Virus record (IMG/VR): IMGVR_UViG_3300042887_000814
Coordinates: 1-64,000 of that record
Source of the DNA: a virus
DNA length: 64,000 bases
Direction: 5' to 3' (one strand)
A program made the translations under genes and the position numbers. The notes under the pieces are model-generated. The model was not told the origin of the DNA, did no database searches, and saw only the letters and a list, made by a program, of their open reading frames with translations. This document shows, piece by piece, positions 1 through 64,000 of the stretch; position 1 is the stretch's first letter; every line of letters starts with the position of its first letter.

Positions 1-997
1 GGTTAGAATTGCTAAACAACGAATCGATTACTTTTTTGCCACCATATAATATGGCCAACACAATACCAGCAGGGATAGCAAATTTAAAAGCCACCTGGGC
101 TAGTTCCATGATTGTTTTTTCTTCCAGTGCTGTGCCCACTTTGGCAGTTATGGCCTTGGCAATGTCAGCCGCAGAAGATCCAATTTCGTAGGCACCTAGT
201 CCAACCCCAATTTTATCTGCATTCTTGGCTGCAATCTCTGCACCAGATTTAGCAACTGGTGCGGCCGCTTTCGCTGTAGCCTTACCTGTATTTTTAAGAA
301 CTTGTGCAATTTTAGGTGCCATTGTAATTACTAATCTAGCACCTGCAGCCAATATCGGCGCAAGTTCATTTAATTGTTCTTCTTTGGTTAGTTCACGGCC
401 AATGATTCCGCCGCCGGTACCACCTACTGCACCGCCGATAATTCCACCAATTGGGCCTCCAACTGCGCTACCTGCCACATGGCCAGCAATTCCTCCAATA
501 GTACCGCCTGCTAATTCACCTTTCCAGCCTTCTTCAAAATTGCTCATGCCACCGGCGATAACACCGCCCTCTTGCATATATGTTTTGTGTTCTAGATATT
601 CACGAACTGTGTTTAGATAGTCACTGGCTTTGATGATTTTCTCTTGTACCCAACCCTCTAGACCCTCGTCTTCTGAAACCTGATGTATCATCTTATAGAT
701 TTCTTTAGCATTCTGTGCCGCATGGAATAAGTCGCTACGTGCCATCTCTACTTCGTGATCTCTACGATCCTGATCTTTAGGTATGAATCCGGGCTTTAAT
801 TTCTTCCCTTGTCCGGGGACTAGTATAAGGTCTGCTTCATTGACTTCTGCTTCACTGACTTCAGACTCATAGAATTTCTTCTTGGTCTTCTTACCCTTGA
901 ATAGTGTGCCCTCACGCTTCTGAGTGCCACCCATGGGCATCGCAACGCTTGCTACTGACCCTGATGTTGTGCTTTCATAAATGTCTTTGATTTTCAT
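1..997 (-). CDS. Virion/core-type protein with glycine-rich C-terminal part (3' end cut by window edge)
   Basis: The reading frame starts at ATG 997 and runs off the left edge without a stop, giving at least 332 residues. The start MKIKDIYES resembles the short N-termini of several other proteins here that may be capsid-targeting peptides. A segment near residues 90-130 (MARSDLFHAAQNAKEIYKM followed by EGWVQEKI) is of a type I associate with conserved marine T4-like virion proteins. Next comes a glycine-zipper region rich in GG, GGI and GGA, then alanine-rich helices and a hydrophobic stretch near the cut end. The function is not recognised; a structural or internal head protein is inferred. 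A late-type promoter lies just upstream. Confidence 0.7.
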   Translation of the reverse strand, partial: MKIKDIYESTTSGSVASVAMPMGGTQKREGTLFKGKKTKKKFYESEVSEAEVNEADLILVPGQGKKLKPGFIPKDQDRRDHEVEMARSDLFHAAQNAKEIYKMIHQVSEDEGLEGWVQEKIIKASDYLNTVREYLEHKTYMQEGGVIAGGMSNFEEGWKGELAGGTIGGIAGHVAGSAVGGPIGGIIGGAVGGTGGGIIGRELTKEEQLNELAPILAAGARLVITMAPKIAQVLKNTGKATAKAAAPVAKSGAEIAAKNADKIGVGLGAYEIGSSAADIAKAITAKVGTALEEKTIMELAQVAFKFAIPAGIVLAILYGGKKVIDSLFSNSN

Positions 998-1020
998 GAC
1001 TTAATTCCGTAATAATATAG

Positions 1021-1028
1021 TATTTATC
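1021..1028 (-). promoter_or_regulatory. Late-type promoter for the gene starting at 997
   Basis: Octamer GATAAATA followed by CTATAT on the minus strand. The +1 predicted by T4 late spacing is about 1015, giving an 18-nt leader with a GGA Shine-Dalgarno-like element. Confidence 0.6.
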
Positions 1029-1055
1029 TATTTGTCCATGTACTGACTAATAGAT

Positions 1056-1063
1056 TATAAATA
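1056..1063 (+). promoter_or_regulatory. Late-type promoter for the gene at 1069, spaced for a leaderless transcript
   Basis: Perfect T4 late octamer TATAAATA. Five bases separate it from ATG 1069, so the +1 expected from T4 spacing falls on the A of the start codon. No Shine-Dalgarno is visible. Confidence 0.6.
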
Positions 1064-1068
1064 GACTT

Positions 1069-2463
1069 ATGGCCATAAACTACAATCATCCGATATATGC
1101 AAAACAAAGGGGTACAGAGAAGTATAACGCAGTAGCGCGTAAAGGACTACCAACAAGGGAAGGATTTGATGCACTAAATCCTACTATATGTAGGACTATA
1201 TTTTCAGACGAAATCAATAAAATCACGCAGGGCAAGACGCATTACTCTCTTGCTAAAATGATTCCTGTATTATTCGAAGGACATTATACTGCAGGAAGAG
1301 ACCCTAAAAAACTACTTGAAGACCTATCAGATATACCTGATTCGATATTAAATGAGATACGACAAAAAGAGAGTTTCCTGATATATGAACATGGCGATCC
1401 GGGTGAAGGCTTTCTACATAGACTCTTTAAAAATGTTTGTATTTTAAACAAGATACCTACATCTCAGATAATCATAGTAAGTCATGGTCAGGACTATAAA
1501 TTTTTAGTACCTAAAATAGCAGGAATATACGGATTAGAACCTTGTCACGTAGTATTATATAATCACTTTGACTACTGGATGAAAACAAGATTCATCAGAG
1601 AATTTGAAGCATACAACATAGATATACGAACAACAAAAATCAAAGGACCATTAGAAAATGAGAACCCTGAAAAAATATATCTAAATCTTAACCAAGCATG
1701 GAGATTACACAGGGCTGCATTCATAAGTCATTTGAATGATGCTAAGTTATTAGATTATGGATACAACAGTTTTGTAGGAGTTCCTGAAGTGTTGTTGGGT
1801 AATTGCTTCATATCTTCAAATGAACAACCGTCTTTTGAGATAACAGACATACGTGAGATCGATCATCCGTTGTACAAAAAATACTTTCACGGAGATGATG
1901 ATCAGAAAAAATGGGCTACGCTGACTTATCATAATCAACGATTTTTTAAAGAACCCTTAAGATCGTCTATATTAAATGGTATGGATATATATGATAAGTT
2001 TCCTATGTTTGTAGATAGTCATAAAAATAATATCTACGAAAGTCCTGATAAGGTTAGAACGTTGCTTCCTTACTTAAAGAATAGTTATTTCAGCATCATC
2101 AATGAGACTTACTATAGCAAGGATTATGACGAACAGATAGGCAATAAGTATTGCAGATTTTTGACTGAAAAAACATATAAAGCAATCGCTTGTAGACATC
2201 CATTCATCTTGTTGACTGTAGCCAACTCTTTAGAATTATTACATGACATGGGATATCAAACATTTCACCCATATATAAATGAGGATTATGATAAAGAGAC
2301 TGACGATACCACAAGAATGATCATGGTAACAGAAGAGATAAAGAGATGGACTACTTTAGACAAAGCCACTCTTAATAACTATCGCAAAAAATTAATTGAT
2401 ATCGTGGAGTATAACTACGATCTCTTTATTAATAGAAAAAAATACGTTTTCAGATTGATATAA
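1069..2463 (+). CDS. Glycosyltransferase-like protein (first of three paralogues sharing an EKT/EK motif)
   Basis: A 464-residue protein on the strand opposite to most of the window. Its C-terminal part (from about residue 364) contains FLTEKTYKAIACRHPFILL followed by an MGYQTFHPYINEDYD block. The same arrangement (ExK, a small hydrophobic strand, a GY/GF-x-TF-like step, then an acidic D-Y patch) recurs in the proteins at 39832-40950 and 53743-54900. Such a layout resembles the nucleotide-sugar-binding half of GT-B glycosyltransferases of the fucosyltransferase/exostosin type, but no catalytic residues can be assigned. The likely role is decoration of DNA, virion or host surface glycans; this is inference. 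A TATAAATA promoter lies 5 nt upstream of the ATG, and a terminator hairpin follows. Confidence 0.6.
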   Translation: MAINYNHPIYAKQRGTEKYNAVARKGLPTREGFDALNPTICRTIFSDEINKITQGKTHYSLAKMIPVLFEGHYTAGRDPKKLLEDLSDIPDSILNEIRQKESFLIYEHGDPGEGFLHRLFKNVCILNKIPTSQIIIVSHGQDYKFLVPKIAGIYGLEPCHVVLYNHFDYWMKTRFIREFEAYNIDIRTTKIKGPLENENPEKIYLNLNQAWRLHRAAFISHLNDAKLLDYGYNSFVGVPEVLLGNCFISSNEQPSFEITDIREIDHPLYKKYFHGDDDQKKWATLTYHNQRFFKEPLRSSILNGMDIYDKFPMFVDSHKNNIYESPDKVRTLLPYLKNSYFSIINETYYSKDYDEQIGNKYCRFLTEKTYKAIACRHPFILLTVANSLELLHDMGYQTFHPYINEDYDKETDDTTRMIMVTEEIKRWTTLDKATLNNYRKKLIDIVEYNYDLFINRKKYVFRLI

Positions 2464-2466
2464 AAT

Positions 2467-2488
2467 AAAAGCCCCTTACGGGGCTTTT
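2467..2488. terminator. Bidirectional intrinsic terminator
   Basis: Stem AAAAGCCCC / GGGGCTTTT with loop TTAC lies between convergent genes. The A and T arms give a U-tract in either direction. Confidence 0.85.
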
Positions 2489-2498
2489 ATGTTTTGGC

Positions 2499-3365
2499 TT
2501 ATTGTGCCTTCTTTGCTTCTTGCTCTTTGATATACATAGGACCTATGTTATCCATCAAGTACTGCTGATTTTCCATACAGAACACATAACTACCTGAGTG
2601 ACGCAATAGAACTCGCTTATCGACCCAGATACGGCCGCCTAAGTCACGCCAGTTCTCACAGAAAGTCCAATCCTCGCTATAGTAACGATTCTGACGAACT
2701 GCTGTGTCAAAGTAAGTCTTAAGATGCTTATCATACTTAGGATCAAGACCGATGTCGTTCTTATACTGCTTGACCGCAGGGTGACCGTTCATCTTTTCAA
2801 ATACGTGCTTCTTCATCAATAAGAAACCTGTACCTGCTTTGCTTACTTCTTGTAGTCCATCTGGACCTTCTTCGGCTCCATCAAATCCATTGACTACCCA
2901 CTTGATAGGCATAGTCTTCATTGGATATAATCCACCGATAACATCTACGTTACGATTTAATAATACTAACAAGTGCCATGGTTCCCAGCCGATATCAGCA
3001 TCGACAAAGAACAAGTGTGTCGCGTCTGGCATATCGAGGAACTTGGCAGTAAGTGTATTACGTGCGCGGCTGATCAAACTCTCGTTGACCATAGTCTCCA
3101 GTGTCCAATCGATTCCTAACTGTCTTGCAGTATTCGCCCATTTAATGAAACTCATGAAGGTGGATTCTGTAAGCATCCCGCCATAACATGGCATCGCTAT
3201 ATGAACTCTAGTAGTTCTCAAAAAATCGACATTGACTTGTATCTGTTGCTGTCCGGGCTGTTGCTGCCCATCTGCTTGGGGAGCCTGCTGCGCCTGTGCA
3301 ACAATCTCTTGAACCTGTTCTACTGGAACAGTCTTCTCTTCTGCTTTAGTTTTTTTGTTGGCCAT
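2499..3365 (-). CDS. GT-A type (family 2-like) glycosyltransferase
   Basis: A 288-residue protein starting MANKKTKAEE. After a glutamine-rich, probably disordered tail (residues 1-47) comes a GT-A fold: VHIAMPCYGG (about 54-63), the ESLISRARN region, and a metal-binding DxD within FFVDADIGW (about 120-127), followed by VIGGLYPMK. This enzyme class transfers a sugar from a nucleotide-sugar donor; the acceptor is unknown. I chose ATG 3365, which has GAGAGGAAAT directly before it, over a TTG four codons further upstream. The 1069 gene converges on it across a shared terminator. The SGNH and nucleotidyltransferase genes upstream suggest a small surface-modification cassette. Confidence 0.8.
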   Translation of the reverse strand: MANKKTKAEEKTVPVEQVQEIVAQAQQAPQADGQQQPGQQQIQVNVDFLRTTRVHIAMPCYGGMLTESTFMSFIKWANTARQLGIDWTLETMVNESLISRARNTLTAKFLDMPDATHLFFVDADIGWEPWHLLVLLNRNVDVIGGLYPMKTMPIKWVVNGFDGAEEGPDGLQEVSKAGTGFLLMKKHVFEKMNGHPAVKQYKNDIGLDPKYDKHLKTYFDTAVRQNRYYSEDWTFCENWRDLGGRIWVDKRVLLRHSGSYVFCMENQQYLMDNIGPMYIKEQEAKKAQ

Positions 3366-3388
3366 ATTTCCTCTCAAACTTGTACAGT

Positions 3389-3396
3389 TATTTACT
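3389..3396 (-). promoter_or_regulatory. Late-type promoter for the GT-A gene
   Basis: Octamer AGTAAATA at the centre of a 5-bp inverted repeat ACAGT/ACTGT (3384-3398). An outer CTCTC/GAGAG pair (3371-3375 with 3404-3408) could pair with the Shine-Dalgarno in read-through RNA, a weaker version of the design seen at 5447, 41755 and 51927. Confidence 0.45.
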
Positions 3397-3400
3397 GTTG

Positions 3401-4201
3401 TCAGAGAGTGCTGATTTTTTTCTTATACGTTTGATAGTCTACCATTTCTAATAATTTGTTAGCCCAAAGAGTATTAGTGATAGGTCCTGCATGTATTAAA
3501 TCTCTAGCGACATCTTGAAATGTCTCTATTCCGTCCCATTGAATGATATTAGTATTGTAACCTTCATTTTCTAGTTTAATATCCGCCATCAAGTTTAACT
3601 CTATCACCTTGATGTTCATAGTGGATAGATATTCCAATGTCAATTTTCTATAAAAATGAGAGTGACTTACAGGCAATTCATGCATGTGTAATGTCTTGAA
3701 TACTTCGTAATCATACTGAAAATGAAAGTCTTGCATAGGGTTATAAACTGCATACTGACCTTCTTTATGTACCAATGCATATCTATTGAAATGAGGCCAT
3801 TGCAGAATGATTGCTTTGGGTTTAATATGTACCTTATTAAGGAACATAGTAAGATTATAATATGTGGTGTTGACTGAAGAGCCTTTTAATCCTAGATTAT
3901 AATAATCCAATCCAAGATTCTTGGCTAATATATAGGGGTACGTCTCTTCCAGTTTTTCTGCGTGACCATCAGTTGTACTGCATCCAGTAACCAATATATA
4001 ATCATCGTTTAAATCTTGTATCTCTTTACATCTATGACCATTACTATTATAGTCATAGGTTATATCTAAGTCTTTATATCGCCAGTTTTTTATTTTTGCG
4101 CAGTTATTTTCAAACTCTTCGCGCTCGCCCTTAAAGTAATAATAACGATTGTATGGTTTGGAATGCCCTATGAAACCATTCTGAAAATAGTTATAAATCA
4201 T
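3401..4201 (-). CDS. SGNH/GDSL-like hydrolase
   Basis: A 266-residue protein. Block I is VTGCSTTDGH with candidate nucleophile Ser75, the NLGLKGSSVNTTYYN region (about 102-116) fits the glycine/asparagine oxyanion blocks, and DLIHAGP near the C-terminus supplies the D-x-x-H of block V (about D234 and H237). Family members are serine esterases or acetylhydrolases that often act on polysaccharides. No signal peptide is seen. The ATG overlaps the stop of the nucleotidyltransferase gene by one base (TAATG), so the two are translationally coupled. A second SGNH-like protein lies at 52658-53386. The substrate is unknown; trimming of O-acyl groups on host surface sugars is inference. Confidence 0.65.
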   Translation of the reverse strand: MIYNYFQNGFIGHSKPYNRYYYFKGEREEFENNCAKIKNWRYKDLDITYDYNSNGHRCKEIQDLNDDYILVTGCSTTDGHAEKLEETYPYILAKNLGLDYYNLGLKGSSVNTTYYNLTMFLNKVHIKPKAIILQWPHFNRYALVHKEGQYAVYNPMQDFHFQYDYEVFKTLHMHELPVSHSHFYRKLTLEYLSTMNIKVIELNLMADIKLENEGYNTNIIQWDGIETFQDVARDLIHAGPITNTLWANKLLEMVDYQTYKKKISTL

Positions 4202-4893
4202 TAATTCTCAGGTAGATAGTCTATCGCTTCTTTGACTTCGGGCTTCTTTCCGTCTTTCTTCATACTGATAGCAATCGCTGCCTGCTGTGCAGGATTAGCA
4301 GCCTCAGTCTGTGCGCCCATACCTGCATCAAGTAATTTAACTACATTGGTTGCTAGTTTTTGATTCTTTTGTGTAGCAGGATATAGGCTCATTACCATTG
4401 CGGTCTTTTGTCTATCATTCAATCCAGGCCATGCATTACGTATCTCAGTTGCGCTCTTGATTCCTGGACCGAATTCTACTGTTGGTAGATAATCAATGTA
4501 TGCATGTTTACTGAAAGGTTGTAAATCTTTACCAGTCCATGGTTGAAAATAACTAGGACTGCCATCTTTCTTAGTACCACCTGGTTTAGGTTGCTCAGTT
4601 CTATCTTTTTCGCTACGCACAAAAATCAATACATCACTATCAGGATCATACTGGCTTGTTATCTCTTCTGGTTTGAAGGGACTTTTTACTTGAACAAAAC
4701 GTCCCGGTGCAACGCCTGCAAGTTTTGCTAGTTTCTCTTTGATTTCAAAGGGAAAAGGTCTTGCTTTTTGATCGTTAGTCGCTGCCACATAAACATCCGC
4801 TCCCGGAAAGGCTTCTAATGCACTCTTATACAATGCATAATGTCCTGCATGGAAAGGATGAAAACCACCTGGCATGATGACTATCTGTTTCAT
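4201..4893 (-). CDS. Nucleotidyltransferase of the HxGH (cytidylyltransferase-like) superfamily
   Basis: A 230-residue protein. The N-terminus GGFHPFHAGH (residues 9-18) is the HxGH signature that binds the nucleotide phosphates, and SATEIRN (about 147-153) matches the second, ISSTxIR-like, motif. Enzymes of this fold join a nucleotide to a phosphorylated small molecule (for example CTP:glycerol-3-phosphate, pantetheine-phosphate or NMN adenylyl transfer). The substrate cannot be told from sequence. Related genes in cyanophages are commonly annotated as cytidylyltransferases. The last 40 residues are an extra polar tail. It sits in a tight run with the SGNH hydrolase and GT-A enzyme, consistent with a role in making an activated sugar or polyol. 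Confidence 0.8.
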   Translation of the reverse strand: MKQIVIMPGGFHPFHAGHYALYKSALEAFPGADVYVAATNDQKARPFPFEIKEKLAKLAGVAPGRFVQVKSPFKPEEITSQYDPDSDVLIFVRSEKDRTEQPKPGGTKKDGSPSYFQPWTGKDLQPFSKHAYIDYLPTVEFGPGIKSATEIRNAWPGLNDRQKTAMVMSLYPATQKNQKLATNVVKLLDAGMGAQTEAANPAQQAAIAISMKKDGKKPEVKEAIDYLPEN

Positions 4894-4894
4894 A

Positions 4895-5281
4895 TTAATA
4901 ACTCAACTTAACAAAATTAACAACACCGCCCGCAAAATCAACGATTTTGGCGCGCATGTAAACGAAATTACCTTCTATATTAGTATAGATGCTTGCGTTG
5001 CTTGCATCATAAGTATCGCTGCCTGTGGCTGAATTAGCATTAGCCACTAGTTCATATACCTTGAACCATTCAGCATTAGAACTATTACTATTTAAACTTG
5101 CTTCAATAACGATGTTCGCGCTACAATTAGACAATCTGATATTGACTGTTTGTAGGTCTTGGTTTCCTAGATAATATGCAGCCGCGGGCTGTGCATTACC
5201 CGTAACTGTATAAACATTGGCAGTACCGCCGCCGTTATAAGTTGTCTGCGGTAATAATTCAAGTATAGTGACCTGACTCAT
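4895..5281 (-). CDS. Small beta-rich protein, probable virion component
   Basis: A 128-residue protein rich in Asn, Ser, Thr and Val with alternating hydrophobic residues. No signal peptide or catalytic motif is seen. The second half (IVIEASLNSNSSNAEWFKVY ... FVYMRAKIVDFAGG) resembles the C-terminal part of the protein at 62510-63310 (VEIEGTFSSSLTDWYPI ... FIRMVF), which suggests a shared beta-sandwich used in baseplate or fibre parts. The ATG overlaps the stop of the 55-residue gene by one base. Function is unknown. Confidence 0.6.
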   Translation of the reverse strand: MSQVTILELLPQTTYNGGGTANVYTVTGNAQPAAAYYLGNQDLQTVNIRLSNCSANIVIEASLNSNSSNAEWFKVYELVANANSATGSDTYDASNASIYTNIEGNFVYMRAKIVDFAGGVVNFVKLSY

Positions 5282-5448
5282 TATGCTTTCACCGCTTCAA
5301 CAACGATGCCCTCACCCGCGAGTTCTTGGGCCACTTGTTCTAATGCGGCCAACGTCTCTGGTGTAGCAATATCTGCACTGTCTTTATCGTTGTCTTTGAC
5401 TATCTTGCTGAACTTTATGACAACGACATCTTCTACGATTTTAGCCAT
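5281..5448 (-). CDS. Small 55-residue acidic protein
   Basis: The frame encodes MAKIVEDVVVIKFSKIVKDN, then a DKDSAD-rich turn and a helical segment TLAALEQVAQELAGEG. Three facts support a real gene: a GGAG Shine-Dalgarno, a late-type promoter immediately upstream, and a one-base TAATG overlap with the next gene. The KFSKIVK-type strand resembles short conserved virion accessory proteins, but I do not recognise the family. Its start codon and Shine-Dalgarno sit in a perfect 10-bp stem (5447-5476). Confidence 0.65.
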   Translation of the reverse strand: MAKIVEDVVVIKFSKIVKDNDKDSADIATPETLAALEQVAQELAGEGIVVEAVKA

Positions 5449-5476
5449 AAATACTCCATTCTATTAGAGTATTTAT
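5447..5476 (-). promoter_or_regulatory. Inverted repeat enclosing a late promoter and sequestering the start of the 5448 gene
   Basis: Arms ATAAATACTC (5476-5467) and GAGTATTTAT (5456-5447) are a perfect 10-bp inverted repeat with a 10-nt loop. The 3' arm contains part of the GGAG Shine-Dalgarno and the A and T of the start codon. The late octamer GATAAATA (5477-5470) overlaps the 5' arm; predicted +1 is about 5464, in the loop, so the late transcript lacks the 5' arm. Confidence 0.7.
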
Positions 5477-5481
5477 CTATA

Positions 5482-6171
5482 TCACTTCTGTTTCTGTAGA
5501 GAATATGATTTCCCTAGAAAATCACCAAACCATATACCCAAGATAGATATCATCCCGGGGTCGTTATAGTCTATATAGTACGATGTGTGCATATATCGGT
5601 ATGTACTCTGCGGATATTTATTAAGCATCCTGACCATCCCGGGACTGAAACGTATCTTGTCCCCGTACATATTTCTCAAGTCATTGACCTGATCTTGAAA
5701 ATCTACCGGGCATTTCCTACCTTTAAAGAAAGTTCTGTGCTTATATTTAGGTTCTTTCTTAAAGAACAATGTATCTGAAGTTTTGATGTATGCTTCACTA
5801 AACTTGAGTGAAGGATCTATCACAACTAATGTCTTGAGCATGTCTAGATCATTACTGAAAAAACTGATATTATTCCCTTGAATCCTACACATGAAGGTTT
5901 CGTTATTTCTATTATTCTTCCAATCAAAAAACTTTTCTATCTGCTCGAAATTAATATGATCGTATGTCTCTTCAAACCTACTATTTAAAATACTGATTCT
6001 ATACTGATTCCTATTAGCCTTAGTATTTTCAAGTTTTTTCTTGAATTGGTCAAGGGTGTTGGTATAATAAGTATAGGCAGCACCCATGACTTTTAATTGT
6101 GCGCGATATTTGTATTTGCCAAAATACAAACCAGTGCGGTCATCAATTGTTAACTGTAATGATTCCATCAT
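5482..6171 (-). CDS. Unknown conserved-type protein, basic and aromatic-rich
   Basis: A protein of about 229 residues that I do not recognise. It is rich in Lys, Tyr and Phe, with no membrane segment or known motif. Two adjacent ATG codons (6171 and 6168) follow GGTTGGAG; a TTG two codons earlier is less likely. The 5' end overlaps the 3' end of the ClpA gene by about 29 nt, so it is probably co-transcribed with the chaperone genes. It lies immediately upstream of the promoter-hairpin of the 5448 gene. Confidence 0.6.
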   Translation of the reverse strand: MMESLQLTIDDRTGLYFGKYKYRAQLKVMGAAYTYYTNTLDQFKKKLENTKANRNQYRISILNSRFEETYDHINFEQIEKFFDWKNNRNNETFMCRIQGNNISFFSNDLDMLKTLVVIDPSLKFSEAYIKTSDTLFFKKEPKYKHRTFFKGRKCPVDFQDQVNDLRNMYGDKIRFSPGMVRMLNKYPQSTYRYMHTSYYIDYNDPGMISILGIWFGDFLGKSYSLQKQK

Positions 6172-8410
6172 CTCCAACCTTTGCTGTCATTTTATTCGTG
6201 ATGGCAAATTCGATGTTGTCTCCTACTAGATTTACCATGATGCTAGCATTGTTGATCTTTTCAAAGAGAATCTTCTTTGAAAGAGGTACACGCAACAATT
6301 CATCGATCTTACGTGCTAATGGACGTGCGCCCATCTTGCTATCGTAACCCTTGTCAGCAAGATATTCAACGACCGGTTCGCTTAAGTTAAGAGTGATGTT
6401 ATGCTTCTCAAGCAATGCCTTTTTGACATCCTCAGTGAATTTGATAACGATCTTCTTGATACTCAGCGTGTCCAACTTCTTGAACTTACAGACCTTATCA
6501 AGACGGTTTCTAAACTCAGGCTTGAAGAAGTCCTTGAATGCCTTGTCATCTTCACCGGTCTTTATCATGTCACCGAATCCGATAGCGTTTCGTTCACCAT
6601 CTGCACTGCCCAAGTTACTGGTCATGATGATGATAGTATTCTTACATGACACTTCCTTACCATTGCTACCTGTGACGCGCCCTTCATCAAGGATCTGCAA
6701 GAAGATGTTGAAGATGTCAGGGTGAGCCTTCTCAACTTCATCAAACAACATTATGCTATGCGGGTTCTTGCTCAAGTCACTGATCAAGCGACCACCTTGT
6801 ACTTGGCTATCACCGAATCCAACATAACCAGGAGGAGGTCCGATCAATGCGCTAACTGTATGTTTCTCGCTATACTCTGACATATCATATTTCAATAATG
6901 GCATGTCAAGATTCTTGCTCAACAACTTAGCAAGTTCAGTCTTACCTGTACCAGTCGGGCCCAAGAACAAGAAACTTGCGATAGGCTTAGTCTCGTTGTT
7001 GATTCCAGCAAAACTTACATAAACACGATCCAACACTTCGTCTACTGCTTCATCTTGACCATATAGTTTAGCCTTGACATTACTTTCAAGGTTAGTGATG
7101 CGATCAAAATTATCTCCCGACAACTTATCAGCAGGAACTCCAGTGAACTTCTCTACTTGATCAAAAATCATTTGCTTAGTGATGTCTGCGCCCTTGTTCT
7201 CAAGAACACGCTGTTTAGCACAGGCTGCGTCAAGCAAGTCAATGCTCTTGTCGGGATTTTTACGATCATGAATATAACGACCAGCCATTTCTACTGCGCT
7301 TTCGATTGCTTCGTCAGCGATCTTGACATCATGGAAGTCATTCAATCGTTCGCTCAAACCGCGCAAGATACGAACAGTAGTATCAGTGGTAGGCTCATCG
7401 ATTGCTACACGATAAAACCTGCGCATCAATGCACGATCCTTCTCAAAACTTTCGTAGAAATCTTCCCAAGTCGTGCTTGCGATGATCTTCAATGTACCCT
7501 TAGTGATAGCAGGCTTGATCATGTTAGCAAAGTCAACACTGCCGTTGCTACTGCTGCCAGCGTTTTGCATCATATGTGCTTCATCGATGAATAGGATAGC
7601 CTTCTTCTTAGTATTGAGTGCCTCCATTACCTGCTTGACCTTCTCTTCAAAATCACCGCGATAACGACTACCGGCTAACAAACTACCGATCTCAAGACTA
7701 TACAATTCATGATCCTTCAAGAACTCAGGAACTTCATCGTTGACGATGGCACGTGCGATACCTTCTGCGATAGCAGTCTTACCTACGCCCGGATCACCTA
7801 CCATCAATACGTTGCTCTTGAAACGCTTGGCGAGTACGTTGATGATATCATCGATCTCTTTGTGACGACCGATCAATGGCTCAAGTTTATCTTTTCTTGC
7901 TAGATTAGTGAGATTGATGGTATGTTCTTCTAGGATCTCTTCTGCTTGGCTCTCAGTGAAGACAGAACCATGCTCACCGCCCTTATAATGCTTTTGCCAA
8001 TACGGGAAGAATTCTTGCTTGGACACACCATACTTCAACAAGAAATAATGTGCATGACTGTTGTTTTCGCTAGCGATGCTAAAATACAAATCGATAGTAG
8101 TAACTGTCCTGCGACCGCTGAACAATACCTGCGTCACGCTACGATTCATCACACGCTCAAGGCTGTTAGTCTTTTTAGGAACAGCATTTGGTTCTTTGCC
8201 TACAATGCTTTGCAATCCCTTGACATAAGATGCGATCTCATCCGACATAAGATCGACATCTACTCCAAAACCGATCAGACATTTCTTGAACGGACTAAAC
8301 GTGACTAATGCCAATAGTAAATGCTCTATAGTCACGTATTCGTGATTATGCTCTTTGGCAAATGCGATTGCCTGTTCGATGATGTTTTCAATTTCGGGTG
8401 ATGTATTCAT
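6143..8410 (-). CDS. clpA: ClpA-type AAA+ unfoldase with a ClpP-docking loop
   Basis: A 755-residue double-ring AAA+ protein, the same size class as bacterial ClpA. An N-domain (residues 1-140, with EYVTIEHLLLAL) precedes ATPase 1: Walker A GDPGVGKT (205-212) and Walker B AILFIDEAH (271-279). ATPase 2 has Walker A GPTGTGKT (484-491), Walker B IMLFDEVE (553-560) and the arginine-finger region PEFRNRLD (631-638). There is no long ClpB-type middle coiled coil. In the second domain IGF (610-612) lies where ClpA carries its IGL loop that docks on ClpP, which suggests the protein can feed substrates to host ClpP; no clpP is in this window. A late-type promoter sits 18 bp upstream, with an AGAGG Shine-Dalgarno. 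Confidence 0.92.
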   Translation of the reverse strand: MNTSPEIENIIEQAIAFAKEHNHEYVTIEHLLLALVTFSPFKKCLIGFGVDVDLMSDEIASYVKGLQSIVGKEPNAVPKKTNSLERVMNRSVTQVLFSGRRTVTTIDLYFSIASENNSHAHYFLLKYGVSKQEFFPYWQKHYKGGEHGSVFTESQAEEILEEHTINLTNLARKDKLEPLIGRHKEIDDIINVLAKRFKSNVLMVGDPGVGKTAIAEGIARAIVNDEVPEFLKDHELYSLEIGSLLAGSRYRGDFEEKVKQVMEALNTKKKAILFIDEAHMMQNAGSSSNGSVDFANMIKPAITKGTLKIIASTTWEDFYESFEKDRALMRRFYRVAIDEPTTDTTVRILRGLSERLNDFHDVKIADEAIESAVEMAGRYIHDRKNPDKSIDLLDAACAKQRVLENKGADITKQMIFDQVEKFTGVPADKLSGDNFDRITNLESNVKAKLYGQDEAVDEVLDRVYVSFAGINNETKPIASFLFLGPTGTGKTELAKLLSKNLDMPLLKYDMSEYSEKHTVSALIGPPPGYVGFGDSQVQGGRLISDLSKNPHSIMLFDEVEKAHPDIFNIFLQILDEGRVTGSNGKEVSCKNTIIIMTSNLGSADGERNAIGFGDMIKTGEDDKAFKDFFKPEFRNRLDKVCKFKKLDTLSIKKIVIKFTEDVKKALLEKHNITLNLSEPVVEYLADKGYDSKMGARPLARKIDELLRVPLSKKILFEKINNASIMVNLVGDNIEFAITNKMTAKVGDDGIITVNN

Positions 8411-8427
8411 AAGCCTCTCTTTTAAAA

Positions 8428-8435
8428 TATTTATT
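8428..8435 (-). promoter_or_regulatory. Late-type promoter for clpA
   Basis: Octamer AATAAATA between dnaJ and clpA. Predicted +1 is about 8422, with a 12-nt leader holding GAGAGG. Confidence 0.5.
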
Positions 8436-9216
8436 TGCTACGATTGCGCAAAATACTATCTATGATTTCGTTATCTATTATATCGGGAATATAGGGTTTT
8501 AGCAAGATGTATTGGTCTCCGTGATTAGCGGTGTTGACTATGGGCATACCATAACCTGACAATCTAATGCTTTGAAATGGTTGTGTTTTTGGTTTTATAG
8601 TTACATTTAATTCTTTTCCCGATACTGTCTTGAAGTGAAAGTCTGTACCAACAATCAAGTCTAACACATTGATGCTATGATTGCAATAGAGATCATTACC
8701 TCGCCTATCAAATCGTAGATCAGGTAACATGTTGAATTCTACTATCAATACACCACCATCCATGACGTTATCAAAACGCATTTGGTCTTGATTGTTTGCA
8801 CCCGGGGGAATTTTGATATCTATGACCTTTTTACCGTTCATAGTACCTAATTCTAGTATCTTATTAATACCGTGATAAGCATCTTGTAATGTGATATCTA
8901 CACGGGTTCTATAGACTTGTTTTCTGACGCCCTTAGGACCATTATGATCACGGAAGACTTGTCCAAACAAATCATTTAGATCGAAAGGCTGACCGTTGAA
9001 TCCGAACCCACCCGGAAATCCTTGGGGCATTGGATTATCGTATTGTTGTCTTTTTTGTGGATCGCTCAGTACATCGTATGCTGTTTGGATCTCTTGAAAT
9101 TTATGCGTGTCACCGCCCTTGTCAGGATGATGCTGACTTGCTAATTTGCGGTAGGCTTTTTTGATATCATCGGGTGTAGCATTTTTTGCAACACCCAATG
9201 TTGCATAATGGTCCAT
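8431..9216 (-). CDS. dnaJ: DnaJ/CbpA-like J-domain co-chaperone
   Basis: A 261-residue class B (zinc-finger-free) Hsp40. The J domain spans residues 1-60 with the essential HPD at 30-32 (HHPDKGG). A Gly/Phe-rich linker (about 65-90) follows, then a beta-rich substrate-binding domain (about 100-250) with IKIPPGANNQDQMRF and RFDRRGNDLY, as in DnaJ/CbpA C-terminal domains. It would stimulate host DnaK and recruit clients. No zinc-finger CxxCxGxG repeats are present. It lies directly upstream of clpA. TATAAT ends five bases before the ATG, so a leaderless transcript is possible. Confidence 0.92.
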   Translation of the reverse strand: MDHYATLGVAKNATPDDIKKAYRKLASQHHPDKGGDTHKFQEIQTAYDVLSDPQKRQQYDNPMPQGFPGGFGFNGQPFDLNDLFGQVFRDHNGPKGVRKQVYRTRVDITLQDAYHGINKILELGTMNGKKVIDIKIPPGANNQDQMRFDNVMDGGVLIVEFNMLPDLRFDRRGNDLYCNHSINVLDLIVGTDFHFKTVSGKELNVTIKPKTQPFQSIRLSGYGMPIVNTANHGDQYILLKPYIPDIIDNEIIDSILRNRSK

Positions 9217-9221
9217 TCTTT

Positions 9222-9227
9222 ATTATA
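9222..9227 (-). promoter_or_regulatory. Possible sigma-70 -10 element for dnaJ
   Basis: TATAAT lies 5 nt before ATG 9216. No convincing -35 is seen. Predicted +1 is within one base of the start codon. Confidence 0.35.
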
Positions 9228-9233
9228 AATCAA

Positions 9234-9545
9234 TTAAGGATGAAAGTCAACGTTTTGATCATCCCATTTATTACTGCGATATGGCTTTCTCGGTTCTACA
9301 TCAAAATCATACTCTGGTTTTCTACGTGCAAACTTTTCAAGTCCTGTAGCACCGAAACCTCCTAGCACGATCCAAGCCATAGTTTCATATATAAATGCAT
9401 CCATTTTATAGTTAAAAAACAAGTTCGCTATGAAAGCCACAACACATAAAATAAAAGCGATAAATGTTATCACTCTTTTACTCGACACCGATTCACTGTC
9501 ATGGCTATCGGCTAACATTGTTTTCATATTCTGACGCAAACTCAT
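9234..9545 (-). CDS. Small membrane protein with two transmembrane segments, holin candidate
   Basis: A 103-residue protein. A polar N-terminus (residues 1-23) precedes two hydrophobic segments, VITFIAFILCVVAFIANLFF (about 25-44) and an IYETMAWIVLGGFGATGLEKF region (about 52-72), then a charged tail rich in Arg, Asp and Pro. The size and topology fit a small phage holin or another inner-membrane accessory. No endolysin gene is in the window to support a lysis cassette. It is placed between dnaJ and a 179-residue unknown. Confidence 0.6.
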   Translation of the reverse strand: MSLRQNMKTMLADSHDSESVSSKRVITFIAFILCVVAFIANLFFNYKMDAFIYETMAWIVLGGFGATGLEKFARRKPEYDFDVEPRKPYRSNKWDDQNVDFHP

Positions 9546-9552
9546 CGTTTCC

Positions 9553-10092
9553 TCAGATTCTTGCTATGTCTAACAGATGGCGTATCTCTTCATCTACATT
9601 TGTATAAATCTTTTTGCGAGATAGTCCTGCGATATGACGCATCTCATTTAACTCTTCTTCTTTATTTTCTATCTTTTTATATTCTTCAGGATTTAATATC
9701 ATGATCTGTTTTAAAACATCAGTATCAGCGTCATAATCATCTTCTTTGAAACTCACAGTATAATCCTTGACTTGGATATCAGTCAAGGTTTCTAAATCTT
9801 CAAGCACTCTTATGATCTTTTCAGGGACGTTTGATCTACGTTTCATCTCAACGAACACCAGCCATTTGCCTGGTTCTATCTCACCATCACTCACACTTGA
9901 ATCAAGTATGAAATCATATCCTATCTCAAGCCATGCTACTAAATCTTTGGCTGCGAGTTTGCTATTAGTCTTGAATGTTAATGTGACTATATCACTATCT
10001 TCGCCCATTTTAGCGGCATACTCATCAATAGTGATCTTAGGGTCTAACTGCCCTTTCATGTCATGGTAATTTAAACCTTCGTTCAGTTTCAT
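9553..10092 (-). CDS. Conserved-type unknown protein with an EMRHIAGL motif
   Basis: A 179-residue acidic protein, mixed alpha/beta, starting MKLNEGLNYHDMKGQ. It shares two features with probable virion/core proteins here: a short N-terminal M-K-L-x-E peptide, and near the C-terminus ELNEMRHIAGL, close to SEFRRLAGL at the end of the 778-residue core-like protein (28879). I do not recognise an enzymatic function. Confidence 0.6.
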   Translation of the reverse strand: MKLNEGLNYHDMKGQLDPKITIDEYAAKMGEDSDIVTLTFKTNSKLAAKDLVAWLEIGYDFILDSSVSDGEIEPGKWLVFVEMKRRSNVPEKIIRVLEDLETLTDIQVKDYTVSFKEDDYDADTDVLKQIMILNPEEYKKIENKEEELNEMRHIAGLSRKKIYTNVDEEIRHLLDIARI

Positions 10093-10102
10093 ATGCGTTG
10101 CC

Positions 10103-10684
10103 TTATACAGTGGCTTGATCTACCTGAGCCTGATCTTGCGCAGTCCCTTCAGCATTACCACCTACACCTTGTTTATCTAAATCTTCAGAATATGCATCAT
10201 CAAGTTCATCGAGGTCAATAGTAGAACCTGCTAGGTCTACAGAACCTTCCTTGATATCGTCCATCAGATCATTGGGAATAGTGATCTTCACTAGCCAAAC
10301 TTCACGCTTGACTCCTTTTGGATAGTTAGTACCGGGTACTAGATCCTCATAGTCTTTTACTTCTACAGGGACATCGACCTTAGTCTTTTCCCATTTAACA
10401 TCACATCCTACAGCAAGCAGTCTTTTGACTGCTTTAGGATCTGGCATGAGTTTATAAGGCCACATGAATATGCAACTAGTATTATATCTACCTACATCTG
10501 GGCCTTGAACTAGTTCACCTAATTCCCAGTTTTTAAAAGCGTAAATGTCTAGTTCATCTATGACACGCTCAAAGTCCAATACCATGGATATTGCTCCGTC
10601 GCTGGTCATGATGCCTTTGACAGTGCTTACTATGCTGACGAAATCTACGTCATTAAACCAATTATCTGCAACTTTATGGGTCAT
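10103..10684 (-). CDS. Unknown protein, possible virion or accessory factor
   Basis: A 193-residue protein with a folded N-terminal two thirds (VDFVSIVSTVKGIMTSDG ... VWLVKITIPNDL) and a low-complexity acidic, Gln/Ala-rich tail. It is not recognised. The gene is divergent from phoH and has its own late octamer only four bases before the ATG, with no Shine-Dalgarno. Confidence 0.6.
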   Translation of the reverse strand: MTHKVADNWFNDVDFVSIVSTVKGIMTSDGAISMVLDFERVIDELDIYAFKNWELGELVQGPDVGRYNTSCIFMWPYKLMPDPKAVKRLLAVGCDVKWEKTKVDVPVEVKDYEDLVPGTNYPKGVKREVWLVKITIPNDLMDDIKEGSVDLAGSTIDLDELDDAYSEDLDKQGVGGNAEGTAQDQAQVDQATV

Positions 10685-10688
10685 AATG

Positions 10689-10696
10689 TATTTATC
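10689..10696 (-). promoter_or_regulatory. Late-type promoter for the 10684 gene, start-codon-proximal
   Basis: Octamer GATAAATA, then four bases, then ATG. The expected +1 falls within the start codon (one base off), suggesting a leaderless or nearly leaderless transcript. Confidence 0.5.
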
Positions 10697-10797
10697 ACTA
10701 AAGAAGTTATATAAGAATTCATTAATTCTGGGTACAGTGATATATTTATCAATAAATGCTGTTCAAACACATAGCAAATAATACACAGTCACATACC

Positions 10798-10805
10798 CGT
10801 AAATA
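10798..10805 (+). promoter_or_regulatory. Candidate late-type promoter for phoH
   Basis: Octamer CGTAAATA followed by CACAA. Predicted +1 is 10811, the first base of the leader hairpin. The first two positions deviate from the consensus. Confidence 0.4.
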
Positions 10806-10810
10806 CACAA

Positions 10811-10840
10811 GAGATAGCAGATAATAGTTATCTCTATCTC
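10811..10840 (+). other. 5' leader stem-loop upstream of phoH
   Basis: GAGATAG (10811-10817) pairs with CTATCTC (10834-10840), and AGATAA (10819-10824) pairs with TTATCT (10828-10833) around a TAG loop. This is 13 bp with a single bulged C. It begins exactly at the predicted transcript start and ends before the Shine-Dalgarno AGGAGAT (about 10857-10863). Confidence 0.55.
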
Positions 10841-10869
10841 TATAGATCGAACTTACAGGAGATTTACGC

Positions 10870-11628
10870 TTGAGCAAGAGAAAAACTGGGGCTTTAAGAA
10901 AAGAGCAAAACAGGCAAATGCAAAACTATCAAAAAAACTTCTATGTCGCAGAAACGATAGACTTCAGGGAAGAATATAAGCGACAACGTAAACAAATCGA
11001 ACTGCTACCGCAGTCAGTCAATCAAGAAAAATATATCCTATCACTAATCGACAGAGACTTAGACATCGTAGTTGTATCCGGTCCGGCTGGCACTGGAAAA
11101 ACATACTTGGCGATGCTAGCCGCGATCAAGTCCCTAAGAAACGGAGACTGCGATAAGATCATATTGACTAGACCTGCGGTGGCGGTCGATGACGAGAAGC
11201 ATGGTTTCTTGCCCGGAGACTTAAACAGCAAGATGGAACCCTGGGTACGTCCATTGCTAGATGTATTGAAAGAATACTATAGCATGAAAGAACTGATCCA
11301 CATGTTAAATGAGCAAATCATTGAGATAACTCCACTGGCATTCTGCCGTGGTCGAAACTTTAAGAACAGTTGGGTCATACTTGATGAAGCACAAAATGCT
11401 ACACCAAGTCAATTAAAAATGTTGATGACACGCATCTGTGAAGGAAGCAAAATAGTCATCACAGGCGACATCGAACAGACAGACAGACGAACCGCTGACA
11501 ACGGTTTACTTGATCTGACAAGTAAACTTCAACAGACTCCTGTTGCTGGTATCGGTGTGTGTGAGTTTGAAACAAGAGATATAAGGAGACATAAGATTAT
11601 AGAGCATATACTTAAACTCTACAACTAA
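10870..11628 (+). CDS. phoH: PhoH-like P-loop ATPase
   Basis: A 252-residue protein. After a basic N-terminal extension (1-45) comes the PhoH ATPase core: Walker A GPAGTGKT (71-78), an ILTRPAVAVDDEKHGFLPGD block (98-117), Walker B VILDEAQN (169-176), and ITGDIEQTD, which matches the conserved PhoH TGD segment. PhoH proteins are widespread in marine phages. Their role is unsettled; RNA-related or phosphate-stress functions have been proposed. The start is TTG at 10870, supported by AGGAGAT seven bases upstream and by a basic first stretch; no ATG with a site of that quality is available. A terminator follows the stop. Confidence 0.92.
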   Translation: MSKRKTGALRKEQNRQMQNYQKNFYVAETIDFREEYKRQRKQIELLPQSVNQEKYILSLIDRDLDIVVVSGPAGTGKTYLAMLAAIKSLRNGDCDKIILTRPAVAVDDEKHGFLPGDLNSKMEPWVRPLLDVLKEYYSMKELIHMLNEQIIEITPLAFCRGRNFKNSWVILDEAQNATPSQLKMLMTRICEGSKIVITGDIEQTDRRTADNGLLDLTSKLQQTPVAGIGVCEFETRDIRRHKIIEHILKLYN

Positions 11629-11632
11629 AAAA

Positions 11633-11657
11633 AAACGGGGAATTTATTTCCCCGTTT
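11633..11657. terminator. Bidirectional terminator between phoH and the 11644 gene
   Basis: Stem AAACGGGGAA / TTCCCCGTTT around loop TTTAT, flanked by an A-run on the phoH side. It contains the stop codon of the minus-strand gene. Confidence 0.8.
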
Positions 11658-11922
11658 CTCTTCTTTTTGCTAATTCAGGCCCTTCTTTTTCAAGTTGGCT
11701 TATTGCTTGAGGATATACCTTCTTATAATATTCATGCAGTTGATCGAAGGTCCTATCTAATCTATTTCCTTCTACTACACATTTTTCTACTTTACGCAAT
11801 CCATAATCTAATATGATATTGCTAGTAGATGCATCACTGGTACGCACACGCTTGACGAACCTTGCTTGTTCATCAATCTGTCCACCTGGTTTACGATAAA
11901 AACTAATCAATAGATAACGCAT
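11644..11922 (-). CDS. Small unknown protein
   Basis: A 92-residue protein starting MRYLLISFYRKPGGQ. It is basic, with an antiparallel beta-like N-terminal half and a helical C-terminal half (FDQLHEYYKKVYPQAISQLE). ATG 11922 lies one base after the stop of the preceding gene; the upstream TTG inside that gene is unlikely. The stop lies inside the shared terminator. Function is unknown. Confidence 0.6.
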   Translation of the reverse strand: MRYLLISFYRKPGGQIDEQARFVKRVRTSDASTSNIILDYGLRKVEKCVVEGNRLDRTFDQLHEYYKKVYPQAISQLEKEGPELAKRRETGK

Positions 11923-11923
11923 G

Positions 11924-12304
11924 TTACTGCTTATCAAAAGTCAAATCGATAGTGCCGCCTTGCTCAAATTGATTCCAAGCAAGTAATTCTTTACCACCAT
12001 TAGTAGTCTGTACAAAGATATTATAATCAGCATTTGCAGTCATCTTGATAGTTTGTGCATTTGGATCCATCCAACCACGATCTACCCATACGCCGGCAGT
12101 AGGTCCAAAACTACATGATCCTTGCATGAACCAAACGTTTGGTTGCTGCCAGAACTTTAATGCATTAGTGTTGTTAGGATCACTGGTAGTATTTGACCAA
12201 CTCTGTCCAGGACTGATTGTAGTCAAATCTCCTGTGGTATTGTGTGTTACCGTGATATTATAATCAGTATTATTGTGAATAGTTAATGTTGCTTGCCAAC
12301 TCAT
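11924..12304 (-). CDS. Small beta-sandwich-like protein, probable virion component
   Basis: A 126-residue protein with many Thr, Asn and Trp residues (LTIHNNTDYNITVTHNTTGD) and no enzymatic motif. The composition suggests an all-beta surface or tail accessory protein. It resembles in style small lectin-like or aegerolysin-like domains, but I cannot assign it. The start has a strong GAGGAGAT Shine-Dalgarno and a late-type promoter, unlike the replication gene upstream, which fits late expression. Confidence 0.6.
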   Translation of the reverse strand: MSWQATLTIHNNTDYNITVTHNTTGDLTTISPGQSWSNTTSDPNNTNALKFWQQPNVWFMQGSCSFGPTAGVWVDRGWMDPNAQTIKMTANADYNIFVQTTNGGKELLAWNQFEQGGTIDLTFDKQ

Positions 12305-12321
12305 GTGAATCTCCTCTGCTC

Positions 12322-12329
12322 TATTTACT
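12322..12329 (-). promoter_or_regulatory. Late-type promoter for the 12304 gene
   Basis: Octamer AGTAAATA directly after the clamp-loader gene. Predicted +1 is about 12316, with a 12-nt leader holding GAGGAG. Confidence 0.5.
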
Positions 12330-12332
12330 AGA

Positions 12333-13256
12333 TCAAGAAGTCAATTCAATTAATGTTGCAGCCAAACTGATCTCGGGGATACCAACAAGCGGCAAGTTCG
12401 CAAGACCATTACGAATATGAATGATTGCAGTATCACGCGCCGGATTAGTTTTGCCCCACAAGTCAAGATTGTCATACATCCATTTATAGATGTCTTCAAT
12501 TCTTGTAGGATACAGACCTATGTATTCCATCAATGTCTGACGACCTTCTTGCACCTTACCATCTTTGAACAACGCTACTGCTTTGAGTAGCAATTCGTCT
12601 TCGTTGGTTGCCTCATTGCTAGGACGTGTCAGGCTACCTGTTATGCTATTAGCCTGTAACTGATTCAAACATTTACGTAGATCGGGATAAGTTGCACGAA
12701 TATATAGATCCAACACTTCAAGGTCGAATTCAACGTTCTCAGTAACTAACACCGTCGCGGCTCTTGCTGTGAATTCAGTCATATCGGTCTTAGCGATATG
12801 AAACTCATGGCAACGACTCTTTAGTGCAGGAATGATCTTGTGTCTATAGTTACAAGTCAGGATATAGCGCACAGTCATGTGATACGCTTCCATATCATTT
12901 CTCAAGGCGGCTTGCGCCGGGGGTGTGAGATAGTCCGCTTCGTCTAACAGCACTACCTTGAACTTGCCAAAAGGCATAGTCTGCACAAAACTGTTGATCT
13001 TCTCACGTAGCATATCGATACCATTCTCACGGCTTGCGTTTATCTCAAGCACATCAAAATCTTCGACACCCAGTTCGTTGATCAATACTTTAGCAAGAGT
13101 GGTCTTGCCTGTACCTGGCTCACCACTCAATAGCAAATGCGGGATGCTTTCTTCTTTGATCCAATGTTTTACTGTTTGTTTCTGTTGTTCATCAACAAAA
13201 ACATATTCTTCGACCTTGCTAGGTCTATATTTTTCTACCCAGAGATTATTTTTCAT
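12333..13256 (-). CDS. 44: Sliding-clamp loader large subunit, gp44/RFC-small-subunit type
   Basis: A 307-residue AAA+ protein. It has LWVEKYRPSKVEEYV (5-19, the RFC box), Walker A GEPGTGKT (45-52), the EINASRENGID segment, Walker B VVLLDEAD (101-108) and the SRC arginine finger (147-149). A C-terminal clamp-loader collar follows. It would load the phage sliding clamp onto primed DNA with gp62; neither gp45 nor gp62 is in the window. The ATG overlaps the stop of the Bax-inhibitor gene (ATGA). Confidence 0.93.
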   Translation of the reverse strand: MKNNLWVEKYRPSKVEEYVFVDEQQKQTVKHWIKEESIPHLLLSGEPGTGKTTLAKVLINELGVEDFDVLEINASRENGIDMLREKINSFVQTMPFGKFKVVLLDEADYLTPPAQAALRNDMEAYHMTVRYILTCNYRHKIIPALKSRCHEFHIAKTDMTEFTARAATVLVTENVEFDLEVLDLYIRATYPDLRKCLNQLQANSITGSLTRPSNEATNEDELLLKAVALFKDGKVQEGRQTLMEYIGLYPTRIEDIYKWMYDNLDLWGKTNPARDTAIIHIRNGLANLPLVGIPEISLAATLIELTS

Positions 13257-13936
13257 TCTTTCCTATCACCAAAAAGTTGCAGTAACGATAAGAATATATT
13301 AATAAAATTCAAGTACAATGTCAATGCACCTTGGACTTCCTCGACATGATCACTAGTACTACGGGTAACAATCTCACGAATCTGCTGTGTATCGTATGCT
13401 GTCAACCCAAGAAAAATAATAATGGCCAAAGCACTAATAACCATAGCAAATAAACTACTACCGATAAAGATATTAACAATACTGGCAATAATAATGGCAA
13501 TGAGGCCCACAAACATAAACCTACCAACACTATCAAGATTGTTTTTAGTAAAGTACCCATAAAAACTCATTACTCCGAATAAAATGGCTGCTCCCATAAA
13601 TGCACTAACTATACTGCCCATCTGAAATACAGCAAAGATAGTTGCGAAACTCAGTCCCATCAATGCCGCGAATCCATGTAGAAGCAATAGGGCAATGTTT
13701 CTATCTGGTCTAGCGTTCAATGCTAACGTTACACCAAAAACTGCCGCTAATGGAGCAAAGATCACGATCCACTTAGTGAATCCTGTGAAAAAGAATTGTA
13801 GTAGTTCCGGGCTAGTGCCTACAAGATAACTTACGATCATCGATGTGATGACTGCTAGGCTCATGTTTTGATAAACTTTGGCCATAGCAAGATTGATTTC
13901 ACTTGCTGATTTATATGGATGTGAGATTGTGTACAT
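13253..13936 (-). CDS. Bax inhibitor-1 family multi-spanning membrane protein
   Basis: A 227-residue protein with about seven hydrophobic segments. It carries the family hallmarks FLGLTAYDTQQIRE (near residues 175-190) and LTLYLNFINIFLSLLQLFG close to the C-terminus, as in bacterial YbhL/YccA and eukaryotic BI-1 (TMBIM) proteins. Bacterial members sit in the inner membrane; YccA interacts with FtsH and inhibits it. A phage copy might protect phage proteins or the membrane during infection; this is inference. It is coupled to gp44 by a 4-nt overlap and lies 3 nt after the GroES-like gene, so the three form one operon. Confidence 0.9.
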   Translation of the reverse strand: MYTISHPYKSASEINLAMAKVYQNMSLAVITSMIVSYLVGTSPELLQFFFTGFTKWIVIFAPLAAVFGVTLALNARPDRNIALLLLHGFAALMGLSFATIFAVFQMGSIVSAFMGAAILFGVMSFYGYFTKNNLDSVGRFMFVGLIAIIIASIVNIFIGSSLFAMVISALAIIIFLGLTAYDTQQIREIVTRSTSDHVEEVQGALTLYLNFINIFLSLLQLFGDRKE

Positions 13937-13939
13937 GAT

Positions 13940-14293
13940 TTACTCCTTATCACTCATTGTATAATCGTCTACTGGCTCATCACTTACCAGTAAGACATCG
14001 TTTGGATCGACTTTGCGGATTATTTGTTCTCCGTCATTGTCTTCGATTTTGATGCCCCTAGTCCATCTACCATGGGCTATCATGATATACTGCCCTACCT
14101 TTACATCTTTCTGCTCAGGACCCACTGCATACACCTTACCCCAACGAGGTCTGATACCGGCGCTCTTTGTGTCATCGTTGCGGAGTACAATACCTCCTGC
14201 ACTGATTCGCTCACCGAAATACATTTCTGATACTATGATAGTATCGTTCAGTGGAACTAACTTAGAGACCTTATAAGGGTTGATGTTTGCCAT
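13940..14293 (-). CDS. GroES-type co-chaperonin (functional analogue of T4 gp31)
   Basis: A 117-residue protein with the GroES layout: VPLNDTIIVSEM near the N-terminus, a mobile-loop region ending SAGGIVL (about 32-38), GKVYAVGPEQ (about 52-61), VKVGQYIMIAHG (about 64-75), and a C-terminal VDPNDVLLVSDE strand. T4 gp31 replaces host GroES so that GroEL can fold the major capsid protein; that role is the most likely here. An extension of about 15 residues follows the usual end. Confidence 0.85.
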   Translation of the reverse strand: MANINPYKVSKLVPLNDTIIVSEMYFGERISAGGIVLRNDDTKSAGIRPRWGKVYAVGPEQKDVKVGQYIMIAHGRWTRGIKIEDNDGEQIIRKVDPNDVLLVSDEPVDDYTMSDKE

Positions 14294-14295
14294 TG

Positions 14296-14619
14296 TTACT
14301 TACTCTCCTGTGCTTTGATGTTTTCTACTTCAATATCATCGTCTAATGATGTTTCTAAATCCAACTCATCTTTAGTGAGTTGTTGCTTAGGTTGCTGTGT
14401 CTTAGTAGTCTTGACCGGTTGTGCTGATTTATTGCCAACTGTCTTTTGGTATTTTTCCCCGACTTTCTGTGTTACAGGAACAACTACTTTACCGCTGCCG
14501 TCAATAGTGTCACCTCGGGCATTCACTTTCATGTTACCTACGGCGCGCACTCGCTCATTTTTGGCTGCTAATGCTGCCATATCAATAATTTTACCCTGTG
14601 CTGTTCTATGCTGTTTCAT
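14296..14619 (-). CDS. Small polar unknown protein
   Basis: A 107-residue protein starting MKQHRTAQGKIIDMAALAAK, with an ordered-looking first half (VRAVGNMKVNARGDTID) and a Lys/Gln/Thr-rich, then acidic, tail. It looks like a widely shared small marine T4-like phage protein but no function is known to me. A GAGGG Shine-Dalgarno precedes the ATG. Confidence 0.6.
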   Translation of the reverse strand: MKQHRTAQGKIIDMAALAAKNERVRAVGNMKVNARGDTIDGSGKVVVPVTQKVGEKYQKTVGNKSAQPVKTTKTQQPKQQLTKDELDLETSLDDDIEVENIKAQESK

Positions 14620-14628
14620 GATTTACCC

Positions 14629-15135
14629 TCATTTTAAAAATTCTTCGATATCAAGATCGTAGTACAGACTATTTATTTTGTGGATTCCTATCAAATACAA
14701 AACAAAACTAGACACACTGGATCCACGACCCACTCCCCAAACTACATTGTTTTCGCGCATAGTGTCTACTAGATATTTAAGGTATCGTAATAGATCAAAC
14801 ATGTCACGCTCTTGGAACAATAATAGTTCCATACCTGCGCGTTGCAGTTCTTCATCATTACTGCATTGTTCCAATATAAACTGTGCTATGTCTAGTTGTT
14901 TATATTGTTCCGGCATGTGCCAATTGTTTTGATTTTTTGTATCGAACTCTACGACCGAGACCTTAGGATCAACATAATGTATAAATTGTGGTACTTCTAC
15001 TAAATCTAAAACTTCAGGAAACAGTACTTCCGATTCCAATAAAACTCTATATAACTTTTTTTCGGGATCTTTCAGGTAAAGGTCGCAGAGATCATTCTCA
15101 TCGTATATCAATTGACCATAGACATCTTTGCGCAT
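14629..15135 (-). CDS. Fragment resembling the catalytic-core entry of bacterial DNA polymerase III alpha (DnaE)
   Basis: A 168-residue protein. Its last 60 residues match the DnaE palm entry: helices ending in DTMRENNVVWGVGRGS (about 124-139), then SSFVLYLIGIHKINSL and YYDLDIEEFLK. This parallels the bacterial GPGRGSGAGSLVAY ... DPL ... DLLFERFL segment. In bacterial DnaE the first catalytic aspartates (PDFDxDF) lie about ten residues further on; this protein stops before them. It therefore cannot be a polymerase alone, and may be a primer/nucleotide-binding or regulatory remnant. I chose ATG 15135, 14 nt after the stop of the preceding gene, over an in-frame TTG at 15186 inside that gene. 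Confidence 0.65.
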   Translation of the reverse strand: MRKDVYGQLIYDENDLCDLYLKDPEKKLYRVLLESEVLFPEVLDLVEVPQFIHYVDPKVSVVEFDTKNQNNWHMPEQYKQLDIAQFILEQCSNDEELQRAGMELLLFQERDMFDLLRYLKYLVDTMRENNVVWGVGRGSSVSSFVLYLIGIHKINSLYYDLDIEEFLK

Positions 15136-15149
15136 CTTATAATGATACG

Positions 15150-15695
15150 CTATTTTCCCGTCCAAGTCAACTCTAACTCTGCCCAATCATCAGATTTATG
15201 GTCAAATAAATTAACGATCTTATCCTTTTTGTTTTTTTGTATTTGCACACACATAGTGGGTGTATTCCACCAGTGATTACCGCTAAATTCTGCTTCTGCG
15301 GTTTCATTTGATAATTCAAACTTGATGAGATTGCTTAGTTTGCTACCAAAAACGATATCAGTCATAATGATTCTCTCTTCCATGATAGCGTTGCATTTAT
15401 TCATCAATATCAAACCTACGATTTGATCGTATGGTTCTTCAGGTACGAGGCAAACCTTCATACCCGCTTTGTTATATTTGTCTATAGCATCTTTCTCTTT
15501 GTCACAGACGAATATACAATCTTCAATAACACTACCTATAAAATGAGTTATTCTTTCTACTGCTATATTTTGATCGTTAGCGTCTAATGTATTAATAGTC
15601 ATTATAGCAGTCATCTCATATAAGTTTACCATATACTTGTCGCCGAAATGCACAGCAGTCATAAACGTAAACTCTTTTTGTATCTTACTTGACAT
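15150..15695 (-). CDS. Unknown protein
   Basis: A 181-residue protein, mixed alpha/beta, starting MSSKIQKEFTFMTAVHFGDK. No motif is recognised. AAGG precedes the ATG. It is packed between the 77-residue gene and the DnaE-like fragment and is probably co-expressed with both. Confidence 0.6.
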   Translation of the reverse strand: MSSKIQKEFTFMTAVHFGDKYMVNLYEMTAIMTINTLDANDQNIAVERITHFIGSVIEDCIFVCDKEKDAIDKYNKAGMKVCLVPEEPYDQIVGLILMNKCNAIMEERIIMTDIVFGSKLSNLIKFELSNETAEAEFSGNHWWNTPTMCVQIQKNKKDKIVNLFDHKSDDWAELELTWTGK

Positions 15696-15696
15696 A

Positions 15697-15930
15697 TCAA
15701 CCTTCTTTAGTGATTCTCACTTGACCTTCGATATTTTGTTTCTTGATCATTTCATTGATCTTCTTTTGATACTCAGATCGATAACTTTCAATTACCATCT
15801 TTATCTGATGTATCAATGGACCATTACCGGTTCTGTATGCGAAGGTTAACTTTTGGTGCAAACTAGAAATCGTGTCTTGCAACTGTTCTATTGTTTTATC
15901 TGAGAGATCGTTAATGAATGGGTGTTCCAT
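15697..15930 (-). CDS. Small helical protein (77 residues)
   Basis: MEHPFINDLSDKTIEQLQDT begins a predicted two-helix coiled-coil protein (LHQKLTFAYRTGNGPLIHQI, then a Lys-rich helix). The type is familiar from marine T4-like phages as a small hypothetical. A TATAAT lies only two bases before the ATG, too close to be its own promoter. Confidence 0.6.
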   Translation of the reverse strand: MEHPFINDLSDKTIEQLQDTISSLHQKLTFAYRTGNGPLIHQIKMVIESYRSEYQKKINEMIKKQNIEGQVRITKEG

Positions 15931-15933
15931 ACA

Positions 15934-18171
15934 TTATAATATATACCATTGGCCCGTCGCACCGCCCACTGCGCAATACAATTCTATGTTAGTATTGATT
16001 GGTAATGAGTATGCTGTGTTGACTGCCAATAAGTCTATCCTTGCTCCAGTGTTAGGATATACCTTTAGTGCGTTGGTAGCATTGATATTTCTTACGATGA
16101 TTCTTAAACCTGCCTGAGCGGCTGGTAATTTAACACCGCTACCGCTAGTAACGGTTTGTACGATATTGATGGATGCTAGTAGATTGGCAGCATCAGCCTG
16201 TGTGCTACCTGTCGCTACGATACCTGTAGTGACTCCTGATACGTAGAAGCCGTTTGCCAATATATTAGCATTTGAGAATATATTACCGGTGACTGCTACT
16301 TGCCCTGATACCTCTATGTTGCCGAATATTGAATTTCCGTTAGCAATAACATCTACACAATTAACTGCACCTGCTATATTAGCAGTGCCTGCTATGACGT
16401 TACCGAAGATACCTGCATTTGCTGAACTGACTAGGCTCAGTGCATATATCGCATTTGCGATTACATTGCCGTTAGAAACAATCTGTGTGCCTGAAGTTAA
16501 ATTACCTACTAATGTATTGCCGCCTATGTTGACATTACCTAATAGGTTTGCAGTTCCTGTGACTGATAGGTTTGCTGTAGCATTAATATTACTACCTTGT
16601 AATGTACCACCGGATACTATGTTACCGGGAACAGACAGAACATTAGTAACATTATTATATGTGAAGCCTGCTGCCGCACCGAAAGTGCCTGCATTGTTAA
16701 ATTGTACTTGCGTATTAGAACCAGCAACCAACCCGCTACCAGATCCGCCACCAGCAGACCATGCTAGATTACCGGTGCCATCTGTGACCAAGAAATAACC
16801 ATTCACTCCACCACCGATACGTATATCAGCAATATTAGGAATGACCGCGCTAGTCGTAGTCTCTGTACCAGGTATCAACGGTATCTGTCTGAATATGTTC
16901 TTACCTTCATAAACCGTAAAGTCTAATGGATAAGAAGAATCAGGAATGTGAGTCAATACACCTTCATATGTTGGACCAGCAATGCCATTATCTATAGTTT
17001 TGCTGATAGTAATACTAGTGCCAGATACTGACTTTACATAATATACTTCGCCGGCTGTGACATTAGCATTGGCTGTACCGGCGCCAGTGAATATGATAGG
17101 ATAATTGACTGCTATGTGAGTCATACCCGAAGCAGGATCGACACCGATAACGTTAGGGCTTGTTGTTGATATAACGTTCTTGTCAAAACTATTTCCTGAA
17201 TAATTATCCACAGCAACAAACATGTAACTTACAGGATTTAATGTAAAGTTTCCTGTGCCGCCTACAAGATTTATATTACTTGCAGCCTGAAAATCAGATG
17301 AGATTTTGAAATGAGTAGCGTTCGCGACATTGCTTACGTAATAAGTAGCACCAGACACAATGTTTGGTTCAAAACTATTACCTGTGAAGACTACAGGTAT
17401 GCCGGGATATAGTGCAGTTGTACTAGTGGTTACTAAGTAATCAGTCGCAGTAGATGTAGTGATATCTAATGTAGACGCTGTTAAGTCACTGACACAGACA
17501 GTGCCTATAACATCACCTAACTGACCAGTTGTTGGCGGAGTTCTTTTCTGAACTTGTGCAGTCTGCATAGGTCTATTGATAGGCTGAACATATAATGTAT
17601 TGCCGCAATCTACGCTTGATACTAATAGATTTAATTGTGTCACATCATAAGGAAAACTCAATGTGACAGCGCCATTTGGATTTGAACTGTTCTCGGTCAA
17701 TGTCCAACCATAGTTATTTTCAAAGACTGCTTCTGCTGGGAACGTGATAGAGAAGTCTGCTTGAGCATTAGGACGTCCTATCTGTAGTGTGACGTTGCTT
17801 TGTGTTTGTGTAGGAGCCCAATTACCGAATTGTAGTAAAACGTTTCCTGATAGATTTCCATACTGCACATCGCCCAGTGACAAGTCCACAGTCACTAAAT
17901 TAGTGAGGGCATTACCTAAATTATACGTAGTAGAGCGAAAACCTAAAACGCTAGCATTAGATATGAGTGCATTAGCCATGTCATTGTTTAATGAAGTATT
18001 GGCTAATGGTGCTTTTAATACAGCATTGTTTTGAAGATCAGTGATCTCAGACCCAGCAATACCTAAGTTGTTTTTGATGGTGGCGAAGTTATTACGGAAT
18101 CCCTGGGTGCTATTATTCTGTCCAGGAATTGGGTAATTTGCATCGATGCTGTTTGTATTAATCGTACTCAT
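15934..18171 (-). CDS. Large fibre/adhesin-like virion protein
   Basis: A 745-residue protein. The N-terminus (STQGFRNNFATIKNNLGIAG) resembles that of the 25977 fibre (AIRAAFQKTQENFSEL) and may be an attachment helix. The middle carries two copies of a YYV module (GxPVVFTGNSF...YYVSNV...KISSD and PIIFTGAG...YYVKSV). These are followed by beta-solenoid-like NxxGNxxxxG repeats (NLLGNVNIGGNTLVGNLTSG). The last 90 residues are a cap domain shared with the 21111 and 25977 fibres (GSGVKLPAAQAGLRIIVRN ... VYPNTGARI ... QWY). Receptor binding or fibre assembly is inferred. Confidence 0.75.
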   Translation of the reverse strand: MSTINTNSIDANYPIPGQNNSTQGFRNNFATIKNNLGIAGSEITDLQNNAVLKAPLANTSLNNDMANALISNASVLGFRSTTYNLGNALTNLVTVDLSLGDVQYGNLSGNVLLQFGNWAPTQTQSNVTLQIGRPNAQADFSITFPAEAVFENNYGWTLTENSSNPNGAVTLSFPYDVTQLNLLVSSVDCGNTLYVQPINRPMQTAQVQKRTPPTTGQLGDVIGTVCVSDLTASTLDITTSTATDYLVTTSTTALYPGIPVVFTGNSFEPNIVSGATYYVSNVANATHFKISSDFQAASNINLVGGTGNFTLNPVSYMFVAVDNYSGNSFDKNVISTTSPNVIGVDPASGMTHIAVNYPIIFTGAGTANANVTAGEVYYVKSVSGTSITISKTIDNGIAGPTYEGVLTHIPDSSYPLDFTVYEGKNIFRQIPLIPGTETTTSAVIPNIADIRIGGGVNGYFLVTDGTGNLAWSAGGGSGSGLVAGSNTQVQFNNAGTFGAAAGFTYNNVTNVLSVPGNIVSGGTLQGSNINATANLSVTGTANLLGNVNIGGNTLVGNLTSGTQIVSNGNVIANAIYALSLVSSANAGIFGNVIAGTANIAGAVNCVDVIANGNSIFGNIEVSGQVAVTGNIFSNANILANGFYVSGVTTGIVATGSTQADAANLLASINIVQTVTSGSGVKLPAAQAGLRIIVRNINATNALKVYPNTGARIDLLAVNTAYSLPINTNIELYCAVGGATGQWYIL

Positions 18172-18191
18172 ATCGTTTCGTTATCCTATTG

Positions 18192-18199
18192 TATTTATG
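18192..18199 (-). promoter_or_regulatory. Late-type promoter for the 18171 fibre gene
   Basis: Octamer CATAAATA followed by CAATAGGATAACG. Predicted +1 is about 18186; the leader has an AGGATAA Shine-Dalgarno. Confidence 0.55.
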
Positions 18200-18212
18200 T
18201 ATCCTCAAAACC

Positions 18213-21098
18213 CTATAATTTATATTGTGTCTTGTTAGGCAGTATCGTCTTCTGCGGGAATAACACATAAAAGTCCTGACTGTCTACAGGGTCGGGCACC
18301 GGTGTCGCTGAAGGATACCTAGTCCATGACTTAGTTTCTAATAATGTATCATAATTATATGTCAATGTCTTGCTCACCGAGAATCTATCGATCTGGAAGT
18401 TAATCTGATTTAGAACAAAAGGCCAATCATTTTGTATGTTATCCTTGATGACATTAGCATAGGATATAGCATCGTATACTGCTGATACTGATCCTTCACC
18501 GTCATTAAGTATTATTGAAGAACCACCCTTGGTAGTGCTTACTTTGATCTTATTACCACTCAACACTTCAATGACATAATATACTTTATTTGGTTGCAAA
18601 CCACCAAACACATCATTAGAGAATATTATAGTACCACCTACTAATATATCGCTTGTGTTTGATACTTTGATAGTATTGTCAGCGATAGATGTTTCTATAG
18701 CAGTTATTGTTATAGGTTCTGGAATCTTAGTATAAGCAATAACCCAAGCAGGGGTAAATCCTAATGTGTTTCCGTCTATCTGTTGACTTGTCATCCATAA
18801 TGGCAGTAACTTGAAATTATAGTCCGCGCCTAGTTCTTGTTCTACACGCTTACGCATGTTTTCTAAACTGTTAGGATATAATACTCTAGCATATCCGGGA
18901 GTCAAACTAGTGTAGAATGTAGGAACACCACCATTTAATAATAACGGTAATCCTGTTTGTGTCAGCAAATCAAACATTCTAAAGTTTGTGATAAGATCAG
19001 CCTCTTGATTGAAGATGTAACTTGTATAGATATCATTACTACTTGCATACCATGGTCCTAGATTCAAATCTATGAATCTAGGCCAGAATATTTCTTCACT
19101 TACGCTTTCGCTATATCTATAATCATAATCACTTGAATGATGTCCACCCATAGCAGGTTCATATTTTTGTAGATTATCTATAACGGTACTGTATAATACT
19201 TCATATAAAATATTATTGTTTTCATCTCTTGCTATAGCAGTATTCAATTCACCTAATGTTATATTACGCCAGTAGTGATTTTTCTTAACCGCTTCAATGT
19301 ATTCTTTGATGTCACTAGAATATACACCATAAGCATGTGCATATACAATGTTATTCGCTTTGCCGTAGTTAGGATCATCAGGTCTGAATAGATATTCAGT
19401 AGGTATCAGTTCAGTATTATCTAATAAGCTTGTTATCTTTTCTCTGTCAGCAATGCTAGGTGTGCATTTGATATAAAGATTGTCCGTCGGTATATCATAT
19501 GTCTGCTTGATAGTTAGTGTGAATTCTTTTGTGCTGCTTACTAATGGAATAGATTGCGAATATGCACGAATAGTAAACGTATATGTAGCAGTATCATTTT
19601 TCTCTTGATACGTATCTGTAGGTTGATATGCTACTACACCATCTATTTCTCCATTTGATTTAAATGACAAATTAGGAGGCAACTCACCGCTTATCAATTG
19701 ATATGATAAGGTGACATCACAATTGGCTTCTATCTTTTTATCGCTGACTGTAGCATTATCCATGACACCTAGATCACTATCAGTGACCCATATAATATCA
19801 CCGGTGATGTTATTCGCTACGTTTAATGTGAATTTAAATACAGGGCTAGAATAATTAGAGTCGCTAACTTTAATCGCTTGTGCTGTGAAACCGTACTCTT
19901 GTATATGATTTACCGGTATCGACGGAGTTCCATATACCCAACCAGTATCAGTATCCACAGTCATCCAACTTGGTGCTCCTGCAAAACTATAACGTAAATC
20001 AGTGCCGTCGAAGTCATGGCCTAATATTTTAAAACTAAAATAGTTATCTGACAAGAACTGTCCTATATATGCATTGGCAGTAGGAGGATAAGTCATACCC
20101 GTAACAATTGGATCGGGTGGTAGCACATAGTAACCAAAATTTTCAGTACCTGCGATGTCATATGTAGGTGGTCTAGTATTATAGACTGTAGGGTTTCTAG
20201 TATTTGCTAATTTGCCCGGGCCGCCTTCAACGATAGATAAGTTTTGATTTATAACCACTATAGAATAGAATGCCGAATCATTACCTAAGGGGCTAGTTAA
20301 TTGTAGAGTAAAACTATATTGTCTTTTTGTGGGTTGTCCTATCTCAGTCTCAGGTAATGTAGCATTCATAAAACCTGTACCGGTAGTCAATGTAACAGCA
20401 TCACCACCTGGTATAGTGCTGATAGTTATCTGTGTCGCATTGATAACAGACTTAATGTAATAAACTTGAGTAGTGCTTAGATTGCCTATAGGTGTTCCTG
20501 AAAAAGAGATAGGTCTGTTTTGTACAAAACCATTAGTACCTATCACTGTGATATAATTATTAGTCGCATCTGTAGCAGTAACGAAAGTTGTTACTTCAGG
20601 CAAGTTTACAATCTTTATAGGAGGTTCTGGATAACCTCTGATCAAGCCGGCTTCGTTTATCTCAAGACCGGGAGGTAATGAACCTTGCAATACTCTTATG
20701 TTTACTGGGTTCGTGGGTATAGGATTGTCATAAGATATAGCAATCTCTTGCCATATACTGTCTTGCGTAGTTAATAGTAATCCTTCAGGAGTGCTAAATG
20801 TAGGTAGCGCATCACCTGACACCCTAATACTAAAAGTTCTATCACTTAAGTTACCTAAGTTGTCTGTTACTCTTATCACGAATATGCTTGTAGTATCAGA
20901 GGATACTAATCCAGGTAAACCTGATATCAAACCATCAATACGTAAAGACATACCGTCAGGAAGGGCGCCGCTCAATAATTTATAACTCACTGTAGTCGCA
21001 GGTAGTATTGCCTCTGCTTCTAATTGTAGAGACATTACGATTTGTGCGGGATAAACTCCTACTAATCCTGCTGGTGTGATCCACTTAGGAGCACTCAT
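18213..21098 (-). CDS. Large virion protein with putative Ig-like (He_PIG-type) domains
   Basis: A 961-residue protein. Repeated segments of the form SYKLLSGALPDGMSLRIDGL-ISGLPG (near residues 38-64), IRVLQGSLPPGLEINEAGL-IRGYP (about 133-157), SWMTVDTDTGWVYGTPSIP and LSYQLISGELPPNLSFKSNG-EIDG match the putative Ig (He_PIG) domain pattern. Two YYI/YYV modules (ISFSGTPIG ... YYIKSV and IIFSNDVFG ... YYVIEV) are inserted. The C-terminal 250 residues (YDYRYSESVSEEIFWPRFID ... DNIQNDWPFVLNQINFQIDR) are of a type seen in marine phage baseplate/fibre proteins. GGGGGTAAC precedes the ATG. Confidence 0.75.
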   Translation of the reverse strand: MSAPKWITPAGLVGVYPAQIVMSLQLEAEAILPATTVSYKLLSGALPDGMSLRIDGLISGLPGLVSSDTTSIFVIRVTDNLGNLSDRTFSIRVSGDALPTFSTPEGLLLTTQDSIWQEIAISYDNPIPTNPVNIRVLQGSLPPGLEINEAGLIRGYPEPPIKIVNLPEVTTFVTATDATNNYITVIGTNGFVQNRPISFSGTPIGNLSTTQVYYIKSVINATQITISTIPGGDAVTLTTGTGFMNATLPETEIGQPTKRQYSFTLQLTSPLGNDSAFYSIVVINQNLSIVEGGPGKLANTRNPTVYNTRPPTYDIAGTENFGYYVLPPDPIVTGMTYPPTANAYIGQFLSDNYFSFKILGHDFDGTDLRYSFAGAPSWMTVDTDTGWVYGTPSIPVNHIQEYGFTAQAIKVSDSNYSSPVFKFTLNVANNITGDIIWVTDSDLGVMDNATVSDKKIEANCDVTLSYQLISGELPPNLSFKSNGEIDGVVAYQPTDTYQEKNDTATYTFTIRAYSQSIPLVSSTKEFTLTIKQTYDIPTDNLYIKCTPSIADREKITSLLDNTELIPTEYLFRPDDPNYGKANNIVYAHAYGVYSSDIKEYIEAVKKNHYWRNITLGELNTAIARDENNNILYEVLYSTVIDNLQKYEPAMGGHHSSDYDYRYSESVSEEIFWPRFIDLNLGPWYASSNDIYTSYIFNQEADLITNFRMFDLLTQTGLPLLLNGGVPTFYTSLTPGYARVLYPNSLENMRKRVEQELGADYNFKLLPLWMTSQQIDGNTLGFTPAWVIAYTKIPEPITITAIETSIADNTIKVSNTSDILVGGTIIFSNDVFGGLQPNKVYYVIEVLSGNKIKVSTTKGGSSIILNDGEGSVSAVYDAISYANVIKDNIQNDWPFVLNQINFQIDRFSVSKTLTYNYDTLLETKSWTRYPSATPVPDPVDSQDFYVLFPQKTILPNKTQYKL

Positions 21099-21110
21099 AT
21101 GTTACCCCCA

Positions 21111-23384
<2,274 letters not shown>

Positions 23385-23385
23385 T

Positions 23386-23712
23386 TTACTTAGTCTCTAA
23401 AATACTTAATGTTAGTTTAAGAACGCTGTTTGCGTTTGCATAAACTCCTATGCTATTACCTGCCTCAACTACTAATTTACCTGACAATAATGCCGCAGCG
23501 TCTCCCACAGGAATAGTGAAGTCTTTCGCTAGTTCTGTATTACCGTTTATTGAACTATAAAAGGTAATGTTGCCGTCATCAGATGCATTTATGTTTGTTG
23601 CTTGCGCTAGCAAGACAATCGCTGTAGTTTCCGCAGGGCATGTGTAAATGTTTGTAGCCACTGTTGTAATATTGGCTGCTACTGACTTGAATACGTTTAA
23701 TGGGCTTGCCAC
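23386..23712 (-). CDS. Small fibre-locus virion protein
   Basis: A 108-residue beta-rich protein ([20 protein letters not shown] ... [20 protein letters not shown]). It resembles in pattern the 90-residue protein at 49398-49670 (SVATTEKVRISTTSSAIAVA ... GNYIAYISVSGTGIFSIT). Both look like small virion decoration or fibre-cap proteins. The start is GTG 23712 with GGAGAATTAAACC before it. Confidence 0.65.
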
Positions 23713-23715
23713 GGT

Positions 23716-25944
23716 TTAATTCTCCAATGCTAATATGTATGGTGTAAGGACTGCGAATAAACTTCTATCAAAAGTTTCTCCTTCGATCACGCCTGCCTCT
23801 TCACTAATCAATAGTCCGTCACCGATTCTAAAATCACCGAATTGATCAGTACTAGTATAATTTACTCTTCCGCCATTCGTCTGACGAATTTCATTCGCTT
23901 GTATAGGAACACCACCTAGTCTTGGTGTTGAAGTTAATATGTTAGTGCCTGTACCAACATATTCAAATGTTTGTCCACTTGCTGATATCAAAGATATCTG
24001 TAAGAAATTAACAGATCCTGGTGTAGGTGTGAACTCTAATGATTCACTAAATGTGATAACGCTTGTACCTGATGATAGTGGTGTAGCCTCACGTACTAAA
24101 ATATATTGTGAATCGACTCCATCAGTTAACAATACAGCGTCATTAACTGCTGGACGTACACTTAATCCACTAACTGTTAATGTGCTACGTGTGTTAGATA
24201 CCAACGTTCCGGTATATAATGTAGGTCCTACACCCTCTGCCCATAATCCATAATCACCGAAACTATTATTTGAATTAGTGATTGAGCAAGTACCGCCATT
24301 TTCACACTTAACACCTGCTGTACAGCAGATAGTGAATATACTTACTAACTGTGCATAACCTTGATTAGTGATGTGTATACCTAATCCACCTTGATTGAAT
24401 TGAGTATAACTGTCAAGAACCATCGACTTCAATCCACCTGCTAGATTGCCGTCTACACGCATGCCTGCGCCTGTAGTTGTGATACTGCTACAGTTTTGAA
24501 TATAAGGGCTTGTTACGATAAACCCTGCACCAGTGCTTGGAAATGCGATTGCTGCCGCAGGAGTCAAATGATCTCTGAATGTCATACCAGTAATATAGCA
24601 ACGATTACGCACCCAGAAAATATCTTGTGTTGGGTTGGCTGGTCTTACATTGACCGCTCTTAAGTTATCACCTACTATACTAACACCTGCGCTTAGTGAC
24701 ATAGGATTTATTTCAGTATAATCACCTGCTTTCACTAATATGCAAGTAATACCTGTTGGATTCAATGCTTGTAGTGCATTGGCTGCTGTTACCGCTGATG
24801 CGATTGTTAATTTAGCATGTGACAAATCTGTACCGCTATTACTGTCGTTGCCTGATTTACTTACATATAATACGTTTTGCGCGACACCGGCTACACCAGT
24901 CGCACCAGTCGCACCAGTAGGTCCTGTAGCACCACTAGGACCACCTGCTGATATAGCAGCCCAGCCGTATTGTGCCGTAGTGAATGTAAGTGTTAATGTA
25001 TTGGCATCAACAAAATCGATTTCTGGATAATCATATCTACCTACAAAACTTACGTTTGCGCTATCTACTGGCTCAACGTTGACGTACCTAGATCCTAGAT
25101 TGTGATTCACAGTCCATACAGTAGAAGGAGTTGCTTGTGTATGCAACCATGTTCCGCCGGGAGGGCCTGAAGGACCGGTCGCACCAGTGGCGCCGGTTAG
25201 ACCGGTCGCACCTTGAGGCGTGAATATATTGATATCCCAAGCAGAATAATAACCGGATCCTATACCACCTACAGCAAAAAACGTCAATGCACCTGTAGCA
25301 GGATTATAACTATTGACTACACCAACCATGTAATTGTTCACATCATATGAACATACTAAATTTTGACCAGTTGTGTATGCTAAACTTGTATCAACAATGC
25401 AAGATTTTAGTTCTTGTGCTGTACCTGTGTCGAAAGGACCACCAGTCGCCGTTGCTGTGAATATAGTTCCTGGATTGTTATTAGGAGAGCCTAATGCGGC
25501 CCAATCTGTATTTCCAGGATTATAAATCCTATATGTCATGCCTATAGTGATATCATCTGCTTCAAGCGGTGATGTGACCAACTCCATTCCGGTTGATGAT
25601 GTAGTGCTATATGGCAATGCAGGGCCAGTAGCACCCATACCACCTAATGATACTGCTGCGTATCCAGTTTGAGGCGTAGTGAAAGTTAGTGTTAGTGTAG
25701 TATTGTTTAAAAATTCTATAGTAGGATAATCATAACGACCTACGAAACTGACATTAGTACTGTCAATAGGTTCAACGTTAACATATCTCTCACCTAAATT
25801 GTGAGTCACCGTCCATACTGTAGATGCAGTCGTTTGAGTATGGAGATGTGTGCCACCTGTAGGACCGGTAGCGCCTGTAGAGCCTTGAACTCCTACTATC
25901 GCTTCTACCCAACTACTACCATTATAATATTTTAATACGCCCAT
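23716..25944 (-). CDS. Fibre/tailspike-like protein with pectin-lyase-like domain
   Basis: A 742-residue mosaic. Two HNL modules (THLHTQTTASTVWTVTHNL... and TWLHTQATPSTVWTVNHNL...) flank two other mobile modules: a GMTYRIYNPGNTDWAALG type, also seen at 48167, and a YMVGVVNSYNPATGALTFF ... WDINIF type, also seen at 25977. After a short collagen-like stretch comes a right-handed beta-helix of pectin-lyase type, starting YVSKSGNDSNSGTD and continuing with CILVKAGDYTEINPMSLS and SIVGDNLRAVNVRP. This fold is common in phage depolymerase spikes, but no catalytic residues can be named. Confidence 0.8.
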   Translation of the reverse strand: MGVLKYYNGSSWVEAIVGVQGSTGATGPTGGTHLHTQTTASTVWTVTHNLGERYVNVEPIDSTNVSFVGRYDYPTIEFLNNTTLTLTFTTPQTGYAAVSLGGMGATGPALPYSTTSSTGMELVTSPLEADDITIGMTYRIYNPGNTDWAALGSPNNNPGTIFTATATGGPFDTGTAQELKSCIVDTSLAYTTGQNLVCSYDVNNYMVGVVNSYNPATGALTFFAVGGIGSGYYSAWDINIFTPQGATGLTGATGATGPSGPPGGTWLHTQATPSTVWTVNHNLGSRYVNVEPVDSANVSFVGRYDYPEIDFVDANTLTLTFTTAQYGWAAISAGGPSGATGPTGATGATGVAGVAQNVLYVSKSGNDSNSGTDLSHAKLTIASAVTAANALQALNPTGITCILVKAGDYTEINPMSLSAGVSIVGDNLRAVNVRPANPTQDIFWVRNRCYITGMTFRDHLTPAAAIAFPSTGAGFIVTSPYIQNCSSITTTGAGMRVDGNLAGGLKSMVLDSYTQFNQGGLGIHITNQGYAQLVSIFTICCTAGVKCENGGTCSITNSNNSFGDYGLWAEGVGPTLYTGTLVSNTRSTLTVSGLSVRPAVNDAVLLTDGVDSQYILVREATPLSSGTSVITFSESLEFTPTPGSVNFLQISLISASGQTFEYVGTGTNILTSTPRLGGVPIQANEIRQTNGGRVNYTSTDQFGDFRIGDGLLISEEAGVIEGETFDRSLFAVLTPYILALEN

Positions 25945-25954
25945 AATGTTCTAT

Positions 25955-25962
25955 TATTTATT
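25955..25962 (-). promoter_or_regulatory. Late-type promoter for the 25944 fibre gene
   Basis: Octamer AATAAATA. Predicted +1 is about 25949, only five bases before ATG 25944, and there is no Shine-Dalgarno. A weak ATAAT/ATTAT stem overlaps. Confidence 0.45.
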
Positions 25963-25976
25963 TACCTGTATTTTTA

Positions 25977-28772
25977 TCAAGAGTAACTTGCCCCGACTGT
26001 ATACCACTGACTTGAACTTATCGCATAGTATTGTAAACTTGCATTCGAAACATGTGTGTATGCCGCATTGGTTGCTAGGCCGTTTATTGCGGCACCTGCC
26101 GCAGGATATACGTTCATGCTGTTCACACTTGTATTGTTTACAATCAATACCATACCTGCTGTGGCTGTCGGCAATCTAACTCCTTGTCCTGCACTTACTG
26201 ATGTTACTACGTTGATGTCTTTTGCCAATGCTGTAGCATCACCTTGCACACTACCTGCCGCACTAACACTAGCGGCAACACTTCTTATATAATGTGTCTG
26301 CGCTACTATGTTACCTGCTACTGTTAGAGTATCAGTAGTTTTATTATATGTAAATCCTGTGTCACCGGCTTGAGTACCGGCATCATTGAATTGAACTTCA
26401 GTGTTCGATCCTGCTACTGAGCCAGATGGGCCTGTCGCGCCCTGCACGCCAGTAGCCCCTGTAGGACCTGCTATACCTGTAGCACCTACGCCCGTCGCTC
26501 CAGTAGGTCCTGTCAATCCAGTAGCGCCTGTTGGACCACCAGAAGGACCTGTTGCACCTGTTATACCAGTAGCACCTATACTACCACCTGAAGATATAGC
26601 AGCATATCCAGCCACTGCAGTGGTGAATGTTAAGGTTAAATTGTTATTGTCAACAAATGTGATAGTTGGATAATCATAACGACCAACATAACTCACGTTA
26701 GCACTATCTACTGGTTCTACGTTAACATATTTGTCGTCGAGGTTATGATTGACAGTCCATGTGGTTGATGCAGACGCTTGAGTATGTAAGTATGTAGAAC
26801 CAGCCGGGCCTGTTGCACCAGTAGGACCTGTTATACCTGTAGCACCTACACCTGTTGCACCAGTTGGTCCTACTACGCCAGTAGCACCTTGAACACCGGT
26901 TGCTCCTAGTCCCGTAGCACCTTGAACACCAGTTGCTCCAGTGGCACCTGAGCCAGTTGCACCTTGAATACCAGTTGCGCCAGTTGCGCCTACTCCATCT
27001 ATACCGGGTGTGCTTGTGTCATACCACAATACAGTAGTATCAGGTGGTGCCGTAGGGCCTTCAACTATGCCGGCTACACCAGTAGCACCAGTCGCTCCTG
27101 TAGAACCTTGAGGACCTACCGCGCCAAATAAGTTAACATCCCATGATGTATATGTACCACCGCCTGATATAGATTCAACGTCTACAGACATCAAGCCTGT
27201 TATTGAATTATATGATTGGACATCACCTATCATATAATCTGATATACTAGTTGCTATTACAACTTTTTGAGCCAAAGAATAGGCTAAATTTGTACCGACG
27301 GTAAATGTTTTCAGCCCAAGACCAATTAAAATTGAAGTACTGCTAGTTGTAGAATATATGTCACCAGGAATACCAGTAGCGCCAGTAGGTCCTGTAGGAC
27401 CAGTACTGCCATTTATGCCCGGTGTTCCCGTAGCACCAGTGGATCCTGTCAATCCTGTAGCACCAATCGGACCTGTCGCACCTACTAGTGGTTGTACCCA
27501 ACTTAAGTTACCTGCACCGTCTGTGATGATTGTATAGTTAGGACTGCCGCCTAGGATAGTTATATCACCTAGATCGCCTAAGTCAGCAGATTGTGTTACT
27601 ACTAGATCGTCACCGCGTAACGTTACGGCTTCTACTTCGCCACTTGAATATAAGTCATTAGTATTGACGCTACCTGCAACAATCAACGATGTGTTAGTAA
27701 CAGTAACAACATTTGGAGTTCCGCTAACTGATATAGTCACATTAGCATTTGGTCTTACTACTACATTTGAACTACCGTTATTGATAGAACTGATGTTGCC
27801 TTGTATGTTTGATAGACCACCACCATCACCGCTGAAGTACGTGGCAATCACATTACCCACAACATTTAGATTATTTGTTGTAGGATTGAATTTTAAATTA
27901 GATGATGCCGAGAACTGATTATTAACATTAAATTGAATATCAAAATTAGCACCGGCTGGTTCTTGCAAGTCCCAAGGTTGACCATTAGAATAATATAACT
28001 TGTCAGTCAACACTCCATAAGCAGGATTAGTATTTGATATTCTTAGATTGCCATCTAAGGTAACGTTACCTGCTACGACATTGCTTACTTCTATATTACC
28101 ATCAATAGATATGTTACCGCTGACATTTAAATCATTAGCAACATTTACATAATTTGCTCTGGCTAGATTTCCTAAATTCGCATTACCTGATGTTAAGTTA
28201 CCTGTTACGATTACAGTTGTAATGTTGGCAGTTGTAATGTTAGCAGTACCGGTAGCAATCAAGTTAGATGTATTAACATTTATGTTTGCTGTGATATTGC
28301 TAGCAATCACATTACCGATAATGTTTGCTCTATTGGCAGCAATTACATTGCCTACGCTTATGTTATTAGCAGTTACATTACCGTTAGTTATGTATACGTT
28401 AGGGGCAGCATTCGGTGTACCTATGTATAACGAATTGCCTATGAATGTGTCCGGACGTAAATCTATATATAGGGTTTGTGACGCATTATTAACCGAAGTA
28501 GCATAACCCAATGTATCGGGTGCCAGCCCTATTTCTAGACTAGTAGTAGTGACGTTTAATCGACTAAAATCTGCGGATAGTAATATGTTTCCGGTAGGCG
28601 AATTGACGGAAATGCCGGGTTGCTTGGTTCTATTGATAGATAGAACGCCTTGCGAATTTTGTAATTGGAATAGTTCAGAGAAGTTTTCTTGTGTCTTTTG
28701 AAACGCGGCGCGGATCGCATCTGCGTCTGGATCATCAGGAAAACTACCGAAGTCAATGTTTCTTTGTGCCAT
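25977..28772 (-). CDS. Long fibre protein with beta-solenoid and collagen-like parts
   Basis: A 931-residue protein. The N-terminus (DFGSFPDDPDADAIRAAF) may be an attachment region. Residues of about 100-300 are beta-solenoid-like NxxxNxxxxN/G repeats (NVIAANRANIIGNVIASNIT). Then follow several collagen-like tracts, a YMIGDVQSYNSITGLMSVDV ... WDVNLF module, an HNL module (TYLHTQASASTTWTVNHNL...), and the shared C-terminal cap (VRLPTATAGMVLIVNN ... MNVYPAAGAAI). It is the most upstream gene of the fibre locus and carries its own late promoter. Confidence 0.8.
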   Translation of the reverse strand: MAQRNIDFGSFPDDPDADAIRAAFQKTQENFSELFQLQNSQGVLSINRTKQPGISVNSPTGNILLSADFSRLNVTTTSLEIGLAPDTLGYATSVNNASQTLYIDLRPDTFIGNSLYIGTPNAAPNVYITNGNVTANNISVGNVIAANRANIIGNVIASNITANINVNTSNLIATGTANITTANITTVIVTGNLTSGNANLGNLARANYVNVANDLNVSGNISIDGNIEVSNVVAGNVTLDGNLRISNTNPAYGVLTDKLYYSNGQPWDLQEPAGANFDIQFNVNNQFSASSNLKFNPTTNNLNVVGNVIATYFSGDGGGLSNIQGNISSINNGSSNVVVRPNANVTISVSGTPNVVTVTNTSLIVAGSVNTNDLYSSGEVEAVTLRGDDLVVTQSADLGDLGDITILGGSPNYTIITDGAGNLSWVQPLVGATGPIGATGLTGSTGATGTPGINGSTGPTGPTGATGIPGDIYSTTSSTSILIGLGLKTFTVGTNLAYSLAQKVVIATSISDYMIGDVQSYNSITGLMSVDVESISGGGTYTSWDVNLFGAVGPQGSTGATGATGVAGIVEGPTAPPDTTVLWYDTSTPGIDGVGATGATGIQGATGSGATGATGVQGATGLGATGVQGATGVVGPTGATGVGATGITGPTGATGPAGSTYLHTQASASTTWTVNHNLDDKYVNVEPVDSANVSYVGRYDYPTITFVDNNNLTLTFTTAVAGYAAISSGGSIGATGITGATGPSGGPTGATGLTGPTGATGVGATGIAGPTGATGVQGATGPSGSVAGSNTEVQFNDAGTQAGDTGFTYNKTTDTLTVAGNIVAQTHYIRSVAASVSAAGSVQGDATALAKDINVVTSVSAGQGVRLPTATAGMVLIVNNTSVNSMNVYPAAGAAINGLATNAAYTHVSNASLQYYAISSSQWYTVGASYS

Positions 28773-28795
28773 TTATCAGTTCACCATTAATATAG

Positions 28796-28803
28796 TATTT
28801 ATC
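28796..28803 (-). promoter_or_regulatory. Late-type promoter for the 28772 fibre gene
   Basis: Octamer GATAAATA followed by CTATATT. Predicted +1 is about 28790, with an 18-nt leader containing GGTGA. Confidence 0.6.
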
Positions 28804-28830
28804 AGTTTGGGATAAACACGATTGCCAAAA

Positions 28831-28856
28831 AAATACCCGACATAAGTCGGGTATTT
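28831..28856 (-). terminator. Intrinsic terminator after the 28879 gene
   Basis: Stem AAATACCCGAC / GTCGGGTATTT with a 4-nt loop. On the minus strand it is followed by a run of T. Confidence 0.85.
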
Positions 28857-28878
28857 CTTCACTTTAATGACTTGCAGA

Positions 28879-31215
28879 TCAGTTTCCTAATCCTGCTAGT
28901 CTTCTGAACTCTGACATATCTTCATCGCCTGTGCGCTCTTTATCACCTGCAAGTACAGGGATAGTTTGCTGACCAGTTGACTTAGGCTTGTTCAATCCAC
29001 CTGAAATCACTTTAGTCATGAACTCAATATCGCGCTCAAATGTCTGCTGTGTACCATCTTTACCTGCATCATTTGCCCACTCATCTAATTTCTTCTCTTT
29101 CTTGTCTTTCTTGTCATCGTATTCGATGTCTTTCTTTACTTCTTTACCGGCTTTTTCTGCTTTGTCGTCATCTTTACCTTTATGACCTTCATCATGTTCG
29201 ATATCTTTAGCGACTTTCTTACCAGCCTTTTCTGCCTTGTCATCCTTCTCACTAGTTGACTCTTCAGCGAGCCATGCTAGTTTCTTGTATAGATTCAAGA
29301 AACTTGTTCTTGATTCGCTCATTGCTTCTTCTTCCTCTTCGGCTGCATCTGCTGATGCTACTGCATCAGCCGCTAATGGATTGCTTTCCATACCGTCTTC
29401 GTTAGTCGCCCCGCCTTTTGCGGTTCCACCTGCTGCCATCGCTGAATCAATTTGTGCTGCGGCTTCTTGACCTTGCTCGTAACCTTCACCATCATCTTCT
29501 GCAACTTGATATTCCATCTGATCTTCTGATTCTACTTCATCGACCATCTCTTTACCTTCGCCGCACTTATGACCTGCTTCCATCATGCCACCGCACTCGT
29601 TGCAAGTTTCTTCTTTAGCGTGATCATGACCTTCTTCATCTTTATAGTCATCGCCACCTGACATGACCTTCAATAGACCCATCATGCCGCCTTTGTCATC
29701 ATAACCACTGAACTTAGGTGCACCGTAATCACTTACAGCCATTGCTGGTTCTGCTGGACCGTCTACTTGTTGCTCACCACCTAATCCACCTAGACCAACT
29801 TGTTTGATGAATGCTAACAACTTGCCTGCATCATCACCTGTTGCTGAAACACTAACTGAATCATCTCCCATGCCGTCGTTTAAACCTTGTGACATGTTTA
29901 CGCTTAGGCCTTCGTTAAGCAAATCATTCAATTGCTTATCTAGGGATTCAAATGCAAATTCATCGATCTTTGCGCTATAGTTTGAACGATCAGTAAATGT
30001 CTTGCCACCTACTGAAAACTTATCACCTTTGTCTGCTTTAGCAAGAGCGGCTGTGAATGCATTACCTTCTCCTACGCCCGCCATACCTGCGCCTGGATCT
30101 GCTGCCATCCCCATCTCTCCCATGCTGCCTTCTTCGGCGCCGTAACCTGCCATATTGTCTACGACATCCTGACCAGATTCAACTTCGCTAACTACTAGGC
30201 CGCGATTTGGCATTAAGCCATAGCACTCATCGATGCCTTCTTTATAACCTTCGTGATAACGACGGTGTTCATCACTACCTTCATTATATTTACTAGCATA
30301 ACTATGCTTACTTAAACCATGTGATTTGCCTTCGTGATAGGCTGCTTCTAATGTATTCATTGCTTCGTCTACCTTCTTTTTCTTTTTGTCGGCTGATGCC
30401 TTCTTCATTGACTCTTTCTTGTTACCATCTTTATCAAGATCAATAAAATCTGGCTTTGCCTCTAATACGTTATCTTTGCGACCTGCACCTAAACCTGCAC
30501 CATAGTCAGGACCTGACTTTGGAATCTCTGCTTCGCTAGTCTTCTTTTTCTTTTCAGGAAGACCCTTGTGTTTAGTTTGTGCAAAGTCTTTAACATCACC
30601 CTTTTTCATTGACTTGGCAACATCTGCTACTGCTTTGCTCATAGGCTTCTCGCCTTTTTGCGCGGCACGTACCATGCCCATGAATTTTTGCTGTGCTTTG
30701 CTTACTGCTTTTTCGTCAAGTTCTTCTTCACCTAATTTCTTATTCATATTGATACGATTAGTTAGGTGTGTCTCTATGTCTTTGCGTTGTGTAGCCTGTG
30801 ACATTTGACCAGGCTGTTGCGCATCACGCTTTGCGGCTGCTGATTTGATAGTGTTCGGGCTTAGTTCATTAAGTTCGTCACCGGCTAAACTCATCTCGCC
30901 CTTGCCTATCGCTGATTTGATTGTTGCGGCAAGTGCAGGATTGCTAACAGTACCTAATGTCTTAGTACCTTGCTTGATTACCTGTGTAGATTGCTTTGCA
31001 GGCTCAATAGTTAATTGCTCCGCTTCATTGATCATGTTCTTATCAATGATATCGAACCAATCTTTCAATGATTTCTTTTTGTCTTTAGCGGCTAGTGCGG
31101 CTTTTTTGGCACGATCACTGGCTGCTTCTTTGTCATGCGGTTTATCAGAAGGTTTAACGTCTTTATCATACGCATCTTCTTCATTAACCATCTCTAAAAA
31201 TTTTCTAAAATCCAT
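28879..31215 (-). CDS. Large charged virion/core protein with a Cys-rich patch
   Basis: A 778-residue, highly charged, probably largely disordered and helical protein. The N-terminus MDFRKFLEMVNEED resembles a T4-type capsid-targeting peptide. Lys/Asp-rich helices follow, then Gly/Met-rich segments. A small C-x2-C-x9-C patch (TCNECGGMMEAGHKCGEG, encoded near 29555-29620) may bind metal. The C-terminus is SEFRRLAGLGN. The composition is that of a prohead core or internal head protein; this is inference. An AAGAGGAACC Shine-Dalgarno precedes the ATG, and a strong terminator follows the gene. Confidence 0.7.
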   Translation of the reverse strand: MDFRKFLEMVNEEDAYDKDVKPSDKPHDKEAASDRAKKAALAAKDKKKSLKDWFDIIDKNMINEAEQLTIEPAKQSTQVIKQGTKTLGTVSNPALAATIKSAIGKGEMSLAGDELNELSPNTIKSAAAKRDAQQPGQMSQATQRKDIETHLTNRINMNKKLGEEELDEKAVSKAQQKFMGMVRAAQKGEKPMSKAVADVAKSMKKGDVKDFAQTKHKGLPEKKKKTSEAEIPKSGPDYGAGLGAGRKDNVLEAKPDFIDLDKDGNKKESMKKASADKKKKKVDEAMNTLEAAYHEGKSHGLSKHSYASKYNEGSDEHRRYHEGYKEGIDECYGLMPNRGLVVSEVESGQDVVDNMAGYGAEEGSMGEMGMAADPGAGMAGVGEGNAFTAALAKADKGDKFSVGGKTFTDRSNYSAKIDEFAFESLDKQLNDLLNEGLSVNMSQGLNDGMGDDSVSVSATGDDAGKLLAFIKQVGLGGLGGEQQVDGPAEPAMAVSDYGAPKFSGYDDKGGMMGLLKVMSGGDDYKDEEGHDHAKEETCNECGGMMEAGHKCGEGKEMVDEVESEDQMEYQVAEDDGEGYEQGQEAAAQIDSAMAAGGTAKGGATNEDGMESNPLAADAVASADAAEEEEEAMSESRTSFLNLYKKLAWLAEESTSEKDDKAEKAGKKVAKDIEHDEGHKGKDDDKAEKAGKEVKKDIEYDDKKDKKEKKLDEWANDAGKDGTQQTFERDIEFMTKVISGGLNKPKSTGQQTIPVLAGDKERTGDEDMSEFRRLAGLGN

Positions 31216-31227
31216 GATTGGTTCCTC

Positions 31228-31839
31228 TTAAGCCATCGCGCCTGTCTTAGGCTTTTCTGGACGTTTGATGTTTGTCATAGGACTCTTATCACCCATTGAT
31301 TTATCATCTAAATAAGGCTTGAAAGGGTCGAATGAATCTGGTGTTTCTTTGGCAGCATACGGCATCATGATCTTACTATCTTTTGATTGCTCTTTGATAC
31401 TGCTTAGATATGAATCAGAATAATCTTTATTTGCTTGTTCTGCACCACTGATCTTATCAAAGTCTTTGTTGTTTGGTTCCATTTGGTTAGCATATTCTTC
31501 TTGCTCACGATTGATGCTATCGTCATACTTACTATCAACCAAACGAACATAATTCAAATTGTAACCTAACAATTGTGCTAATTGCTGAACCATTGGTTCT
31601 GTGCATGGATAACGGAACTTGCACTTTAACAATGTTACTGGTTCGTTTTTAATTCCGGGGAAACCATAGACATCTTTCGCTATAGGAAGTGTCTTGGGTG
31701 TGATAGGACCTGCTGGTTCAAACTTCTTAAGATTGTAGATGAATAGGTCCAAGAAGTTCTTGTCAACTTCACCTGCGATCTTGATTGTAACATCGTACAA
31801 ATGTACGCTTTCAGCAATGTATTGTTTTAGGCTTTTCAT
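31228..31839 (-). CDS. Probable virion protein with T4 capsid-targeting-like N-terminus
   Basis: A 203-residue protein. Its first residues MKSLKQYIAES match the pattern of T4 internal-protein targeting peptides (MKTYQEFIAE), which are removed by the gp21 prohead protease after a glutamate. The folded part (residues 12-100, VTIKIAGEVDKNFLDLFIYN) is followed by a disordered, Asp/Lys/Pro-rich tail. It is located between the packaging genes and the charged core-like protein. No enzymatic motif is present. Confidence 0.65.
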   Translation of the reverse strand: MKSLKQYIAESVHLYDVTIKIAGEVDKNFLDLFIYNLKKFEPAGPITPKTLPIAKDVYGFPGIKNEPVTLLKCKFRYPCTEPMVQQLAQLLGYNLNYVRLVDSKYDDSINREQEEYANQMEPNNKDFDKISGAEQANKDYSDSYLSSIKEQSKDSKIMMPYAAKETPDSFDPFKPYLDDKSMGDKSPMTNIKRPEKPKTGAMA

Positions 31840-31861
31840 ATCTTATAATTCCCGTATCTAA

Positions 31862-31869
31862 TATTTATC
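31862..31869 (-). promoter_or_regulatory. Late-type promoter for the 31839 gene
   Basis: Octamer GATAAATA followed by TTAG. Predicted +1 is about 31856; the leader contains ACGGGAAT. Confidence 0.55.
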
Positions 31870-32350
31870 ATTTATCCGTCTTTTTGTCTAGGAGTGCCTT
31901 AAGTATCTCGTTTCTATCTAACGATTTACCCTCCCCTAAAGGAGTATTGTCAATCTCCTTGTCCTTGCTTGACTGCTTCTGATCCAGTGCTGCCTTCTTC
32001 AATTGTAACTCAATCATCTTGAGTTTCTTGCTTACTTTAGCAGTCTTAGCAGTAATCGCATGTCCTAGCATGGTTCCGGCTACCCCGAAAATCTCACTGC
32101 TAAAGCGGCTATCAACCTGCATACCTAGATCCATCAAGTCTTTATAACTACTCTGTGCTAGGTCCGCTAATTGATCCATCTCTACGTCAGCCGTCTCAAG
32201 TCCGCGCACTTGAGGTAGAGCATTTTCTATCTTCTCAAGGTTGTTTAATGCTGATACTGTAATCTCTTGTGTCTCAGGTGGAAGTTGAAATTCTTCAGAT
32301 TTTTCTTCGTCTTGGGACAAGTTGAACAGTTCTTCAAGTTTTCTAGTCAT
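31868..32350 (-). CDS. 16: Probable small terminase subunit (T4 gp16-like)
   Basis: A 160-residue, mostly helical protein starting MTRKLEELFNLSQDEEKSEE. The central segment (DQLADLAQSSYKDLMDLGMQ, SEIFGVAGTMLGHAITAKTA, then KKLKMIELQLKK) follows the pattern of small terminase proteins of T4-like marine phages, in which a coiled-coil core forms the packaging ring. The large subunit gp17 is not in the window. I prefer ATG 32350 to an upstream ATG at 32389 that would overlap gp4; a late octamer lies four bases before ATG 32350 and there is no Shine-Dalgarno. Confidence 0.6.
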   Translation of the reverse strand: MTRKLEELFNLSQDEEKSEEFQLPPETQEITVSALNNLEKIENALPQVRGLETADVEMDQLADLAQSSYKDLMDLGMQVDSRFSSEIFGVAGTMLGHAITAKTAKVSKKLKMIELQLKKAALDQKQSSKDKEIDNTPLGEGKSLDRNEILKALLDKKTDK

Positions 32351-32354
32351 GCAG

Positions 32355-32362
32355 TATTTATT
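32355..32362 (-). promoter_or_regulatory. Late-type promoter abutting the gp16-like start
   Basis: Octamer AATAAATA, then CTGC, then ATG 32350. The predicted +1 falls inside the start codon (one base off). The octamer overlaps the end of the gp4 gene. Confidence 0.4.
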
Positions 32363-32795
32363 TGCGTTTACCCTTATAGAACAAATCATCTTCGGTGATT
32401 ACTCTAAAGGTACAACCTATCCTTTTGCAATAGGCCATCGCCGCTGCCCATTTTGCATGATTAAGTGCTACCACTGCTCTGTCTTTTGCGCTAGCCACTC
32501 TGCTCTCAATTAGGCTTTGTTTCTTAGGTTTGATCTCTACTACTTCTGCTTTCTGCTGTCCCAATTTGTCTTGGTATAATACAAAGAAGTCAGGTATGTA
32601 TATAGTTTGTTTTCCCGTTAACGGATTTCTATATGGGATTTGAATAGACTCGCTAGCCCATTGAATGACGCTATCGTGATTATCACAAAACATCATAAAT
32701 GTTAGTTCCCAACCCGAACGATATTTAGGCGCGCCTTTGCCTATATACTTTTGTTTATTTCTTACGTGATAACGGCCTTGAGCAAAATTTGCCAT
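32358..32795 (-). CDS. 4: Head-completion nuclease, T4 gp4 type (TnsA-like fold)
   Basis: A 145-residue protein. YRSGWELTFMMFCD (25-38, Glu30), YIPDFFVLY (66-74, Asp69) and VVEIKPKKQ (85-93, Glu87-x-Lys89) form a PD-(D/E)XK site, as in TnsA-like endonucleases and T4 gp4. T4 gp4 finishes DNA-filled heads before tail joining. The neighbours (gp16-like, tail tube, sheath) agree. No transposon genes are present. Confidence 0.8.
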   Translation of the reverse strand: MANFAQGRYHVRNKQKYIGKGAPKYRSGWELTFMMFCDNHDSVIQWASESIQIPYRNPLTGKQTIYIPDFFVLYQDKLGQQKAEVVEIKPKKQSLIESRVASAKDRAVVALNHAKWAAAMAYCKRIGCTFRVITEDDLFYKGKRK

Positions 32796-32796
32796 A

Positions 32797-33165
32797 TCAT
32801 AAAACTACATTGCGCGCCACTGGTTGTACAGGCTTAGGTATTACCGCTACACCATATAGGCTTGTTTTAGATTTAAAACTATTGAGATAGTATGCGAGAG
32901 TTTGATTTAACTGAAGTTTGTTTTTCGATGTGCCTTTGATATTTTCTAATAATTCGATTGCATCTAAGCCTGATTGTTGTGATACTTTAAAAAGAAATGC
33001 TGTAAAATTTTGTGCTATTGCGTCTGTCTCGCATACATCTCTGAAAAAACTTAATACGATATCATATTGATTTGTAGGTATAGATATGCTTTGATTGTAA
33101 AAACTATCAAAGATTTTTATAGTTCTATCAATACCTGATACTTGTACATTAACTAGCGATCTCAT
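32797..33165 (-). CDS. Conserved small structural-module protein
   Basis: A 122-residue helical protein (MRSLVNVQVSGIDRTIKIFD ... FFRDVCETDAIAQNFTAFLF). The type accompanies tail tube and head-completion genes in marine T4-like phages, but I know no function. It is packed with 1-nt gaps between gp4 and the tail-tube-like protein. Confidence 0.65.
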   Translation of the reverse strand: MRSLVNVQVSGIDRTIKIFDSFYNQSISIPTNQYDIVLSFFRDVCETDAIAQNFTAFLFKVSQQSGLDAIELLENIKGTSKNKLQLNQTLAYYLNSFKSKTSLYGVAVIPKPVQPVARNVVL

Positions 33166-33166
33166 A

Positions 33167-34366
33167 TTACTTCCTTACCTGTTGTCCTGCTACAGGTACT
33201 ACTGTTACTGGGTTAGGTGTAGGTGAGTTGCTGATTGTAGGCGCCCCTGCTACTCCTATCGTATATGGTGTGACTGACTTATTTGGTATGTCAAACAATA
33301 TATTTCTGTTTGTACTTATCGGACTACCGAACCCACCTAAAGATTGTCTTAACATGCCTTCTAATTCTTGTTTAGCAGTAACCTTAAGATTTTTATTTTT
33401 GAAAGTATTATATGCAGTGCCTGCTTTTTGAACTGCTCCAAAGAGATTGCCGGATGCTAGGTCTTGTACAAATCCACCGGCAGCATCTACAAGTCCACCT
33501 TGTCCCAATATAGTGCCATTGGCCCCTGCTTTTTGTATAGGGCTTTCTCTTCTATCATATGTTGCTTGATCACCGAATCCAGTAACGATATCGCCGGGCG
33601 ATCTACCGTCTATAGCGCCTTCATTATATACGACAGTCTCATAATCAACTGTCATAGAATTTTGCATCACGCCGCCGCCTTCGTTGTAACTATAAGTGTC
33701 GTGGTTAAAATTAGTGATGATTGGATTAATTAAAGTATGTGCTGTGAAACTATGTTGATTGAAACCAAATACTGTTATATTTTTAAAGAATGGTACTTTG
33801 TGTCCTAATCGAGGAGTTGATGTTTCGCCTATATACCCCCAGTCATCATTTCCCATAATGCTATAATCATATATGTTTGATACATCATAATCAGCATTGG
33901 TTGATTGTGTGGAATTACTCTGACCATTGTTGGGAGGTACAGCACCTCTCTTGCCTAAGAATACAGTTGGTTTAGTTGCGTCTGAGTAATAGTAAGTGTA
34001 GTAAGCATACCACATTCTATTGATGAGGTTATCATTATCATCATGGAATGTTATGTTTATAGGTTCATATCTAATCTTAGTTTGTATTATGCGTTTTCTA
34101 TTATATTGATTCAACTGCACAGTGTTGAAACTGTATGCAGGGAGTTTTACTTCTTTGACTAATAAGCCTATATTTTTATCTACTGAATCTGGCCACGCTT
34201 CTGGATTGATATTAAAGTAGGTATGAAATATGAATTTGAGTTTAGGAGCATTTTGATAACTATTAGTCCTAAACGTCTTGCTGGCGTGGGTGTAATCTCT
34301 AAGGTAATCGCTGCCGAAGAATGCTCCGGCAGCGTCCTTAAGTAGGTTTTGAACGAATCCCGCCAT
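33167..34366 (-). CDS. Tail-tube-like/baseplate tube-initiator candidate (gp54-like)
   Basis: A 399-residue protein. The segment KEVKLPAYSFNTVQLNQYNR-KR (about 70-92) followed by YEPINITFHDDNDNLINRMW (about 98-117) follows the tail-tube fold of the gp19/gp54 family. The N-terminus (SDYLRDYTHASKTFRTNSYQ) and the Gly-rich C-terminus (GQGGLVDAAGGFVQDLASG) are extra. It lies directly downstream of gp19 and gp18. It could be the gp54 tube initiator or another tube-related structural protein; the choice is uncertain. AGGAG precedes the ATG. Confidence 0.6.
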   Translation of the reverse strand: MAGFVQNLLKDAAGAFFGSDYLRDYTHASKTFRTNSYQNAPKLKFIFHTYFNINPEAWPDSVDKNIGLLVKEVKLPAYSFNTVQLNQYNRKRIIQTKIRYEPINITFHDDNDNLINRMWYAYYTYYYSDATKPTVFLGKRGAVPPNNGQSNSTQSTNADYDVSNIYDYSIMGNDDWGYIGETSTPRLGHKVPFFKNITVFGFNQHSFTAHTLINPIITNFNHDTYSYNEGGGVMQNSMTVDYETVVYNEGAIDGRSPGDIVTGFGDQATYDRRESPIQKAGANGTILGQGGLVDAAGGFVQDLASGNLFGAVQKAGTAYNTFKNKNLKVTAKQELEGMLRQSLGGFGSPISTNRNILFDIPNKSVTPYTIGVAGAPTISNSPTPNPVTVVPVAGQQVRK

Positions 34367-34385
34367 AGTCAGGAACTCCTAACTA

Positions 34386-35024
34386 TTAGGTTGTTCCGCC
34401 GATACCAGTTACGCTGTCGCCTGATAAGATTCTACCTATGCTTGCGCCAACGCCACTTGATAACGGTGATTGTATTGCGTTATCATAACGTATGTTTAAT
34501 GCGATCTGCATAGGGTCATTAGTAGCATAGTTCATGCCGCCATAGTTAGCACCCTTTAAGAAGCAACCATAGCACTCCCATGCTTCTAACACTACTGGAG
34601 CACTAGTGCCGTTACCGCCATCTAGCACTTCCATATTAACTTGGAACTTGTAGTCTTGACCTGTAGCCGCTGAAGCCTGTTCTACGAAATCTAACTGCTT
34701 CTGCAATTGCTGACCTACCGCTCTTGAAACTGTGCCTGAAGCATCGTCACGAACGTTAATTGTTAGTTCTGACCATGTATGCTTACCAGCAAGATAGATT
34801 CTTGAGTTGTAGACGTTTAGTGTTACTTCGTCAAATGTTAAATTAGGACGTGTGCAGTCTACTACTTGTTTAGTTAATGATAATCCGCCTGCAGCATCAA
34901 CTCCGAAATTCAAGAAGTTGACTCTAAAGCGATATTGTAGTTTTGGCATTAACAGGCCCTGATTGCCACCGGCATTATCAGATGCTACTGTCATGTTGAA
35001 CAATGATTGTGAGGCTGTTGCCAT
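34386..35024 (-). CDS. 19: Tail tube protein (gp19)
   Basis: A 212-residue protein. PKLQYRFRVNFLNFG (28-42) near the N-terminus, the CTRPNLTFDEVTLNVYNSR segment and an AGKHTWSELTINVRDDASG stretch match the tail-tube protein of T4-like phages. The length is close to that of T4 gp19 (163) with small additions. It stacks to form the inner tube through which DNA passes. A late promoter and an AGGAGA Shine-Dalgarno precede it, and a hairpin separates it from the sheath gene. Confidence 0.85.
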   Translation of the reverse strand: MATASQSLFNMTVASDNAGGNQGLLMPKLQYRFRVNFLNFGVDAAGGLSLTKQVVDCTRPNLTFDEVTLNVYNSRIYLAGKHTWSELTINVRDDASGTVSRAVGQQLQKQLDFVEQASAATGQDYKFQVNMEVLDGGNGTSAPVVLEAWECYGCFLKGANYGGMNYATNDPMQIALNIRYDNAIQSPLSSGVGASIGRILSGDSVTGIGGTT

Positions 35025-35047
35025 TTGTAAATTCTCCTACTTTAAAG

Positions 35048-35055
35048 TATTTATC
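35048..35055 (-). promoter_or_regulatory. Late-type promoter for gp19
   Basis: Octamer GATAAATA followed by CTTTAAAGT. Predicted +1 is about 35042, with an 18-nt leader holding AGGAGA. Confidence 0.65.
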
Positions 35056-35061
35056 AATTTA

Positions 35062-35081
35062 AGAGCCCCTCGCGAGGCTCT
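35062..35081 (-). terminator. Hairpin after the tail sheath gene, likely terminator or attenuator
   Basis: AGAGCC pairs with GGCTCT around CCTCGCGA, which is itself partly self-complementary. The U-tract on the minus strand is poor, so read-through into gp19 is plausible. Confidence 0.55.
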
Positions 35082-35095
35082 CTTTATATTTTCTA

Positions 35096-38000
35096 TTACG
35101 CTCCTGACAACTCACCTGTGTTCAAGACACGAACTGGGATGTAGATGAACTCAGCAGCCTTGACAGGCTCAATTGCTACGTCTACCCACAACTCATTGCG
35201 ATCTATTCTAGCAGGAGTGTTGTTAGATTCATCACAGATTACCAAGTAATCATAGATGCCTCGTTTAGCAACAAGATCAACAAATAGTGATTCGATAACA
35301 CCTGCAATCTGTTGACGAGTCAACTGATCATTTGGTTCGAATACGAATGGTCTTGCGGCTATAGTCAACTGTCGACGGACATAAGCGATCAAACGTGCTA
35401 CGTTTGTTCTATCCAACGCACTCTGACTATTGAATGATGTCTTGTTACCATAGTTCAACAATCCGTTGCCAGTGAAGAACACTAATGGGTTGATGAAGTT
35501 GATGTATAACACATCACGGATGCCGATACGTGTCTTGATGACTTGGAACTCACCAGTATCACGATCTAAGTAACCGATATTCAATGCATTATCGATGATA
35601 CCACGACGAGTACCTGCTGCCGCTAACCAAGGATAAGCGACTGTATCGTTACGCAAGAATGTGCGCAACATCATGTGTGATGCTGGAACTGCCACTTCGT
35701 TACCACTCAAGTCTAGTGCGATACCACTTGGGTAGAACAAGCCTAGATAAGTGTTGCGAGTTACACAACCTGTTTCACCTGTGCTTGTAGCACCTGCAGC
35801 ATTAGTTGCCCATGCTTGAATTGCTGTTGCATCATCAGGTAATCCCATTGGAGTGTCACCTAAGATGTATGCTGTTTCACCGCGATCACTATTCAATACA
35901 ACCATGTTAGGCTGTAGTTCTGGATAGTTAGGTGTTGCCATCAAGTTGAAGAAATTATCTTCATCACGTATAGCAGTATTTGTATCTACTACTGAACGCA
36001 TTGCCGCAACAACCATTGCTCTTTGAGCCTTACGACCCATGTACGGTGCACCGTTTGACTGCAAGCCGCTTGCTGACACCCATGTGCTACGTATAGTTGG
36101 GATCGTTTGATCTGGGAAACTCAATGAATTGAAGTAATTGTTTCTCCACTGCTTGACGTTATATCCTGAACGGCGTGTGTTAAACAACAACATACCTACT
36201 GGATATAGATTTGCATTTGGAGCATCTAAGTCTATGTTTGAACTTAGCAACAATGACTTGATTGTTGGAATCGGATCATTTGCTGGGTTGATTGTATTTT
36301 GATTTGATGACCAACGTGCATCAGCAAACAATATACCTGAACCTGAAACTTGATCTGTGTTGTCGATCAATACCCATGTATCAACACCGTCAACTTGCTG
36401 CCAACGCAAGATTACTGGATAATTTTCTAGATCGCTAGTGTCTACCCATATATCACCATATGCTAATGGTGTGCCATCACTCTGTGTAGTTGGCAAACTT
36501 GCGCTTACTATAGGTCCGTTTGGATCTGTAGTATTAGCACCACTTGGTAGTGGGAAGCCATTGCTATTGAAGTTTACTGTACGATATCCTCTCCAACCTG
36601 CTGCTGTATTTACCATGATATCACATTCATCAGCGACACTATAGAACCAGTTAGTTCCGTTTGCAGGAATCTCTGTCGGCGCGCCTTCGTTTGCTGTGTA
36701 GTCAAATTCTACCCAGTTACTCAACATTACGCCATTCTTAGGAGCAGGGCCGTCACTATTAGTTGATATAGCAATCTTGCTGATAGGACCAGTTGGGCCA
36801 GCACCAGTGATAACTGCCACTATTACTTCTAGATCGTTAGTACCAGTAGTACCGCCTAAGTTAGCACCATTGATTGTGATGCTATCACCTACTGCGTAAC
36901 CAGTGCCCGCTGCTGCTAAAGCAGTGACATGATATTGCTGTGTCTTCATATCAGCCGAGTTTAATTTGTCTACAACGAACTGAGCGCCAGTACCGCCACC
37001 TGAAGTAGTGTTTTGTCCTACTGTGAAAGTTGTATTGATGAAGAAACCTGTCTTGCAGCCTTCTGTAGTTCCTGCCACAAATCCAGCCTGACTCATCAAG
37101 TTTTGACTTAGACCAGTTGTTGGGCTGATATCATCTACCATGATGCTACCACCAAGTGTATGAGTGATCTGGATAGCACCATCAGTGCCTACTGTAGCAG
37201 TTGTATACGGAATGACTGCCGCTTGCCATGCTGCTACGAAATCTTCAGCAAATGTGTTATCTGCTAATGAGAATGCATATGGTCCTGTCCATCCTGTGCT
37301 ATTTGGTGTAGTGATATACACATTAGCAGTATATGGGCCTGTACTAAAACTTGGTGCTGTGTCAGTACCTGTAACTACAGTTGGGCCAGTTGCTAGACGC
37401 TTCCATAGATAAACCATACTCTCATCGAACTGAGCATTGAAATCATATTGACCGTATACTGTTCCTGCAGGGATAGCCTGGCCACCTGTTGAATCTAGCG
37501 CCGCTATGGCTGCCGCATCACCTATTGCTAATGATACGCTCTTAGATCTCCAAGCACTTGCTACTGCATCGTACTCTTTGACTGAAGGGACTAGACCATT
37601 TCCTGATGCTCCTACCTTCAACCATACTGAACCAGTTGGACGAGGTGTTTGTTGTCCAGCACCCCATAATGGCATACCTGCTGATGTAGCATAATATACT
37701 ATAGGCGGGTAATAGATAGATGGTGTGATGCCCATATCAGCCAATACAGTACCGGTGATAGCAGTTAGATTGATACCTGCTGAATTACCGCAGAAAATTT
37801 GTAATCGACCTGAACTATTAACAGAAGCAGTTATACCCTGCCATCCTAAGTTATTGATCTCGGTCGCGACTCCTTGAACTGTGTTATTACCTAGTCCAGG
37901 TACTATGATCTCAGCATTTGCTAACTCTATCGGATAGTCTCCTGCTAGTGTTACGCTGAATTTGTCACCTGCGTTCAATGTTGGATTGCTCTGTGTACCG

Positions 38001-38686
38001 ACTACTGCAGGTACGCTTTCTTGCCATTCAATAGAACCTACTGCTACCCAAGTATTGTTAGGATTCTTGTAGAAATACTCTCTTGCAGTTGGGCTTGCTG
38101 GGCTTGCTGTATTTTGTATTGCAATAACAGCATAGTCGCCAACGCTTCCTAGATAACCTGCTGGCTTGCCAGCAACTAAATTATCTGAATCAGTTATTAC
38201 TAATGGAAGTTTGTTAGAGAATAAACTAGTTGAAGCACTCCATTCAAAGATGCCCCAAGTAGTTGATGTAGTATCTAGCCAGAAAGCGCCATTCTCTGGT
38301 TCGCCAGTTGGGCGACCTGTCTGACCTACTAGACTTGCTAAATCAATGTCTGCTCTTAATACGTAGCAACGATTAGTCACACCCAATGATGAGTATGCCG
38401 CTAGCAAACCGTATTCGTTCAATTCATAACCTTGAATTGGAGTGCCATCAGCAGTCTCATAGAAGAACGGTGTACCATATAGTGACACAAGATCACGTTG
38501 ACTTGTGACTTGGAACAACTTACCAGCATTTGCAGCAGTTGTTGCCTGTGCAATACCAGTACCGTTCGGGTTTGCTTTGTCTTGTGCTGTCGCTACAACT
38601 ACAAGAGGAACTGAATTTGTTGGGGCAGGAAGATATTGACTTTGGTCAATGATTGTAACTTCTACGCCAGGTGATGTAAGTGCCAT
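35096..38686 (-). CDS. 18: Tail sheath protein (gp18), unusually large
   Basis: A 1196-residue protein; T4 gp18 has 659. The N-terminus ALTSPGVEVTIIDQSQY and the C-terminal third (SLLLSSNIDLDAPNANLYPV ... LIAYVRRQLTIAARPFVFEP ... NELWVDVAIEPVKAAEFIYI) are diagnostic of contractile sheath proteins. The middle, about residues 200-750, contains extra Gly/Thr/Asn-rich beta domains that probably decorate the outer face. ATG 38686 has AGGAAACAATAAA before it; an upstream TTG-type extension is unlikely. A late promoter about 60 bp upstream gives a leader with a small GC hairpin. Confidence 0.9.
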   Translation of the reverse strand: MALTSPGVEVTIIDQSQYLPAPTNSVPLVVVATAQDKANPNGTGIAQATTAANAGKLFQVTSQRDLVSLYGTPFFYETADGTPIQGYELNEYGLLAAYSSLGVTNRCYVLRADIDLASLVGQTGRPTGEPENGAFWLDTTSTTWGIFEWSASTSLFSNKLPLVITDSDNLVAGKPAGYLGSVGDYAVIAIQNTASPASPTAREYFYKNPNNTWVAVGSIEWQESVPAVVGTQSNPTLNAGDKFSVTLAGDYPIELANAEIIVPGLGNNTVQGVATEINNLGWQGITASVNSSGRLQIFCGNSAGINLTAITGTVLADMGITPSIYYPPIVYYATSAGMPLWGAGQQTPRPTGSVWLKVGASGNGLVPSVKEYDAVASAWRSKSVSLAIGDAAAIAALDSTGGQAIPAGTVYGQYDFNAQFDESMVYLWKRLATGPTVVTGTDTAPSFSTGPYTANVYITTPNSTGWTGPYAFSLADNTFAEDFVAAWQAAVIPYTTATVGTDGAIQITHTLGGSIMVDDISPTTGLSQNLMSQAGFVAGTTEGCKTGFFINTTFTVGQNTTSGGGTGAQFVVDKLNSADMKTQQYHVTALAAAGTGYAVGDSITINGANLGGTTGTNDLEVIVAVITGAGPTGPISKIAISTNSDGPAPKNGVMLSNWVEFDYTANEGAPTEIPANGTNWFYSVADECDIMVNTAAGWRGYRTVNFNSNGFPLPSGANTTDPNGPIVSASLPTTQSDGTPLAYGDIWVDTSDLENYPVILRWQQVDGVDTWVLIDNTDQVSGSGILFADARWSSNQNTINPANDPIPTIKSLLLSSNIDLDAPNANLYPVGMLLFNTRRSGYNVKQWRNNYFNSLSFPDQTIPTIRSTWVSASGLQSNGAPYMGRKAQRAMVVAAMRSVVDTNTAIRDEDNFFNLMATPNYPELQPNMVVLNSDRGETAYILGDTPMGLPDDATAIQAWATNAAGATSTGETGCVTRNTYLGLFYPSGIALDLSGNEVAVPASHMMLRTFLRNDTVAYPWLAAAGTRRGIIDNALNIGYLDRDTGEFQVIKTRIGIRDVLYINFINPLVFFTGNGLLNYGNKTSFNSQSALDRTNVARLIAYVRRQLTIAARPFVFEPNDQLTRQQIAGVIESLFVDLVAKRGIYDYLVICDESNNTPARIDRNELWVDVAIEPVKAAEFIYIPVRVLNTGELSGA

Positions 38687-38715
38687 TTTATTGTTTCCTA
38701 TAATGTTATATTTTG

Positions 38716-38729
38716 AGGGTAACAACCCT
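38716..38729 (-). other. Leader hairpin upstream of the sheath gene
   Basis: AGGGT (38729-38725) pairs with ACCCT (38720-38716) around TGTT on the minus strand. It starts about ten bases into the predicted transcript. Confidence 0.45.
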
Positions 38730-38743
38730 AATACGCTTACTAT

Positions 38744-38751
38744 TATTTAGT
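38744..38751 (-). promoter_or_regulatory. Late-type promoter for the sheath gene
   Basis: Octamer ACTAAATA followed by ATAG. Predicted +1 is about 38738, giving a leader of about 52 nt. Confidence 0.5.
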
Positions 38752-38797
38752 ATAGATATCAAAAAAGTGAGGACAATGAGACCTTCGAAGGTTATTT

Positions 38798-38805
38798 AAT
38801 AAATA
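38798..38805 (+). promoter_or_regulatory. Late-type promoter for the HNH-like gene, spaced for a leaderless transcript
   Basis: Octamer AATAAATA, then five bases, then ATG 38811, so the predicted +1 coincides with the start codon. The motif is part of the palindrome TATTTAATAAATA. Confidence 0.55.
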
Positions 38806-38810
38806 CATGC

Positions 38811-39164
38811 ATGGGACTCATTAGGCCGATATGCAAGCAATGTAACAAGAACCCTAGGGCGATTAATTATATCCGCGACGGGGTGAAGCATTACCGCAGT
38901 ATATGTGATGAATGCGGCAAAAAGAAAAATAAAGTTAAAGCAAGACCTACTAATTGGGTACGAGCAGGATACAAGAAGAAAGCGATATGTGACATATGCG
39001 GCTTTCAAAGCATATATCCCGCACAGATGACGGTGTTTCACATAGACGGAGACCTCAGAAATACCATATTCAGTAATCTAAGGTCTATATGTCTTAACTG
39101 CGTAGAGGTAGTAAAACGTCAACGAGTCACTTGGAAGAGGGGTGACTTACAAGTTGATTATTAG
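38811..39164 (+). CDS. HNH-like zinc-binding protein
   Basis: A 117-residue basic protein with paired cysteines CKQC (8-11), CDEC (32-35), CDIC (60-63) and CLNC (94-97). Between the last two pairs, FHIDGD (H77), N84 and NLRSIC follow the HNH layout (H, N, then a metal-binding C-x2-C). The terminal catalytic histidine expected after the last CxxC is not evident, so it may bind nucleic acid rather than cut. Similar small proteins are common in T4-like marine phages. It lies alone on the + strand and converges with gp1, overlapping its 3' end by 18 nt. Confidence 0.7.
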   Translation: MGLIRPICKQCNKNPRAINYIRDGVKHYRSICDECGKKKNKVKARPTNWVRAGYKKKAICDICGFQSIYPAQMTVFHIDGDLRNTIFSNLRSICLNCVEVVKRQRVTWKRGDLQVDY

Positions 39165-39779
39165 ATCGACTTTCCTATGTAGATCATCGATTGTTCCGTT
39201 ATTATCGATATAACAGTCATACTCTAAGCCCACACTACTATATTCGCTAGCATGAACATTGTGCTTTTCTAATATCTCTACAGCAGACTTATACCCGGGA
39301 CTATAAAACCCTTTGCTGAATGTCACGGCAGCATCATACCATGGGGGATTTTGTCCCCTAAATACACGTATAGTAGTACCACCTGCACGTTTGATAGCCT
39401 TAAGTTCATTGGGGAATCTGCAATCACTGATTACTACATTATTACGTATACCGCGCAACTTGTTTTCTATGCTAGCGATCCAGATATCGTCATGGAAAGC
39501 CCTACGACCCACTTCAGTTCCCCATTGTTGAAGTACCCAGCGAGGTGTCAAATGCTTGATATCTAGTCTTTCTGACCACCAAGGATCTACTTGATCTCTC
39601 CATTCTCTACTATATCGTGTGCTACCTTCTAGCAATTCACGATCCCAACCAAAAATACTTGCTACTGCATCCTTGAGGGGTCCAGCATAACTCATTCGCT
39701 GAAAGCCCTTAAATCGAATCAAATAATCTGCTACTGTGTCTTTGCCGCTACCTATAAACCCAGCGATTCCTACAATCAT
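39147..39779 (-). CDS. 1: Deoxynucleoside monophosphate kinase (gp1)
   Basis: A 210-residue P-loop kinase: GFIGSGKDT (7-15), FQRMSYAGPLKDAVASIFGW (substrate region), WVLQQWGTEVGRR and VVISDCRFPNE (Walker B-like). This matches T4 gp1, which phosphorylates dGMP, dTMP and hydroxymethyl-dCMP for phage DNA synthesis. It has a consensus host-type promoter upstream, consistent with early expression. Its 3' end overlaps the convergent HNH-like gene. Confidence 0.9.
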   Translation of the reverse strand: MIVGIAGFIGSGKDTVADYLIRFKGFQRMSYAGPLKDAVASIFGWDRELLEGSTRYSREWRDQVDPWWSERLDIKHLTPRWVLQQWGTEVGRRAFHDDIWIASIENKLRGIRNNVVISDCRFPNELKAIKRAGGTTIRVFRGQNPPWYDAAVTFSKGFYSPGYKSAVEILEKHNVHASEYSSVGLEYDCYIDNNGTIDDLHRKVDLIINL

Positions 39780-39806
39780 GTTAGGCCCTTTATATTGAAT
39801 GTATAT

Positions 39807-39835
39807 ATTGTATTATACTATGTAGGACTTGTCAA
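39807..39835 (-). promoter_or_regulatory. Sigma-70-type promoter for gp1
   Basis: TTGACA (39835-39830), 17-bp spacer, TACAAT (39812-39807). Predicted +1 is about 39800, with a leader of about 21 nt. Confidence 0.7.
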
Positions 39836-40950
39836 TGTGTTTCGTTACCTATATCGAAAAATTTTACTAATTTATCATGCAGAGAATCATAAGGTCTGTC
39901 CCAAAATACTTTACGATTGTGTTCCAATATCTCTTTGTCTTTGACGTACAGTTCATGCAAACTTTCAATGGGCAATTCTAATAGTTCTTTAGCAGTTTCT
40001 AAAAATGCTTCGAATCTTTGCTCATTATCTTCTATGTAATCATATGTATAATCGATCCAATCAGGAAATAGAAATCCATATGATTTGATATGATCTATCA
40101 TGCCCTGATAGCCGAACGGTAATATAAAGTGCCCCTTGATCAATGGGTCCCAGGTCTTTTCTGTTATAGATTTATAAGGGCTGTCTTTATGTATATTACC
40201 AGTCAATGTTTCACAATACAGACTAAAATATGTATTTTCATAATATCGATTGGCTACTGGATGCCATCCTCCTTCAGCCAAGAACTTATTAGTAAAAGAA
40301 TTTTCTGCTTCTAGTATATTACCTTTCACAGGATCACTAACATAACCTTGATCAGCATACGGCTCTAAAAAATATGCTAAGTCTTTCCTGTATTCTAAAC
40401 GCAGATGTTGAAAATCATATATGCGATTAGGACACAAAAACTTTTTCATAGAACCGTGTTTTTCTATAGGTCTTAATGCAAAACTTTTTGCGTCTGTGCC
40501 ATGAGTATAGAGCCTATCTTTTAAATCGATCTTATCATACTCTGTGAAATATATCTTTTGCCTATTCCATAAAAAATCATAATATAATTCTCTATGCTGT
40601 GCAAAGTTAGGATGCACTATCACTATATCATTGGGTATTTCTTGTTCTAATAATTTTCTGATGTAAAGATAATAAGTCGTATCGGCAAATACATTGTCAA
40701 TATGAAAAATATGAAGGAACAATAATTTTTGTTCTGGTCTTAGATTAAGACTTTTGATCTCTATTACTTTTTGTATTAGATTTATTTCAGGAAACAAATC
40801 ATGCCCTTGTAATGCAATGATATCTGCCTGTTTGATGTCAGTGACATATTCCCAATCTTGAAATTCTATGTCAAAAGGTAGAAAGTTTTTATGGTAGTCT
40901 TTCAAGAAGACATCTCCTATATGTCTTCCTGGATTGAATATCTTTAACAT
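39832..40950 (-). CDS. Glycosyltransferase-like protein (second paralogue of the EKT group)
   Basis: A 372-residue protein starting MLKIFNPGRHIGDVF. The N-terminal half has Rossmann-like strands (ADIIALQGHDLF, LLFLHIFHIDNVF, DIVIVHPNF). The C-terminal half carries SITEKTWDPLIKGHFILPFG (from about 261), followed by SYGFLFPDWIDYTYDYIEDN, which corresponds to the ExK block of the 1069 and 53743 proteins. A GT-B-like sugar transferase is inferred. I prefer ATG 40950, 14 nt after the gp13 stop, to a TTG inside the gp13 gene. Confidence 0.6.
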   Translation of the reverse strand: MLKIFNPGRHIGDVFLKDYHKNFLPFDIEFQDWEYVTDIKQADIIALQGHDLFPEINLIQKVIEIKSLNLRPEQKLLFLHIFHIDNVFADTTYYLYIRKLLEQEIPNDIVIVHPNFAQHRELYYDFLWNRQKIYFTEYDKIDLKDRLYTHGTDAKSFALRPIEKHGSMKKFLCPNRIYDFQHLRLEYRKDLAYFLEPYADQGYVSDPVKGNILEAENSFTNKFLAEGGWHPVANRYYENTYFSLYCETLTGNIHKDSPYKSITEKTWDPLIKGHFILPFGYQGMIDHIKSYGFLFPDWIDYTYDYIEDNEQRFEAFLETAKELLELPIESLHELYVKDKEILEHNRKVFWDRPYDSLHDKLVKFFDIGNETH

Positions 40951-40964
40951 GCCTAAATCGTGTA

Positions 40965-41750
40965 TTAGCCTTGTATCCAAGTCAATGGCTGGCTGTAATC
41001 TTGATAACGCTTCAAGTCTTCAAGCAAACGTTCCATATCGGCTTTGCCTTCACTCTTCATAGCAGTACCGTTCAAACTCGTACCACCACCCGGGCCTGCA
41101 ATGGTACCAAATTTCTCACGGGCTTCACCGATGATAATCTTGAGTTGTGCTAAGATAAAATCAGCGAGCCATATGCCAGCACCTGGATCTTGCAATATCT
41201 CAGTCTCAGGACGTGTGATATCTGCCCAGATCAATACACGCTCACCTGTTCCCTTGAAGTCACGCACAGTACGCAATACTTTAGTGACAGGATTGAATGT
41301 ATATGTGACATATCCACCGAACATACGTGCTGCCAATTCTACATATCCAGCATAGAAATCATATGTTGCCATGCCGCCTGTATAGTTATAATTCAACAGA
41401 TAAGTGTTGAGGATAGCACTACTAAATGGGTCAAAACTTGTGCTTGAAGGACCAGTCTCAAGACCAACAGTTCTACGGAAAATAGCACGAACGTTGATGA
41501 ATTCGCTAGGAAGCGTATATGTGTCAATGTTCTTTATGATAGTCATCAAAGTGTAACTCTCCTGAGTAGCGTTTTGCGCTCTCTGACGATACACTTTGAT
41601 AGCATAATCATATGCTGCCTCATAATGCTGAGGATCTAATTCAAGATCGATGATGTCACCACCTAAGCGTAACCTTAGGTTGTCGAACATCGCGTCTTTT
41701 AGTTGCTGTAAGTTAGCATTAGTTGGTGTTGATAGTGGATCCGCAGCCAT
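40965..41750 (-). CDS. 13: Neck/head-completion protein, gp13-like
   Basis: A 261-residue protein. TYTLPSEFINVRAIFRRTVG in the middle and the C-terminal block (AGIWLADFILAQLKIIIGEA ... GPGGGTSLNGTAMKSEGKAD ... RLLEDLKRYQDYSQP) follow the pattern of gp13 neck proteins of T4-like marine phages. T4 gp13 closes the filled head together with gp14. gp14 and gp15 are 3.3 kb away on the opposite strand. Its promoter and Shine-Dalgarno are embedded in a 9-bp inverted repeat. Confidence 0.65.
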   Translation of the reverse strand: MAADPLSTPTNANLQQLKDAMFDNLRLRLGGDIIDLELDPQHYEAAYDYAIKVYRQRAQNATQESYTLMTIIKNIDTYTLPSEFINVRAIFRRTVGLETGPSSTSFDPFSSAILNTYLLNYNYTGGMATYDFYAGYVELAARMFGGYVTYTFNPVTKVLRTVRDFKGTGERVLIWADITRPETEILQDPGAGIWLADFILAQLKIIIGEAREKFGTIAGPGGGTSLNGTAMKSEGKADMERLLEDLKRYQDYSQPLTWIQG

Positions 41751-41754
41751 GTTA

Positions 41755-41786
41755 TATTCCGATTAATATGTGTATTTATCGGAATA
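41755..41786 (-). promoter_or_regulatory. Inverted repeat enclosing a late promoter and sequestering the gp13 Shine-Dalgarno
   Basis: Arms TATTCCGAT (41786-41778) and ATCGGAATA (41763-41755) form a perfect 9-bp inverted repeat with a 14-nt loop. CGGAA in the 3' arm is the Shine-Dalgarno, and ATG 41750 follows four bases later. The octamer GATAAATA is at 41780-41773; predicted +1 is about 41767, in the loop. Confidence 0.7.
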
Positions 41787-41790
41787 CCTA

Positions 41791-42390
41791 TCATTCGAAA
41801 AGACTATTGAACACCGGGGCGGTCCCTGCCATTTGTATAAATCTCTTCATCCCGCAATCTGTGATCCTAAAAGCATAACTATTTCCGTCTTTATATTCTA
41901 AAAACGCAGGGCTATTTTTACTGCTTTTGATACTACAGGATTCAAGTATAGTTCCAGTCTGGAAGTAATGATCGTGCAAAATCGATCTAGCATCTTCATA
42001 TGCTTTACGCAACTCATTCTGTAGATCAGGGTCGTCATGAAAATGCACGACTGCGGCTTTACCCACTTTGCCGGTTTCTACATCAATAATCACTCTATAC
42101 TGGCTTTGTAATTTCTGTTTGAACGAGGTTTTATCCCAAGAATTAGCCAATATATTAGTATGTGTCATAGTGCCCACTGTGTGCGCGGCGCTACTAGAAC
42201 TTTTTCTAGTTTTGATTTCTAATAATAGGTCAGGCATATCAATGACACTATCCGATCTAACATTAAAACCTTGACGGCGTAATTCATTTTCGATCTCTCT
42301 TCCCATGCTACCATCATTACAATGTTTAGCATTGGGAAAATATAAATGATCAAAATTTACTTTTAACAATTTAGCTCGGATAGCACTCAT
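41791..42390 (-). CDS. Predicted PD-(D/E)XK nuclease
   Basis: A 199-residue protein. GSMGREIENEL (27-37), then IDMPDLLLEIKTRK (50-63) give the arrangement Glu, Asp54, Glu58-x-Lys60 of the PD-(D/E)XK fold. The short spacing and the following SAAHTVGTMT resemble the MutH/Sau3AI group of DNA nicking or cleaving enzymes. Possible roles are host DNA degradation, repair or recombination. The ATG overlaps the MazG stop (4 nt). It is the last gene before the late gp13 gene. Confidence 0.55.
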   Translation of the reverse strand: MSAIRAKLLKVNFDHLYFPNAKHCNDGSMGREIENELRRQGFNVRSDSVIDMPDLLLEIKTRKSSSSAAHTVGTMTHTNILANSWDKTSFKQKLQSQYRVIIDVETGKVGKAAVVHFHDDPDLQNELRKAYEDARSILHDHYFQTGTILESCSIKSSKNSPAFLEYKDGNSYAFRITDCGMKRFIQMAGTAPVFNSLFE

Positions 42391-42836
42391 AAATCACCTT
42401 CTTTGCGGTTCTCGCTGTGGAATACGTCAAAGTGTCCGCCCGGGTATCGGGCCTGCAACTTCTTGACATTTTCGGCTACTACATCATTAGGATCAAGATT
42501 CAATGCACGACAAGCATTGACCCAATACCACATGATGTCACCTAGTTCACGCTTCATGTGAAACAATGTCTCATTGTTAAGCGGCTTACCCTGAAACGTG
42601 ATCTTCTTTACGATCTCTTGAAACTCGCCAGTCTCACTACCTAGACCGATAGCACCACAAAGCAACAATGGAACGTTGATATCCGGTCCATGCATGTATT
42701 CGCCGTTGGGTCCATATGCTTCATAGTTCCCATCAAGCCTATCTAACTGATTCATGAACGTGGTAAGATCATGACTCTCTTTGCTAGTTACAGCCTCTAC
42801 GAATTCCATATATTTGTTTAAATCGACATTATTCAT
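42387..42836 (-). CDS. mazG: MazG-like nucleotide pyrophosphohydrolase
   Basis: A 149-residue all-helical protein with ETGEFQEIVKK (Glu71-x2-Glu74) and KRELGDIMWYW (Glu97-x2-Asp100), the metal-binding ExxE and ExxD pairs of the MazG family. Phage MazG proteins hydrolyse non-canonical or host dNTPs; a stringent-response (ppGpp) role was proposed in cyanophages but is disputed. It overlaps both neighbours by 4 nt, in an operon with the nuclease and the 64-residue gene. Confidence 0.85.
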   Translation of the reverse strand: MNNVDLNKYMEFVEAVTSKESHDLTTFMNQLDRLDGNYEAYGPNGEYMHGPDINVPLLLCGAIGLGSETGEFQEIVKKITFQGKPLNNETLFHMKRELGDIMWYWVNACRALNLDPNDVVAENVKKLQARYPGGHFDVFHSENRKEGDL

Positions 42837-43027
42837 ACTAACTCCTTGAACATTTTTTTTCTACCATCTTCGCCTAGTACTTGATCAAAAATCTCTCTAG
42901 TTCTTTGCATCATAGCACACGCTAACATCAACTGATCATGTGGATTTTCTGCTGAAAAAATAGCAGTATCAATGATAGTCATCAATGCTTCCATTCTTTT
43001 TTCTATTGGATCGAATGAATCAGTCAT
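42833..43027 (-). CDS. Small helical unknown protein (64 residues)
   Basis: MTDSFDPIEKRMEALMTIID begins a compact helical protein ending EDGRKKMFKELV. It is coupled to mazG by a 4-nt overlap and follows the 375-residue gene by one base. No function is known to me. Confidence 0.65.
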   Translation of the reverse strand: MTDSFDPIEKRMEALMTIIDTAIFSAENPHDQLMLACAMMQRTREIFDQVLGEDGRKKMFKELV

Positions 43028-43028
43028 A

Positions 43029-44156
43029 TTAAAATGCCTTCAAAATAATCATATCAGCATTAAAGCGACCATTGGGTGTAATACTTACAGCCTTGATATC
43101 TTTAAAATACTTACGTGCCGCTGGCTTGCTACCCATGATCTCTTTGATCTGAGTTTCAGGCTTACGCAACGTCTTAATTTCGCTCTGCTTGGTACAGAAG
43201 CCAAGAACGCTATTGCCTTTAACCGTAAGACTCTTTGCGTAATCATCAGCAACATAGTGATGCAGTTTACGCTTCTTGGTGTCATAGACCCAAGCCTCAG
43301 CACAACCATGCAACTTAGTAGGTGGTACGCTTACCAATTCAAGTTTATCAAGTTTGAACGTCTTGAGATACTTGAGGCTACGAACGATCTTCTCGACTGA
43401 GACGGGCTTCTTAGCACGTGGCTTGCGACCAGTCTTCTTAATATTGATATAACTATTGAGTTCGCCAATCACTGATTCAATCGTACCAATGATGTTACGA
43501 ATCTGAATCTTACCGAATCGTGCATAGGCTTCGTTCAACTGTTCATCTTTGCCTGCCTGCAATTCAGTATACTCATTCAACTTCTTAGTCCAAGCATCAA
43601 TCAAGATATGAATGTGCTGTGGAAGAATATTGTACTGAGACAACACGCTTATGGTATTGATATTATTTTCTTTCTTACATCCATCTTGAATGTATTCATC
43701 CCAGAGGCCTTCAAGTTCTCCACCTGCTTCATGCGTTTTCTCACGCATGATTTCTTGTACATTGGGACGATTAGTAACCGGCTTCTCAGCAGTCTGCGCA
43801 ACCTCAATAGTACGGATCATACGTTCGATCTCATCATCAAGCCGCTGTGTGTGTTCTTCAGATTCATAACCGCGCATAAAACACCTAGCAAGATAACCAT
43901 TGCTAGTGACAACTTTATTGTCTGGAACACGGCGAATCAGTTTTGCTTTTTCGGACTTGCCCTTGAATTCAAGATATTGGGCAATAAATTCTCGGGCATC
44001 TTTCTTATCGTAAAAATGCCCATACCAAGTTAGTGCATTACCTAGACTCCACTTAGTAGATTCATCTTGTTTAAAAAAGGGTTCGGGACCGAAATACTTC
44101 GTATCAGCATCCCTAGGGTGCAGTTCTTTAATTTCATGCGTTTTGGTGCGAGCCAT
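43029..44156 (-). CDS. Conserved marine-phage protein of unknown function, early promoter
   Basis: A 375-residue basic protein. It has a helical N-terminal half (DAREFIAQYLEFKGKSEKAK, DDEIERMIRTIEVAQTAEKP) and a conserved-looking C-terminal domain (LELVSVPPTKLHGCAEAWVY, KRKLHHYVADDYAKSLTVKG, SKPAARKYFKDIKAVSITP). A basic linker (KKTGRKPRAKKP) joins them, suggesting nucleic-acid contact. I do not recognise its activity. A consensus sigma-70-type promoter and a GGAG Shine-Dalgarno indicate early expression at the head of the mazG operon. Confidence 0.7.
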   Translation of the reverse strand: MARTKTHEIKELHPRDADTKYFGPEPFFKQDESTKWSLGNALTWYGHFYDKKDAREFIAQYLEFKGKSEKAKLIRRVPDNKVVTSNGYLARCFMRGYESEEHTQRLDDEIERMIRTIEVAQTAEKPVTNRPNVQEIMREKTHEAGGELEGLWDEYIQDGCKKENNINTISVLSQYNILPQHIHILIDAWTKKLNEYTELQAGKDEQLNEAYARFGKIQIRNIIGTIESVIGELNSYINIKKTGRKPRAKKPVSVEKIVRSLKYLKTFKLDKLELVSVPPTKLHGCAEAWVYDTKKRKLHHYVADDYAKSLTVKGNSVLGFCTKQSEIKTLRKPETQIKEIMGSKPAARKYFKDIKAVSITPNGRFNADMIILKAF

Positions 44157-44189
44157 ATATGCTACTCCAGTTTATTAACACTAGCATCT

Positions 44190-44218
44190 AGTTTACTACC
44201 TTTAAATACCATTGTCAA
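44190..44218 (-). promoter_or_regulatory. Sigma-70-type promoter for the 44156 gene
   Basis: TTGACA (44218-44213), 17-bp spacer, TAAACT (44195-44190). Predicted +1 is about 44183, with a leader of about 27 nt that includes TGGAGT. Confidence 0.75.
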
Positions 44219-44244
44219 GTCCTATTTAAGCCATTGAATACTAG

Positions 44245-44252
44245 ACTAAATA
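44245..44252 (+). promoter_or_regulatory. Late-type promoter for gp14, spaced for a leaderless transcript
   Basis: Octamer ACTAAATA, then five bases, then ATG 44258. The predicted +1 is the A of the start codon and there is no Shine-Dalgarno. Confidence 0.5.
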
Positions 44253-44257
44253 CATGT

Positions 44258-45988
44258 ATGCCCAAATTATCGCTATATCATCCAACCAAAACTAACGATT
44301 ACAAGTTCTTCGATAAGACCATTTCGGAGCAACTGACTGTTGGCGGTACCGATCTTTATATACACAAATACATGGGTCCTAACGCTCAGACCCCTAGTGC
44401 AGACTATACACAACCCCAATATGTTAGTCCCGATCCTACACAGATACAGGATCTATTGTTTTTGGAAAATCGCGATAGAGTTTACGATCCTAACATTTAT
44501 AGATTGCGTGGACATTATAGCGTACAGAATCTAGACTTTGACCTCAGCCAGTTCGGATTATTCTTAAACAACGACATCATATTCATCGCAGTTCATTATA
44601 ACGACATGATCGATATCATTGGTCGCAAATTGATGGTCGGTGACGTATTAGAATTACCTCACTTGTTAGATTACAATCCATTGAAAGAAACGATACCGGT
44701 AGCATTGAAACGTTTCTATAGCATAACAGACGCCAACTTCGCTAGCGAAGGTTTCAGTCAGACATGGTATCCACACTTATGGCGTATTAAGTGTGAGCCA
44801 TTAGTAGATAGTCAAGAATTTACACAGATATTAACAGAACCAATCAACAAAGACAATTGGTTGGGTCCTTGGGACAAAGATAAAGTATATCCTCCTGGAT
44901 ATGTAATCACATATGGAGATAAGAATTATATAAGTTTGATTGAGGTGCCAGCAGGCATCGCGCCACCTAATCCAACATATTGGCAACTTGATCCTAATCA
45001 AAATCTCAAAGATATCTTGTCAACATATAATAAGAACATTGAGATTAATAACGCGCAACTTGAAGAAGCAAAACGCATATTACCCAAAACAGGTTACAAC
45101 AACAAAGACCTGTATGTTGTTCCTACATACGGTATCTATGAGACTAATAACACATTATCAGGTAAACTAAATCAGCCCGCACCACCTATCAATGTAGTCA
45201 CTTACAGCGGCGGCGCACCAAGCACAGGGTCATTTGGTACTGTAGTTTTCATGCGCAATCCTAAATTCAAGAATCCTAGCGCAGGAATCAAAGTAAGCAA
45301 AGAATTATTAAAGAGCATATGGGATATGACTGCGGATATGTCTATCACTAAGATGGATGTCCACGTGCAGGCAAACATAGAAGTGACTGAGACTGCTCCA
45401 ATGCAATTACGTGAGGGTAGCGGATCAGGTGCGTTAGAAGGTAATAAGGTATTATCAGTGATGTCTTTAGGTCCAGTCACTGGACCATACGGTACTGCTG
45501 ACAACACATATGCTACTGCTGATCAGGATCCTACTCAATCAGGATTCACCGGTACAGAGCCATATGGTCCAAATACTATGGACTATCGTGCAGACTGCGA
45601 TCCAGCATATCAATATATCAGTCGCGCAAGCCCAAGAAGTTTCGGCTATGAAGCAGGATATCTCACAGGAGACGGTACTGCACCTAACGGATACCCAAGT
45701 GGTGCAGGTATAGCGTTCCCGCAAAATCCTCAAGTAGGTGATTACTTCTTGCGTATCGATTACATGCCGCAGATATTATATCGTTGGGATGGAAAACTAT
45801 GGGTTCGCATAAGCACTAATGTACGAACAGAAACTGGATTTACAGCAGACGATCAAGCACAAAAGTCACAATTCATTAATAATGAAGGTGTGATATATAA
45901 CAACAACCAAGAGCAAGTGATACCTTCTGCACAACCATTATCAAGTATCTTGGAATTAGCACCAGACATTCTACCGCCCCAACCATAA
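44258..45988 (+). CDS. 14: Neck protein gp14, enlarged
   Basis: A 576-residue protein; T4 gp14 has 256. The N-terminal 190 residues (DYKFFDKTISEQLTVGGTDL, IQDLLFLENRDRVYD, DFDLSQFGLFLNND, GRKLMVGDVLELPHL, WYPHLWRIKCEPLVDSQEF) carry the gp14 signature. The C-terminal two thirds add Gly/Pro/Tyr-rich segments with GDYFLRIDYMPQILYRWDGK, typical of surface-exposed insertions. gp14 joins head and tail with gp13. An in-frame TTG at 44234 exists, but ATG 44258 gives the conserved-looking start MPKLSLYHPT. Confidence 0.75.
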   Translation: MPKLSLYHPTKTNDYKFFDKTISEQLTVGGTDLYIHKYMGPNAQTPSADYTQPQYVSPDPTQIQDLLFLENRDRVYDPNIYRLRGHYSVQNLDFDLSQFGLFLNNDIIFIAVHYNDMIDIIGRKLMVGDVLELPHLLDYNPLKETIPVALKRFYSITDANFASEGFSQTWYPHLWRIKCEPLVDSQEFTQILTEPINKDNWLGPWDKDKVYPPGYVITYGDKNYISLIEVPAGIAPPNPTYWQLDPNQNLKDILSTYNKNIEINNAQLEEAKRILPKTGYNNKDLYVVPTYGIYETNNTLSGKLNQPAPPINVVTYSGGAPSTGSFGTVVFMRNPKFKNPSAGIKVSKELLKSIWDMTADMSITKMDVHVQANIEVTETAPMQLREGSGSGALEGNKVLSVMSLGPVTGPYGTADNTYATADQDPTQSGFTGTEPYGPNTMDYRADCDPAYQYISRASPRSFGYEAGYLTGDGTAPNGYPSGAGIAFPQNPQVGDYFLRIDYMPQILYRWDGKLWVRISTNVRTETGFTADDQAQKSQFINNEGVIYNNNQEQVIPSAQPLSSILELAPDILPPQP

Positions 45989-45997
45989 GAGTAACAC

Positions 45998-47374
45998 ATG
46001 GCACAATTTTTTTACGACAATCAGATACGCAGATTCTTACTACAGTTCGCTAAAATTTTTAGTAACTGGTATGTGACCAACGGCAAAGACCCTAACGGTA
46101 ATGACATATTGATACGTGTTCCTATAATGTACGGTGATCAAAGCCGACAAGTATCCACAGTGATCGCTAATAATAGCGCAAGCAATTTGCCTAGTGCACC
46201 TATCATAACTTATTGGATATCAGGTCTAGAATATAATCAATCTTGGATGCAAAATCCTACATTTATTGAAAAAGTAAATGTCAGACAACGTGCATACAAT
46301 ACAGAAACTCAAAGTTATGAAACTACCCAGGGTCAAGCATTCACAGTTGAAAGATTGATGCCTGTACCTTATACACTACGTATGCAAGTTGATTTCTGGA
46401 CTACGAATTATAATCAAAAATTACAATTGATCGAACAACTAGGTACGATATTCAATCCTAGTTTAGAGATACAAAGCACTGATAATTTTGTTGACTGGAC
46501 ATCATTGAGTGTTGTCTATCAAGATGGTCTGACATTCAGTAGTCGCAGTATACCGCAAGGTACAGGTAATCCCATAGATGTGTTAAGTTGGAAATTCTAT
46601 ATGCCTATATGGTTGAGTACTAGCAGTAAACTCAAAAAGATGGGCGTCATACACAAAATCATCGCAAGCATATACAAAGGCAAAGCACTACAAGATATGC
46701 AAGATGAGGATTTATTATTGGGTACAAGACAAAAGATAACACCATATGGATATAAAGTATTGTTGATAGGTAATAGATTGCAATTATTACCTCAAGATGT
46801 TGCATTCTATCCGCCTAACACGGATCTAAATGACCCGACCCCTCCTAATACTAATCTGTATTGGCAGAGTTTATTGAACGTATATGGCAAAGTGAAGCCG
46901 GGCATCAGTCAAATATGGTTACAAAATCCATATATGGAGGATGACATAGTAGGTACTATAGTTCCTGATCCAGTCGATGATCGATTATTGATCTATGATA
47001 TCGATCCAGATACATTACCGCAAAATACATTAGCCCCAGTGGATGCAGTGGTTAATCCACAATTGTCGGGGCCAAATGCCGGGTTGCCCGGACCTGTTAA
47101 CGGTCGTAGATACTTGATTGTAGAAGACATCGGCACCACCGGATCTAGCACAGTGGCTTGGGGTTCTTTGATAGCAGAAGCAAACGACATCATACAATAT
47201 GATGCCAGTACTGGAGATTGGTTTGTGAGTTTCGATGCTAGTGCATCTACTGTCGTGGAGTATGTAACCAATCTAACTACTAATATCCAATATCGCTACG
47301 TTGACCAAGAAGGGCAATGGATGAAATCGTATGAAGGTTGGTATGACCAGGGCGATTATAGTATTGTCATTTAA
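45998..47374 (+). CDS. 15: Tail sheath stabiliser/terminator gp15
   Basis: A 458-residue protein; T4 gp15 has 272. The N-terminal half (NQIRRFLLQFAKIFSNWYV, RVPIMYGDQSRQVSTVIANN, VERLMPVPYTLRMQVDFWTT, QLIEQLGTIFNPSLEIQST, GNPIDVLSWKFYMPIWLS) is diagnostic of gp15, which caps the tail and holds the sheath. The C-terminal 200 residues are extra and include a GRRYLIVEDIGTTGSST segment. It lies 9 nt after gp14 on the same strand. Confidence 0.85.
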   Translation: MAQFFYDNQIRRFLLQFAKIFSNWYVTNGKDPNGNDILIRVPIMYGDQSRQVSTVIANNSASNLPSAPIITYWISGLEYNQSWMQNPTFIEKVNVRQRAYNTETQSYETTQGQAFTVERLMPVPYTLRMQVDFWTTNYNQKLQLIEQLGTIFNPSLEIQSTDNFVDWTSLSVVYQDGLTFSSRSIPQGTGNPIDVLSWKFYMPIWLSTSSKLKKMGVIHKIIASIYKGKALQDMQDEDLLLGTRQKITPYGYKVLLIGNRLQLLPQDVAFYPPNTDLNDPTPPNTNLYWQSLLNVYGKVKPGISQIWLQNPYMEDDIVGTIVPDPVDDRLLIYDIDPDTLPQNTLAPVDAVVNPQLSGPNAGLPGPVNGRRYLIVEDIGTTGSSTVAWGSLIAEANDIIQYDASTGDWFVSFDASASTVVEYVTNLTTNIQYRYVDQEGQWMKSYEGWYDQGDYSIVI

Positions 47375-47383
47375 TATTGTTTT

Positions 47384-47392
47384 TGCTATAAT
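47384..47392 (+). promoter_or_regulatory. Extended -10 promoter for the Nudix gene, spaced for a leaderless transcript
   Basis: TGCTATAAT (TG-n-TATAAT) ends six bases before ATG 47399. The predicted +1 coincides with the start codon; no Shine-Dalgarno is seen. Confidence 0.55.
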
Positions 47393-47398
47393 GTCTTA

Positions 47399-47815
47399 AT
47401 GAAAAATACTTCGGCTGGCATATTCTTTTATTGTACTACAACGGGCAGATTTCTATATCTGATGCGTAGTGATGCCAATTTTGCTTGGGGTGTGCCGGGC
47501 GGTAAAATTGAACAGGGTGAGACGTTGCTAGAAGGGCTAGAACGCGAGTGTATGGAAGAAGTAAATTTCTGGCCTACTGATCCAAAATTAGTACCCATAC
47601 AAAAGTTCGTTAATAATAGTTTCACCTACCATACGTTCTTTTGTGCAGTCGATGAAGAATTTGTTCCCTATCTCAACGATGAGCATGTGGGTTATGCTTG
47701 GATAGGGGCTGATCAACATCCTAAACCAATGCATCCTGGGTTATTCAGTACTATCAATATTGATATAGTAAAAGAGAAACTGAAGAGCCTTACTGAAAAT
47801 AAAAACGGGGCCTAA
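47399..47815 (+). CDS. Nudix hydrolase
   Basis: A 138-residue protein with a Nudix box at residues 35-57: GKIEQGE, seven residues, then REcMEEV (G-x5-E-x7-RE-x2-EE). Nudix enzymes cleave nucleoside diphosphates linked to another group; the substrate (oxidised dNTP, ADP-ribose, NAD or RNA cap) cannot be read from sequence. It has its own extended -10 promoter and its stop lies in a terminator. Confidence 0.88.
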   Translation: MKNTSAGIFFYCTTTGRFLYLMRSDANFAWGVPGGKIEQGETLLEGLERECMEEVNFWPTDPKLVPIQKFVNNSFTYHTFFCAVDEEFVPYLNDEHVGYAWIGADQHPKPMHPGLFSTINIDIVKEKLKSLTENKNGA

Positions 47816-47826
47816 GCCCCGTTTTT
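47801..47826. terminator. Bidirectional terminator between the Nudix gene and the 47843 gene
   Basis: Stem AAAAACGGGGC / GCCCCGTTTTT around CTAA, between convergent genes. Confidence 0.88.
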
Positions 47827-47842
47827 ACTAAGTCTGTTCGAC

Positions 47843-48154
47843 TTATTTCAAGAACATCTTAAATGCTTCAACGCCCGTAGCGCCTAGAACTGCCGCCGCT
47901 CCCATTAGCATCCATTTGATTTTTTCCATGTTGCCAAGTTTTTCGGCGAGTTCATCATGAGATTTTTTATTAGCCTCTTGAAATTCTTTGAGGATAACTT
48001 TAGTCTCATCCATGTTCCTATCTAAACAGTCATGCAGGTCTTTAACTTCGACTTTTAATTCATCAACTTTCTCATCAATAACATTGATGCGAACTTGAAG
48101 AACTGCGATCTCTGTCTCGGCCTGTTCTACTCGTTTTGCGGCATTTGTAGACAT
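47843..48154 (-). CDS. Coiled-coil protein with C-terminal membrane anchor (XhlA-like)
   Basis: A 103-residue protein. Heptad-rich residues 5-80 (ETEIAVLQVRINVIDEKVDE) form a coiled coil, followed by one hydrophobic segment, WMLMGAAAVLGATGVEAF (about 81-98), and MFLK. This is the layout of haemolysin XhlA-type phage accessory lysis proteins, but also of generic membrane tethers. AGGAAC precedes the ATG. It is a lysis candidate, unproven. Confidence 0.6.
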   Translation of the reverse strand: MSTNAAKRVEQAETEIAVLQVRINVIDEKVDELKVEVKDLHDCLDRNMDETKVILKEFQEANKKSHDELAEKLGNMEKIKWMLMGAAAVLGATGVEAFKMFLK

Positions 48155-48166
48155 AGTATGTTCCTA

Positions 48167-49282
48167 TTAAGCGTTGCTTATAGTTACTACAGGTGGTAGA
48201 GATGCCAAAGCGTTCGCTGCGATAGCAGAGTTGAACGATGCAATCACATCAGGATTTACAGTTGCTAGCACTGCTGTGCCTGTACCTGAACCTGCTCCGG
48301 TTGCAGTGAATGTAACACCAGTCATATTAGAGAAAGCACCAACTGATGTCCAGTTTGTGGTTCCTGTTTTATAAATGGTATATACTGTGCCTGCTACCAA
48401 TGATGCTGCTGCAACCTGTGCAGGGAACACTTCACTGTTATAGTCATTTAATGATGATACAAACTTAGTGCTTGCATCACTATAAGTTGCTAAGATATTG
48501 AAAGTGTTTGGAGTCAAGGCTGCGTTGGCTACGTTTGCTGTATAGCAAGCCGCAGTCAATCCGCTAGTTGTTCCTGTAACAAGATACTTTGTCTTACCTT
48601 TCTGACGAACAATAAAACCTGCCTCGTTCAATGCGAACACGAATGCACCATCATAATCTTCGTTGCTATTTGCAAGTAGATCAAGAGTAGTGTCATCAGT
48701 GATTGTATCAACGAAACCTAATACATTTCCTTCTGCATCAGTGATGCACTCACCACCTGATAATTCAGTAGTGAATAAAGTGCCAGTACCGGTGACAGTA
48801 GTGCTTGCTGTGCTTGCACTAATTGTACCTGTACCTGATACACCGATAGCCGCGCGGATTAATGTTTGTGAACCATAGATTGCTGTGTTACCACCAACGA
48901 CGCCATATGTATTAGCGTTAGTTGCTGGATAACCTGCACCACCTAGTGGATTATTGAAATAAGCATCAACAACACCAACTGATGCCGCTACAGTGACAGG
49001 ACCTGCTGTACCTAAGTTGAACTTAGTGTATGTTGGGTTTGCTGATAACTGTGTTGCTGAAACAGTGAATGTGCTGTTTGCGCCGGCGTTCAATACTTGT
49101 AATATCCAGTATGTTGTGCCTGCTACTAGGTTACCAACGTTACTTGCTGGAATGAATGGCATACCAGCGATGATACCTAGATTAGTAAAATTTGCGTTTG
49201 TAGTTACAACTTCTGTTGTGCCGTTAGTTGCTGTGATAGTAATAACGGCTTGCGCTTTCGCGATTTTAAGTGGACGACCCAT
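48167..49282 (-). CDS. Virion structural protein with mobile beta modules
   Basis: A 371-residue Gly/Thr/Ala-rich protein starting MGRPLKIAKAQAVITITATN. It holds one YYV-type module (GNLVAGTTYWILQVLNAG), a GTGTISASTASTTVTGTGTL repeat-like region and a TW module near the C-terminus (SLVAGTVYTIYKTGTTNWTSVG), the latter also found at 23716. I place the start at ATG 49282, with TAGGAGATAAAAC before it. A long leader with two stem-loops and a late promoter precede it, suggesting high late expression. Confidence 0.7.
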   Translation of the reverse strand: MGRPLKIAKAQAVITITATNGTTEVVTTNANFTNLGIIAGMPFIPASNVGNLVAGTTYWILQVLNAGANSTFTVSATQLSANPTYTKFNLGTAGPVTVAASVGVVDAYFNNPLGGAGYPATNANTYGVVGGNTAIYGSQTLIRAAIGVSGTGTISASTASTTVTGTGTLFTTELSGGECITDAEGNVLGFVDTITDDTTLDLLANSNEDYDGAFVFALNEAGFIVRQKGKTKYLVTGTTSGLTAACYTANVANAALTPNTFNILATYSDASTKFVSSLNDYNSEVFPAQVAAASLVAGTVYTIYKTGTTNWTSVGAFSNMTGVTFTATGAGSGTGTAVLATVNPDVIASFNSAIAANALASLPPVVTISNA

Positions 49283-49313
49283 TGTTTTATCTCCTATAAT
49301 GCCGGGTTCTAGC

Positions 49314-49355
49314 CGGTACGCGGCGGGGTACCGCATAAACTCTCACCATGAGAGT
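49314..49355 (-). other. Structured 5' leader of the 48167-49282 gene
   Basis: Two hairpins: ACTCTC/GAGAGT with a 5-nt loop (49339-49355), starting about four bases into the predicted RNA, and CGGTAC/GTACCG with an 8-nt loop (49314-49333). Both lie upstream of the GGAG Shine-Dalgarno and leave it free. Confidence 0.5.
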
Positions 49356-49363
49356 ATATGATT

Positions 49364-49371
49364 TATTTATC
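49364..49371 (-). promoter_or_regulatory. Late-type promoter for the 49282 gene
   Basis: Octamer GATAAATA. Predicted +1 is about 49358, giving a leader of about 76 nt. Confidence 0.55.
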
Positions 49372-49397
49372 AAAAAAGTCTTATTTTTTACGCTGAA

Positions 49398-49670
49398 TTA
49401 TTCGCCGATTGGCATGCCGAGTTCTGTGATAGAGAATATGCCAGTACCACTCACGCTAATATATGCTATGTAATTGCCTTCACCAACAATAAAACTATTG
49501 TTGACTGTATTTGCAGGAATAATTTCACAGGCAGTAAGATTTGCTGTTACTGAACTGTTTCCCACTGCTACAGCGATTGCACTGCTTGTTGTGGAGATAC
49601 GGACCTTCTCAGTAGTTGCTACTGATGTAAGTTGACTTGATCCGCTTGGTGTATAAATTGCCGCTGCCAT
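49398..49670 (-). CDS. Small beta-rich virion protein
   Basis: A 90-residue protein (MAAAIYTPSGSSQLTSVATT) with alternating Ser/Thr and hydrophobic residues. It is similar in layout to the 108-residue protein of the fibre locus (23386-23712). CAGGAAT precedes the ATG. A fibre-cap or decoration role is inferred. Confidence 0.65.
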   Translation of the reverse strand: MAAAIYTPSGSSQLTSVATTEKVRISTTSSAIAVAVGNSSVTANLTACEIIPANTVNNSFIVGEGNYIAYISVSGTGIFSITELGMPIGE

Positions 49671-49688
49671 ATATTATTCCTGATAAAG

Positions 49689-49696
49689 TATTTATC
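49689..49696 (-). promoter_or_regulatory. Late-type promoter for the 49670 gene
   Basis: Octamer GATAAATA within the inverted repeat GATAAAtacTTTATC (49682-49696). Predicted +1 is about 49683, with a 13-nt leader. Confidence 0.6.
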
Positions 49697-51928
49697 TTAT
49701 AATCGTCCTACCATGACTTCGACATAACCTTCGTCTTCATCAACTTTGTTTTCAATCGCTTTACCGATAACAGTTCCTATCTGCGGTGATTTAGATGATT
49801 TAGCATAGCCGTCACCTGCACTTACAAGCATATCGCCCTTGCTCACCAAACCAACAACTTTTACTTTCACTCTACCCATCATCGCTACCATGACAGGATT
49901 CTGTGCTTGTATAGCACCATTCATGACATATGCCGGCTCTGCTGAAACAACACCTGCTATTTTACTCGTTTCCAATGATGCGGCAGTAACTTCTTCATCA
50001 CCACCAAACTCTAATACTGTACCAGGTAAATATGGTTTGTCTGCCGAATAGAATTCAGCCAAGTCTGCATATGTTGCTGTTAATCTTGAGCCGGAACTTA
50101 AAGTCCAATTACCCGTGATTGTTCCTGAAGTGGCTGCTGCACCAGTAGTGATCACAGTGGTATTTAGGTTCTGAACACTTACTGTATTTGATGTTTTGTC
50201 GAACGTGAAGGCTGTAGTTCCATTCAACACACCACCATCATTAAATTGAACAGATGTATCTACTCCACCGGCGGGATATTCATAGCCGCCGCTACCTATC
50301 ACAGCGACCTTACCTGTAACAGCAGTAGGGAATGTTAACGTTAATTGATTCTGTGTATTATAGTAAATTTCTGGATAATCATATCTTCCTACATAACTGA
50401 CGTTAGTGGCATCGACTGGGGTGACGCTTAAATATCTTGTATTTAAATTATGATTGACTGTCCATGTTGTGCTAGCAACTGTTTGATCATGTAAGTAATA
50501 TCCAGCCATTGAATTACTACCTACAATTGATACGTTACCTGCTACTGCTGTGCTCCAAGTCAATGTTAATGTGTCTGCACCAGTATAATTAACTGTTGGA
50601 TAATTATATTCACCTATGACAGATACATTGCCTGTATCTGCCGGTGTTACTGCTACATATCTCGTATCAAGATTGTGTGTGACGTTCCAAGTTGTGCTTG
50701 GTGCGGCTTGTGTATGCAAATAATAAGTTTCTGTATTCGCACTGTCACCTTCTACTACGACATATCCTGATTCAGCAGAATTGAATGTCAATGAAACTGC
50801 GTTGGCATTAACGAATGTTACTCTTGGATAATCATATCTACCTGTCCATGAGTATCCGGCGCCATTGATTGGTGTGACATCTACAAATTGTGTGTTAAGA
50901 TTGTGTATTACTGTCCATGTAACGCTGGCAGTATCTTGTCTATGGAAATAATATCCTACTGGATCTTCTCTTAAGTTACCCCAGTATAATTCACCATTAC
51001 CATCTGTTTTCAAGAATTGATATTGTTCACCGCCGGTGATAGTAACGTTTGATATTTCACCTAAATTTGTAGTACCTGTAACTACTAGATTACCGGGTGT
51101 AGGGGTTACGGCGTTACCTACACGCAATGTATTATTTAAATAATTCCATGTCAGTACTGTATCGCCAGCAAAATCATATCCGTTGTTATACTGTATGCTT
51201 GTGTTGCCGCCTGCAACTAAACCGCCGTTAGCGGTAGTAGTATTGAATATAGCGATACCGTTGCCTGGATAAGTTCCAAAACCTGTAGTGCTGATAGCAT
51301 TGGTCAATCCTGCGTCTGAGTAGATATCGTATAATTGTAAATTGCCCGGTACTGATTTCAACCAAAACACATTACCGTTAAATGTGCTTGCATATTGTGT
51401 ATTGGCGCCTGATCCAGGTAATATTGATTGAACAGTTATTTCAACACCAGAACTCAAAGGATACGGTTCTGTCAATGTCATTCTGGATGCTGGTGCTGCT
51501 GATATATTTTGTATGTCTAGTACTATTAGACCTTTTGGGGTCCAACTCAATCCACCATCGCTGTCAGTAGTGAGTACATAACCGATCTCACCACCTGATA
51601 TAGAAACGTCAGTGACATTTCCTAGATTGATTAGTCCACCTGCGCCGCCGCCTTTGTTAACCCAATTGTTCCCATCATATGATAACACTTGGCCATTAGC
51701 CAATGTGGTACCATTAATGTTCAGGTTACCTACAGCGCCGTCTATTTGATCGAATGCGATCTCGCTAAATGCAGTGAGAACCTCAATATTCTGAGTTTCC
51801 CCTAAGGTTTTACCTATAAACAGTTTTTTTACGTCGGAGGCGAAGCCTAGTTCTGCTTCATCAAGTTGAGGTAGATCGACTAAATCGCCGCTACGTTGCT
51901 GTATTTTAGAAATCTGTAATATAGACAT
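49697..51928 (-). CDS. Tail-fibre-like protein with three HNL modules
   Basis: A 743-residue protein. The N-terminus (QRSGDLVDLPQLDEAELGFA followed by SDVKKLFIGK) follows the ELGF..DxxxLxIG pattern of phage fibre/tropism N-terminal domains. Then come a beta-rich region and three consecutive HNL modules (YYFHRQDTASVTWTVIHNL, YYLHTQAAPSTTWNVTHNL, YYLHDQTVASTTWTVNHNL). The C-terminal domain begins near ATYADLAEFYSADKPYLPGT and has KIAGVVSAEPAYVMN, recalling the peptidase-G2/intramolecular-chaperone domains of phage fibres. No cleavage site can be assigned. The start codon lies in a 10-bp inverted repeat with a late promoter. Confidence 0.75.
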   Translation of the reverse strand: MSILQISKIQQRSGDLVDLPQLDEAELGFASDVKKLFIGKTLGETQNIEVLTAFSEIAFDQIDGAVGNLNINGTTLANGQVLSYDGNNWVNKGGGAGGLINLGNVTDVSISGGEIGYVLTTDSDGGLSWTPKGLIVLDIQNISAAPASRMTLTEPYPLSSGVEITVQSILPGSGANTQYASTFNGNVFWLKSVPGNLQLYDIYSDAGLTNAISTTGFGTYPGNGIAIFNTTTANGGLVAGGNTSIQYNNGYDFAGDTVLTWNYLNNTLRVGNAVTPTPGNLVVTGTTNLGEISNVTITGGEQYQFLKTDGNGELYWGNLREDPVGYYFHRQDTASVTWTVIHNLNTQFVDVTPINGAGYSWTGRYDYPRVTFVNANAVSLTFNSAESGYVVVEGDSANTETYYLHTQAAPSTTWNVTHNLDTRYVAVTPADTGNVSVIGEYNYPTVNYTGADTLTLTWSTAVAGNVSIVGSNSMAGYYLHDQTVASTTWTVNHNLNTRYLSVTPVDATNVSYVGRYDYPEIYYNTQNQLTLTFPTAVTGKVAVIGSGGYEYPAGGVDTSVQFNDGGVLNGTTAFTFDKTSNTVSVQNLNTTVITTGAAATSGTITGNWTLSSGSRLTATYADLAEFYSADKPYLPGTVLEFGGDEEVTAASLETSKIAGVVSAEPAYVMNGAIQAQNPVMVAMMGRVKVKVVGLVSKGDMLVSAGDGYAKSSKSPQIGTVIGKAIENKVDEDEGYVEVMVGRL

Positions 51929-51958
51929 AGTTGTACATTCACCAAGTAGTACAACTAT
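51927..51958 (-). promoter_or_regulatory. Inverted repeat enclosing a late promoter and sequestering the start codon of the 51928 fibre gene
   Basis: Arms ATAGTTGTAC (51958-51949) and GTACAACTAT (51936-51927) form a perfect 10-bp inverted repeat with a 12-nt loop. The A and U of AUG 51928 are in the stem, and TTGGTGA is in the loop. The octamer CATAAATA is at 51963-51956; predicted +1 is about 51950, so late RNA lacks most of the 5' arm. Confidence 0.7.
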
Positions 51959-51971
51959 TTATGCTTTTACA

Positions 51972-52661
51972 TTACAGGAACTGTGTGTAATATTGATCTA
52001 AACGGGTGTACCAGAGGTCTGTATACTTATCAAATTCAGACCCTTCTACAATGAATTCTTGATATTGATTATCCGCAGAACACATGAAAACGACACCCTT
52101 GCGTATTTTAGTACCCCATACTTCATTATGTGCTAATGCATATGCGGCTAATTGAAGGAAGTAATCATCGATCCATTCACGCTTTTTAGGCTTGTTTGTT
52201 TGTTTATGGTCCATGATCGTTTCACTATTACCATGAACTCCTACGAGGTCTGTAGTTCCTGCATAAATCTCGGGGAAGTAAAGACTAACTTCCGTACCCC
52301 AGAATTCCTGACAATTGATCAGTCCCTTTTCAATGATGGTCTTGGCCATCTGATGGCTCTGTATGCTATAGGGATTAGTTCCCGGTTGTCCTGTATCACC
52401 TGTCTTTACATGATTCTCAAGCCACTTGTGCATACGTGTTCCGCGACCCGCAGCCTCAGTGGTTATCTGTTTAGCCTTCTCTTCACCTACACGTTTGCGC
52501 CATTCACGCAACGCTTGCTTCTTTTCTTCAGGCTTTGTCGCATCAAGTATAGTAGTGACGCTAGGGACCGCGTGTCCGTCAGGGGTCATATATTTTCGTG
52601 AGCCATTAATAGTCTCGCGCTTCAATTCTTTATAGGGGTATTTGTCGGGGATATAAATCAT
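51972..52661 (-). CDS. PD-(D/E)XK exonuclease, RecB/MGME1-like
   Basis: A 229-residue nuclease. AGRGTRMHKWLE (71-82), TEVSLYFPEIYAGTTDLVG (123-141, Asp138), TIMDHKQTN (149-157, Asp151-x-Lys153) and DYFLQLAAYALAHNE (166-180) give the complete RecB-type motif set, as in single-strand exonucleases of marine phages. Roles in recombination or recycling of host DNA are likely. It overlaps the SGNH gene by 4 nt and ends just before the hairpin-controlled fibre gene. Confidence 0.85.
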   Translation of the reverse strand: MIYIPDKYPYKELKRETINGSRKYMTPDGHAVPSVTTILDATKPEEKKQALREWRKRVGEEKAKQITTEAAGRGTRMHKWLENHVKTGDTGQPGTNPYSIQSHQMAKTIIEKGLINCQEFWGTEVSLYFPEIYAGTTDLVGVHGNSETIMDHKQTNKPKKREWIDDYFLQLAAYALAHNEVWGTKIRKGVVFMCSADNQYQEFIVEGSEFDKYTDLWYTRLDQYYTQFL

Positions 52662-53386
52662 AATCTAACTTTGGGTTCAAATGCATTTACGTATGTTTCT
52701 TTATTCAAGTAATTTTTACTGGGTGCAATTTCTATATTTTTATAGTTCTCATAAATTTTTGTGTAAAGATGATGAGCAACTGCTGTATGTCCTTCACGTT
52801 CCCAATGACCGCAAGGGGTCAGTGGTGACCCTTCAGTAATGTGTGCTAGATCACCTATATCGTTCTTATCACCACACAATATAGAAAAATGATTAGGTGC
52901 TTGTTTGCTCATTTTCTCGTACATTGAATCTTTTTCGGTACCGTTCAATGTTTCTATAGCAAGACTAAACATGTAGGGTACGTCATGCAACTGAAATAGA
53001 TTTCTCAATGCGCTTTTATATAACATGGTTCGTTTATAAAAGTAGTCCATATTATAATTCAACACATAGTCTACACTACCGGGATCTTTTTGAAATGTGT
53101 CATATGTCCCGTACTCTTTTTTACCCTCAAACCATCTTTCTTTTCTAGTGATAGCAGAAAACATGATGACATATAAAGGATGATTATTGTTATGAATGTC
53201 TTCGTAGAAATATTCATAAGTTCTACGTAATATCGTGTCATTTGCAGAACCACCTTTACCTATGTTAACAACGTCTACTCCTAAACGTTGCGCTAGTCTA
53301 TGTGGCCAGGATTCTTCTTTATTTGCTAGACCGTTGCCTTCAGTGAAACTACACCCATTAGTGACGATGTGGGATATCCTTGTCAT
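52658..53386 (-). CDS. SGNH/GDSL-like hydrolase (second copy)
   Basis: A 242-residue protein starting MTRISHIVTNGCSFTEGNGL. Block I is NGCSFTEG with candidate Ser13, followed by SWPHRLAQRLGVDVVNIGKG-GSANDTI (oxyanion-hole Gly/Asn blocks) and a histidine-rich CGHWEREGHTAVAHHL block near the C-terminus. The spacing of blocks I and II parallels the 3401-4201 protein. ATG 53386 overlaps the IscA stop by 4 nt; the TTG-type extension inside that gene was rejected. The substrate is unknown; carbohydrate or lipid ester hydrolysis is likely. Confidence 0.65.
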   Translation of the reverse strand: MTRISHIVTNGCSFTEGNGLANKEESWPHRLAQRLGVDVVNIGKGGSANDTILRRTYEYFYEDIHNNNHPLYVIMFSAITRKERWFEGKKEYGTYDTFQKDPGSVDYVLNYNMDYFYKRTMLYKSALRNLFQLHDVPYMFSLAIETLNGTEKDSMYEKMSKQAPNHFSILCGDKNDIGDLAHITEGSPLTPCGHWEREGHTAVAHHLYTKIYENYKNIEIAPSKNYLNKETYVNAFEPKVRL

Positions 53387-53703
53387 ATTCTGAAACTTTC
53401 TCCGCAGCCGCAACGATCTTTCTCATTAGGATTAATGAACTCAAATCCTTCATTCAATCCTTTCTTTTGAAAATCTACAGTAAGCCCATCAAGGTAAACC
53501 ATAGATTTAGGATCAACATAAAACTTTAACCCGCCGTGATCTACAGAGATATCAGTCTCGTCCGGGCTGTCTACAAATTCTAATACATATGCTAGACCAG
53601 AACACCCAGTGGTCTTCACTCCTAGACGAACTCCTTGTCCTCTACCTCTTTTTTTGATATGTTCTAAAAACTTATTTTTGGCTATATCAGTCACGTTAAT
53701 CAT
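53383..53703 (-). CDS. A-type iron-sulfur carrier protein (IscA/ErpA/HesB family)
   Basis: A 106-residue protein with the three conserved cysteines: Cys34 in TTGCSGLAY, and Cys98/Cys100 in RCGCGESF at the C-terminus. The intervening GGLKFYVDPKSMVYLDG block is typical. Such proteins pass Fe-S clusters to target enzymes. The full-length domain and intact cysteines suggest function. AGGAAT precedes the ATG. It is co-transcribed with the SGNH hydrolase and exonuclease; RecB-type nucleases can carry Fe-S clusters, but the neighbouring one lacks an obvious cysteine set. Confidence 0.9.
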   Translation of the reverse strand: MINVTDIAKNKFLEHIKKRGRGQGVRLGVKTTGCSGLAYVLEFVDSPDETDISVDHGGLKFYVDPKSMVYLDGLTVDFQKKGLNEGFEFINPNEKDRCGCGESFRI

Positions 53704-53742
53704 AGTTGTTATTCCTTATAATATCACTAATCATACCGAATG

Positions 53743-54900
53743 TCATCTTGATTGGTTAAATTTGTTTAATATTCTATCCAATATCGAATAATCTTTCTGA
53801 AGATATCTAGTCCTGTGCAGGTTCGCATTATATTCTAATGTTGGCAGCATGTCTAAAAGCATGTCATTGAGTTCTATAGTACTCATCTTAGATATTCTTT
53901 TTACTTCGTTCAATACCTTTATGAATCGTTCATCATCATTCATAGTAGTATCGTATGATTCATCTATCCAGTTATCAAATGTTTTATAACCCAACTGATG
54001 CATCACACGTAGAGTTCCTATTTGTCCCAATATTAAAAATGGCTGGAAATTTATGATCGGCTTAAAAAGTTTTTCGTTTATTTCTAAGTGGGTGTGATCC
54101 AAATAAAAATAACTCATAGGTATTATATTAACATATGATTTGACATGATAATTGTTATTGGCAAGACATAAATTTTCAGGTATGTCTCTGATATCTTCTA
54201 TGTCTAAAACTATGTCGTCTATGCATTTTTGTTCCTTGGTAAAAAAATCTATAAAGTTACCGCCACCCGTAGATAAGAAAGAATCATTTTTAAAGTCAGG
54301 TATCTTTAATAACTCATTCACAAAAGGAAGTCTATGAATTCTGCCCTTACCGCCCAAGTATAAAAATTTCTTCTCTCTGTCTTTTTTGTTTTTTATATCT
54401 TGAATAATCGTATTCAAATCTATAGGAGGCATGAGTTTTTCAAAGATGTTATTCCAGAATGCAGACAAGCCATGTTTTTTGAATAAATCATGTATCTTAT
54501 AATTAGTATCTATGTATATGACAGACTTAGAATCGATACCTAAAGAGTCACATCCGATATTTACATTCTCAACGATGTTATACTTTGTGATGTTATTATA
54601 ATATCCTCCCGGATCTCGTTCACGATGTACAACTGGTAATAATCCAAATGAGTCTACATTTGTTGTTAAAATTAAGCCGGCTTTATTATTTTTAACATCG
54701 TTAATGATTTCGATGTCTTTGTAAGTATGTGAATTATTATACCAACGCATAAGTTGGATGCATCCTATAATCAAATAGAATTCATTGTCTGGTTTTTCTA
54801 AGACTTGCGTACAACCATGATCTTCCAAATATGTTGAAAGATATACTACAGGAGTATTTCTTATCTTGCCGGTTGTTAAATCTAAAACTATAAATTTCAC
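53743..54900 (-). CDS. Glycosyltransferase-like protein (third paralogue of the EKT/EK group)
   Basis: A 385-residue protein starting at GTG 54900, which overlaps the neighbourhood of the preceding stop (TGATGTG). Its C-terminal block INEKLFKPIINFQPFLILGQ (from about 274) followed by QLGYKTFDNWIDESYD aligns by eye with the 1069 protein (GYQTFHPYINEDYD). The N-terminal half (FYLIIGCIQLMRWY, AGLILTTNVDSFG, SVIYIDTNYKIHDLF) suggests Rossmann-like strands. A sugar transferase role is inferred; donor and acceptor are unknown. Confidence 0.6.
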   Translation of the reverse strand: MKFIVLDLTTGKIRNTPVVYLSTYLEDHGCTQVLEKPDNEFYLIIGCIQLMRWYNNSHTYKDIEIINDVKNNKAGLILTTNVDSFGLLPVVHRERDPGGYYNNITKYNIVENVNIGCDSLGIDSKSVIYIDTNYKIHDLFKKHGLSAFWNNIFEKLMPPIDLNTIIQDIKNKKDREKKFLYLGGKGRIHRLPFVNELLKIPDFKNDSFLSTGGGNFIDFFTKEQKCIDDIVLDIEDIRDIPENLCLANNNYHVKSYVNIIPMSYFYLDHTHLEINEKLFKPIINFQPFLILGQIGTLRVMHQLGYKTFDNWIDESYDTTMNDDERFIKVLNEVKRISKMSTIELNDMLLDMLPTLEYNANLHRTRYLQKDYSILDRILNKFNQSR

Positions 54901-54901
54901 A

Positions 54902-55240
54902 TCAAGATTTATTCATGGCTGATTTAGCCATTTGTGCTACTACTTCTTGACTCTGCTCGGGCGGAGGTGCTTCAGTCTGTTGTGGTTGTTGCGGTAATCC
55001 TTTGAACACAACAGTGTCACCTTCGATATTGCTAACTACATTTTTAAGAGGTTTCGTTTGTATCATAGAATACAAATCGTCTCTAGATAGCGTTAGATCA
55101 AATTTTCTAAAATATGTGAGAAGTTTGTCAATAGTCCAATTATCTGTAATTCTTTTGCTATCCAATGCGGTGTTAAGTTGATCGACTGCCGCAATCAACT
55201 TAACAAGTTTAGGATCATTGACTAACTCGTAGAGGTGCAT
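54902..55240 (-). CDS. Small virion/core-type protein
   Basis: A 112-residue protein starting MHLYELVNDPKLVKLIAAVD. A helical domain (1-75) is followed by a Pro/Gln-rich tail. It lies one base after the MRLNEL protein, and the two may form a core or scaffold pair. No function is known. Confidence 0.6.
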   Translation of the reverse strand: MHLYELVNDPKLVKLIAAVDQLNTALDSKRITDNWTIDKLLTYFRKFDLTLSRDDLYSMIQTKPLKNVVSNIEGDTVVFKGLPQQPQQTEAPPPEQSQEVVAQMAKSAMNKS

Positions 55241-55241
55241 T

Positions 55242-55949
55242 TTACCTCAACTCGCGACCAACTCCGCCTGCTGGTTCAGATTCTGGTTCTTCTAAGTCCG
55301 GGGAAACTTCAGCACCCATTTCAGCACCGACTACTTCTTCGCCGCCGGGACCTGATGTGGCTGCAACGTCAGTCACTGCCATTTCTTCACCGCCTGCAGG
55401 AGGTGCACCTAGTGCTTCTGGACTACCAACGCCAGTCAATGCATTCATGGCGTTCTTCATCTCACTCTTAGTCTGGCTTAGTGTTTGATTCAAAGTAGTC
55501 AAGGCTTGGCTTGCTACTTGGTTGAATGTACCAGACTGTTCTACACCGATTTCTGATTGAATACTATCTGCTAATGCAGGTAGTTCTTTAACTAACATGT
55601 CGTTAACTTCTTCGATCATCTTTTGAATGCTGTCAAGCATATCTTGTGCTGCCAAGATGACCTGTGATTTTTCGACTTCTTCATTCTCAACAACTATTCT
55701 AGCAGCCTTAGTATTCTTGTAATGCTCAGTAAGTGCCTGAGCCATGAATACTAATTTCATGTATGAAGGGCTAGCATGATTCTTGTAGAAATCAGGGCTT
55801 GCTTTAGCCTCTTTGATGAGACCGAATACTCGTTCCATCATGGCTTTAGTTTGTGCGCGATTCAATCTTGACATGTCAAGGTTGACATCGAAATTAGCCT
55901 TAAGGGCTTGTTCTGCTACGTTTGTTTTATCTAGTTCATTGAGTCTCAT
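55242..55949 (-). CDS. Helical virion/core-type protein
   Basis: A 235-residue protein starting MRLNELDKTNVAEQALKANF. Residues 1-165 are almost all helix (AQDMLDSIQKMIEEVNDMLV, QALTTLNQTLSQTKSEMKNA), and the tail is Gly/Pro/Glu-rich. The overall layout resembles prohead core or internal proteins of T4-like phages. It has its own late promoter with a GGGA Shine-Dalgarno. Confidence 0.65.
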   Translation of the reverse strand: MRLNELDKTNVAEQALKANFDVNLDMSRLNRAQTKAMMERVFGLIKEAKASPDFYKNHASPSYMKLVFMAQALTEHYKNTKAARIVVENEEVEKSQVILAAQDMLDSIQKMIEEVNDMLVKELPALADSIQSEIGVEQSGTFNQVASQALTTLNQTLSQTKSEMKNAMNALTGVGSPEALGAPPAGGEEMAVTDVAATSGPGGEEVVGAEMGAEVSPDLEEPESEPAGGVGRELR

Positions 55950-55974
55950 GGTTAAAATCCCACATTAATAGTTA

Positions 55975-55982
55975 TATTTATC
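55975..55982 (-). promoter_or_regulatory. Late-type promoter for the 55949 gene
   Basis: Octamer GATAAATA. Predicted +1 is about 55969, with a 20-nt leader. Confidence 0.6.
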
Positions 55983-55991
55983 AAGAATCTG

Positions 55992-56450
55992 TTACTTTTC
56001 ATCCTTAGATTCTTGATACTTTTTAGTCTGTATATGCTTGGACATAGATGCATATGCTTCTATCTCTTTCAAAGCATTTTTCCTTCTAAGTTGGTCTTCT
56101 AACAATTTTGCTAGATAGATAAACTTATCAGGAATATCCCTGCTATTCATCAGCTTTTTGTGCTGTGCTATAGATACTTCTAAACCGCCTATGTAGCGAT
56201 CTAATTCTTTAAGTCTTTTGGTCTCTTTATCTTTTCGATTCTTCTCAAACACACAATAGGTTACTGCATATTTAAGTGTGGAAAATTCTATTTGTTCTGC
56301 ATATGGATCTAGCATATTGACAACCTTGAATATACCGGTCTTTTCAGGGTTTATTATATAGGTGCCAAAAAGGTTATAACTACCGTCATACTCCTTGACG
56401 ATAAACATGTCCTTTATCTTGTTCGCTAGATAAGACTTATTCATATTCAT
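55992..56450 (-). CDS. Unknown protein with coiled-coil C-terminus
   Basis: A protein of about 152 residues starting MNMNKSYLANKIKDMFIVKE. An alpha/beta N-terminal part (YDGSYNLFGTYIINPEKTGI) is followed by Lys/Glu-rich helices. ATG 56450 or 56444 overlaps the end of the preceding gene. No family is recognised. Confidence 0.6.
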   Translation of the reverse strand: MNMNKSYLANKIKDMFIVKEYDGSYNLFGTYIINPEKTGIFKVVNMLDPYAEQIEFSTLKYAVTYCVFEKNRKDKETKRLKELDRYIGGLEVSIAQHKKLMNSRDIPDKFIYLAKLLEDQLRRKNALKEIEAYASMSKHIQTKKYQESKDEK

Positions 56451-56889
56451 ATTTAACAAAATATATGTTCCTTTTTTCCAAAGTTATATCAAGTTTTTGT
56501 CCTGACTTGTGCCATTGACTATCACATTGAATCATGGGCACCCCGTCACAATCTTTATATAATGATCCTAAATCAGAAATTCCATCTTCAAACACACGAT
56601 TATGCTGTACTTCAAAATCAAACTTCCATACAGGAACTCTGATATCTTCTTGTAGCATAGTTCCGAAATATGACTCTTTATCTAAATCAATCTCTAACCG
56701 CACAGGATCGTTGATGACATCGGGCTGGGCTCGCAATGATATAACTTGCAATATAGTATCAAAATTGCATTGTGTGTTGCGATTTCTATACCAATCATTC
56801 ACATCTTTTACATCATCCCCCGGCCTTGCGCGATTCAATACACCTGTCTTTGTAATGTCAAATAACGTATAGCAGGAAATCCTGTGCAT
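56437..56889 (-). CDS. Unknown protein, possibly structural
   Basis: A 150-residue protein (MHRISCYTLFDITKTGVLNR) with several conserved-looking aromatic positions (DWYRNRNTQCNFDTILQVIS, VPVWKFDFEVQHN). I do not recognise it with confidence. There is no Shine-Dalgarno. An octamer CTTAAATA lies exactly five bases before the ATG, and the previous transcription unit ends at a terminator, so it needs its own promoter. Confidence 0.6.
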   Translation of the reverse strand: MHRISCYTLFDITKTGVLNRARPGDDVKDVNDWYRNRNTQCNFDTILQVISLRAQPDVINDPVRLEIDLDKESYFGTMLQEDIRVPVWKFDFEVQHNRVFEDGISDLGSLYKDCDGVPMIQCDSQWHKSGQKLDITLEKRNIYFVKYEYE

Positions 56890-56894
56890 GTTGT

Positions 56895-56902
56895 TATTTA
56901 AG
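56895..56902 (-). promoter_or_regulatory. Candidate late-type promoter for the 56889 gene, leaderless spacing
   Basis: Octamer CTTAAATA, then ACAAC, then ATG. The predicted +1 is the A of the start codon. The first two bases are off-consensus. Confidence 0.4.
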
Positions 56903-56912
56903 GCAAAAAAAA

Positions 56913-56935
56913 GACCCGAGAATAAATCTCGGGTC
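56913..56935 (-). terminator. Intrinsic terminator after the 56962 gene
   Basis: Stem GACCCGAGA / TCTCGGGTC with loop ATAAA. On the minus strand it is followed by an eight-base T run. Confidence 0.9.
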
Positions 56936-56961
56936 CTTTGTTTGTTAACTTAAACTAATGA

Positions 56962-57342
56962 TTAGTTAGTGAAAGTTGCTGATGATGCTACAGTTACAGC
57001 ATTTGCCCAAGCGGGACCATCTGCGTTCTCTAGTGCTAATACTAGAGCAGCAGGTGTCCATGCACCAGTTGGGTATATAGCGAATGCTAATGTGTCGTTA
57101 GCTGCGTCTGTATACTCATAGATGTGGATAGTTGCTAATTGCTGAATCGCTTGAATTGCTGAGTTAACTTGTGTAGTTGTCAAAGCACCGTTTGCAGTTG
57201 CAGTGAAGAAGTCCAACTTTGGACCTTGTGGCTGAACTGTCAAGGCTGAAGAAACTGCGTTAACGCCTGAATTTGTGTAATCTGGCTGATCTAACCATAG
57301 AACTGGCTTAAGATCACCATTAACTCTTGTAAATTGTGCCAT
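56962..57342 (-). CDS. Probable virion protein expressed from a stand-alone unit
   Basis: A 126-residue protein starting MAQFTRVNGDLKPVLWLDQP. It is Ala/Thr-rich with a TIHIYEYTDAANDTLAFAIY segment. It sits between its own late promoter (with a 5' hairpin and a TAGGAGAT Shine-Dalgarno) and a strong terminator, the layout of a highly expressed monocistronic structural gene. No enzymatic motif is present. Confidence 0.7.
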   Translation of the reverse strand: MAQFTRVNGDLKPVLWLDQPDYTNSGVNAVSSALTVQPQGPKLDFFTATANGALTTTQVNSAIQAIQQLATIHIYEYTDAANDTLAFAIYPTGAWTPAALVLALENADGPAWANAVTVASSATFTN

Positions 57343-57362
57343 TTTAAAATCTCCTAATGTTG

Positions 57363-57379
57363 TGAGACCTACTGTCTCA
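57363..57379 (-). other. 5'-terminal stem-loop of the 57342 transcript
   Basis: TGAGAC pairs with GTCTCA around a 5-nt loop. With predicted +1 at about 57380 the stem starts at the second base of the RNA. Confidence 0.55.
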
Positions 57380-57385
57380 TACTAT

Positions 57386-57393
57386 TATTTATG
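57386..57393 (-). promoter_or_regulatory. Late-type promoter for the 57342 gene
   Basis: Octamer CATAAATA followed by ATAG. Predicted +1 is about 57380, with a leader of about 38 nt. Confidence 0.6.
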
Positions 57394-57419
57394 CCTGGCA
57401 CAAAAAAATGTTGGTTTGG

Positions 57420-58592
57420 CTAGCGTTGGCCAGCAAGATTTTGACGGCTGAAGCCCATTCTATCTACAAATTTCAAACCATTTGACACAAAACCTTCTTG
57501 ACTTTGCTGGCCACTCTGTAGATAGCCTTTGACGGGGCTTTGTTCTGCTTGCTGTGCTAGTTGTTGTACGACTTGATTCTTAAGATTATAGATAGCCACC
57601 CATATGCTAAACAGACCCTGCACCCCTGCTTTGTTAGCATTGATATGATCTGATAGTTTTTGCTTCATAGTAGGAGTCATGGGTCTAGTCTCAAAATAAT
57701 CCATGAATCCAGAAGCCATGTCATTTAGATCGCCCGAGACGATTTTCTTATTGATATATGTAGTGAATAGTTGATTGAATGTATTTCTAGCCTGCGGTGC
57801 TTGCATTAGTTTTTGCACAGCAGGACCATGTTGACGTATAGCAGCCTTAGCGTCATTGACTAAGCCTTGATCTAACTTTACATTAGGAACTATAGGCATA
57901 GCACTAGGAATGATAGCGACATCGCTATCATTCTTTAATTGCCCTATCGTTCCATTCAATGGTGTTGATTCATCTGTAGTAGCGGCATTAGCAGGTATAA
58001 ACTGATGCACAGCAATACCCGCAGTCTTACCTGTGATCAATTTACCTATATCGCTATCGACATCTACTGTATACGCTATACCGTTAGGGTTCGCTTTAAA
58101 CTTATACAGACCTTTTTGATCTTGTAAAGGTTTGCCGAAGAGCAAGTCGCCCCAGTAGTAGCCCTTAGTTCCTTGACTTGCTTTTTCAAGACCGGGCCAT
58201 ATGTTTGTAATGAGAGTATTAAGTTCACCGCGATCCACCCCCCTCGCTCTATCGTATTCTATAAATTCTTCTGCGCTGTGTACGTTGCGACCTGACATGT
58301 CTTTCTTATTAAACATGTGTTTGTCCATAATGCTGAATTTGCCGTCTGGACCATGACCGAATATCAACGCTGGATACCCATCCCATTTAATAGTGATTGT
58401 TTTAGGATTCTTAGCAGTAGCCAATATAGAATTAACTGCTTGATTTGCACCCGCAACGTCTCCTAATACTACTAAATCTTCTGGATGATCGAGGTGCCCC
58501 TTGCCTTCTTTTAGGCGCAAAGCATCCTGATCAAATTGACGCATCCTTTCACGAATATGCTGAAAGAATTCTTGTTCGTTATTGAAATTCAT
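57420..58592 (-). CDS. KxDG-motif protein, possible nucleotidyltransferase/ligase-like
   Basis: A 390-residue protein starting MNFNNEQEFFQHIRERMRQF. TITIKWDGYPALIFGHGPDG (65-84) holds K69-x-D-G, the nucleotidyl-lysine motif I of ligases and capping enzymes. Further on, KGYYWGDLLFGKP (near 139-151) could stand for motif III, and KTAGIAVHQFIPA lies in the place of a later motif. It resembles conserved marine T4-like phage proteins of unknown function (I recall the label DUF6267, from memory). ATG 58592 lies one base after the preceding stop; a TTG-type extension was rejected. Catalytic ability is uncertain. Confidence 0.65.
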   Translation of the reverse strand: MNFNNEQEFFQHIRERMRQFDQDALRLKEGKGHLDHPEDLVVLGDVAGANQAVNSILATAKNPKTITIKWDGYPALIFGHGPDGKFSIMDKHMFNKKDMSGRNVHSAEEFIEYDRARGVDRGELNTLITNIWPGLEKASQGTKGYYWGDLLFGKPLQDQKGLYKFKANPNGIAYTVDVDSDIGKLITGKTAGIAVHQFIPANAATTDESTPLNGTIGQLKNDSDVAIIPSAMPIVPNVKLDQGLVNDAKAAIRQHGPAVQKLMQAPQARNTFNQLFTTYINKKIVSGDLNDMASGFMDYFETRPMTPTMKQKLSDHINANKAGVQGLFSIWVAIYNLKNQVVQQLAQQAEQSPVKGYLQSGQQSQEGFVSNGLKFVDRMGFSRQNLAGQR

Positions 58593-58593
58593 T

Positions 58594-59811
58594 TTAAGGT
58601 TGAGTGTCTTGTTTTCTACCTTGGTCTGAAACAGCCCAAGCAATTTGTGCTATATCAGTCAAGTCTTTGTTCAAGGTTTTACCCTTTAAACTTTGTGGCA
58701 TACGTTTTAGTATGTCATCAACCTGTTGCTGTGAGGATCCTAAATTGATCCCTCTCAAGAAGCCCTTCATGAAATTATCGCGGAACCATGCGCCTAGGCT
58801 AGGTTTACCTGATGGTGCTGCTGGTTGACCTGCTGCCGGTGCTGCGCCTTGTGCTGGGGCAGTGCTTGCGGCTGCTGGTTGACCCGGACGCTTAAACACG
58901 CCCTTGATCTTATCCATGATACCTTCATTAGTTCTTAAGAACTTATCTCTATCTTCTCTTTCTTTCTTTTGTTTTGCGATCAATGCCTCTATGCGCTTGA
59001 CCGCTAGATCAGGATCATATCCTGATTTCTTCAATGCGTTTCTAAATCTTTCTACTGACGTTAACTTATTGTAAATCTCTTCTAGTCTATCTTCGCTAAT
59101 AGTTTTTTGCTTATTTCCCTTAGCATATTGACCCATGAACTGCTGGTGCAAGTTTTTAACATCGTAACCAGCGTTGTCTAACTTAAGAATCTTGTCGCCT
59201 ACACGTATCAAGTAATCCTTATTAAGGGCAACATTTGCAAGATCCTTAGTAATTTCTTGTGCTATTTTTGATGTTGGAGGAAGCGGTTTAGTTCCGGCTG
59301 GCTGTAACTTTCTCATTGCGCTAACAATCTTATCTACATTGACATCAATTTCTGGCTTGGCTGCTCCCTGCTTTTGACCAGTAGGTACTGCTTGATTACC
59401 GGGTGCTTTACCTCCGGGCTGTACAGCCTTTACTGGCGGGGCGGCACCGGGTTGGGCACCTGCGGCAGTACCGGGGGCTTGTGTTGCTGTTCCTCCTGCT
59501 TGAGGTGCGCTAGGTGTTGTTCCTGCGCTCGGCGTAGTGGGTTGTGCTGTTGCATTACCGGCTCCTAAATCAGTTGAATCAACGTCTACCAGTCCCTGCT
59601 GAATAGCAGTGTTTAACGCATTAGCACCTCTACTAACGAATTTTTGTACGAATGTATCCTGTGCCAGTTGATCTTCTGCACTTAATCCTGACTTCTTGGC
59701 TCTTGCCATAGCACTACCTACACCTTGTGTATTAGTACCTTGCGCTGATGCGACTGTACCGGCCAGACCTCTAGCGAGATTCTGGAACGTATTTAACTCA
59801 TTGATTCTCAT
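58594..59811 (-). CDS. Large low-complexity virion/core-type protein
   Basis: A 405-residue protein starting MRINELNTFQNLARGLAGTV. It has an Ala/Pro/Gly/Thr/Gln-rich linker (about 90-145), a compact helical domain (DKIVSAMRKLQPAGTKPLPP ... EDRLEEIYNKLTSVERFRNA), a second Pro/Ala linker and a C-terminal helical segment. The start peptide and disordered composition suggest a prohead-internal protein. It overlaps the 82-residue gene by 14 nt. Confidence 0.6.
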   Translation of the reverse strand: MRINELNTFQNLARGLAGTVASAQGTNTQGVGSAMARAKKSGLSAEDQLAQDTFVQKFVSRGANALNTAIQQGLVDVDSTDLGAGNATAQPTTPSAGTTPSAPQAGGTATQAPGTAAGAQPGAAPPVKAVQPGGKAPGNQAVPTGQKQGAAKPEIDVNVDKIVSAMRKLQPAGTKPLPPTSKIAQEITKDLANVALNKDYLIRVGDKILKLDNAGYDVKNLHQQFMGQYAKGNKQKTISEDRLEEIYNKLTSVERFRNALKKSGYDPDLAVKRIEALIAKQKKEREDRDKFLRTNEGIMDKIKGVFKRPGQPAAASTAPAQGAAPAAGQPAAPSGKPSLGAWFRDNFMKGFLRGINLGSSQQQVDDILKRMPQSLKGKTLNKDLTDIAQIAWAVSDQGRKQDTQP

Positions 59812-60046
59812 CTTTCTTCCTCAGTGACTTAGCGAACCTTGCCGCGTCCTTGCCCTTGATAGCACTTAATAGTTTTTTCTCAAGTACTTCGGCTTTGTCT
59901 GGGGAGTATTGACGATTGATTAATTCTAATAGATTAATGGCACTGGTAATAACATTGTGAGCCCTGCTCTCAATGATGTGATTCATATCACGGTTATTAC
60001 CGATCAATTCCAGTTCTTCTAGAAGGCTACGGGTACGCTTTTGCAT
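59798..60046 (-). CDS. Small helical protein (82 residues)
   Basis: MQKRTRSLLEELELIGNNRD starts an all-helical basic protein ending in KGKDAARFAKSLRKK. The type is familiar from marine T4-like phages, where it is annotated hypothetical. A late promoter and an AAGGAAAG Shine-Dalgarno precede it, immediately after the helicase gene. Confidence 0.65.
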   Translation of the reverse strand: MQKRTRSLLEELELIGNNRDMNHIIESRAHNVITSAINLLELINRQYSPDKAEVLEKKLLSAIKGKDAARFAKSLRKKDENQ

Positions 60047-60062
60047 AGTTCTTTCCTTACAG

Positions 60063-60070
60063 TATTTATC
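60063..60070 (-). promoter_or_regulatory. Late-type promoter for the 60046 gene
   Basis: Octamer GATAAATA followed by CTGTA. Predicted +1 is about 60057, with an 11-nt leader. Confidence 0.55.
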
Positions 60071-60084
60071 TGGAATAGGATCTT

Positions 60085-61506
60085 TTATTTCTTAAGTGAC
60101 GCCAATAAACTCTTGAGTTTTGCGCTCTGTACGTCGGGTACAACCTTACCTGAATCAGGAGTTATCTCCCCTGTTATAGGATCAGTTTTCTCGGCAGTCT
60201 GAGTAGTTCCTACTTCGCTAGTAGTCTTGATTTTCTGCATTAACTGCGCTCCTGAGGGCTGAACCTTATAGGAATCATCGGATCCGTCATCTGTGATTCG
60301 TAATGTTTCTACGTCAAATTTGAGTTCGATTTTTTGACCTACCCCGGAACTACTACGTGTCTTCATCAATTGAATCTGATAAAGTCCACGCTCACGCATA
60401 CTACGGCTAGTAAAGATACCAAAAACATTGTCCGCAGTATTAATCTTACTAATACCACCTGAGATATGACTGTGATCAAATTCGATCTCTTCAACGGCTG
60501 ATCTGTTAAGTTGTGATGCTGTGACGAATAAGACATTTAATTCCTTTGCTAGATTTCTAAGTTCTTCAGATACATACTTATCCTTTACGAACAAGTCGCT
60601 TGGACTTACTTTTGCGCTGACTGGCATGATCAAATCAAGATAGTCGATACACAAGAAGTCAACCTTCATGCCTGTCTGTATCTGTAATTCCTTGACATAT
60701 GCTCTGATATCATTGACGTTGCTTTGTGCTGGCATATATTTGATGCGCAAGTTACCAGACTTCTTAGCAACCATCTTGACTTTCATCTCAACATTATCAA
60801 TATCTTTAAAAATCTCGCGACTACTAGTGTCAGTCATCATACTATCAATACGCATTGAACACAATCCTTCACTCAATTCAAGTGTGACGTATACTCCGCT
60901 AAGTCCCGCTTGTGCCCAATTAACTGCAAGATTTTGCATGATCAAACTCTTACCAGAACCTGATCCACCTGCAAAGATTTGCAGTTCACCTCGATTGAAA
61001 CCACCATACAATTTCTGATCAAGTATAGGCCAACCTGTGCTGTTTTGACCGTTATTAGATTTTAGTGCCATCAATCTACTACGAGGATCAGCAAAGTAAT
61101 CAGTACCTAAATCCTTCTGTAGAGAAATCTGAACTGCTTCTTTGATCAGTTTCTCTACAGGTCCATATTCGCCCTTCTCAAGTAAGTCTGCACTCTTAAG
61201 AATAGCCCTCTCAAGTTCTTGTCGCTTAGTGAATGCTTCGAATTCTTCTAAGAACCAATCATAATGTCCTTCGTCAAGTTCCTCTAATCGTTCAGTAGAT
61301 ACATCAGTCGTTGCCTTAATCTGTATAGGATCTGGCATGACATTATATTTTTTAGTATGATCTATTATGAACTCTGCAACCGGTCGCAATCTACGATCAA
61401 AGTTTTCTGCATTCATGATGTTCATCACGCGAGTATAAAGTTCTGCGTTCGTGACCATCATTCTCAGAAACAATGTCTGTACATCAATGTTATAGTCGTT
61501 TATCAA
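60085..61506 (-). CDS. 41: Replicative DNA helicase, DnaB/T4 gp41 type
   Basis: A 473-residue RecA-fold helicase. The N-domain spans residues 1-130. Walker A is GGSGSGKS (180-187), preceded by the STGWPILDQKLYGGFNRGEL region. YVTLELSEGLCSMRID, DFLCIDYLDLIMP (Walker B) and LFVTASQLNRSA (motif H3) follow in order. The C-terminal 60 residues are a disordered tail. It unwinds DNA and recruits the primase encoded next to it, with which it overlaps by 17 nt. The start is TTG 61506, with AAGAGGAAACAAC before it. Confidence 0.93.
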   Translation of the reverse strand: MINDYNIDVQTLFLRMMVTNAELYTRVMNIMNAENFDRRLRPVAEFIIDHTKKYNVMPDPIQIKATTDVSTERLEELDEGHYDWFLEEFEAFTKRQELERAILKSADLLEKGEYGPVEKLIKEAVQISLQKDLGTDYFADPRSRLMALKSNNGQNSTGWPILDQKLYGGFNRGELQIFAGGSGSGKSLIMQNLAVNWAQAGLSGVYVTLELSEGLCSMRIDSMMTDTSSREIFKDIDNVEMKVKMVAKKSGNLRIKYMPAQSNVNDIRAYVKELQIQTGMKVDFLCIDYLDLIMPVSAKVSPSDLFVKDKYVSEELRNLAKELNVLFVTASQLNRSAVEEIEFDHSHISGGISKINTADNVFGIFTSRSMRERGLYQIQLMKTRSSSGVGQKIELKFDVETLRITDDGSDDSYKVQPSGAQLMQKIKTTSEVGTTQTAEKTDPITGEITPDSGKVVPDVQSAKLKSLLASLKK

Positions 61507-62461
61507 GTTGTTTCCTCTTAATCTCTAATTTTATTTTGCTATTAGTCGCTGATTGCAAGATACTTAGTAATGTAGCGAGTTTGCCATATTTTATTACTGC
61601 ATCGTTTACGTCTTTGATTCCCGGTTCCCAATTAGGCATGCTAACTTGAAAACCAAAATCAAGTGCGCGATTGATCACATCCATACCACTCTTATCTTGA
61701 TCTGGAACTACTATGATCTTTCTATTCAAACGTCTCAATATCTCTGCCTGTTCTTCGTTGATACCATTAGTAGTCAATGCGCAACCATCTATACTCAATG
61801 CATCAAATATACCCTCAACTACAATACATACTTGCCATTCTGGCTTCTGCAAATCATAACCAAATAGATAACCACTCTGTTGTTCGCTGATAAATTTAGG
61901 TTTTCGATCATCTAAGAACCTACTAGTGTGACCCACTATTTTATTTTCAAAAGTGAAGGGTATGATGATACGATTGGCTTGCCTACCTTCTTCATCCGGA
62001 GTACACATGAAAGGATATCTACTTATATCTATCCTACGACCTCGTAGATAATCTACATAAACTTGGTGTTTAGGATTTTCAGAATCGATAACTTCTGCAT
62101 CAGGCAAATCCATCTCTTTGAATTTAATTTTCTTCTTTTCGCGTTTAGCCTTTACAAAATCTAGCAAGTCTTTGTGTTGCAAACTTTCTAGGCTATACTT
62201 ATTAATATCATCTGGATCCATGCCGCACCACGCCAGTAACTGGCGAGTGTTCTTAGTGAGTTGTTTACCCAACATAAACCCACATTTGAATCCACAATTA
62301 AAACAATGATAACTCCAGTTATCACTATCCATGTGTATGCCACCGCGGCCGCGCTTGTCAGCACCATGACCTCGGTAGTGGCAACACACAGCGTTGAAAC
62401 TATGCCAACCGCTTTGTGATAGTCTTTTCTTTCCTGGAACTATTTGAAGTATATCAAACAC
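61490..62461 (-). CDS. 61: DNA primase, T4 gp61 type
   Basis: A 323-residue protein. The N-terminal zinc-binding region has Cys26/Cys27/His28 and Cys53-x2-Cys56 (AVCCHYRGHG ... YHCFNCGFKCG). A TOPRIM domain includes VCIVVEGIFDALS (about 211-223) and KIIVVPDQDKSG (about 250-261). It makes primers for lagging-strand synthesis with gp41. The start is GTG 62461; an extended -10 (TGTTATAAT) lies just before it. Confidence 0.9.
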   Translation of the reverse strand: MFDILQIVPGKKRLSQSGWHSFNAVCCHYRGHGADKRGRGGIHMDSDNWSYHCFNCGFKCGFMLGKQLTKNTRQLLAWCGMDPDDINKYSLESLQHKDLLDFVKAKREKKKIKFKEMDLPDAEVIDSENPKHQVYVDYLRGRRIDISRYPFMCTPDEEGRQANRIIIPFTFENKIVGHTSRFLDDRKPKFISEQQSGYLFGYDLQKPEWQVCIVVEGIFDALSIDGCALTTNGINEEQAEILRRLNRKIIVVPDQDKSGMDVINRALDFGFQVSMPNWEPGIKDVNDAVIKYGKLATLLSILQSATNSKIKLEIKRKQLDKRL

Positions 62462-62467
62462 ATTGTA

Positions 62468-62476
62468 ATTATAACA
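62468..62476 (-). promoter_or_regulatory. Extended -10 promoter for the primase gene
   Basis: TGTTATAAT (TG-n-TATAAT) lies six bases before GTG 62461. Predicted +1 is within about three bases of the start codon. Confidence 0.45.
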
Positions 62477-62509
62477 CCTTGCTACGTAAAAACAAAGCGT
62501 ATCGGCAAA

Positions 62510-63310
62510 TCATCTTGCCAAAATGTTTGATACCACCCCGGTGTTGCTAGTGAATACCATTCTGATAAATGGGTGATAACCTTTAATCGTGTAACCCACT
62601 GTTTCAGTAGTCTCAAGATATTCTTCTGAACGTATAGGATACCAGTCTGTGAGGCTGCTACTGAATGTTCCTTCTATCTCTACTTCACCGTTGAATTCAT
62701 ACAAGTGAGCCTGTAGCGTCAATATTGGATTATCATTGGTATTGATAACTGAACTGTAATATGTGTTAGCATTTGATAATACATTATTAATGCTATTGTT
62801 ACTATCGAGGTTAGGGAATGGCTGTCCTGTTGGAATAGTTACTATCTCGCTAGGCACAAAACTAGGGAGTACGCTATCTACTACATTGATCTGACCACGC
62901 GCACCGGCAGCAGGGTCAACGAATACAGGATATCCAAATTGTCCTACCGGGATCTCTAAACTATAATGACACATCTGAGCAGGAATGTCTTCTATCTCTG
63001 CGGCATTAAGTTGTAGATATGCTATACCGGTCAATGGAAGTTCCAATGTCAATGCTTTTTTGATCAATACTTCTGTACCATCGTAATTGATGATGCGACA
63101 AGTGATCTCTTTCCCTGTGATGTCAACTGGTTTTTGCTCTTGGTTCAAGAACTGAAACTGTAGTTTGTTATCTACACCTTTGTGTAGATTCATTGTTTTT
63201 GCATATACTGGCATAAAGGCCCTCGGACTGTTTCCTGATAGTAGGACGACAATCTGACGTTGTGTAAATACGAATGCTGGTGTCGAATATCTTACGGTGT
63301 TTACAGTCAC
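62510..63310 (-). CDS. Baseplate/upper-fibre-like protein
   Basis: A 266-residue protein starting at GTG 63310, with GAGGAG upstream. Residues 35-125 (VDNKLQFQFLNQEQKPVDIT, EITCRIINYDGTEVL, LQLNAAEIEDIP, CHYSLEIP) follow the BppU-like N-terminal domain used in phage baseplates to hold receptor-binding proteins. The C-terminal part (VEIEGTFSSSLTDWYPI ... FIRMVF) resembles the 4895-5281 protein. A late promoter precedes it. Confidence 0.65.
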   Translation of the reverse strand: MTVNTVRYSTPAFVFTQRQIVVLLSGNSPRAFMPVYAKTMNLHKGVDNKLQFQFLNQEQKPVDITGKEITCRIINYDGTEVLIKKALTLELPLTGIAYLQLNAAEIEDIPAQMCHYSLEIPVGQFGYPVFVDPAAGARGQINVVDSVLPSFVPSEIVTIPTGQPFPNLDSNNSINNVLSNANTYYSSVINTNDNPILTLQAHLYEFNGEVEIEGTFSSSLTDWYPIRSEEYLETTETVGYTIKGYHPFIRMVFTSNTGVVSNILAR

Positions 63311-63328
63311 AAATGTCGCTCCTCAATG

Positions 63329-63336
63329 TATTTAGT
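63329..63336 (-). promoter_or_regulatory. Late-type promoter for the 63310 gene
   Basis: Octamer ACTAAATA followed by CATTGAGGAG. Predicted +1 is about 63323, with a 12-nt leader. Confidence 0.5.
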
Positions 63337-63371
63337 CGCATAAAAATAAAATATTTTAATGGTTGCCCAAT

Positions 63372-63379
63372 TATAAATA
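63372..63379 (+). promoter_or_regulatory. Late-type promoter for the 63387 gene, near-leaderless
   Basis: Perfect octamer TATAAATA. Predicted +1 is about 63385, two bases before ATG 63387; no Shine-Dalgarno is seen. Confidence 0.55.
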
Positions 63380-63386
63380 ATCTTCG

Positions 63387-63770
63387 ATGACGATATCAAG
63401 AGACTTTTTTAAAAAACTAAGCGACAATCACCCTTTCATTACGGTTGTCTCTTTCGCCAGCCAGGATTATGTAGGAATAATGCAGAACCGTGACGATCAA
63501 TGCACTAGCATTTACGACTATGGTTCTATAGTTGATGCGAAAATTAAGGAACTATTCTTAGAATTAGGGGATGTCTGGTGGTGGGAAAGCAACCGTCAGA
63601 TTCCTATAAATATCTTCCTTAAGGAAGATTGGAATCCGTTTAAGCCCTATCTTAGAACATTTAATAACAAGAATTTGACTATACTTCACGGCCCTATAGT
63701 CAGCCTTAATGAATTAAACAAGCGCAAAACTAAGCGCCGTAGCATCACATTAGTTAAAAGACTTCCTTAA
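63387..63770 (+). CDS. Conserved T4-like marine phage protein, unknown function
   Basis: A 127-residue protein. Conserved-looking blocks are DYVGIMQNRDDQCTSIYDYG, LGDVWWWESNRQIPINIFL and KPYLRTFNNKNLTILHGP. I know the type only as a hypothetical of marine T4-like phages. It lies alone on the + strand, divergent from the baseplate-like gene, and its 3' end overlaps the convergent peptide deformylase gene by 21 nt. Confidence 0.7.
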   Translation: MTISRDFFKKLSDNHPFITVVSFASQDYVGIMQNRDDQCTSIYDYGSIVDAKIKELFLELGDVWWWESNRQIPINIFLKEDWNPFKPYLRTFNNKNLTILHGPIVSLNELNKRKTKRRSITLVKRLP

Positions 63771-64000
63771 TCTTTTCTTTCTGCGATTTTTAGCCATCTC
63801 TAGGCTGAGTTTCGCCACCCTCGTATCATAGCAGATACCGTCTAAATGATCAAGTTCGTGCTGAAATACCCTAGCGATCAATCCTGTAAACTCAGCCTCG
63901 ATCTGTTCCCCCATAGCATTATGATATCTGACTTTTATAGTCTCTGCTCTACGCACACGCAACCATAGATCAGGGAAACTTAGACAACCCTCTTGATCCA
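63750..64000 (-). CDS. def: Peptide deformylase (5' end beyond window)
   Basis: The C-terminal 80 or so residues are visible. The frame is open to the right edge and reads QEGCLSFPDLWLRVRRAETI, which holds motif II EGCLS, then HELDHLDG, motif III, with the metal-binding HExxH. Motif I and the start lie outside. Peptide deformylase removes the N-formyl group from nascent proteins; phage copies occur in marine phages and lack long C-terminal tails, as here (it ends shortly after KKRLRKSFN). Confidence 0.9.
   Translation of the reverse strand, partial: DQEGCLSFPDLWLRVRRAETIKVRYHNAMGEQIEAEFTGLIARVFQHELDHLDGICYDTRVAKLSLEMAKNRRKKRLRKSFN

Follow-up and report, generated by a model that had tools for sequence, protein, structure and literature searches.

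A conserved predicted hairpin spans the late promoter and Shine-Dalgarno sequence of a jumbo-type phage neck gene and probably blocks its early translation

The window analyzed here is a stretch of 64,000 nucleotides (positions 1 to 64,000 of IMG/VR record IMGVR_UViG_3300042887_000814) from a large freshwater phage. Its minus strand carries a gp13-like neck gene preceded by an operon that includes p375 and mazG (Table 1). The product of the neck gene was identified as such in the first-pass annotation, and this assignment is borne out by the PHROG match and by tblastn, which gives approximately 34-41% identity to annotated neck proteins of jumbo phages. The same annotation placed a consensus sigma-70-type promoter at the head of the operon. 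The sequence is near-consensus and conserved, since the best promoter match upstream of p375 reaches 10-12 of 12 positions in 50 of 67 distinct relatives, compared with 2 of 67 shuffled sequences. A sigma-70-like match of 10 was found upstream of gp13 in only 2 of 98 cases. The gene between mazG and gp13 had been labeled a nuclease, a designation that finds no support, as neither Pfam nor PHROG returned a match; sequence similar to this gene is present at only 20 of 190 loci. No terminator-like site was found on the minus strand of the mazG-gp13 interval. The neck gene thus lies behind a codirectional unit without a terminator, as in the T4-type class of late-promoter hairpins that sequester a ribosome-binding site, and early transcription of the operon is anticipated.

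Table 1. Coordinates of the features at the neck-gene locus of the window.
Feature	Position	Strand	Remarks
Sigma-70-like promoter TTGACA-17-TAAACT	44218..44190	minus	10/12; before p375
p375, 375 aa, first gene of upstream operon	43029..44156	minus	phrog_11903, function unknown
64-aa gene, upstream operon	42833..43027	minus	reading frame
mazG	42387..42836	minus	PF03819, E 5.3e-10
199-aa gene between mazG and gp13	41791..42390	minus	stop codon ends 4 nt before 5' arm
Hairpin 5' arm TATTCCGAT	41786..41778	minus	extendable by G41787-U41754 G-U pair
T4-type late promoter octamer GATAAATA	41780..41773	minus	first bases within 5' arm
Predicted late mRNA start	~41767	minus	in hairpin loop; predicted from octamer position
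Predicted 17-nt late mRNA leader without 5' arm	41751..41767	minus	inferred from octamer position
Hairpin 3' arm ATCGGAATA	41763..41755	minus	pairs with TATTCCGAT; contains Shine-Dalgarno GGAA
Shine-Dalgarno GGAA	41760..41757	minus	in 3' arm; 6 nt before ATG 41750
gp13-like neck / head-tail adaptor Ad2 gene, 261 aa	40965..41750	minus	phrog_211, E 1.2e-23

The minus strand from 41786 to 41755 reads TATTCCGAT-AAATACACATATTA-ATCGGAATA, followed by TAAC and the start codon. The two 9-bp arms and their G-U extension, the Shine-Dalgarno within the 3' arm and the octamer that starts within the 5' arm are all located where the earlier annotation had put them. The 36-nt hairpin piece has a predicted folding energy of -10.9 kcal/mol (z -5.4), a value that none of 200 shuffled sequences attained, and encloses the Shine-Dalgarno in the 3' arm, which is the helix typical of the T4-type class. 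The octamer is likewise positioned as in that class, with the late start predicted by applying the octamer-to-start spacing of T4. Because GATAAATA begins inside the 5' arm, a late transcript starting at the predicted site would lack this arm, and the Shine-Dalgarno is unpaired in the predicted fold of RNA 41772..41700, from which the 5' arm is removed. Folding 141 nt of the plus strand gave nothing remarkable. An Rfam search of the window revealed no family at the neck-gene hairpin.

Inverted repeats whose arms span 9 bp or more are abundant in the window, with about 19 distinct cases (38 nested hits, where random sequences of equal composition give 1-9), and ATAAATA occurs at a frequency not above chance. 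Since a 9-bp hairpin is therefore not rare and the core motif is no commoner than expected, the case rests on position and evolution. What exceeds chance is the overlap of the hairpin with both the octamer and the Shine-Dalgarno, and its conservation with compensatory change.

Relatives were collected by searching viral contigs four times with gp13 queries, which yielded 187 usable leaders, 93 of them distinct. The arm-arm duplex energy is -6 kcal/mol or better in 77 of the 93, so that approximately 80% keep the fold, and only a weak fold is seen in the remaining 16. The ATAAATA core is kept in nearly all relatives, with CTAAATA in three. The stems themselves vary widely, with 31 distinct 9-bp versions that include pairing variants such as ATTCCG/CGGAAT, GTTTCCTG/CAGGAAAC, GATTACCTG/CAGGTAATC and AAACTCCAG/CTGGAGTTT. 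In 79 leaders whose register was anchored at the four inner pairs, the outer pairs comprise 253 Watson-Crick pairs, against 154 +/- 8.8 when the arms are swapped among relatives (maximum 181 in 1000 permutations). This permutation alone does not control for relatedness, and a tree-based count was therefore added. On the gp13 tree of the 79 leaders there are 61 compensatory double changes, of which the outer six pairs account for 42, whereas registers slid by 1-3 positions give 7-20 in total. The covariation among relatives proposed in the first-pass annotation as a check is thus positive, and it provides sequence-based evidence that the hairpin fold is under selection. That the hairpin reflects chance, or a by-product of the constraints on octamer and Shine-Dalgarno, is barely credible: the many hairpins of similar size in the window would favor such an origin, but the compensatory changes and the outer-pair excess argue against it, as do the promoters of another late gene that carry the same two elements without a hairpin (see below).

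Alternatively, the inverted repeat might function at the DNA level, as a two-fold operator that overlaps the late promoter. The repeat does overlap that promoter, and in T4 I-TevI represses its own late promoter through an overlapping binding site (PMC2988022). The wide divergence of the arms is, however, unlike the site of one protein, and the paired positions contain 35 G-U against 14 A-C combinations, which modestly favors a sense-strand RNA. Among relatives in which the upstream reading frame was scored, this frame ends before the octamer in 71 of 72 with strong hairpins and enters it in one, whereas 4 of 13 with weak hairpins have a frame that enters it. A need to keep ribosomes off the 5' arm would produce such a difference, but so could coding constraint by itself. 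Taken together, an operator appears very improbable. In many relatives the stop codon of the preceding frame falls next to or within the 5' arm; a terminating ribosome could disturb the fold there, which counts against a translational block.

The specificity of the hairpin was assessed on octamer promoters with a downstream start codon in the same loci. The mean energy is -10.7 kcal/mol in the gp13 leaders (n = 88), 62% of which reach -9 or better. By contrast, the leaders of a second family (n = 26), which from its position after the sheath gene we take to be the tail-tube gene, have a mean of -3.5, and none of the 26 reaches -9, despite carrying the same octamer and a Shine-Dalgarno. In a 333-kb relative the gp13 hairpin (-21.2) is by far the strongest among the octamer sites read. 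The runner-up (-12.6) precedes a 207-aa gene containing HHILPKCLGG, which looks like an HNH endonuclease gene and has no match in Pfam. Viral contigs were also scanned for the exact pattern TCCTGATAAATA-N-CAGGA, without use of the protein; gp13 was found at 36 of the 80 sites read. The tail-tube leaders and the dominance of gp13 in the 333-kb relative rule out hairpins as a general feature of late promoters in these phages; the hairpin is specific to the neck gene among the late genes compared.

A similar hairpin surrounds the octamer before a gene of approximately 1120-1127 aa at four other loci (L198, L205, L207, L255). The gene resembles that of a baseplate wedge protein, and the 135-aa frame preceding it may be gp25-like.

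Nine cultured phages were read at the same site. RaK2, 121Q, Munch, EJP2, Hallingskeid and XaC1 (6 of 9) have a strong hairpin at the neck gene with codirectional genes upstream. No strong hairpin was found at the neck genes of Atu_ph07 and SCTP-2, in which the upstream gene is divergent, nor in PA5oct, despite a codirectional upstream gene. ATAAATA has been proposed as a late promoter in the RaK2-like phage CBB (PMC5259590). In large relatives the octamer GATAAATA outnumbers its reversed control by a factor of 3-6, with one exception at about twofold. Three large relatives encode a late sigma factor similar to gp55 (E about 1e-22); no gp55 match was obtained in the 75.6-kb fragment to which the window belongs or in a 335-kb relative (G002). 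A search for the sliding clamp (PF02916) gave no match anywhere, controls included, and is uninformative.

The cultured phages also bear on whether the hairpin mainly serves to terminate or attenuate early transcription ahead of the neck gene, with the hiding of the Shine-Dalgarno secondary and the stem lost once transcription starts in the loop. A T run directly follows the stem in XaC1 (T8) and 121Q (T6), and at four further loci (L034, L041, L075, L103). TTTT precedes the ATG in only 4 of 91 freshwater leaders, however, and in the window the ATG is preceded by TATAAC, which makes this an improbable account of the element. A combined arrangement is also rather unlikely, in which the hairpin would be a lock at a neck gene kept behind early genes across jumbo-type phages, acting as a translational block, as a terminator in some lineages and with the late promoter in its loop. 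If true, its preservation would imply that early neck protein is harmful.

In T4, a helix in the long early RNAs of e, soc and 49 hides the Shine-Dalgarno or the AUG, and is lost in late RNAs that start inside it (PMC3014915); I-TevI is translated only late through the same kind of device (PMC2988022). When the leaders of T4 e, 49 and I-TevII are folded by the same procedure, they display the layout of the neck-gene hairpin. The closest geometry is that of I-TevII (CCTCGTATAAATA..ACGAGG), whose 5' arm stands directly before the octamer, as at the neck gene. As in e, soc and 49, the Shine-Dalgarno or start codon would be paired in early RNA, the late promoter lies in or beside the 5' arm, and the late RNA would be without this arm. 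Unlike in those genes, the element precedes a virion neck gene of jumbo-type phages, and compensatory conservation is shown across many relatives. The hairpins of I-TevI, I-TevII and Aeh1 mobE guard homing endonucleases, often in introns, whereas the gene here is structural. A search covering open-licence papers found no published description of a hairpin at the neck gene, and given the T4-like layout we place it in the T4-type class on inferred function. On the best reading, the mechanism is that known from T4, and its use at the neck gene is new and deeply conserved.

We propose that the element is very probably a late-promoter hairpin of the T4 type by which the neck gene is kept from being translated early, a function deduced from sequence. 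This supports the first-pass annotation, which expected early read-through into the neck gene to be silenced. The elements, the predicted fold, the compensatory conservation, the restriction to one gene among the late genes compared and the conserved early-type promoter are seen directly. In the proposed switch, whose read-through, late start site and translational block we infer, early RNA from the sigma-70-like promoter of the p375-mazG operon would read through into the neck gene, carry both arms and fold, and the hidden Shine-Dalgarno would allow little or no neck protein to be made early. At the late stage, RNA polymerase carrying a gp55-like sigma factor would initiate at GATAAATA within the hairpin region, and the late transcript, beginning in the loop and without the 5' arm, would be translated. 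A device of lysozyme, soc, endonuclease VII and homing endonucleases would thereby also act on a gene for virion assembly, in a phage group that is widespread and mostly uncultured, and it suggests which late genes lie in early operons yet must stay silent.

Other RNA elements were observed near late octamers. An Rfam freshwater-2 RNA (RF02980; 49280..49355, minus strand) directly follows a GATAAATA octamer (49371..49364) in the window, and the same succession is found in the 333-kb relative (L350); the RNA thus probably serves as leader to a late phage gene. In the 333-kb relative, a small repeated hairpin, GTAGTTCGCG..CCAACTAC, occurs soon after GATAAATA octamers (L323, L326, L329, L330, L339 and others) and also in other loci; it has no Rfam match and is absent from the window. 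At a second hairpin of the window (5477..5443, minus strand; GATAAATACTC..GAGTATTTATGG), a late octamer is itself base-paired to the start region of a 55-aa gene. T4 gene 49 shows this arrangement, and a similar layout is seen at L325. Finally, the hairpin ATAGTTGTAC..GTACAACTAT (51958..51927, minus strand) lies just after an ATAAATA at 51962, and its end coincides with the ATG that opens a 743-aa reading frame.
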